Source: Planctomycetia bacterium (lineage in GTDB: Bacteria; Planctomycetota; UBA1135; UBA2386). From it: DNA of 35,401 nucleotides. The notes below the pieces were generated by a model. That model was given only the letters and a program-made list of their open reading frames with translations, ran no database searches and had not been told where the DNA came from. A program made the position numbers and the translations under genes. The stretch is from NCBI GenBank assembly GCA_005776365.1, contig SXPK01000082.1, forward strand, positions 1 to 35,401, written 5' to 3'. Shown in pieces: positions 1 through 35,401 of the stretch (positions within the stretch are counted from its first letter, which is position 1; every line of letters starts with the position of its first letter).

Positions 1-603
1 GACGTGATCCTGATCGGCGAGATGCGCGACCTCGAGACGATCTCGATGGCGATTACCGCGGCCGAGACGGGTCACCTCGTGTTCGGCACCTTGCACACCA
101 CGAGCGCGACTTCGACTGTCGACCGCATCGTCGACGTGTTCCCGACTGACGCGCAGCAACAGGTGCGCGTGCAACTGTCGTCGACGCTGCAGGGCGTCAT
201 CAGCCAGACCTTGGTGCCCAAGGTCGGCGGCGGCAGAGTGGCTGCGCGTGAGATTCTCGTCGCGACGGACGCAGTGCGTTCTCTCGTGCGAGAAGCCAAG
301 ACCGCGCAAATGCTCAACCTCATGCAGACCGGCCGCGCGGTCGGGATGTCGACGCTGGAAGACGAGTTGCAGCGCCTCGTCAGCGAGGGGCTCATCACGC
401 CCGATGACGCGATCAGCAAGGCCAACCGCCCCGATGACGTGCGGCGACGGCTCGGCGAGTCGCCGCAGCGTGCTGCGCCGCAGCCGCAAGCGCAGCCCGC
501 AGGAGCGCACGGTTACAACACGGGCGTGGGCGGCTCGATTGCGACTCGTCCGACAGTGGCGCCGGTCTCACGCCCGACCGGCAGTTTGTTCGGCAAGCGT
601 TGA
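1..603 (+). CDS. pilT: Type IV pilus twitching motility ATPase PilT, C-terminal part (5' truncated by window)
   Basis: Reads DVILIGEMRDLETISMAITAAETGHLVFGTLHTTSATSTVDRIVDVFP, the Walker B / His box of PilT-type ATPases; stop at 601-603. Confidence 0.93.
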   Translation, partial: DVILIGEMRDLETISMAITAAETGHLVFGTLHTTSATSTVDRIVDVFPTDAQQQVRVQLSSTLQGVISQTLVPKVGGGRVAAREILVATDAVRSLVREAKTAQMLNLMQTGRAVGMSTLEDELQRLVSEGLITPDDAISKANRPDDVRRRLGESPQRAAPQPQAQPAGAHGYNTGVGGSIATRPTVAPVSRPTGSLFGKR

Positions 604-641
604 AGGATCGACAGTTCGCGGAAGGAGCGCATGATGCGCGC

Positions 642-1352
642 ATGCAACGAGTCCTTCGTGCCGCCCTGCTGATCTCCGCCTGCTTCGCTGCGTGTCATGC
701 GCCCGAGCACGCTGCGCCGCTCATGGAGGCGAGCGTGAAGCCCGGCATCAACAAGGACTTCTTGGACCCCAAGCTGGAAGTCGCGGCCTACGAAGAGCGG
801 TTCGAAGGCGAAAGCCGCGAGATCTTCGCGCAGCGAGCGCGCGTCGCGGCGCTCGTCGGCGTGCGCGAAGGGATGGCCGTCGCCGACGTCGGCGCGGGCA
901 CCGGGTTGTTCACGAGAATGTTCGCGCCAAAGGTGGGGGCCGGCGGTCGCGTTTATGCAGTGGACATCGCGAGACAGTTCGTCGAGCACGTCGAGAGAGA
1001 CTGCAACGAACGCCACATGGACAACGTGACCGGCGTCGTGTGCACAGAGCGCTCGGTCGAGTTGCCGAAGGCCAGCGTCGACCTGGTCTTCGTCTGCGAC
1101 ACCTACCACCACTTCGAATACCCCAGGCAGACGATGGCCTCGATCCGCGAGGCGTTGAAGCCCGGCGGTGAACTCATCGTTGTCGACTTCATTCGCATCG
1201 AGGGCCAGAGCCGCGAGTGGATCCTCGACCACGTGCGCGCGGGCCAGGACGTCGTCACTCAGGAGATCGAGTCGGCTGGGTTCGCGAAGGTGCGCGATGA
1301 AGACGCTGCGTTCTTGCGCGAGAACTACGTGATGCGATTCAAGCGCGACTGA
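642..1352 (+). CDS. Class I SAM-dependent methyltransferase with a lipoprotein-like signal sequence
   Basis: VADVGAGTGLFTRMFAPKVG (motif I) and LKPGGELIVVDF; N-terminus MQRVLRAALLISACFAAC fits a signal peptide with lipobox (ISAC). ATG at 642 chosen inside ORF 600..1352. Confidence 0.8.
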   Translation: MQRVLRAALLISACFAACHAPEHAAPLMEASVKPGINKDFLDPKLEVAAYEERFEGESREIFAQRARVAALVGVREGMAVADVGAGTGLFTRMFAPKVGAGGRVYAVDIARQFVEHVERDCNERHMDNVTGVVCTERSVELPKASVDLVFVCDTYHHFEYPRQTMASIREALKPGGELIVVDFIRIEGQSREWILDHVRAGQDVVTQEIESAGFAKVRDEDAAFLRENYVMRFKRD

Positions 1353-1364
1353 GGCGCGGTCCGC

Positions 1365-2000
1365 TCAACGCTCGAGCAGCGACGGCTTGGCGGCGAGCTT
1401 CGCGCACAGCGAGAGTAGCGCCGCGCCGCGATGGCTGAGTGCGTCCTTTTGCGCCGCATCGAGTTCTGCAAACGTCGGCGATGCGTCTGGCCCACAGTCG
1501 CCGAGAAGAGCAACGGGAACGAAGGCAGGGTCATAGCCAAACCCGCCATGGCCACGTGGCGCGCGGAGCAGGACGCCTTCGCACGCGCCGTCGGCGGTGG
1601 CTCGCACCGTTCCGTCGGGACCGCACAGGCACAGGCTGCAGACGAAGCGCGCGGTGCGCTTCTCGTCTTGCACGTCGCGGATCTCGTCGAGCAAGCGCAG
1701 CAATCGGCCGCGATCGTCGAGACCGTCGCCGCCGTAGCGCGCACTGTGCACGCCCGGCCTGCCGCCGAGCGCGTCGACCGCGAGGCCCGAGTCATCCGCG
1801 AGCGCGATGCCACCGGCGGCGATCGCGAGGCTCTGCGCCTTCTTGCGCGCATTGCCGGCGAAATCGGGTTGGTCCTCGACTGGATCCCACGCGACTGCGA
1901 GGTCCTTGGGCGTGAGCAGCCGCAAACCCAGCGGGCGCAGCAGCCGTTCCAGTTCGGCGAGCTTCTTCTTGTTGCCGGTGGCGATCCAGAGCTCGCGCAT
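1365..2000 (-). CDS. rdgB: Non-canonical purine NTP pyrophosphatase (RdgB/HAM1 family)
   Basis: MRELWIATGNKKKLAELERLL...ALADDSGLAVDALGGRPGVHSARYGG...GHGGFGYDPAF, SHRGAAL are family hallmarks. Confidence 0.95.
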   Translation of the reverse strand: MRELWIATGNKKKLAELERLLRPLGLRLLTPKDLAVAWDPVEDQPDFAGNARKKAQSLAIAAGGIALADDSGLAVDALGGRPGVHSARYGGDGLDDRGRLLRLLDEIRDVQDEKRTARFVCSLCLCGPDGTVRATADGACEGVLLRAPRGHGGFGYDPAFVPVALLGDCGPDASPTFAELDAAQKDALSHRGAALLSLCAKLAAKPSLLER

Positions 2001-2012
2001 GGCGCCTTTGCG

Positions 2013-2738
2013 TCAGATCCCGAGGATCTTCTTCTGCAAACCGATGATGTCGGCGCAACCCTTCTGGCCGAGCGTCAGCATCTGCTGCAACTGTTCCACC
2101 GAGAACGGCCGGCGCTCCGCCGCGCCCTGCACTTCGACGATGCGGCCATCGCTCGTGCAGACGATGTTGAGGTCAACGTCCGCTTCGCTGTCCTCGCCGA
2201 AGTCGAGGTCGGCGACGATTTGCTCCTCGACGAGGCCGACCGAAGTCGCGCCCACGAGCCCGCGCAGCGGCCACTTGCGCAGCTGCCGCTGTTCTTCCAT
2301 CCAGAGCAACGCATCGTAGAGGGCGACCATCGAGCCGTTGATCGCCGTCGTGCGGGTGCCGCCATCGGCGGAGAGCACATCGCAGTCGACCCACAACGTG
2401 ACTTCGGGAAGGATCGCGAGATCGAGTGCGCAGCGCAGTGCGCGTCCGACCATGCGTTGGATCTCCTGCGTGCGGCCGTCGAGCGGACGACCCGTGCGGC
2501 CTTCGCGCGGTTTCCGCGGTGAACCGGCGGAGGGCAGCATCGAGTATTCGGCCGTGAGCCACCCGCCGGGTTGCTTGTTGTACATCCATGGCGGCACCTG
2601 CTCCTGCACGCACACCGTGCACAGCACGCGGGTGCGGCCGCATTCTGCCAGGACCGAGCCGGGCGTCTGGTCCGTGAATGCGCGGGTGAAGGTGATCGGT
2701 CGAAGCTGGTCTTGCAGGCGTCCGTTCTTGCGAGTCAG
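2013..2738 (-). CDS. rph: Ribonuclease PH, proposed CTG start codon
   Basis: Reading upstream of the ORF-track start gives (L/M)TRKNGRLQDQLRPITFTRAFTDQTPGSVLAECGRTRVLCTVCVQEQVPP, the conserved Rph N-terminus; no ATG/GTG/TTG between the upstream in-frame TAG and this segment; GGAGG lies 8 nt before CTG. Confidence 0.88.
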   Translation of the reverse strand: MTRKNGRLQDQLRPITFTRAFTDQTPGSVLAECGRTRVLCTVCVQEQVPPWMYNKQPGGWLTAEYSMLPSAGSPRKPREGRTGRPLDGRTQEIQRMVGRALRCALDLAILPEVTLWVDCDVLSADGGTRTTAINGSMVALYDALLWMEEQRQLRKWPLRGLVGATSVGLVEEQIVADLDFGEDSEADVDLNIVCTSDGRIVEVQGAAERRPFSVEQLQQMLTLGQKGCADIIGLQKKILGI

Positions 2739-2832
2739 GATTGGATCCTCCGAGAGGGGAGAGGAGTCGAGAGTGGCTTGGGCGAGATCAGCCTAGCGAC
2801 GAGGCTGCGCTGATCCATGCCGCGCGTCGCGC

Positions 2833-4221
2833 TCAACCGGACAGCGCGGCAGCAAGCCCGCGCCGCAGTTCTTGCACGCCGAACGGCTTGCGGATCTCGG
2901 TTACGCGGCTCGACAGCGGCACCGGCACCCGAGTGGAGTTGGAATCGGACAACACGACGATCCGCAGTTCTGGGCAGAATCGCGCGGCGGTTGCAACCAG
3001 CAGGTCGCCGGCGTCGAGGCGGGAAGCATGGTCGACGACGAGGAACTCGAATCGATCCGGCGTCGCCTGCATCAGCGAACGCGCCGCGGCGCCGTCCGGG
3101 CACGCGAAGACTGCGCGGCCTTGCGCCTTCAGTTCCGCGGTGACCATGGTGCGCACGCCAGCGTCATCCTCGATCACCAGCACTCCGCCGTATTGGTGCC
3201 TGCGTGGGATCTCGACGATGTGTTCCGCTTCTGATTCGGCATCGAGCAACGAGGCCGATGTGAGCGTTGATGCGGCGACGTCGCGATCCTCCGCGTCCTC
3301 TTCATGCATCACCAGCGACGCTTGCACCAGAGCGCTCGCCGAGTGGCCGGGCTCATGCGAAAACGACCCGCGGGCGCCGTAGGCCCGCAGCAGATGCATC
3401 GCTGCCCTGCGCGCGACCAAGAACTGCGCGCCAGGCGGTCGCGGGTGTGCAATCGTCTCGAGTCCTTCGTCGCGCTCGAGCGCGAGTTCGATGTGAACCT
3501 CCGGCGTCTCGCGATCGAAGTTTGGCTCGACGTGCGCAAAGAGCCGCAAGGCGCCGTGCTCGAGGTGGTGCAGCGCGGTGGTTGCCAGAGTCAGCGCAAG
3601 CAGGAGGTCGTCTGGGTCACCGAACAACCGCAGCGACGGCTTCGGCAGCTCCCAAGACATTTGCAGACCGAGCGCGGTCGCGTTGAGCTCTTCTCGCAGG
3701 TCTGCGAGCAGTCTGTCGATCGACACAGACCCGACGGTCGTGACCGGCGGATGCGCGAATCCTGCGACCTTGCCGTGGAACCGGCGCAGGCGGCGCACCG
3801 CGAGCCACAGCGCTTCGACCGCATCATTCTGCTCGCGCAACGCGGGCGCGGACTCGACGAGCCAAAAAGTCCCGCCTTCGATCGCGGAGACGATCGTCGC
3901 GAGTTCGCGCGATAGTTCGCGCGCGAGTTCGGCAGGACGCGGTTCGATCTTCGACTGTTCGGCGTCAGCGTCCCGCACCTGCACCTGCGCGCGTTCTTCG
4001 AACGCTCGAAGCCTCTCTCGCAGGGTGGACATCTCCGCGCCCGCAGCCGCGGACTGCGACGCCAGCGCACGCGCGTGCCGTTGCTCCGTCTCGCCCCGAG
4101 CTTGCTGCAATGCCGCGTCCGCGCGTTGCGTCGCCTCGCACCAAGCGACACGGCGACGCCAGGCGATGGCGATGGCGATAGCGGTCGCGATGAACGCGCC
4201 GCCGAGTGCGTGGAGGAGCAC
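2833..4221 (-). CDS. Membrane-anchored sensor-kinase-like protein with C-terminal receiver domain
   Basis: N-terminal TM (LLHALGGAFIATAIAIAIAW), coiled coil, HATPase-like region, then receiver GVLVIEDDAGVRTMV...FLVVDHASR...IVVLSDSN...RKPF. Confidence 0.7.
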   Translation of the reverse strand: MLLHALGGAFIATAIAIAIAWRRRVAWCEATQRADAALQQARGETEQRHARALASQSAAAGAEMSTLRERLRAFEERAQVQVRDADAEQSKIEPRPAELARELSRELATIVSAIEGGTFWLVESAPALREQNDAVEALWLAVRRLRRFHGKVAGFAHPPVTTVGSVSIDRLLADLREELNATALGLQMSWELPKPSLRLFGDPDDLLLALTLATTALHHLEHGALRLFAHVEPNFDRETPEVHIELALERDEGLETIAHPRPPGAQFLVARRAAMHLLRAYGARGSFSHEPGHSASALVQASLVMHEEDAEDRDVAASTLTSASLLDAESEAEHIVEIPRRHQYGGVLVIEDDAGVRTMVTAELKAQGRAVFACPDGAAARSLMQATPDRFEFLVVDHASRLDAGDLLVATAARFCPELRIVVLSDSNSTRVPVPLSSRVTEIRKPFGVQELRRGLAAALSG

Positions 4222-4314
4222 GGAAACCGGGGGGCAGGGATGGAGACGAGGGACCGGGCAACCTATCGAGCCGGCCCACGCCTGTCGACCACCGCAAGCG
4301 TGTGCACAGTCGGA

Positions 4315-6753
4315 TCAGCGCAACAGCCGGGCGTGCAGCGCGTCCAACTCGTGCTCCGCGCCAGCGAACATCCCGTCAGGAATGGCGAAGTTCGCCCGAA
4401 TCGCGCCGTAGATCTCGTGGTCGCGGTAGTGATCGAGCGCAAGGCCGGCGAGGTATTGCAGCCTCAGGCTCACGTCGACGTTGCGTTGCGCATCGGCCAG
4501 CCAGCCTGCCAACGACTTCGCATCGCCGGCGTAGGTCGAATAGAGCGCGAAGGCGGAGCCGAGTTCGCACTCGGCGAGCGAACCGCGGACGCGCGGGCGG
4601 TCTTCGATGAGCGTTTGCGTGCGCGTGAGATCGAAGTTCGTCGGCAGCAGCCGCGCCATGGCCACGAGGTCGTAGCCGCGGTCGCTTGGATCGCTGTTCC
4701 AGATCGTCGCGAACGGAAATGCGTCGAGCAGAGTCGCAAGCTGGCTCTTTACTGCGGGCGGGTCGGTTTCGTAGAGCGGCACCCATTGCGTCATGACGCC
4801 GCCTGGCCTCAGCCGCGACTTGACGAGGCCGTAGTATTCTTCGGTGTAGAGCGCGGCGGCGCCGCGGACCCATGGGTGGATCGGGTCCGAGGTGATGATG
4901 TCGAAAGTCTCCGCGGTCGTTGCGAGATAGTGCCGAGCGTCGTCGAGCACGATCACGGTGCGCGGGTCATCGAGCACGCCGCGATTCACGTCTGCCATGT
5001 GCACGCGGGCGGCGTTCACGACGGCTGGTTCGATTTCACAGACGACGATGCGCTCGACGCTCGGCCAGTCGACAAAGCATCCCGCGGTGACGCCGGCGCC
5101 GCAGCCGACGACCAGCACGGTGCGCGGCGCTCCGTGGGTGATGCTCGGCAGGTGACCCAGCATCCGTTGCAGCCGCATGTCGAGGCCCTGCGTCGAGGCG
5201 ACGATCTTGCCGCTGACGTGGAAGCTGCGATGGCCTTCGTATTCCGTCACCGCGACCGATGCGCTGATGCCTTCTTGCACCGTGAGGAACTCGACGGGCG
5301 CGTCCCACTTGTCGACCATTCGACCGAACGCGATCAGACTCGCAGGCAGTCGCGGCATCGCGCCGGCACACAGCGCCGCGGCGGTCATCACGCTGGTTGC
5401 CAGCGCGACGCGCCGCAGCGATGCGCGAGGTGTGTTGCTGATCGGGCTCGACTTCGAACCGCCAGCAAACAACGCGAGGGCTGCGATGGCGGACAGCAAG
5501 GTCAGCCCGCGTTCGGAGCCTTGCGATCCCAGGGCCATGACCGCAAACAAGCCCGTTCCCAGTGCGCCGAGGATCGCGCCCACCGTGTTCGCCGCGTAGA
5601 GGCCGCCGACGAGACGGTCCTGCGCGCCGGTGCCGCTTGCGGCGGCAGCGATCGCCAACGGGAAGGACGCGCCCCAGAGCACGCATGCCGGCAGCATCGC
5701 AACTGCGCAGCGACCGAAGTCCCATGCGTAGTGCAGCGGCATGTTGGCGTAGACGCGCGGCTGGAAGATCCACGTCGGCTCGCCGTAGGGCAATCCGTGC
5801 GCGATCGCGAAGGCGGCCCAGAGGATCGCTGGCGCGACAACGAGCTGGCAAACGCCGAGCGCGCGCCGCGGCGCGCTGCTGGACTTCGCGATGCGAACGC
5901 CGACCGCGGTGCCAATGCCGAGCCCCGACAAGAACACGGCGAGGATGAGCGAGAAGGTGTAGGTCGTAGCGCCCAGCAGCAGGGACAGATGCCGGGTCCA
6001 GACGATCTCGCAGCCGAGCGCGGTGAAGCCCGAAAGCGCGATCGCAAACGTGACCGCGCGCTTCCTTGACCTCGCGCTCGCGTCGTCGACGAGCGTTGCT
6101 GGCTTCGATGCCGGCGCGACCGACGAAGCACGCGCTGTGCGCGCAGCGAGCGCGAACGCGACGCCGGCGATCGCCACGTTGGTCGCTGCAGCAGCGTGGC
6201 TGGCGATGCGCACGTCGTAGACGCGCAGCAACCAGAAGCCCGCGACGACCGTGCCGAAGACCGCGCCGAGGATGTTGGCGCCATAGAATCGCCCGAGTCG
6301 TGCTGATGCGTCCGCTTCGTCGTCGAACCAACGCGCGACTGCTGGCAGCGTTGCTCCCATCAGCATCGTCGGCGGCAGCAGCGCGGCGGCCGCGATCGCG
6401 CCGCGCCAGGTCAACGACCCGCCGCCCGTGGCGCCGAGCTCCGTGTAGAAGGCGCCGAGGCGGGGCAGCAGATCCGGCATGGCCGCGCCGAACACGCCGA
6501 TGCCGAGCTCGAGCACGGCATAGACGATCAGCGGGCTCCAGCGCTCACGCACGCAGCGAGGCAGTGCGTAGCTGCCAAGGCACATGCCGCCCATGAAGCT
6601 GCCGAGCAGCAACGCGATCGAGATCGCCGAGGAGCCGATCGCCAGGCGCAACAGATGGAACCACGCGACTTCGTAGACGAGCGCAGCAGCGCCGCTGCAG
6701 AAGAACAGCACGGACAACGTGATCGTGGCGAGTGATCCGCGTTGCGTCGTCAT
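4315..6753 (-). CDS. Multi-TM protein fused to spermidine/spermine synthase-like domain
   Basis: Many TM segments (LSVLFFCSGAAALVYEVAWFHLLRLAIGSS...), then TVLVVGCGAGVTAGCFVDWPSVERIVVCEIEPAVV...SDPIHPWVRGAAALYTEEYYGLVKSRLRPGGVMTQWVPLYE. ATG at 6753 (MTTQRGS) chosen over the longer ORF. Confidence 0.85.
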   Translation of the reverse strand: MTTQRGSLATITLSVLFFCSGAAALVYEVAWFHLLRLAIGSSAISIALLLGSFMGGMCLGSYALPRCVRERWSPLIVYAVLELGIGVFGAAMPDLLPRLGAFYTELGATGGGSLTWRGAIAAAALLPPTMLMGATLPAVARWFDDEADASARLGRFYGANILGAVFGTVVAGFWLLRVYDVRIASHAAAATNVAIAGVAFALAARTARASSVAPASKPATLVDDASARSRKRAVTFAIALSGFTALGCEIVWTRHLSLLLGATTYTFSLILAVFLSGLGIGTAVGVRIAKSSSAPRRALGVCQLVVAPAILWAAFAIAHGLPYGEPTWIFQPRVYANMPLHYAWDFGRCAVAMLPACVLWGASFPLAIAAAASGTGAQDRLVGGLYAANTVGAILGALGTGLFAVMALGSQGSERGLTLLSAIAALALFAGGSKSSPISNTPRASLRRVALATSVMTAAALCAGAMPRLPASLIAFGRMVDKWDAPVEFLTVQEGISASVAVTEYEGHRSFHVSGKIVASTQGLDMRLQRMLGHLPSITHGAPRTVLVVGCGAGVTAGCFVDWPSVERIVVCEIEPAVVNAARVHMADVNRGVLDDPRTVIVLDDARHYLATTAETFDIITSDPIHPWVRGAAALYTEEYYGLVKSRLRPGGVMTQWVPLYETDPPAVKSQLATLLDAFPFATIWNSDPSDRGYDLVAMARLLPTNFDLTRTQTLIEDRPRVRGSLAECELGSAFALYSTYAGDAKSLAGWLADAQRNVDVSLRLQYLAGLALDHYRDHEIYGAIRANFAIPDGMFAGAEHELDALHARLLR

Positions 6754-6992
6754 CGTGGCTGCCGTGAGCCCATTCACGTCGCTGGGCTTCCTTGCTGGGC
6801 CAGCCGCGAGACCTGCTGCAGTCTTCCGGCGCGAATGCAGACCACCGAGGAGGAAGCGAGCCTGCTGCTGCGCGCCAACACGGCACTCGCACTGGCGACC
6901 CGCGCGATGAGCCTGAGCCAGATGCTGCGGATGTTCACGGCGCGGGATGCTACGGCGATCCTTGCGTGCGATCCCGCGAAACCAGTTCGAGC

Positions 6993-7886
6993 TCAGCCCT
7001 TGCGCGGGCCGAAGTCGCTGCCCAGCCGAAACTCGTGCTCGATGGTGCCGCGGCACTGCGCGGCGGGCGCTGCGACTGGCTCGCTGTTGACGAGCAGCGT
7101 GCCACACGCGCGCACGAGCGTGAACGCGACGAAGCCGCCGGCGTCATTCTTCGCCTCTTCGTGAACGTCCGCGCAGCGGTGGTGGAGCAGTGTCGATGGC
7201 ACGCCGAGGAAGCGCGCGCGCAGCCGATGGTTGTCGTGCCGGTTGTCGAGCCGAAGCCGCATGCGCACGAAGGGTTCACTCTCGCTTGCGACGAACAGGA
7301 TTTCGCAGTCGAAGCCAGCGGCGGTGCGGCCCAAGCGTCCGCGCAGCAACAGCTCGTAGTGGCCCGCGCCCGCGACGTAGCGCACCGGGTCGAGGAACTG
7401 CGCCGAGAACAGTCGCGGCCTCTCGCTCTCTTCGCCGACGAATCCGTCCAGCGTGCCGCGGTCCGTTCTAGCTTCGAAGCGCAAGCAGTTCGGCGAGTTG
7501 ACCCCGGCGCGGCGGTCGACGAACAACACGCCTTCTTTGCGCGAGAAGCGAATCTTGGCACCGCCGCTTTCGACCAGCAGGTCCTTCTTCTTGCGCAGGT
7601 CCTTGCCCTCGAACGATTGCACGCGCAGCGGGTCGTCGGGCGGCGTCGGCCAGAGCTCGTCGGGGTCAGCAGGCGCGAGCGAGATGGCTTCTTCGAGCGC
7701 GGCCATGAATCCGCGCGCGACACCGTCATGAACCGTTCCGGCCCATAGGTCGGGGCGCAACATCGGATCGAAAGCATCGAGCCGCAGCCGCGCCGCAGCA
7801 CTGCGGCCCGCGGCGCGAAGGGCACGCCACTGCAGCAGCTTCAAGTCGATGCGGCAGTCGGCAGACCCGCGGCCAGGCGGCTGCAT
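6993..7886 (-). CDS. Uncharacterised protein
   Basis: Long ORF with protein-like composition (FDPMLRPDLWAGTVHDGVARGF... KIRFSRKEGVLFVDRRAGVNSPNCLRFEARTDRG); ATG 7886 or GTG 7919; no family recognised with confidence. Confidence 0.6.
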   Translation of the reverse strand: MQPPGRGSADCRIDLKLLQWRALRAAGRSAAARLRLDAFDPMLRPDLWAGTVHDGVARGFMAALEEAISLAPADPDELWPTPPDDPLRVQSFEGKDLRKKKDLLVESGGAKIRFSRKEGVLFVDRRAGVNSPNCLRFEARTDRGTLDGFVGEESERPRLFSAQFLDPVRYVAGAGHYELLLRGRLGRTAAGFDCEILFVASESEPFVRMRLRLDNRHDNHRLRARFLGVPSTLLHHRCADVHEEAKNDAGGFVAFTLVRACGTLLVNSEPVAAPAAQCRGTIEHEFRLGSDFGPRKG

Positions 7887-7957
7887 TGCGAGGTGTTGCC
7901 GAACATCGTCGGCAGGCACGGTGGCGAGCGTGGTGGCTCGCCGATCAGGGTGGGACC

Positions 7958-8614
7958 TCAACGGGCGATCTCGATCGAGTAGTGACGGTCGCTGTTCATC
8001 GCGACCTTTGCATGACCGATGCCCGCCGCTTTGGCGACCTGCACCGCTTCCGTCAGCGTGAGGGCGGCGCACAACGACTGCAAGAGCAGTTGTTGTTGGT
8101 CCTTGGGCGCTTCGCCGGCGTGGAGCGCGACGAGTCGCTTGGCTTCGTCTAGTGAGACAGGTCGATAGAGGTCGCGAATCAGCAGCACGCCGCCTTTTTC
8201 CAACACTCGCGCCGCCTCGCGCACGAACAGAACCGGCTCCGGGATGTGGTGGAGGATCGTGTTGCTGAAAACGCCGTCGAATGCTGCTTCGGCGAATGGC
8301 AGCGCCTTCACGTCGGCGCGCGCAAACGTGACGCGGCCCTCGAGCCCGGCTCGCACGGCGGCTGGTCGAGCGATCTGCAGCATCGTCTCCGCTGCGTCGA
8401 CCCCGAGGATGCTGGGGATCGCGCTTTGCCGTGCGAGCAAGAAGGGGATGTCGCCTGGGCCGGTGCCGAGGTCGATCACCTTGCGGCACGAGCCGCCGCC
8501 CAGCGCCAAGAAACGGTCGACGAAGTGACCGTTGACAGTCGAGTGGTTCATCGAGGCGTAGCTCTGGGCCTCCTCGACGGTGTCCATGTATTCGGGCTCG
8601 AGCACGCGCTGCAT
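7958..8614 (-). CDS. Class I SAM-dependent methyltransferase
   Basis: VIDLGTGPGDIPFLLARQ...SILGVDAAETML...FDGVFSNTILHHIPEPVLFVREAARVLEKGGVLLIRDL. Confidence 0.88.
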   Translation of the reverse strand: MQRVLEPEYMDTVEEAQSYASMNHSTVNGHFVDRFLALGGGSCRKVIDLGTGPGDIPFLLARQSAIPSILGVDAAETMLQIARPAAVRAGLEGRVTFARADVKALPFAEAAFDGVFSNTILHHIPEPVLFVREAARVLEKGGVLLIRDLYRPVSLDEAKRLVALHAGEAPKDQQQLLLQSLCAALTLTEAVQVAKAAGIGHAKVAMNSDRHYSIEIAR

Positions 8615-8683
8615 CGCGGCGATCTTTCGGAACCGAGAACCGGGTTCCAGTTTTCGGGCGGAAATGCCGATGGCACCGACCTC

Positions 8684-10921
8684 ATGAAGCCCGTCCGCCT
8701 GTACGGAGACCCGTTCGCCGCTTGCGGCGCCTCGTCCTCGCTCCGATCGGTTTTGGAGCGCTGCAGCGAACGTGGTTTCAAGCCAAGTCTCTGTCTGTTG
8801 CCGGTCAAGCCGAGCAAGGGCCGCGGCGACGGGACGATCGTGCTCGGTGGTGAGGCGGCGGGGACGGTCGCGGACATCTCCCCGGAGCTTCGCGCCCGCA
8901 TCGAAGAAGCCGCGCGTACTCCTGCTCCTTCGACTGCGCCGCTCGTGGTGTTCGCGCCGCACCGCTGGCGCCAGGACATGATTGCGCTGGCCGGCCTCGA
9001 GTGGCCCATGGCGTGCGCCGTCATGCAGGGCGGCGTCGATTCGACCGAAGCGACGCTGACTCGCGTCGAAGCAGAACTGCGCTGGGCCGGCACTGAGGAT
9101 CCGGCGATCTGCGGCGACCTCGAAGAACTCGAAGCTTGGGCCGAACTGCCCTCGCCTCCGGCACACGGACCAGTGCTGCACGTCGGTTCGGACGATCCAT
9201 CGGCGGGCACCGACGTCGCGATCCGAGCCTTCCTCGCCGCGACTCGCGGGCATGACCGCATGCTGCGCATCGTGCTGCCCGAGTCGGCCAACCTCGGCGC
9301 GATCCGCCTCGCTGCGCTTGCCGAAGAAGTCGGCGGCGTCGACGCACTGGCGCGGATCGAGTTCGTGCTCGGTGCACTGTCGCCTTCGCACGCGGCCGAT
9401 TGCGCTGCGGTGCTGCATCCGATTCGCCGACTCTGCGCCGGCGACGCGTTGGCCCAGTTGCTGGCATCGGGCCGCCCCGTGGTGGCAACGCGATGGAACG
9501 CGACGGCTGCCGCGCTCGCGGCACCAGGCGTTTGCGTTCCGGTCGGCGGCGCGATCACGCGCGGCCCCGATGGGCTGCCATGGTGCGAGCCCGATCTCGC
9601 CAATGTCGTCGCTGCGTTGAAGCACGCGCTGGTCGATGCCGAGAAGGCCAAGGTCATCGGCATGCGCGCGCGCTCGCACGCGCTGTCGGAGCTTTCTGCC
9701 GATCGACCGTCAGCGCCGCCAAGGCCGATGGCCAGGCCGCGCACTCGGCCCGTCGTCGTGCTCGAGGCGCCGTTCTTCGAACTCTCGTCCTCGTCGGAGC
9801 TGAGCATCGACACCGCACGCGCGCTCGCACGTCGCGCCAACGTCGAACTCAAGCTCGTCCCGAGCGGCCCGTTCCGTCATGACTTGGCCGCGTTCCGTGA
9901 ACGCGCGCCGGGCCTCGATCCGTTCTTCGCGCGCGACCCTGGCGAGGTTGACCTGTGGCTATCGACCGGATGGCCGCCGCGTGTGCAGCGTCCGTCGTGT
10001 CGCTCCTTCGCTGCCCGCATCGACTGGGAGTATGGCGCGCTGCCAACCGACCTTGTTCCGCTCGTCGCAAGCGAAGCGGACCGCGTCGTGGTGCACAGCC
10101 AGCATGTCGAGCGCACGATCGCGGCCGCCGGCTGCGACAGCGCTCGCATCGTCCGCATTCCGCATGGCGTCGATGGCGCGGTGTTTCACGAAGGCGCAGA
10201 GCCTGACGCAGAGCTCGTTGCGTGGAAGGGCGAGTTGCCGATGGTGCTGTTCGTGGGCGGCATGGTGTTCCGCAAGGGATTCGACGTGCTGCTGCGCATG
10301 GCCCTCGAAGCCTCGCGTCGTGGCGTCAAGTTCGCGCTGTGCCTCAAGGCCATCGGCCACGACCACCACTACGCGGGCTTTCACATGGAAGAACTCGCGC
10401 GCAGACTCGCCGCCACTCCTGGCGCGCCGCCGGTGCGCATCCTCGACGGCGACTATTCGCGCGCACAGCTCGCGTCGATCTATCGCGCCGCGGACTTGCT
10501 CGTGCATCCGTATCGCGGCGAAGGCTTCGGCTTGCCGGTGCTCGAAGCGCGCGCTGCCGGAGTGCCAGTCCTCGTGACCCGCGGCGGCTCGACGGATGAC
10601 TTCGCGGTTGGTCCGGGCTGCGTCGGCATCCCAGCGATCCGTCGGAGCATCGAACTTCCTGGCGCGCACCAGGGCCAGCCTTGGCTCCTGGAGCCGGACG
10701 CCGAGGCGGCGAGCGGCCTGCTCGTGCAGTGCCTGCAACAATTGCCAGCGCTGCGTCAGGCGGCGATGGCAGAAGCGTCGTCCGTGCGTGCGACCTTCTC
10801 TTGGGATGCCGCGGCCGAGGCGATCGAAGCGATGGCCACGGGGACGGCGTCCGCCGCAGTGCAGAAGCCAGAGGCGGTCAGCATCTTGGTGTCGAAGAAG
10901 CCAACGCTGGTCGTCGGCTGA
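8684..10921 (+). CDS. Glycosyltransferase with two tandem GT-B-like domains (second one GT4-like)
   Basis: C-terminal half: VLFVGGMVFRKGFDVLLRMA...LLVHPYRGEGFGLPVLEARAAGVPVLVT (EX7E motif); N-terminal half holds a degenerate GT-like segment (LLASGRPVVATRWNATAAAL). Confidence 0.85.
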   Translation: MKPVRLYGDPFAACGASSSLRSVLERCSERGFKPSLCLLPVKPSKGRGDGTIVLGGEAAGTVADISPELRARIEEAARTPAPSTAPLVVFAPHRWRQDMIALAGLEWPMACAVMQGGVDSTEATLTRVEAELRWAGTEDPAICGDLEELEAWAELPSPPAHGPVLHVGSDDPSAGTDVAIRAFLAATRGHDRMLRIVLPESANLGAIRLAALAEEVGGVDALARIEFVLGALSPSHAADCAAVLHPIRRLCAGDALAQLLASGRPVVATRWNATAAALAAPGVCVPVGGAITRGPDGLPWCEPDLANVVAALKHALVDAEKAKVIGMRARSHALSELSADRPSAPPRPMARPRTRPVVVLEAPFFELSSSSELSIDTARALARRANVELKLVPSGPFRHDLAAFRERAPGLDPFFARDPGEVDLWLSTGWPPRVQRPSCRSFAARIDWEYGALPTDLVPLVASEADRVVVHSQHVERTIAAAGCDSARIVRIPHGVDGAVFHEGAEPDAELVAWKGELPMVLFVGGMVFRKGFDVLLRMALEASRRGVKFALCLKAIGHDHHYAGFHMEELARRLAATPGAPPVRILDGDYSRAQLASIYRAADLLVHPYRGEGFGLPVLEARAAGVPVLVTRGGSTDDFAVGPGCVGIPAIRRSIELPGAHQGQPWLLEPDAEAASGLLVQCLQQLPALRQAAMAEASSVRATFSWDAAAEAIEAMATGTASAAVQKPEAVSILVSKKPTLVVG

Positions 10922-11088
10922 CCGACGCGGCGCTTGCCGTCTGGCAAAAGGCGCGTGGCAATCCTTTGTGCGCCGGGCTCCGACAGATCGCGCCGCGGCT
11001 TGAGCGCGTTTTGCCACGGAATCCGGAACTCCCGTCCTCAAGGCGGGATCCGCGCACTGCCGATGTCGTGTTTGCAGGCAGAGGAACC

Positions 11089-11436
11089 ATGATCGACTTC
11101 GATCGCGACACCGCGTTTACGAGAAAGCTGATCGACGCGCTCGATGCGCGCGCGAAGGCTTCGCTTCACAACATCGCGAACCAGAACGTGCCTGGCTTCA
11201 AGCGCCAGGAGGTCCGGTTCGAGGAACAGCTCAAGAAGCACATGGAGACGGGGGCTCCCGTCGTCGATGCGAAAGTCACGGTGACGCGGGACACTTCTGG
11301 CGCGCCAGGCATGAACAACGTGTCGCTCGTGGAAGAGGCTGCGCTGCTCGACAAGACCAAGCTGCTCCATGAATTCGCCACGCGGCGGATGGGCGGTTAC
11401 TTCGGCACGCTCAACAAGGCCATCTTCGGCAGGTGA
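11089..11436 (+). CDS. flgB: Flagellar basal body rod protein FlgB
   Basis: SLHNIANQNVPGFKRQEVRFEEQL...VSLVEEAALLDKTKLLHEFATRRMGGYFGTLNKAI; first gene of the flagellar cluster. Confidence 0.9.
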   Translation: MIDFDRDTAFTRKLIDALDARAKASLHNIANQNVPGFKRQEVRFEEQLKKHMETGAPVVDAKVTVTRDTSGAPGMNNVSLVEEAALLDKTKLLHEFATRRMGGYFGTLNKAIFGR

Positions 11437-11444
11437 GGCGAGTC

Positions 11445-11903
11445 ATGGCGGATCCAGTAAAGGGCGCGTTTCAAGGCTTCGACATCGCGGCGGCGGGACT
11501 TCGCGCCGAGATGATGCGATCGGAGATCGTCGCTGCCAACCTCGGCAACATGCACCGCACGGGCAACTCGCAAAACGAGCCCTACCGTCGCAAGTCGGTC
11601 GTGTTCCAGGAAGTGCTCGATCGCGTGCAGTCGGCAAAGTCGACGCCGGGCGGCCAACAGGTCGCGGCTGGCGTGACGGTGAAGGCCGTCGTCGAAGACA
11701 ACAAGACGCCGTTCCCGACCTTTCGCGACCCAGGCCATCCTGACGCGGACAAGGATGGGTGGGTGATGCGTAGCAATGTCGACGTCTTCCAAGAACTCGT
11801 CGACCTGTCTGTCATCGAGCGCAGCTTCGAGGCCAATCTGGCGTCGATGCGCAGCTACCGCTCGATGTTGCAGAACACGTTGAACAACATGCGGCCGTCG
11901 TAA
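11445..11903 (+). CDS. flgC: Flagellar basal body rod protein FlgC
   Basis: FDIAAAGLRAEMMRSEIVAANLGNMHRTG...SNVDVFQELVDLSVIERSFEANLASMRSYRSMLQNTL. Confidence 0.93.
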   Translation: MADPVKGAFQGFDIAAAGLRAEMMRSEIVAANLGNMHRTGNSQNEPYRRKSVVFQEVLDRVQSAKSTPGGQQVAAGVTVKAVVEDNKTPFPTFRDPGHPDADKDGWVMRSNVDVFQELVDLSVIERSFEANLASMRSYRSMLQNTLNNMRPS

Positions 11904-11929
11904 GGCGCCGCGAACGCTGAGGAACACCG

Positions 11930-12289
11930 ATGAGCAGCATGGGAATCGAAGGCGGAACGGGACCTGCGATGCGCGGGACCTACGCGAGCCTGCTTGGCTC
12001 GCGCGGGATCGGCGTGCAGGAACCGAAGCCGCAGAGCGGCGAAACCGCTCCGGCCGCTGGCGCGCAGAAGAACGCGTTCGGCGGCGTGCTCGCCGACGCG
12101 CTCGAGCGCGTCGACTCGCTGCAATCGGACGTCGGGCAGAAGACGGAAGCGCTTGCCATGGGCGAGCCCGTCGCGCTGCACGACGTGATGTCGTCGATGG
12201 CGAAGAGCGAAGTTGCGTTCAACTTCGTGCTCGAGGTGCGCAATCGCCTCGTCGACGCCTGGGAAAAGCTGTCGCGATCGGTGGTCTGA
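11930..12289 (+). CDS. fliE: Flagellar hook-basal body complex protein FliE
   Basis: FGGVLADALERVDSLQSDVGQKTEALAMGEPVALHDVMSSMAKSEVAFNFVLEVRNRLVDAWEKLSR. Confidence 0.92.
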   Translation: MSSMGIEGGTGPAMRGTYASLLGSRGIGVQEPKPQSGETAPAAGAQKNAFGGVLADALERVDSLQSDVGQKTEALAMGEPVALHDVMSSMAKSEVAFNFVLEVRNRLVDAWEKLSRSVV

Positions 12290-12292
12290 GCC

Positions 12293-13819
12293 ATGCGTCA
12301 ATTCCTGACCGAACTCCAGAAGAACTTGTCGGGCATCTGGTCCCGTCTCGACGGCGGCCAACGTCTGATCGTCGCTTCCGTGATGCTCGCTGCCGTCGTC
12401 GGCCTGTCCGCGATCCTCTGGTTCGCAGGTCAGCCGAGCTACGTCACCGTGCTCGAGCCTGCGACCAGCGAAGACATGCGCAATGCCAAGCGCGTGTTGA
12501 GCCAGGCCGGCGTCCCGACGATTCCCGACGAAACGGGCCGCGGCCTTCTCGTCGATCGCACTCACTACGGTATGGCGCGCAACGCGCTGATCGAAGGCGG
12601 CTTGCTCGACAAGAGCCAGCGCAGCCTGCTCGACTCCAGCCTCGTCGAAGATTCCGACACCAAGCGCTTCAAGCTCGAAGCCGCGACCCGTGCCCAAGCC
12701 GAGTCGGCGATCGCCGCGCTCGCCGGCGTGCAAGGCGCGACCGTCACGGCGAGCAAGCCCAAGCGCTCGGTCTTCCGCGACCGCGACAACGAGACCGCGC
12801 CGCAGGCCACCGTCGCGCTGCGTCTGCGCCCCGAGGCATCGTTCGAAGCTGTGGCCCGCAGCGCGTCGTCGCTCGCTTCTTCGCAGTTGGGAATCCCGAT
12901 GACGAACGTCGAGGTCTTCGACGCCGCCAATCCCGCGCAGCGCTGGCGTTACGACCCCGATCGCGAGGCAGGCGGCGGCTCGGCCGAGTTTCTCGCGATG
13001 GAACGTCGTCTGGCGGCCGAACGGACCGCCAAGGCCCAGGATGCCCTGGACGCTATTCATCCCGGCAAGATCAAGGTCACCGTCGGTGTCGAACTCGACC
13101 CGCAATGGGAGATCACCAGCCAGCGGGTTCTGTCGCCCGAGCCGATCGTGATGAGCGACAGCATGACGAAGGACACCAGCGACAACAGCGAGAGCAGTTC
13201 GACCGCGGCTGGCGACCCGAGCGTCGCGACGCCGAGCAACGTGGGCACGCAGCCGCGCACGGCGAACTCGACCAAGAAGGAGACGCGCGATCGGACCTAC
13301 ATGTCCGACATCGGCGAGCGCCGCAGCGGCAAGCTCGCGCCTGAGGTCAAGCGCCTGTCCGTCGCGCTGATCTACGATCGCGCACTCGAACAACTGCCCG
13401 GCTTCGACAAGCAGAACCTCGTCAACGTCGTGAAGTCGATCGTTGGCTGGGATCCTGCGCGTGACCAGGACGTCGCGTTCAGCTCGATGGCCGGCGACTT
13501 CGCGCCAGAAGAACCGATCGTCGTCGAGAGCGGACCGACCTTTGCCGACACCGCCAAGCAGTGGGGGCCGACCATCGGCCAGCTCGTCGGCGTCGTGCTC
13601 GTCATCATGTTCTTGAAGAGCATGCTGAAGCCGCAGGGTGCGCGGGCAGCCGTTGCGTCCGCGGAGCAGAGCTTGGCCGTGTCGACGGTCGACGAGTCGA
13701 AGTTGCCGCCTGAGGAACAGCAGAAGCGGATGCGCCGCGAGATCGAACGCACGATCGTCAATGACCCCGCCGCGCTCGCGAAGATGCTCGAGAGCTGGCT
13801 TGCGGAGCAAAAGGCCTGA
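12293..13819 (+). CDS. fliF: Flagellar M-ring protein FliF
   Basis: N-terminal TM, YVTVLEP...AKRVLSQAGVPTIPDETGRGLLVDRTHYGMARNALIEGGLL, C-terminal TM and IVNDPAALAKMLESWL. Confidence 0.95.
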   Translation: MRQFLTELQKNLSGIWSRLDGGQRLIVASVMLAAVVGLSAILWFAGQPSYVTVLEPATSEDMRNAKRVLSQAGVPTIPDETGRGLLVDRTHYGMARNALIEGGLLDKSQRSLLDSSLVEDSDTKRFKLEAATRAQAESAIAALAGVQGATVTASKPKRSVFRDRDNETAPQATVALRLRPEASFEAVARSASSLASSQLGIPMTNVEVFDAANPAQRWRYDPDREAGGGSAEFLAMERRLAAERTAKAQDALDAIHPGKIKVTVGVELDPQWEITSQRVLSPEPIVMSDSMTKDTSDNSESSSTAAGDPSVATPSNVGTQPRTANSTKKETRDRTYMSDIGERRSGKLAPEVKRLSVALIYDRALEQLPGFDKQNLVNVVKSIVGWDPARDQDVAFSSMAGDFAPEEPIVVESGPTFADTAKQWGPTIGQLVGVVLVIMFLKSMLKPQGARAAVASAEQSLAVSTVDESKLPPEEQQKRMRREIERTIVNDPAALAKMLESWLAEQKA

Positions 13820-13825
13820 TCTGTC

Positions 13826-14860
13826 ATGCCCGCAACCCCGAACAAGAAGGACGCCAGATCGCAGACCCCGGACCGGGCGATCGCGACGTTGTTGCTGTCT
13901 ATCGATCAGGAACTCTCGGCAAAGGTGCTGCGGCATCTCTCCGACGACGCGGTCGACCGGATCACGCGCGCGATGCAGGAGTTGCAGGAACTCAGCATCG
14001 ACCGTGACAGCATTCGCAAGTCCTACGACAACGCCGTGCAGCGCATGCGCCAGGACGACATCGCGATCGGCGACGTTGGCGGCGCGATGCAAAGCGTGCT
14101 GGTGAAGGCGTTCGGCGAAGGCCGCGGCGCCGACGTGACCAAGCGGGCGAACAACGACATTCTCGCCAAGAAGCCGTTTGCGATGTTCGAGGCGCTGACC
14201 GCCGAGGACCTCGCCAACCTGCTGACCGAGGAGCACCCGCAGATCGCGGCGGTGTTCATGGCGCACTTGGACCGGAAGAAGGGCGGCGAAGTCCTGCGCT
14301 TTCTCGAAGAGGACATGCGCGCGGACCTGATCCAGCGCGTCGCCAATCTCGACCGCACCCCGCCAGAGGTCGTGCAGCGCGTGCTCGAGGTGATGCGCAA
14401 GAAGGTCAAGGACCTCGGCCTCACCACGCTGCGCGCCGAGCCCAAGGCATGGGTCAAGGCGGCGGCGCAGATCCTCAACAACATGGGCGGCGGCGAGAAG
14501 GCGATCCTCGAGAAGATCGAGGGCGCCGACGCGCCGATGGCCGCTGCGATCCGAGACGAGATGTTCACCTTCGACGACATCCAGAAGCTGGACAAGAAGG
14601 CGATGCAGAAGATCCTGGCCGCAGTCGATTCTCGAAACCTCGCCGTCGCATTGAAGGCCGCAATCCCGAGCGTGGAGCAGTGCATCCTCGGCAACCTCAG
14701 CAAGCGCGCCGCCGACATGGTTCGCGAGGAGCGTGACTCGCTTGGTCCGACGCCGCTCTCCGAGGTCACTGCCGCGCAGAACGAGATCCTGAAGCTGATT
14801 CGCGACATGGTCGACAAGGGCGACATCCAAGTTGGCGCGGGTGCGGAACAACTCGTCTAA
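13826..14860 (+). CDS. fliG: Flagellar motor switch protein FliG
   Basis: LLTEEHPQIAAVFMAHLDRKKGGEVLRFLEEDMRADLIQRVANLDRTPPEVVQRV... and MFTFDDIQKLDKKAMQKIL. Confidence 0.96.
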   Translation: MPATPNKKDARSQTPDRAIATLLLSIDQELSAKVLRHLSDDAVDRITRAMQELQELSIDRDSIRKSYDNAVQRMRQDDIAIGDVGGAMQSVLVKAFGEGRGADVTKRANNDILAKKPFAMFEALTAEDLANLLTEEHPQIAAVFMAHLDRKKGGEVLRFLEEDMRADLIQRVANLDRTPPEVVQRVLEVMRKKVKDLGLTTLRAEPKAWVKAAAQILNNMGGGEKAILEKIEGADAPMAAAIRDEMFTFDDIQKLDKKAMQKILAAVDSRNLAVALKAAIPSVEQCILGNLSKRAADMVREERDSLGPTPLSEVTAAQNEILKLIRDMVDKGDIQVGAGAEQLV

Positions 14861-14867
14861 GAACGTC

Positions 14868-15473
14868 ATGGCAACCGGACGCAACGCGATCGCGCTCGAA
14901 GCCCCGCTCCTCGGAGTGCGCACGCTGTCGCGTTCGCTGCTTGCGGACGAAGCGACGGCTGGCAAGGTCAAGTGGCTCGTGTCGCTGGGCGAGCAGAAGA
15001 ATCGCCGCGATGCTGAATTGAAGGCGATGCAGGGCATTGCCCAGGCCGTCTTGCGCGCGACGCAGCAGTCGCACGCGATGGTGGCACAACGGGCTGAAGA
15101 GCTTTCGGCCCTCGTCGTCGAATTGGGCCTTGCCGTCGCCCGCGAGATCGTCGGCGACGCGCTCGATCGCGGCGCGACGGATCCGACCGAGGCCGTTGTT
15201 CATTGCCTGCGCGACTGCGTTCATGGCGCCAACGACAGCGATCTCGTCGTGAAGCTACATCCAGAAGATCACGCGCTCGTCAGCAGGCAGCTCGCCGCGA
15301 TGCCTGATCTTGCCGATGCCGTCGCAAAATCGAAGTTCGTCGCCGACGCATCGCTCGGCCGCGGCGAAGTCCGTGCGTCGACCGAAGCTGGCAAGCTGCG
15401 CTACGACCCGCGCGAGACCTTCGAACGCGTGGCCGCAGCAGTTCGCAATGCCGCGCATGGCGGGATGCCGTGA
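14868..15473 (+). CDS. fliH: FliH-like flagellar export ATPase regulator
   Basis: Between fliG and fliI; VVELGLAVAREIVGDAL...DLVVKLHPEDHALV...KFVADASLGRGEVRASTEAGKLRYDPRETF is FliH/YscL-like. Alternative start at 14832. Confidence 0.82.
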   Translation: MATGRNAIALEAPLLGVRTLSRSLLADEATAGKVKWLVSLGEQKNRRDAELKAMQGIAQAVLRATQQSHAMVAQRAEELSALVVELGLAVAREIVGDALDRGATDPTEAVVHCLRDCVHGANDSDLVVKLHPEDHALVSRQLAAMPDLADAVAKSKFVADASLGRGEVRASTEAGKLRYDPRETFERVAAAVRNAAHGGMP

Positions 15474-16795
15474 GCCCGCGCGCCCCATTGCCGCCGCATC
15501 TGTTGGCTGCCCTTGACGCGGGTCGTGCGCAAAATCGCATGGTCGCCGAGGGTCGGGTGAAGGCGATCTCCGGCATCGCGATCCGGGTCACCGGCCTGCG
15601 CGCCGCGATCGGTGACGTGTGCACGATCCATCCGCAAGGCGGTCGCGAGGAGATCCCCGCCGAGGTCGTTGGTTTTGACGCCGGGGAGGCCGTCGTGCTC
15701 GCTCTTGGCGCCAATCAAGGCGTCGCGCCGTGGGATCTCGTTCGCAACGACCATCGCACGCTGCAGGTGCCGGTCGGAGCGTCATTGCTCGGCCGCGTGC
15801 TCGATGCGCTCGGTCGCCCGATCGACGGCGGACCGCCGCTCGACGCGCCGACGCGTTCGATCTCAGGCGCTGCGCCTGCGCCACTCGAACGCTCCCCGAT
15901 CCACGAGCCGCTGATCACCGGCGTGGCGGCAATCGATGGCTTCACGACATGCGGCAAGGGGCAGCGCGTCGGGATCTTCGCCGGATCAGGCGTGGGCAAG
16001 TCGACCTTGATGGGAACGATCGCGAAGAGCGACGCCGCGCAGGTCAACGTGATTGCGATGATCGGCGAGCGTGGGCGCGAAGTGGGCGAGTTCCTCACCG
16101 AAGCGCTCGGCCGCGAGGGCATGGCAAAGTCGGTCGTCATTGCTTGCACTTCGGATCAAGCGCCGATGCTGCGACTGAAGGCGCCGCTGGTGGCGGTCAC
16201 GATCGCCGAGGCATTCCGCGAACAAGGGCTGGACGTCTTGTTCTTGATGGACAGCGTGACGCGATTTGCGATGGCAGCGCGCGAAGTCGGCCTCGCGGCC
16301 GGCGAGCCGCCGACGCTGCGCGGATACCCGCCGTCGTTGTTCGCCAAGATGCCCCAGCTCGTGGAGCGTCTGGGCAACGACGGTCGCGGTTCGATCACGG
16401 GTTTGCTGACGGTGCTCGTCGATGGTGACGACATGAACGAGCCGGTGTCCGACGCATTGCGCGGCTACCTGGACGGTCACATCGTGCTGTCGCGCAAGCT
16501 TGCGGAGCGCGGCCGATTCCCGGCTGTCGACGTGCTGGCTTCGATCAGCCGTCTGATGCCCAAGGTCACGACCAAGGAGCATCAAGCGCGCGCCAAGAAG
16601 GTGCGCGAGTGGCTCGCGCACTACGAAGAGAACAAGGACCTGGTCACGGTCGGCGCCTACAAGAAGGGCGGCGATCCACTGCTCGACCAAGCGATTGCGC
16701 GTCTGCCGCAGATCGAGGACCTGTTGTTCCACGGCGCCTCGTCGCGGCCCGCCGCCGACACGCAAAAGCGCATGCAGCAGATCGCCGGCATCTGA
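15470..16795 (+). CDS. fliI: Flagellum-specific ATP synthase FliI
   Basis: QRVGIFAGSGVGKSTLMGTIAKS (Walker A), MIGERGREVGEFL, FLMDSVTRFAMAAREVGLAAGEPPTLRGYPPSLFAKMPQLVER; GTG start overlaps the fliH stop (GTGA). Confidence 0.97.
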   Translation: MSPRAPLPPHLLAALDAGRAQNRMVAEGRVKAISGIAIRVTGLRAAIGDVCTIHPQGGREEIPAEVVGFDAGEAVVLALGANQGVAPWDLVRNDHRTLQVPVGASLLGRVLDALGRPIDGGPPLDAPTRSISGAAPAPLERSPIHEPLITGVAAIDGFTTCGKGQRVGIFAGSGVGKSTLMGTIAKSDAAQVNVIAMIGERGREVGEFLTEALGREGMAKSVVIACTSDQAPMLRLKAPLVAVTIAEAFREQGLDVLFLMDSVTRFAMAAREVGLAAGEPPTLRGYPPSLFAKMPQLVERLGNDGRGSITGLLTVLVDGDDMNEPVSDALRGYLDGHIVLSRKLAERGRFPAVDVLASISRLMPKVTTKEHQARAKKVREWLAHYEENKDLVTVGAYKKGGDPLLDQAIARLPQIEDLLFHGASSRPAADTQKRMQQIAGI

Positions 16796-16932
16796 GGCGA
16801 AACGGCAGAGGCCACCCGGACCGTCGGGTTTGGCGACGGCAAAATGCCCAAGCCCGGGCCTATTGCGGCAGGGCCAGTGGCGATGGGCAAAGGCCGCCTG
16901 CCGTTCCCGCGAGTTCGGCTCCACAAGATCCC

Positions 16933-17400
16933 ATGGCATGGCCGATAGACGGGATCATGCGTCGTTTCCGTTTCCGGTTGGCGGGCTTGCTCAGACTGCG
17001 CGAGCAGTTGGAGCGCGCCGCGCGTCGCGATCTCGCGACGGCGATGGGCGTCGTCTCGGGCGCCGAGCAGCGCCTGCAGGCCGCGACCGCCGGACTCTCG
17101 GAATGCGAGCGCCTTGGCGTTGGCGGCGATGCCGCTGCGCCGCTTGCTCGCGCCCTAGCCAAAGGACTGGCGCGCCATCGACTGCGGGTGCAGAACGAGT
17201 TGCGTGCGGCGCATGCACAACTCGATCGCGCGCGTGGCGACTGGGTCGAACGGCGTCGCGACGAACGCACTCTCGACATGCTGCGCGACAAGCAGCGTGA
17301 AGGATGGGTGCGTGAGAGCGAGAAGAAAGAACAGCACGAACTCGAAGAGCTCGCGCGCGGCCGGACTCCGGCGCCCGCGCGGGTGGAGGAGCCGAGATGA
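16933..17400 (+). CDS. fliJ: FliJ-like flagellar export chaperone
   Basis: Short coiled-coil protein (FRFRLAGLLRLREQLERAARRDLATAMGVVSGAEQRLQ...) directly downstream of fliI; alternative ATG at 16957. Confidence 0.75.
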   Translation: MAWPIDGIMRRFRFRLAGLLRLREQLERAARRDLATAMGVVSGAEQRLQAATAGLSECERLGVGGDAAAPLARALAKGLARHRLRVQNELRAAHAQLDRARGDWVERRRDERTLDMLRDKQREGWVRESEKKEQHELEELARGRTPAPARVEEPR

Positions 17401-18491
17401 AGAGTCTGATTGTCAACGGGATCGCAGGCGTCGGGTTGTTCGTAGGCGCGTTGGCCGGTGGACTCGTGGCCACGGGTCGATGGAACCACGAAGGTGTCGC
17501 GAACATTCCACTGCTGAACTCGATGTTCCCGGCTCCGGCCGAAACGCCCGCGGGTGGTGACGGCGAGGCAAAGGACGCGAACGTCGCGGCCGATGGCGCC
17601 AAGGACGCAACGCATGGCGCTTCGCACGATGCTGCGACCGAGGCGAGCGCGGACGCCGCCGCATCGGCGCTCGACGGCACCCACACAGCCAATCCGCAGG
17701 ATCCGAAGAAGCTGCCACTGCCGAAGCCCGGCAAGTCGCTGTTCTCGAAAGAGGAGAAGAAGAGCGGCGGCCATGGCGAGGAGGCTCCAGCCGAAGGCCA
17801 TGGCGCGGATCCGGCGAAGGCCGACCACGGCCAGCAAGCTGCGCAAGACCCCGCAGGTCACGCCCCGGCGCCCGCCGCGGAGACCAAGCCGACTTCGATG
17901 CCCGAGCGCGATTTCGCGCACGTCGGCAAGGAGCTGCAGCACGAGCCAGGCGTTCGCTACCAGCCCGGCGCGTTGTTTCGATTTGAAGGCCTGCCTGCCG
18001 GCGTGACGCCGGAGCAGCTCAATGCCGCGTGGAAGCGCGTGCAGGATGGGCTTGCAGAGATCGAGCGCCGCACGAAGGCGGTCGAGATCAAAGAGCAGGA
18101 GCTGCGTGAGTTCAGCGAGGATCTCGCACGTCGCCAGACCGAAGTCGGCAAGGAGCGCGCCGAGGTCGAGGGCATGCATCGCAGGCTCGATGAGCGGATC
18201 GAGCAGTTCCAGGACCAGATCAAGCTGGTTCGCAACGATGAAGTCGCCGGCCTGAAACGCAACGCGCAGCATCTCGCGAACTTCGAGCCCACGAAGGCGG
18301 TGGAGATCATCACCGACCAATGGAAGACCGACGCTGGACAGGTCGAGGTCCTCAAGCTGCTCGAGTTCATGAGCAAGGACGATGTCGACGAGATCCTGGG
18401 CGTGATGCCGACGGCGCTCGTCCGCGACGTCATGCAGAAGCGCCTCAAAGTGACCAAGGAGCCGACGCCAGCGGCGACTCCGAAGAAGTGA
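17397..18491 (+). CDS. MotE/FlgX-like flagellar motor accessory protein
   Basis: ATGA overlap with fliJ; single TM, low-complexity linker, coiled coil, then KAVEIITDQWKTDAGQVEVLKLLEFMSKDDVDEILGVMPTALVRDVMQKRL (MotE/MgtE-N-like). Confidence 0.7.
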   Translation: MKSLIVNGIAGVGLFVGALAGGLVATGRWNHEGVANIPLLNSMFPAPAETPAGGDGEAKDANVAADGAKDATHGASHDAATEASADAAASALDGTHTANPQDPKKLPLPKPGKSLFSKEEKKSGGHGEEAPAEGHGADPAKADHGQQAAQDPAGHAPAPAAETKPTSMPERDFAHVGKELQHEPGVRYQPGALFRFEGLPAGVTPEQLNAAWKRVQDGLAEIERRTKAVEIKEQELREFSEDLARRQTEVGKERAEVEGMHRRLDERIEQFQDQIKLVRNDEVAGLKRNAQHLANFEPTKAVEIITDQWKTDAGQVEVLKLLEFMSKDDVDEILGVMPTALVRDVMQKRLKVTKEPTPAATPKK

Positions 18492-18562
18492 ACTTTTTCT
18501 CGACACCCGCGCCTTCCTGCGTCGATAGACGCCGGAAAGACCGTTGGTAGGGAGCGATCACA

Positions 18563-19081
18563 GTGACTGACGACAAGAAGAAGGAAGCAGACGGCAAGGC
18601 CGAGGACGGCAAGAAGAAGAAGCGGCTGCCGCCCGTGCTGCTCGTCGCGATCGGCGCTGCGCTTGGTGGCGCGGGCGTCGTCTTTGCCGTTCCGCCAAAG
18701 ACCGTTGAGCTCAAGGCCCCCGTTGTCGTGCTGGCGACAGAGCAGATCGAGCACCCGGACAAGCTCGAGTTCCGCTTCAACCCACGCGCTGAGACCGGCA
18801 AGACCTACGCCAGCATCTCGTTCACCTTCGAGTATTCGGTGCGCGAGGACCGGAAGGACGCTGCGTTCGAGGCGATCAAGCATGGCTGGGGCCGCGCGCG
18901 TTCGCAGGTGACGGAGCTGATGTGCGGCATGACTGCGCAAGAGTTGCAGTCACCGAGCGGCAAGCGGATCCTCGCCAAGTCGTTGATCGAGACGCTCGAC
19001 GCGATCCTCTTTGTCTCCGAGGGCCACGAGAAGGTGGCGACTGTCAACCTCGTGAACTGGTGCGACTACATGTTCCAGTGA
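18563..19081 (+). CDS. fliL: FliL-like basal body-associated protein
   Basis: Cytoplasmic Lys-rich tail, one TM, periplasmic domain ending KVATVNLVNWCDYMFQ; directly before fliM. Confidence 0.7.
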   Translation: MTDDKKKEADGKAEDGKKKKRLPPVLLVAIGAALGGAGVVFAVPPKTVELKAPVVVLATEQIEHPDKLEFRFNPRAETGKTYASISFTFEYSVREDRKDAAFEAIKHGWGRARSQVTELMCGMTAQELQSPSGKRILAKSLIETLDAILFVSEGHEKVATVNLVNWCDYMFQ

Positions 19082-19088
19082 TGGCGCG

Positions 19089-20075
19089 GTGACCAAAGTG
19101 AACGACATCCTCAGCAACGAAGAGATCGACGCGCTGCTCGACATGTTCCGCAGCGGAGCAGTCGACGAAGTGCGATCTTCGGCGAGCGCGCCCGAAGCGC
19201 CCGCGGACGAACGATGTCGAGAGGTCGACCTGCTGAAGCCCAACCGTCTGGCTCGGGAACAGCTGCGCGGGATGCAGCGTTACTTCGAGAGCGCCGCGAA
19301 GCTGCTCTCGGCGACGATCTCTGACAAGTTGCGAATCGACGCGCGTTGTGACTGCGTCGCGGTCGAGCAACAGCGCTTCGGCACATGGCTCGAGCAGTTG
19401 CCGGGTCCAGTTGCCATGTATGTCGTCGGGATGGAGCCGCTCAAGACTCCGGTCCTGTTGACCGGAAGCACCAGCCTGCTCTACGGCGCCGTCGATCGCA
19501 TCCTCGGCGGTTCTGGCCGCGTTGCGCGCGTGCCGAAGGACTTCACGCAGGCGGAGTACACCGTCGCCGATGCGTTGATGGGCCCCTGCCTCGACCGCAT
19601 CGTCGAGAGTCTCGAAGACGTCGTGAAGTTGCAGTGGTCGATCGAGAGTCGATTCTGCAATCCATCCATGGCGCAGACCCTTCCGTCGCAGGACGTGGTG
19701 CTCTCGGTGCACTTCCAGGTGTCCGGTGAGTTCTTGATCGGCGACCTGCGCCTGATGATTCCATTCCAGGCGATCGAACCCTTCTTGGAGAAGTTCGCGA
19801 AGGACAGCGTCACGCGGATGGAGCCTGGCGCAATGAAGGACAGAGTCGCTCGGACCGTCCGGAGCGTGCCTCTCGACCTCGCCGTGGAACTGGGCGGGGC
19901 GCGGATCACGCTGCGGCAGTTGCTCGACCTGCAGAGCGGCGACGTGATTCCGCTCGAGACGCGGTTCGGCAGCCCAGCAGTGGTGCCGGTCATGGGCAAA
20001 CCCAAGTTCCTCGGCCAGATCGGTCGGATCGGCAACAGGTTGGCCGTGCAAGTGGCCGATGTCATGGATGAGTAG
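19089..20075 (+). CDS. fliM: Flagellar motor switch protein FliM
   Basis: ILSNEEIDALLDMF (CheY-binding EIDALL motif) and full FliM middle and SpoA domains; GTG start. Confidence 0.95.
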   Translation: MTKVNDILSNEEIDALLDMFRSGAVDEVRSSASAPEAPADERCREVDLLKPNRLAREQLRGMQRYFESAAKLLSATISDKLRIDARCDCVAVEQQRFGTWLEQLPGPVAMYVVGMEPLKTPVLLTGSTSLLYGAVDRILGGSGRVARVPKDFTQAEYTVADALMGPCLDRIVESLEDVVKLQWSIESRFCNPSMAQTLPSQDVVLSVHFQVSGEFLIGDLRLMIPFQAIEPFLEKFAKDSVTRMEPGAMKDRVARTVRSVPLDLAVELGGARITLRQLLDLQSGDVIPLETRFGSPAVVPVMGKPKFLGQIGRIGNRLAVQVADVMDE

Positions 20076-20078
20076 CGC

Positions 20079-20474
20079 ATGACCGATTCGACGAACAATC
20101 CGATGGATGCATGGGAAGCCGCCAGCGAGCGCGCTCGCGCATCGGTCGAAGCCGTCGCCGCGGCGGTCCAACCCGTTGCGTTCGGCCAACTCGGCCCGGG
20201 CGTGAAGGGCGACTCGCGCAACCTCGATCTGCTGCTCGACGTCGAGATCCCAATCTCCGTCGAAGTGGGCCGCGCTCAGATGAGCCTCGAGGAGGTCCTC
20301 AAGCTCGTGCCAGGCAGCGTCGTCGCGCTCGACAAGAAGGCCGAGGAGCCGGTCGACCTGCGCGTCAACGGCAAGCTCGTCGCGCGCGGCGAGGTCGTGT
20401 TGGTGGACGACACCTACGGGTTGCGCATCACGCAGATCGTCGACGCCGCGGGCCGCATCGAAAGCCTGCGCTGA
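20079..20474 (+). CDS. fliN: Flagellar motor switch protein FliN
   Basis: LLLDVEIPISVEVGRAQMSLEEVLKLVPGSVVALDKKAEEPVDLRVNGKLVARGEVVLVDDTYGLRITQIV. Confidence 0.95.
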   Translation: MTDSTNNPMDAWEAASERARASVEAVAAAVQPVAFGQLGPGVKGDSRNLDLLLDVEIPISVEVGRAQMSLEEVLKLVPGSVVALDKKAEEPVDLRVNGKLVARGEVVLVDDTYGLRITQIVDAAGRIESLR

Positions 20475-20580
20475 GCAGCAGTCGGCCCGCGAGCGGACAA
20501 TATTGCCGATGGCCGCACCGCTGGATCGGCGGCTCTGAGTTCTCGCGCTGCGTGCAGTGAATGTGCTCGCCCTTGTCGGC

Positions 20581-21291
20581 ATGCTGCGCTGGATGCGCGC
20601 TTGCCTTCTTGTGCTTGCCTTGTTCGTCATCGCCGCCCCGACCTCGTGCGGCTTGCTCCGGACCAAAGCGCAGCAACGTGAGTACACGCTGGTCTACCTG
20701 AAGACCGGACCGGCGAAGGACCTGTCGAAGGACGCGCAGGCAGCGGCGTTCGCGGGTCACTTCGCGAACATGAACCGGCTTGCGCGTGAAGGTCGGCTGC
20801 TGATGGCCGGACCATTTGGCAAGCAGAGGAGCGATGCATCACTGCGCGGGTTGTTCGTGCTGGCGACAGATGATGTCACGACGGCGCAGCAGTGGGCCTC
20901 GACCGATCCGGCGGTGCAGGCGGGTGTGTTCACGATCGAGTGTCACGCGCTGCGCACGGACGCCGCGTTGCCGCAGTTCCTTGCTGCTGAGCTTGCGCGC
21001 GAGGATGCCGACAAGGCGGCAGGCCGCACGCAGGAGCTCGGCGAAACCATCCGCGGCTACGCGCTGCTCGTTGCCGATGACTTCGCGCAGATGCTCGCCG
21101 CGATCGACGGCCGCCGTGAAGCGCTGTTGATCGGCCGGCTCGACGGGTCCAGGGGATTCGCCGTCGTGAATTGTGTCGATCGGGTCGCGGCGGAGGAGGC
21201 GTTTGCGAGCCTTCGCACAGACTTGGGCGCGCACCGGTTCGAGGAGTGGTTCGCGAGCAAGGGCTTCGAGCAACTGCCGTCGATGCGGTGA
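20581..21291 (+). CDS. Lipoprotein with YCII-like domain(s)
   Basis: Signal peptide with lipobox-like LFVIAAPTSCG; EYTLVYLKTGPAKD...HFANMNRLAREGRLLMAGPFGK...LFVLATDDVTTAQQWASTDPAVQAGVFTIECHAL is YCII-like. GTG at 20557 is an alternative start. Confidence 0.72.
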   Translation: MLRWMRACLLVLALFVIAAPTSCGLLRTKAQQREYTLVYLKTGPAKDLSKDAQAAAFAGHFANMNRLAREGRLLMAGPFGKQRSDASLRGLFVLATDDVTTAQQWASTDPAVQAGVFTIECHALRTDAALPQFLAAELAREDADKAAGRTQELGETIRGYALLVADDFAQMLAAIDGRREALLIGRLDGSRGFAVVNCVDRVAAEEAFASLRTDLGAHRFEEWFASKGFEQLPSMR

Positions 21292-21375
21292 TCGTGCTTG
21301 CGGCAGAGCGAACGGACGAGGTTGGACCCGGGCGCGTGCGAGAGGAGTCGCTATCCTGCGCAGCCCAAGTTCCCC

Positions 21376-22464
21376 ATGCGCACTCTCCAACTCGCAGCAT
21401 CCATCCTGTTGTTCGCCGCCTCTGCAACGGCGCAACTGATCCTCCGCGACGACTTCAACTACACCAACGCGCTGACCTTCAATGGTTGGTTTGCCCATAG
21501 CTCTGGCGGCCAGAAGCAGATCTGGTCACAAGGCGAGTTCGCAGTCCTCAACTAGGGCATCGGCGCCGGCGAGGACATCAACCGTCCGTGGACTCCCTAT
21601 CCACTGACTCAGACTTTGTGGTGCGGCTTCCGCATGCGCGTGCCGGCAACGACCGCCATCACAACGACCAACGGTCTCTACTTCATTCACTTCAAGGACG
21701 CGACCACCGGCTTCCGCGCGCGCACCGGCATCCGCGCGCCGGGCGCAGCAGGCAACTTCCGCCTCGCGATCCACGCCGATGGCACCAACCTGTCGCTTGG
21801 CGCGAACTGGCCGCAGGACCTGTTGTTCGACACCGAGTACTTCGTCGTGTTCAACTGGAACGCGACCACGGGATTGTCGGAGCTGTGGGTCGACCCGACG
21901 TCGCAAGCATCGCCGTCCGTGGCGCATACGGGAACGCTGCTGAACAGCTTCATGGTCGGATTGGCGCTGCGCCAGTCGACCGAGTTCACCGGCTTCATCA
22001 ACATCGACAATCTGCTCGTCGGCTTGTCGTTTGCCGACGTCGCCGGAGTCGGCCCGAGCTACCAGACTTTTGGCGCGGGCTGCGCCAACTCGGTGGGCAT
22101 CGCCACGAACACCGTGGACTCATTGCCGAGGCTGGGGCGCACGACGACGGTGACTCTGGGCAACGTGCCCAACCCTGCGCTCGCGCTGCTGCTGATCGGT
22201 TCGAGCAACGTGACCTCGGCGACATTCGGCACGCTGCCGCTCGAGTTGACGCCATTTGGCGCGCCCGGCTGTTCGGCGCGCGTCAGCGATGACGCCTTGC
22301 AGCTGTTCGCGTTTGGGATCGGCGGCGTTCCGTATCCGCTCTCGATCCCGAACGACTTCGTGTTCTTCGGGCTGCAGCTCTACACCCAAGGCTTCGTGTT
22401 CGACCCGGTGAACGCGCTGGGCGTTGCAGCTTCGGATGCTGCGGCGATGTCGATCGGCCTCTGA
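21376..22464 (+). pseudogene. Exported protein (LamG-like N-terminal region plus C-terminal exoprotein domain), interrupted by in-frame TAG at 21553-21555
   Basis: MRTLQLAASILLFAASATAQLILRDDFNYTNALTFNGWFAHSSGG...FAVLN[TAG]GIGAGEDINRPWTPYPLTQTLWCGFRM...ALGVAASDAAAMSIGL; ORFs 21298..21555 and 21616..22464 are in the same frame. Confidence 0.78.
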
Positions 22465-22510
22465 GCGGGCAGCTGAGCGGGCCGCTGATCGGGCCCTCGA
22501 GCGGGCAGCG
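22463..22510. repeat. Four tandem 12-nt units, consensus GAGCGGGCnGCt
   Basis: gagcgggcagct / gagcgggccgct / gatcgggccctc / gagcgggcagcg read directly. Confidence 0.85.
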
Positions 22511-22537
22511 GCGGCGGGCGCATGTCGCGCCGCCGCC
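22510..22537. terminator. Strong GC hairpin between convergent genes (no clear T-tract)
   Basis: GGCGGCG-g-GCGC-atgtc-GCGC-CGCCGCC: 11 bp stem with one bulged G. Confidence 0.5.
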
Positions 22538-22548
22538 GGTCAAAGCTC

Positions 22549-23541
22549 CTACTTGCCCTTGAGGTCGTCGCGCATCGCGGCCGCCTTCTGCGCGGCCTGC
22601 GAGCCGGACCACTTCTTGGTGTTCGCAAACTTGTCGAGCTCCTCAGCAAGCTTGCGGCGTTGCGCGAGCCTTGTGGGGTCGAACTTGGCGATCACCTTGT
22701 CGAGCGCCTTCTGCGCGGCGAGTTCGTCTTGGATGCGTTCGTCCTTGGCGAAGCGATCGAGCTCGGCCTTGGCGGAATCGGCGGGCGCAAGACCAGCCCA
22801 TTCCTTCTGCATCCGGAGGAGCGCCTTCTCGGCCGAGCCATAGTCCGGCCCCTTGCCGAGCTCGGCAACGCGCGCGACCTGACGGTCGAGACGCTTTTGC
22901 AGATCGGCCTGTTGGGTTTCGTAGACCGCCTTCGTCTCGGCGTCGAGATCAGGAGCCTGCATCGCCTTGCCGAGGTGATCCTGGAGCTTCTTGTGCTCTT
23001 TCTTCGCCCACAACGAGCGCAGCACATCGTACTTGGCGTCGGCTGGCAGTTTGGGGCCGAGCACCACGTTCTTGAGCTGCTCCTCGATGAAGCTCTCTGC
23101 GGGCTCGCGATCCTTGGGCACGGTCAGAACGGTGCCGTCCGGTGCGATGCAGTAGATGCTCGGGAAGAAGCCGATGGCGTAGAGCTCGTTCACCCCCTTG
23201 GCGGTGATGAACGGATACTTCGCGCCGAGCTTCGTGATGAAGGTCTCCTCGATCAGCTTTTCGTTCTCATCGGACACGCCGATGAGCAGCAGCCCCCGAT
23301 CCTTGAACTTCTCGTAGAGAGAGTTCAGGTGCGGGACGGCTGCCTTGCAGGGGCCTCACCAGGTCTGCGCGAAATCGAGCATGACGAGCTTGCCGTCGAG
23401 CTCGTCGAACTTGGTCGGGCCGTCGTTCCACGCCTTCTGGATCTCGAAGGACGGGGCAATCGAGCCCTTTGCCAGTTGCGCGGGCAGAGCGCTCGCGAAC
23501 AGCACGGCCGCGGCGGCGGCGAGGATTTTGGGTTGGTTCAT
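22549..23541 (-). CDS. Exported thioredoxin/TlpA-like protein with in-frame TGA (candidate selenocysteine) at 23356-23358
   Basis: MNQPKILAAAAAVLFASALPAQLAKGSIAPSFEIQKAWNDGPTKFDELDGKLVMLDFAQTW[TGA]GPCKAAVPHLNSLYEKFKDRGLLLIGVSDENEK...; both halves in the same frame, joined only by the TGA. Confidence 0.85.
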
Positions 23542-23704
23542 GGGAATGGATGCGTCCAAGACGCGCATCGGAGCGTAGCGAGGCCCGGACCCAGACCAAG
23601 ACCTGCGTCGCGCTGATGGCAAGGATGGGACGAGGCTCTCTCTGTCATCTATTCCGAATGGCCCGCCCCTGATCGGCTGTGAAGCTATGCTTCCGCGCCA
23701 TTTC

Positions 23705-26700
23705 ATGAGCTCCGTATTCGACCCTCTGGAACGCCAGGAGCGCTTCCCCATCCTCCGGACCCTCAAGAGCAGGGCCCTCGTCTTCGACGGTGGCATGGGC
23801 ACGATGATTCAGCGCGCCTCGCTGAAGCTGGAGGACTTCGACGGCAAAGAAGGCTGCAACGAGATTCTCGTCCGCACGCGGCCCGATGTGATCGAGAGCA
23901 TCCACGCCGCCTACTTCGCAGCGGGCGCGGACGTCGTCGAGACCAACACCTTTGGCGGCCAGCCTTATGTGCTCGCGGAGTTCGACCTCGGCCAGGAGTC
24001 GTTTGAGCTCAACAAAATGGGTGCAGCGCTCGCGCGTCGAGTCGCGGACCGATTCAGCACGAAGGACCATCCCCGCTTCGTCTCCGGCTCGATCGGACCG
24101 GGGACGCGGCTGGCCACCCTTGGGCATATCTCCGGCGAGGAGCTGTATCAGGCCTACCGCACGTTCGCGAAGGGCCTGATCGTCGGCGGCGCCGATTGCC
24201 TCAACATCGAGACCTGCCAGGACCTATTGCAGGTGAAACTCTCGATCCTGGCAGCGCGCGACGCGATGGCCGAGGTCGGACGCGAAGTGCCGATCTTCTG
24301 CACGGTGACGATCGAAACGACGGGCACGATGCTCGTCGGCAGCGATGTCGGCGCGGCGCTCACGACCCTGGAGCACTTGCCGGTCGATGTGGTTGGCATC
24401 AACTGCGCGACTGGGCCGGATCTCATGCAGGAGTCGGTGCGTCACCTCGGCAAGCACTCGACGCGCCCGGTCATGGTGATGCCCAATGCGGGATTGCCAC
24501 GCAACGTCGGCGGCGTCGCGGTTTACGACCTGACCCCGGAAGAACTGGGCCAATACCACGCGCGCTTCGTGCGCGAGTTTGGCGTCGGCATCGTCGGTGG
24601 TTGTTGCGGCACGACGCCGGAGCACGTCGCGGCGGTCGCCAAGGCGGTCTTGGGCCTGGTCCCCGTCGAGCGGCCGCGGGATTACCTGCCGCAGGTGGCG
24701 AGCCTGTTCCATTCGGTGCCGCTGTCCCAAGACTCTGGCCCGTTGCTGATCGGCGAGCGGACCAATGCGAACGGCAGCAAAAAGTTTCGCGAGCTGATGC
24801 TGGCGCAGGACATCGAAGGCATGTTGCAGGTCGCCAAGGAGCAGACGCACGAGGGCGCGCACGTGCTCGACGTCTGCACCGCCTATGTCGGCCGCGACGA
24901 GATCGCAGACATGACGGGCCTGCTGCGACCGCTGGTTCAGAAGGTCACCGCGCCGGTCATGATCGACAGCACCCAGCTCGATGTCGTCGAGGCCGCGCTG
25001 AAGGTCACGCCCGGCCGCGCGATCATCAATTCGATCAACCTCGAAGACGGCGAAGGCCGTGCTGACGCGCTGTGCAGGCTGGCTGTCCGCTACGGCGCGA
25101 TGTTCGTCGCTCTGACGATCGACGAAGAAGGCATGGCCAAGACCGCGCAGCGGAAGCTCGAAGTCGCCAAGCGCATTCACGACATCGTCGTTCACCGTCA
25201 CGGCATGAAGCCGCAGGACCTGATCTTCGACCCGCTGACGTTCACGATCGGCTCGGGCGACGAGGCGTCGCGCGACGCGGGTAGCCAGACGCTCGAGGGC
25301 ATCAAGCTCATCAAGCAGAACATCCCGGGCGTTCGCACGATCCTCGGCTTGTCCAACATCAGCTTCGGCCTCGACCCCTATGCCCGGCAGATCCTCAATT
25401 CGGTCTACCTAGCCGAAGCGATCCGGCATGGCCTCGATTCGGCCATCGTGCACGCGAGCAAGATCGTCCCGCTCGCCAAGCTCGAGCCTGGGGACCGCGA
25501 GGTCACGCTCGATCTGATCTACGATCGGCGCCGCGAGGGCTACGACCCGCTGTTCCAGTTCATCGCTCGCTTCTCGGGCAGCAAGAAGATCGACTTCGGC
25601 AAGGGCAAGGACGAGATGTCGATGCCAGTCGAGGAGCGGCTCAAGCAGCGCATCATCGACGGCAACAAGCTCGGGATCGAAAAGCACCTCGACGAGGCAA
25701 TGCAGAAGCACAAGCCGCTCGAGATCATCAACGAGATCCTGCTCGACGGCATGAAGGTGGTCGGTGACCTCTTCGGCAGCGGCGAGATGCAGCTGCCCTT
25801 CGTGCTCCAGAGCGCCGAGGCGATGAAGGCCGCGGTTGCCTACTTGCAGAAGTTCATGGAGAAGCTCGAGGGCGATGGCAAGGGCACGATGGTGCTCGCG
25901 ACGGTGCGCGGCGACGTGCACGACATCGGCAAGAACTTGGTCGACATCGTCGTCAGCAACAACGGCTATCGCGTCGTCAATCTCGGCATCAAGGTGCCTG
26001 TCGATCAGATCATCGAGGCGGCCAAGGCGGAGAATGCCACGGCCATCGGCATGAGCGGCCTGCTCGTGAAATCGACGGTCGTGATGAAGGAGAGCCTGGA
26101 GATCATGAGTCAGCGAGGCATCGCAACGCCGGTGATCTGCGGTGGCGCTGCGCTCAATCGCGCCTACGTCGAACAAGACCTCAGCGCCGCGTATACGACG
26201 GGCCCGGTCTACTACGGCCAGGACGCCTTCTCCGGACTGCGCATCATGGACGAGTTGACCGGCCGCACGAAGGTCGCGACGGTCACCCAGTCTGTCGAGC
26301 CGCGGCAACGCGCGACGAATCGCCGTTACTTGACGCGCGCCGACAAGGAGAAGCTGCTCGAGCACGCGTTCCACGAGTATGCCGACAGTGGCGTCGAACG
26401 GGCCGAGCGCGTGCCGCCGGCGCCCTTCTGGGGCCCACAAATCGTCGGCCCCGAAGAACTCGACCTCGGCACGGTCCTACAGTACGTCAACAAGAAGGCG
26501 TTGTTCCGCCTGCAGTGGCAATACAAGCAAGGCAAGCGCACGGACGAGGAGTACGCCAAGTTCGCAGCCGCTCATGTCGAGCCGCGCTTCCGAGATTGGC
26601 TCAAGCGCGTGCGTGAGGAGAAGACGCTCGAACCGCGCGTCGTCTACGGCTGGTGGCCGTGCTACTCGGAGCGCAATTCCCTCGTCGTGCTGGCCCCCAA

Positions 26701-27229
26701 CGACCACGGCAAGGAACTGTGCAGGTTCGACTTCCCGCGCCAACCGGGCGGGCGCCGCTTGTGTCTCGCGGACTTCTTTCGTCGAAAGAACGACGGGCCG
26801 GACATCGTCGGCTTTTCGCTCGTCACGATGGGCGCGGTGGCGACGCGCGAGAGCGATCGTCTGTTCAAGGCCGATCGTTACGACGACTACCTGCACTTCC
26901 ACGGCATCGCGGTCGAAGGCGCGGAAGCGTTGGCGGAATACTGGCACAAGCGCATGCGTCAGCAACTCGGCATTGCGGCCCAGGACTCGACGGTCATCGA
27001 CGAGTTGTTCAAGCAGCGCTACCAGGGCAGTCGCTACTCGTTTGGCTACCCGGCCTGCCCAAACATCGAGGACCAGGAGAAGTTGTTGCGCCTGCTCGAT
27101 GCGTCGCGCATCGGCGTGACACTCAGCGAGGAGTTCCAGCTCGTCCCCGAGCAGAGCACTTCTGCTGTGATCTGCCACCACCCGGCCGCGAAGTACTTCA
27201 ACGTCAGCGTCACCAATCCGACGATCTGA
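23705..27229 (+). CDS. metH: Cobalamin-dependent methionine synthase
   Basis: VFDGGMGTMIQ, VGGCCGTTPEH, LLIGERTNANGSKKFRELM, MVLATVRGDVHDIGKNLVDIVVSNNGY, RYSFGYPACPNIEDQEKL; alternative start 23687. Confidence 0.97.
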   Translation: MSSVFDPLERQERFPILRTLKSRALVFDGGMGTMIQRASLKLEDFDGKEGCNEILVRTRPDVIESIHAAYFAAGADVVETNTFGGQPYVLAEFDLGQESFELNKMGAALARRVADRFSTKDHPRFVSGSIGPGTRLATLGHISGEELYQAYRTFAKGLIVGGADCLNIETCQDLLQVKLSILAARDAMAEVGREVPIFCTVTIETTGTMLVGSDVGAALTTLEHLPVDVVGINCATGPDLMQESVRHLGKHSTRPVMVMPNAGLPRNVGGVAVYDLTPEELGQYHARFVREFGVGIVGGCCGTTPEHVAAVAKAVLGLVPVERPRDYLPQVASLFHSVPLSQDSGPLLIGERTNANGSKKFRELMLAQDIEGMLQVAKEQTHEGAHVLDVCTAYVGRDEIADMTGLLRPLVQKVTAPVMIDSTQLDVVEAALKVTPGRAIINSINLEDGEGRADALCRLAVRYGAMFVALTIDEEGMAKTAQRKLEVAKRIHDIVVHRHGMKPQDLIFDPLTFTIGSGDEASRDAGSQTLEGIKLIKQNIPGVRTILGLSNISFGLDPYARQILNSVYLAEAIRHGLDSAIVHASKIVPLAKLEPGDREVTLDLIYDRRREGYDPLFQFIARFSGSKKIDFGKGKDEMSMPVEERLKQRIIDGNKLGIEKHLDEAMQKHKPLEIINEILLDGMKVVGDLFGSGEMQLPFVLQSAEAMKAAVAYLQKFMEKLEGDGKGTMVLATVRGDVHDIGKNLVDIVVSNNGYRVVNLGIKVPVDQIIEAAKAENATAIGMSGLLVKSTVVMKESLEIMSQRGIATPVICGGAALNRAYVEQDLSAAYTTGPVYYGQDAFSGLRIMDELTGRTKVATVTQSVEPRQRATNRRYLTRADKEKLLEHAFHEYADSGVERAERVPPAPFWGPQIVGPEELDLGTVLQYVNKKALFRLQWQYKQGKRTDEEYAKFAAAHVEPRFRDWLKRVREEKTLEPRVVYGWWPCYSERNSLVVLAPNDHGKELCRFDFPRQPGGRRLCLADFFRRKNDGPDIVGFSLVTMGAVATRESDRLFKADRYDDYLHFHGIAVEGAEALAEYWHKRMRQQLGIAAQDSTVIDELFKQRYQGSRYSFGYPACPNIEDQEKLLRLLDASRIGVTLSEEFQLVPEQSTSAVICHHPAAKYFNVSVTNPTI

Positions 27230-27296
27230 GCGTGCGCCCCGAAGTGGCGAGGGACGGCACGAGACTCGTGACAATCGCGCCGTTCACAAAACAAAA

Positions 27297-27329
27297 CCGC
27301 CGAGGCGCTCGCGGGGAGCGCCTCGGCGG
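27297..27329 (-). terminator. Rho-independent terminator for the minus-strand gene 27364..29118
   Basis: Perfect 14 bp stem CCGCCGAGGCGCTC/GAGCGCCTCGGCGG with 5 nt loop, followed on the minus strand by TTTTGTTTTG. Confidence 0.9.
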
Positions 27330-27363
27330 TTCGTGCGACGAAAGGGTCGCCGTCAATCTTGCA

Positions 27364-29118
27364 TCAGAGACCGATCGTCCAACGGATGCCGTTCGACACG
27401 CGGAAACCGAATGCGTTTGCATTGAGGTCGTCGCTGACCGACTGCGACATCAGCGTCACGCCGGCGAAGGCCGCGGCGTTCGGGATGTTGATCAAGTAGC
27501 TCGTCGTCGGGGCCCCGAGCGTGAGGTTGAAGAACGAGAGCATTTCCGGCAGGACCACATAGGCCGTGCAGCCCGTGAGGCCCAGCGCGTCGAGCGGAAT
27601 GCCACCCGGGATCTCGTTGCTGATCAGAAGAATAGAGAACACGCCATTTGGCAGCGGCGCGATGTTGTTGGTGTCGAGAGTGAAGGCGCCGCCGAGGGTT
27701 GGGGCCGAGCCGACGGGAACCGTCAGTGTCAGAGGCAGGCGGATGGTGCCCGAAACCACGGCGCCGTTGACCGTCGACAGATCCGTGGCGCCCGGGTCAG
27801 GTGAACCGCCGCCCTTCGAATAGCCGCTCAAGAAGAAGCTCGCCCCTTGCACCAGCGTCTGCCAGCGGAAGGTGAACTGGCCAGTCCCCGACAGTGCGAT
27901 CTGGAAGGTGTTGAAGTTGGCGGTGCCGTATTCGGGCACAGCATTCCAGGTCACGACGAAATCGCCGGTGACGGCGTCGACGCCGTAGGCGACCGAGCCG
28001 CCGGCCGTGGGGTTCAGGTCATTCCAGAAACCCGAGAGCATGGGCGGGCCAGCGACGAGGTCGACCGGATCGCCGGTGCAGCAGAGCGCGCCTGGATCCG
28101 TGCCTCCGATGGTGAGGAAGCCGTTCGACGAGACGTAGATCGAGGTTTCGGGCAAGCCGTTGTACGGGAAGGGGAACGGCAGCGTGATGAGGTGGGACGT
28201 ATCGTCACCTGCGGCGATCGTCGTCGTCGCTGCGGTCGACCAGGTCGGCGAGACGCTCGTCAGCGCGATGTAGTCCGTGCCCGAGGGCAAGAACGTCAAA
28301 TCGCGGCCGTTGAGATCCACCGGGTTGGCGGCGGTAAACACCTCGTAGATCGTCGGGGAGAGCGCGCTGGGGCAACCCTGACCGACCGTGAACGTCGAAG
28401 CGACGTTCGGCGTGCACGCTACGTCTTGGATGATCCAACCCGGGCTCGTCGGCGTGAACTGCAGCTTGGTGTTGCTGTATGGCAGCAACTGGCCTGGCGT
28501 GCGCAGGATGACGTCAGCGAAGGTGTTCGACGCAACGACTTGCGGGCGCGTGGCCAGCGAGATCACGTTCGACACCGCACCGGCGCCTGGGCTGGCGCCG
28601 ATGATCGACGTGTTGTTTTGGAACGTGGACGGCGTGCCGAGTTGGCCGTAGGTGACGGTGATGTTACTTCCCGCGTCCAGCTTGATCTGCATCGTGGTCG
28701 GGATCGTCGTGCCGTAGGTGTAGACGCGGAACCACGTCAGCGTGAACTGTCCCGGCGTTGCTGTGTCCATGAACACCTGGCCGCTGCCTGGCAACATCGG
28801 GTTGTAGTCCATCCACAGCGGGCAGATGCGCGGCTGCGCGCTGGCGAGCAACTCGGCGTTGGTCGGCGAATAGTCGCCGCCGGCTGCGGTCGCGACGTTG
28901 GTCGCGCCGAGCAGCAGATAGCCGTTCGCGCAGACCGAGACGTCCGTGAAGGCCGTGCCGGCGAAGGTGAACGTGAAGCCGAGCGGAATCGGCGCAGTGA
29001 TTTCGTCGTCACCGAGAGTCAGCACCGGGCCAAAGTTCGTGTCGAAACACGGGCCCTGGGCTGCAATCGTCACAGCCAACGTGGCGGCAACGGCAGTTGA
29101 GAGGAGCTTGCGAATCAT
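27364..29118 (-). CDS. Secreted protein, paralog A: two nidogen-like domains plus C-terminal exoprotein domain
   Basis: MIRKLLSTAVAATLAVTIAAQGPCFD... signal peptide; 584 aa; C-terminus SQSVSDDLNANAFGFRVSNGIRWTIGL; closely resembles 29406..31160. Confidence 0.82.
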   Translation of the reverse strand: MIRKLLSTAVAATLAVTIAAQGPCFDTNFGPVLTLGDDEITAPIPLGFTFTFAGTAFTDVSVCANGYLLLGATNVATAAGGDYSPTNAELLASAQPRICPLWMDYNPMLPGSGQVFMDTATPGQFTLTWFRVYTYGTTIPTTMQIKLDAGSNITVTYGQLGTPSTFQNNTSIIGASPGAGAVSNVISLATRPQVVASNTFADVILRTPGQLLPYSNTKLQFTPTSPGWIIQDVACTPNVASTFTVGQGCPSALSPTIYEVFTAANPVDLNGRDLTFLPSGTDYIALTSVSPTWSTAATTTIAAGDDTSHLITLPFPFPYNGLPETSIYVSSNGFLTIGGTDPGALCCTGDPVDLVAGPPMLSGFWNDLNPTAGGSVAYGVDAVTGDFVVTWNAVPEYGTANFNTFQIALSGTGQFTFRWQTLVQGASFFLSGYSKGGGSPDPGATDLSTVNGAVVSGTIRLPLTLTVPVGSAPTLGGAFTLDTNNIAPLPNGVFSILLISNEIPGGIPLDALGLTGCTAYVVLPEMLSFFNLTLGAPTTSYLINIPNAAAFAGVTLMSQSVSDDLNANAFGFRVSNGIRWTIGL

Positions 29119-29341
29119 GGGGGTTCCTTGAGGGATGGAGCAGGCGTGAATGCCGGATCCAAGGGAACATGCGACGTTTCGACGGGCACGGAGGTTCCCT
29201 GTGGGACTGGCAGGATGCAGCATGCCAACTCCTGGTCCGAGCGGGAGTGCCCGTGCGTCCTCGGTACCTCGATGCGTCCGACCGTCAACGACGCGGGTGC
29301 GGTCGCATCTCGCGCATCCACCCTCTTGGGCCCCGCAAAAC

Positions 29342-29384
29342 GACGCCGCCCGAGTTGCCGTGTTGTGGCAACCCGGGCGGCGTC
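29342..29384 (-). terminator. Rho-independent terminator for the minus-strand gene 29406..31160
   Basis: GACGCCGCCCGaGTTGCC-gtgttgt-GGCAACcCGGGCGGCGTC: 18-position stem with one mismatch, followed on the minus strand by GTTTTGC. Confidence 0.88.
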
Positions 29385-29405
29385 TTCGGCTGTCTTGGAC
29401 TCAGC

Positions 29406-31160
29406 TCAGATGCCGAAGTTCCAGCGCAGGCCGTTCGACACGCGGTAGCCGAAGACGTTTGCGTTGAGGTCGTCGCTGACCAACTGCGACATCAGGCTGA
29501 CACCGAGGATCGAGTTGTCGGCCGGGATGGGCGTGGCGAAGCTCGCGGTCGGTGCCCCAAGCGTCAGGTTGAAGAACGACGCGATCTCAGGCAACTGGAC
29601 GTAGGCCGTGCAGCCGGTGAGGCCCAGCAAGTCGAGCGGAATGCCGCCCGGGATCTCCGTGCTGATCAGCAGGATCGCGAACACGCCGTTCGGCGCTGGC
29701 GCAATCTCGCTGGCGTCAACGGTGAAGGTCGTGCCGACGCCGGGCCGCGAGCCCGCCGCCGCGGCGATCCGCAGTGGACGCTGCACCACGCTGCTGACAA
29801 TCGCACCATTGACGGCCGACAGGTCGGCCTGGCCCGGGTCTGCTGTGTTGGTGCCGCGCGAGTAGCCCGCGAGGTAGGGGCCAGAGGCGCCGCCGACCGT
29901 CTGCCAGCGCCAGGTGATGGAGCCGCTCGGGCTCAATGCGATCTGGAAGGTGTTGGCGCTGGTCGTGCCGAATTCAAACACGCCGTTCCAGGTGACGACG
30001 AAGTCACCGCTGACTGGATCGGTGTCCGCGAAAACCGCACCACCTGCCGCTGGATTCAGGTCTTCCCACCAACCGCTGACGCGGGGCGCGCCGGCAAGCA
30101 TCGCCGCGACGTTGCCCGTGCAGCAGCCGCTGCCGGGGTTGGTCGTGCCGATCGTCAAGAAGCCGTTCGACGAGACGTAGACGCTCGTCTCGAGGCCGCC
30201 GTTGTAGGGGAACGAGAAGGGCAGCGTCTGCAGGACCGCGATGTCATCGCCGAGAAGCAGGTTGTTGGTGAAGCCTGGGAACCAAACCGGATTGATGTTC
30301 GGGACCGCGATGTAGTCGGCGCCACCGGAGGGGAGCATGGTCAGGTTGAGGCCACTGAGGTCCGGAGCGGATTGCCCGGTTCCGAACATCTGATACATCG
30401 ACGGACCTGCGGGCGCCGGACAGCCGATGCCGACCAAGGTGGACGTCGCTGGCACAGGCAAGGAGTTCGGGGTGCAAGTGACATCGCTGGCGATGTAGCC
30501 TGGCGCCGTCGGGGTCCACTGCATCTTGAAGTTGCCATACGCGATCGGCACGCCATTCGTCGCCGGGATGACCTCGGCGAAGTTATCGGACGTGATCACC
30601 AGCGGGCGCGTTGCGAACGACACCGGATTGGAGACGGAAGCCACGCCAGGGCTGGCGCCGATGATGATCGAAGGGTTCAGCGTGCCGGGAACGGCCGCGG
30701 CACCGTAGGTGATCGAGACCGAGCTGGTCGCATCCAGCGTGACCTGGAAGGACACCGGAGTGGTCGTGCCGTATGCAAAAACTCCCGCGTAGCTCACCGT
30801 CGCGATGCCAGGCGCCGGCGTGTTGAAGTAAACGTGCCCGCTGCCGACAACACCTGGGTTGAAGTCGCTCCACAAAGGGCAGATGCGTGGAGCCTGCGTC
30901 AGAAGTTCTGCTTCTGTCGGCGAGTAGTCAGCAACTCCGGCAACCCCGCCGAGCCAGATGTAACCGTTCGAGCAGACGCAGATCTGCGTGTAAGCGACAC
31001 CGTTGTAGGTGAAGGGGAAGCCGAGGTTCTGCGGCGGCGAGTTCGAGTCGTCGGTTAGCGCCAGATCGGTTCCTAGCGCCAGATCGAAGCAAGGGCCTTG
31101 GGCCGAGAGGAACGCGCTCACGCCAAGCGAGAGCATCGATGCAGTGATTCTTGCAAGCAT
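29406..31160 (-). CDS. Secreted protein, paralog B: two nidogen-like domains plus C-terminal exoprotein domain
   Basis: MLARITASMLSLGVSAFLSAQGPCFDLALG...; C-terminus SQLVSDDLNANVFGYRVSNGLRWNFGI; 584 aa from ATG 31160 (ORF track starts at 31178). Confidence 0.82.
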   Translation of the reverse strand: MLARITASMLSLGVSAFLSAQGPCFDLALGTDLALTDDSNSPPQNLGFPFTYNGVAYTQICVCSNGYIWLGGVAGVADYSPTEAELLTQAPRICPLWSDFNPGVVGSGHVYFNTPAPGIATVSYAGVFAYGTTTPVSFQVTLDATSSVSITYGAAAVPGTLNPSIIIGASPGVASVSNPVSFATRPLVITSDNFAEVIPATNGVPIAYGNFKMQWTPTAPGYIASDVTCTPNSLPVPATSTLVGIGCPAPAGPSMYQMFGTGQSAPDLSGLNLTMLPSGGADYIAVPNINPVWFPGFTNNLLLGDDIAVLQTLPFSFPYNGGLETSVYVSSNGFLTIGTTNPGSGCCTGNVAAMLAGAPRVSGWWEDLNPAAGGAVFADTDPVSGDFVVTWNGVFEFGTTSANTFQIALSPSGSITWRWQTVGGASGPYLAGYSRGTNTADPGQADLSAVNGAIVSSVVQRPLRIAAAAGSRPGVGTTFTVDASEIAPAPNGVFAILLISTEIPGGIPLDLLGLTGCTAYVQLPEIASFFNLTLGAPTASFATPIPADNSILGVSLMSQLVSDDLNANVFGYRVSNGLRWNFGI

Positions 31161-31277
31161 GGGAGAAGGGAGATGCATGTGGTGTGGAGCGCTCGAGATT
31201 CCAAACTCGGGCGCGTGGGACCCCCTGACCTTAGGTGGAGACTCGTCGCGTGGGTAGCCCCTGCCAACCAGCGGCCG

Positions 31278-32918
31278 TCAATGACGGACAGTCTTCTGCG
31301 CGTGCGGGCTAGCGGAACCGGTGACGGAGGGCCGATGGTCCAGGGAGCTTGCGGCGGTGTCTGCGGCCGCAACCGTGGCCAGCAGGACGATGACAGGGAC
31401 CCTGTGGCGGTGCAGGGTGGTTTCCGCCCGGGCGTAGAGGGGAGCGAGGGCGGCTGCCCAGAGAGCCGCGAGGGCCGGCAAGCACGTTGCTCCGAGCCGT
31501 GCGTAGCCAAAAAAGCAAACTGCCAAGAACAGCCGCGCGAGCCACCAGATGTGCAGCCCGGCCGCTGCTGGCTCACGACGCAGGCGGGTTGCTCCATACA
31601 TGGCGAGCATCAGCAGGAGCGCGCGCCACGTCGAAGCGACGATCGACTCAGGTGTCACGATGTCGACTGGCTCTCGGGTGCCGTCTCGGCCGAGAGGCGC
31701 GTTCGTGGCCAAGAATCCCGAAGCCGCTCCACGCCAGGAGATCGTGAGCTTCCGCAGGCATGACGCCAGCGCGTCGTGTGGATGATCTGCGATCCAGTGC
31801 AGCCCATTGCGATAGCCGTGGTTCACTGCGTCGAGGTGCGGTGGGTAACCGAGCGATAGGTCCTTCGGCAACACGAGGAGCAGTCCAGCAGGATACTTCG
31901 ACTCGCCGCCGAGCAGTCGCGGCCTGCGGTCGAGCGCCGCGCGCGTGAAACCACCGTCGCTCTCGGCGCAGTTGGCGAGAAAGAAGTTGAGCGGCCCATA
32001 GAGCGCGAGCAGCGGCGTGTGCAGTGGCTCGGGTCGACAGCCATAGGCTTCGTCGAGGATCTTTAGGCTGTCGCGCGTGACCCGTTCTTCGCCACGTGCG
32101 CGCACGGTGTCGCCGACGAACGCGGCCGTTGGCGCTTGCGCAAATGCAGGCATGGCGCGGACTGCTGCGAGTGCGTCTTGGTCCCAAGGCGGGGAACCAT
32201 GTGGAGGCAGCTGCGGCAATCGCAGCGCGCCGTCGATGCGGCCCTCATTGAAGTCTGCGATCGAGGATGCGACGTGCAGTTGCCATGGCAGCAACGTGGC
32301 GGCGAACACGGCAGTGGCCACGCCGAGATCGCGCGCGCGTCGTTCGCGCTTCTTCCACGCCAGCAAGCCGAGCGACATCGCGACGAAGAGCAGATGCTCG
32401 GCGCGGAACAGGCATGCAATGGCGTTGATCACGCCCCAACGTGCGGCGGCGAAGGGCGCCGCACTCGTGCGGATGCGCTCGAAGTCGCCGATGGTGAGCG
32501 TGCACAGCAGCAGGTAGGGGATCTCAACGTGCAATCCGCTGCCGAGCACGATCAGCGCGTTGCTGCATGCGCAGATCCAGGCGGCCATCAGCGCGAGGCG
32601 CGGCTCGAACGAGCGCACGAGTCCGAGGTAGAGCGCAGGTGGAACGAGCGCGCCGAGCACTGTCATGACGGCGCGTGGCAAGTAGGCGGGGCCGCGACCG
32701 TCCCAGAGCGCTTCTGCGAGCCAGCGCATTCCTGGCGGTCGGAATGGCAGCGCTGCTTCCAGGCCGGCGGTTCCATTGCAGAACATCTGCCAATAGGTGG
32801 CATCGCCTTGGTAGCTCGCAACGAAGGCGTCCGCGCGCTCGGGCGACAGCAGCCAATGCGCCGTGCGCAGAGAGAGGCTCGCGACGAACAGCAGGGCGGC
32901 GTGGCGGTATGGCTGCAA
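31278..32918 (-). CDS. Multi-TM membrane protein, GT39/ArnT-like glycosyltransferase family
   Basis: Multiple TM helices; layout SYQGDATYWQMFCNGTAGLEAALPFRPPGMRWLAEALW, YLPRAVMTVLGALVPPALYLGL, FRAEHLLFVAMSLGLL resembles dolichyl-P-mannose mannosyltransferase-like proteins; TTG start. Confidence 0.65.
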   Translation of the reverse strand: MQPYRHAALLFVASLSLRTAHWLLSPERADAFVASYQGDATYWQMFCNGTAGLEAALPFRPPGMRWLAEALWDGRGPAYLPRAVMTVLGALVPPALYLGLVRSFEPRLALMAAWICACSNALIVLGSGLHVEIPYLLLCTLTIGDFERIRTSAAPFAAARWGVINAIACLFRAEHLLFVAMSLGLLAWKKRERRARDLGVATAVFAATLLPWQLHVASSIADFNEGRIDGALRLPQLPPHGSPPWDQDALAAVRAMPAFAQAPTAAFVGDTVRARGEERVTRDSLKILDEAYGCRPEPLHTPLLALYGPLNFFLANCAESDGGFTRAALDRRPRLLGGESKYPAGLLLVLPKDLSLGYPPHLDAVNHGYRNGLHWIADHPHDALASCLRKLTISWRGAASGFLATNAPLGRDGTREPVDIVTPESIVASTWRALLLMLAMYGATRLRREPAAAGLHIWWLARLFLAVCFFGYARLGATCLPALAALWAAALAPLYARAETTLHRHRVPVIVLLATVAAADTAASSLDHRPSVTGSASPHAQKTVRH

Positions 32919-32936
32919 GGCGGTCTGGAAACGAAA

Positions 32937-32961
32937 CGAGGCGCGGTTTTACCGCGCCTCG
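32937..32961 (-). terminator. Terminator hairpin downstream of the minus-strand metallopeptidase gene
   Basis: CGAGGCGCGG-TTTTA-CCGCGCCTCG: perfect 10 bp stem; minus strand continues TTTCGTTTCC. Confidence 0.75.
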
Positions 32962-32981
32962 TCGATTGATTCTCAGGCTGT

Positions 32982-33005
32982 CGCGCGTGGATCGATCCAC
33001 GCGCG
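32982..33005. repeat. 24-bp perfect palindrome CGCGCGTGGATCGATCCACGCGCG
   Basis: Read directly; lies 8 nt past the stop codon of the metallopeptidase gene. Confidence 0.9.
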
Positions 33006-33013
33006 CGTGAGAC

Positions 33014-35401
33014 TCACGGGACGAAGAGGTTCTTGAACTGATTGGACAGCGAGAAGCTGCCGTCCGGCTCAAAGACCAAGACCTGCGAGTAGACCAGGAT
33101 GCCCTGTGGCGGCATGCCGGCGAATGACGGGTAGTTCAGGCTGAAGTTGCCCGTCGCGTTCGAGAGGTCGACGTAGAAGTCGAGGTTGCCGCCGACCGCC
33201 GCGGTCGGGAAGCCCGGTGCGCTCGTCGGGCCGGCAGTGTCGCCAAGCACCAACACGAACAGCTTGGGCAGGCCGCCGGTGCTGATCGACATGGTGATCG
33301 GTTGGCCGGCGCTGCTTTGCTCGGGCGTCATCTGCATGACGCACGGTAGCGGCGGCACCGTGCGGGTGCCGATCTCGAAGTCGTCGATGTTCCAACCGCC
33401 GAGCGTCAGGCCCGCGTCAGTCGTCAATCGGAACTCCACTTGCACCGCCGCATTGTTGTCCGCCATCGGCAGCGCATATTCGAAGGTCTGCCAAGAGGTG
33501 TCGATCAGGTTGCCGAGCGCGTCGTTCTCCCACACCAGCGTGCCGTTGCAGAAGATCTGCGACTTGTCGAACTGGCCTTCCTCGACGGACAGCCAGCGCT
33601 TGAAGCGGAGGACGACGCCACTGCGACCACTCAGGTTGTAGGTCGGCGTACGGCAGTACTCGACGATGTTGTTCGGGTAGGCGCCGTTTGCTGTGCCAGT
33701 GCCGAGATCGGTCGAGACCCCACGCGAGCCAGTGGGCGCGCCGAGTGGATCCGCCCAGGGCACGCCGAGTGAAGTGCCCGACTTGCCGTTCGGCGTTCCG
33801 AACTGCCAGTCGACCGTGCCCGTGGTCGACGTGCGACCCGTCGTCCAGCCCGCGGGCGTGCCCGCGGCTTCGAAGCCCTCGGAGAACACCTGAGCATAGG
33901 TGCCACCGAGGCCAGCGTTGACCGTGTAGGCCAGTTCGCCCGACAGCGGATAGCGCGTGGTGCCAGTCGTGCTCGACGCTGAGAAGTGGTAGGTCACCTG
34001 ACCGGATGCGATGCCCGGGAGCATGGCGCGGTAGGTGTTCGTGCCGCCGCTCGGGACCATCCTTCGCGTCAGGGTCGGGCCGCCAGCGGCCGAATAGACG
34101 ATGCTGATGTCGGTCAGCGTGCCGCCATCGGTCGGCGACACGGTCGCGAACGCGACGCGAGAGTTGTAGCGGTCGCCGGTGTTCTGCAGCGTGTTGTGCG
34201 CGATCGAGATCAGCTGGATCGCGGGGTAAGGCAGCGCCTTCGTGATCGCGGCGGCGCTGAGTTGCGCGTAGTGCGGGACGCCGTTCAGCAGATTGCCGTC
34301 GTCATCGTCGGCGATGAACACCTGCGTGACGCAGTCAGGGCGGGTCGCGGCGTTGCCCACGATCGAGCTGATGACGATGTCATTGCTGATCGCGATCGCC
34401 TGCGCGGTGCCAAACGAAGCGCGGAGGTTTTCGCGCAGTCGCCACGCAAAACCCATCCAGACTTGGCCAGCGCCGTGCGGCGACGTGGTCGAGTAGGGGT
34501 AGGTGAACGTGTTGTCGCCGCGGCGCAGCGCGACGCCCGCGATCTGGAATCCGCTGCCGAGCAGCGGCGTGTCCATCAGGTAGAGGCCGAGGATGTCGCC
34601 CCAGCCTTCGCTGCAGCCTTCGGCGGTTGAGTTGCTGATGCCGCCGTAGCGCTCATCCAAGCCGTGGCCCCACTCGTGCGAGATGACCGTGCTGAAGGCC
34701 GTGTTGCTGCAGCCGCCGCCAGCCGCGTAGAAGTTGATCGTGTTGCCGGTGTAGTAGGCATTGCACGTCGATGCGATGTTGACCGTCGGCGTGATGTTGC
34801 TCGCCGTCGCAAGTTGGCTCGAGTTGCCGAGGATCGAGCGCGACCACTCATTGGTGCGGTCGATCCAGTGGCTCGCCGTGATGTGGGCAGCCTGTTCTGG
34901 AGTGTCGGCCGCCGCGCCGATCTGGATCGTGTTGGCGACACCGGGGGTGAGCGTGAACGTGCCTGCGGGGGCCGAACCGCCGATCATCGCGGCGTGATGG
35001 CGGCCGTCGAGGGCGCCGAGCGTCACCGAGACCGGTGCGGCGATGTCGACCGTGAACTGGCCGTTCAAGTCCGTGGTGACGTTGCCAATGCCCGGAACGT
35101 TGAGCAGCAGGCCCGCGGCCGGAACATTGACCAGGGCAGCCGTCGCGTCGATGCCGACGCGCGTCCAAGCCAGCACCGTGACCGTCGTCAGGACGAAGGG
35201 GCTGTTGTCGGCGCTCTTCGCGGTCTTGGCGAGTTCAGCAGCAGTCGACAGGCCACAGTTGGCGAGGCCGCACTCGTGCTTGTCGTTTGCAAAGCTGAGG
35301 ACTGCACCGTCCTTGGCGCTGATGTAGTAGCGGCCGATCGGGCCGCTGCCGTCAGTGTCGACGTTGCTGATCGGCACCTCATAAGCGAGGTGGAAGTCCG
35401 A
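33014..35401 (-). CDS. Secreted M36 (fungalysin)-like metallopeptidase, N-terminus outside the window
   Basis: TVISHEWGHGLDERYGGISNSTAEGCSEGWGDILGLYLMD (HExxH plus downstream EGWGD), LAYEVPISNVDTDGSGPIGRYYISAKDGAVLS propeptide-like segment; frame open to 35401. Confidence 0.8.
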   Translation of the reverse strand, partial: SDFHLAYEVPISNVDTDGSGPIGRYYISAKDGAVLSFANDKHECGLANCGLSTAAELAKTAKSADNSPFVLTTVTVLAWTRVGIDATAALVNVPAAGLLLNVPGIGNVTTDLNGQFTVDIAAPVSVTLGALDGRHHAAMIGGSAPAGTFTLTPGVANTIQIGAAADTPEQAAHITASHWIDRTNEWSRSILGNSSQLATASNITPTVNIASTCNAYYTGNTINFYAAGGGCSNTAFSTVISHEWGHGLDERYGGISNSTAEGCSEGWGDILGLYLMDTPLLGSGFQIAGVALRRGDNTFTYPYSTTSPHGAGQVWMGFAWRLRENLRASFGTAQAIAISNDIVISSIVGNAATRPDCVTQVFIADDDDGNLLNGVPHYAQLSAAAITKALPYPAIQLISIAHNTLQNTGDRYNSRVAFATVSPTDGGTLTDISIVYSAAGGPTLTRRMVPSGGTNTYRAMLPGIASGQVTYHFSASSTTGTTRYPLSGELAYTVNAGLGGTYAQVFSEGFEAAGTPAGWTTGRTSTTGTVDWQFGTPNGKSGTSLGVPWADPLGAPTGSRGVSTDLGTGTANGAYPNNIVEYCRTPTYNLSGRSGVVLRFKRWLSVEEGQFDKSQIFCNGTLVWENDALGNLIDTSWQTFEYALPMADNNAAVQVEFRLTTDAGLTLGGWNIDDFEIGTRTVPPLPCVMQMTPEQSSAGQPITMSISTGGLPKLFVLVLGDTAGPTSAPGFPTAAVGGNLDFYVDLSNATGNFSLNYPSFAGMPPQGILVYSQVLVFEPDGSFSLSNQFKNLFVP

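Follow-up and report, generated by a model that had tools for sequence, protein, structure and literature searches.

A thioredoxin-like selenoprotein gene family of Planctomycetota with a candidate SECIS hairpin 77 nt beyond the UGA codon

In a 35,401-nt stretch of planctomycete DNA (contig SXPK01000082.1; hereafter, the window), an in-frame TGA occupies the place of the first cysteine of a W-C-G-P-C thioredoxin motif. The window is one contig of a 3.66-Mb planctomycete MAG that is 65% complete. Is this codon translated as selenocysteine (Sec), and which RNA element would then direct its decoding? A preliminary description, made from the letters alone, had proposed a selenoprotein. We found its reading of the minus strand to be exact, with TGA at 23358..23356 within GAT TTC GCG CAG ACC TGG TGA GGC CCC TGC AAG GCA. 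The open frame with a signal peptide and a thioredoxin fold that it described around the codon also stands: when TGA is read as Sec, the product has 330 residues, 61 ahead of Sec62 and 268 behind it, and the Pfam matches exceed their cut-offs, the signal peptide being read by eye. The features discussed below are as follows.

22549..23541, minus strand: predicted selenoprotein gene, with ATG at 23541, Sec codon at 23358..23356 and TAG at 22551..22549; 330 residues.
23356..23358, minus strand: UGA codon for Sec62, replacing the first Cys of W-C-G-P-C; TGA in 28/28 family members; of the 132 homologs sampled, 109 have TGA and 17 have Cys.
23476..23541, minus strand: predicted signal peptide, about residues 1-22, a hydrophobic N-terminus ending in ALPAQ; boundaries read by eye without a predictor, periplasmic export inferred.
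23068..23469, minus strand: thioredoxin-fold (ResA/TlpA-like) domain, about residues 25-158, from Pfam, NCBIfam ResA (residues 22-158), ResA structures in the PDB, and AlphaFold2 with Foldseek.
22552..23037, minus strand: all-helical C-terminal extension, residues 169-330, from AlphaFold2 (whole-model mean pLDDT 90.6).
23266..23286, minus strand: hairpin B, candidate SelB-binding SECIS, CUCAUCGG / CGUGU / CCGAUGAG, loop at 23278..23274; intact in 28/28 family members, with covariation, and found in 70/109 Sec genes versus 0/23 non-Sec genes.
23288..23344, minus strand: helix A, a long imperfect stem between the UGA and hairpin B (nt ~14-25 paired with ~61-70, counting the T of TGA as 0), from minimum-energy folds; enriched only in genes with hairpin B, complete in 17/22 orthologs.

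The 28 family homologs, which were fetched as TGA-bearing matches of the window's protein, share start, TGA and end with the window gene. In each of them the TGA falls in the W-U-G-P-C column, and the gene begins and ends with ordinary start and stop codons, the stop often being TGA itself. The nearest named relative carrying the gene is the uncultured planctomycete Erken-D3_bin-1231 (87% identity). For the part behind the TGA, comparison with the nearest relative gives a dN/dS of 0.105. At the order level, 127 of 154 genomes match the family profile, with exactly one TGA in most of the matches listed; in a phylum sample of 392 genomes, matches at E <= 1e-35 occur in 139, mostly with one TGA. 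The 28 homologs and 100 further loci were then read, giving 109 homologs with Sec, 17 with Cys and 6 of other kinds (132 in total). Cys-type loci were fetched deliberately, so this split gives no estimate of frequency. An in-frame UGA aligned with the redox Cys of homologs, as expected of a selenoprotein, is thus found in a single column (109 TGA, 17 Cys). Because all 28 family members, whose genomes were assembled separately, show the TGA in that column, as do most homologs of the phylum, the comparison confirms that it is neither a product of chance nor a sequencing error, the former having already been doubted in the preliminary description.

A selenoprotein gene is also expected to be accompanied by selC, selD, selA and selB, and this is met in the window's genome, selA and selB being present only as contig-edge fragments. 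The tRNA-Sec scores 77.2 bits, above the gathering score, and is called SeC(tca) by ARAGORN; selD scores 346 bits, above cut-off, and carries its own in-frame TGA at the Cys/Sec site (ASSSG-U-AAKLPPGSL; contig C76, L052:543-545). The fragments of selA (model positions 288-454) and selB (model positions 86-346 and 542-579) lie near contig starts and score below cut-off. Among 34 family genomes, tRNA-Sec was found in 29, SelD in 32 and SelB above cut-off in 31, and SelD has one in-frame TGA in 31 of the 32 genomes having it and none in the remaining one. In that exception, SelD has Cys at the Sec site and its SECIS codons are altered. The machinery, the TGA or Cys in the homologous column and the purifying selection downstream all support the initial selenoprotein reading; the conserved UGA and the machinery are established by comparison. 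On this sequence evidence we regard it as nearly certain that the gene encodes a selenoprotein; Sec itself has not been directly shown, there being no biochemical evidence.

Other readings of the UGA fare poorly. If it simply terminated translation, the downstream part would be dead or a separate gene with an internal start, and the downstream frame does offer a GTG start (22549..23277, 242 aa). Yet the TGA has been kept in more than 100 homologs, the downstream dN/dS is that of a sequence under selection (0.105), termination would cut the thioredoxin fold within its active site, and the Cys homologs run continuously through the Sec column, which leaves an ordinary stop or a pseudogene hardly tenable. 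Genome-wide reassignment of UGA to Trp or Gly, or unspecific readthrough, would equally place one UGA at a sense position, but TGA is a genuine stop in most genes of the family, the homologs hold Cys rather than Trp or Gly in the column, and tRNA-Sec is present; we give this explanation next to no credence. The same applies to the plus-strand frame at 22522..23616, which the preliminary description pointed out as a possible miscall. It does exist, open over 364 aa, but it is broken in 11/28 homologs, with three stops in the one from the same genus, and is therefore a shadow ORF; moreover, it is the minus-strand frame that carries the thioredoxin-fold matches and whose start and stop are conserved. 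A gene caller that takes UGA as a stop would return truncated versions of these Sec genes.

The predicted signal peptide, read by eye, is MNQPKILAAAAAVLFASALPAQ, and A21 and Q22 are nearly invariant in this region of the 28 family homologs. The protein matches the Pfam families AhpC-TSA (50.9 bits), Redoxin (38) and Thioredoxin_8 (32.6), all above cut-off, and NCBIfam ResA (NF002854) with 79.5 bits over residues 22-158, below the 170-bit cut-off. The AlphaFold2 model (mean pLDDT 90.6) has a thioredoxin fold to about residue 158, followed by an all-helical domain at 169-329. Foldseek matched the thioredoxin part to ResA structures (TM-score by target about 0.75-0.81, alignments of about 135-180 columns among the hits shown) and left the helical domain without a clear match. 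The C-terminal extension had been taken for an unusual architecture; it is instead a confidently predicted all-helical domain common to the family. C65 and P127 are invariant in the 28 homologs, and we read P127 as the conserved cis-Pro position. With a thioredoxin fold, UxxC and, on our assignment of P127, the cis-Pro position, the protein meets the requirements for membership in the ResA/TlpA-like thioredoxin superfamily. We infer a periplasmic ResA/TlpA-like thiol-disulfide oxidoreductase of Planctomycetota, both chemistry and export being inferred, in which Sec62 would act as the attacking nucleophile of U-G-P-C, with Cys65 as its resolving residue.

Several genes around or related to this one were also noted. 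The divergent neighbour (23687..27229, plus strand, 1180 aa) resembles, judged by eye from its sequence, cobalamin-dependent methionine synthase (MetH). In one genome (G018), the Sec gene is directly preceded by a paralog (L031:445-1377) in which neither the two active-site residues (GTADGSG) nor the hairpin survive, and other inactive paralogs occur at loci L047, L159, L164, L165 and L178.

The preliminary description had proposed to look for a SECIS-like structure within about 60 nt after the TGA. It is not there; the conserved hairpin spans nt 72-92, counting the T of TGA as 0. Neither single-sequence folds nor RNAalifold gave a conserved hairpin in the first 60 nt after the UGA, and a G-loop hairpin of at least 5 bp within 13-37 nt was found in only 1/28 family genes and was absent from the window gene. 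A canonical SECIS within 60 nt was rejected on these inconsistent folds and the single hit of the scan, and helix A's own loop, considered as a SECIS, was rejected for having no conserved G.

The distal hairpin, hairpin B (CUCAUCGG-CGUGU-CCGAUGAG), has 7 bp and a loop at 80-84, 77 nt beyond the UGA. Its loop reads CGUG[U/A] in 28/28 family members, and all seven inner pairs are kept in 28/28, against a mean of 1.7/28 and a maximum of 6/28 in 500 draws of synonymous-codon resampling. It lies where synonymous constraint is highest, at codons +18 to +29. In 22 orthologs the peak falls in windows whose first codon is +15 to +24 relative to the UGA, with observed/expected codon identity up to 1.76. 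Pair 75-89 occurs as AU, GC or CG and pair 77-87 as CG, UA or GC, and neither is ever broken. In the alignment of all 28 members, which was not selected for the hairpin and is the one used as covariation evidence, 11 cells are changed on both sides of the stem, a number reached in 0/500 shuffles, and sliding the partner arm destroys the pairing. A second alignment, preselected for the hairpin, gave 100% pairing and was discounted. Where Asp (GAT/GAC) becomes Asn or Ser, with first base A, the Ile/Val codon on the other arm changes its third base from C to U; pairing in the predicted hairpin explains this synonymous change. Judged by the bSECIS model, hairpin B has the stem, the short apical loop and the G in the first two positions, and fails the requirement for a loop 16-37 nt from the UGA. 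In E. coli, SelB contacts G23 and U24 of the SECIS (PMC8659212), and the loop of hairpin B retains this G-U. Rfam gave nothing near threshold in the region. When a covariance model of the distal element was run on 34 genomes, the strong matches (64-110 bits) all fell in this gene family; the remaining ones scored below 44 bits, and those whose coordinates we matched belong to other TlpA-like genes. These genomes yielded no second, unrelated gene with the element.

Across the 132 homologs, we called hairpin B where at least 7 bp enclosed a loop with GU at positions two and three. It is present in 70/109 Sec genes, where 5 would be expected and 200 draws never gave more than 10, and in 0/23 Cys or other homologs (Fisher 2e-9, a p value inflated by relatedness). 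At the same site, 3/17 Cys homologs have a 7-8 bp stem without the GU loop. The Cys/other label changes 12 times on the tree, and hence the association does not stem from a single event. Hairpin B and its link to Sec are thereby established comparatively. In the Sec genes without it, the canonical site is usually taken by a strong G-loop hairpin, for example CAGGUG-GGU-CACCUG, CCUCGUGC-AGUU-GCACGAGG, GGGUGC-CGUGCC-GCACCU or UCCCGCACCU-GGUCG-AGGUGUGGGG. The two forms are near-exclusive (p=3e-10): 65 of the 109 Sec genes have the distal one only, 25 the proximal one only, 5 both and 14 neither, the last by strict criteria, some of them having one mismatch or a shorter stem. Among the assigned genes, a quick maximum-likelihood tree implies at least 8 switches between distal and proximal forms, an approximate figure since many inner branches are weakly supported. 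One locus (L154:269-364) has a proximal hairpin with a CGUGCC loop as well as the distal one, and is possibly an intermediate in such a switch.

In the minimum-energy fold of most distal-type genes, nt ~14-26 pair with ~58-71 to form helix A, directly before hairpin B. Its ten pairs are complete in 17/22 close orthologs, where 0.1 would be expected. Expected helix A pairs number 9.3 in 59 distal-type genes versus 4.0 in synonymous shuffles, 1.2 versus 2.1 in 17 Sec genes without hairpin B, and 3.7 versus 2.5 in 13 non-Sec homologs. The register drifts, and helix A appears neither in the consensus of 70 sequences nor in the best fold of several genes. About 11 nt lie under the ribosome (PMC4513850), and the E. 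coli core hairpin begins 11 nt after the UGA (PMC8659212), which is about where helix A starts. Because of these positions, and since hairpin B follows directly, we lean toward helix A being a spacer that folds up the stretch between the UGA and hairpin B; this remains an inference.

Could helix A itself be the SECIS of a true Sec protein, with hairpin B a separate RNA element acting, for instance, in pausing? Helix A is stable, begins at the canonical place and has its apical loop about 36-39 nt after the UGA. That loop, however, lacks a conserved G or GU, whereas the loop of hairpin B is CGUG[UA] in 28/28; it is hairpin B that is always kept in the 28 family members and lost in Cys homologs, and we consider this alternative improbable. 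It is also conceivable that Sec is inserted without a dedicated near element, or with a proximal one too irregular for our scan, hairpin B merely reflecting protein and codon constraint. The protein motif IGV[ST][DN]E does favour part of the stem, and atypical bacterial SECIS elements are on record (PMC13188914). Nevertheless, the synonymous null yields only 1.7/28 and 5/109, and synonymous third-base changes follow first-base changes on the opposite arm, and we consider this alternative very improbable. We therefore retain hairpin B as the likeliest SECIS of the Sec gene and hold this assignment with considerable confidence; binding of SelB to it is inferred and lacks biochemical evidence.

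Other selenoprotein genes of these genomes have their hairpins close to the UGA. The hairpin of selD is conserved and places its loop 26 nt past the UGA. Another TlpA-like family of selenoproteins (DFWG.WUGPCRAMIPHERSLV; loci L061, L065, L066, L068-L075 and L078-L080 in the family genomes) keeps CACGAGC-GGUC-GCUCGUG without variation as a canonical SECIS, the loop being 31 nt past the UGA. Since proximal SECIS elements thus occur alongside the distal one in these genomes, their decoding system is ordinary and the distal element is not due to an odd one. We also observed a frame with two in-frame UGAs about 140 codons apart, VWU[SG]PC and HGPGU.WC (L062:492 and 906, L063:596 and 1016, and L064 on the minus strand), which looks like a double-Sec thioredoxin-like protein with a proximal hairpin at each UGA.

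In the model that we propose, UGA62 would be decoded by SelB carrying Sec-tRNA-Sec. SelB would be recruited by the NGU loop of hairpin B, 77 nt after the UGA, instead of a hairpin at 16-37 nt. Helix A, starting about 11 nt after the UGA and just outside the ribosome, would fold most of the intervening stretch and so place hairpin B where a canonical SECIS sits. We assign a probability of roughly 0.83 to this model as a whole, that is, a Sec62 oxidoreductase, recruitment of SelB by the distal hairpin and helix A as spacer; the recruitment, the spacer role and the enzyme chemistry are inferred. Against it stand the lack of biochemical evidence, the 14 Sec genes with neither element, the protein motif that favours part of the stem, the drifting register of helix A and a distance of 77 nt, outside every published bacterial range that we found. 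It also seems probable, with more reservation, that these genes define a bacterial SECIS class of their own. Its element would be bipartite and about 90 nt long, made of a variable helix folding the spacer and a hairpin that presents its NGU loop 77 nt beyond the UGA, and would have been exchanged at least 8 times with the proximal form in one Planctomycetota gene family whose genomes use proximal elements in other selenoprotein genes. If this holds, a concrete and statistically supported distal class is available, together with a natural comparison of distal, proximal and Cys forms within one protein family; SelB reaching the ribosome from a distance becomes testable, and a rule for detecting missed selenoproteins is at hand. 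It would also suggest that Planctomycetota use selenium widely in their exported redox proteins.

We found no report of a distal bacterial SECIS within the open-access library searched. According to the 2026 review PMC13188914, the bSECIS model puts the apical loop of most elements at 16-37 nt from the UGA, some bacterial elements misfit the model and distinct classes must exist; the passages on exceptions that we read there do not describe a distal one. Reviews restate this 16-37 nt rule (PMC13188914, PMC10778597). Like the bSECIS consensus, as given in PMC13188914, hairpin B forms a small stem-loop inside the coding sequence, downstream of the UGA; its apical loop is short and has a G in the first two positions followed by U. 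At 19 nt, it is near the 17-nt core of E. coli fdhF (PMC8659212). Unlike that consensus, its loop lies at 77 nt rather than 16-37, a long helix intervenes, and no bulged U was identified.

The window's genome resembles the planctomycetes P1 and P2 in decoding Sec, for which PMC4807772 gives fdhA and fmdB as main-text examples. The closest sequences and folds to the protein are those of ResA/TlpA/CcmG (DsbE) (NF002854 with 79.5 bits; PDB 4nmu, 1st9), from which it differs by Sec in place of the first Cys, a score below the 170-bit ResA cut-off and the extra C-terminal domain. No curated NCBIfam model that fits or is specific to its group was found. NF041054 (ResA-like WAxxUGC_long) also describes a ResA-like selenoprotein, of similar model length (354 positions), but with WAxxUGC where the window protein has WUGPC, and the latter scores 23.6 bits against a cut-off of 300. 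Thioredoxin-like selenoproteins with UxxC are known, namely a Prx-like thiol:disulfide oxidoreductase (PF00578) and a thiol-disulfide isomerase-like protein (cd02966), tabulated in PMC13188914 and first reported in PMC1088965. The window protein shares with them the thioredoxin fold, Sec at the first Cys of CxxC and PF00578 above cut-off; it departs from them in its signal peptide, its helical C-terminal domain of about 160 residues, the family-wide Sec in a planctomycete lineage and the putative distal SECIS. The protein is thus a new member of the known UxxC thioredoxin-like kind, and what is new is the proposed SECIS architecture.
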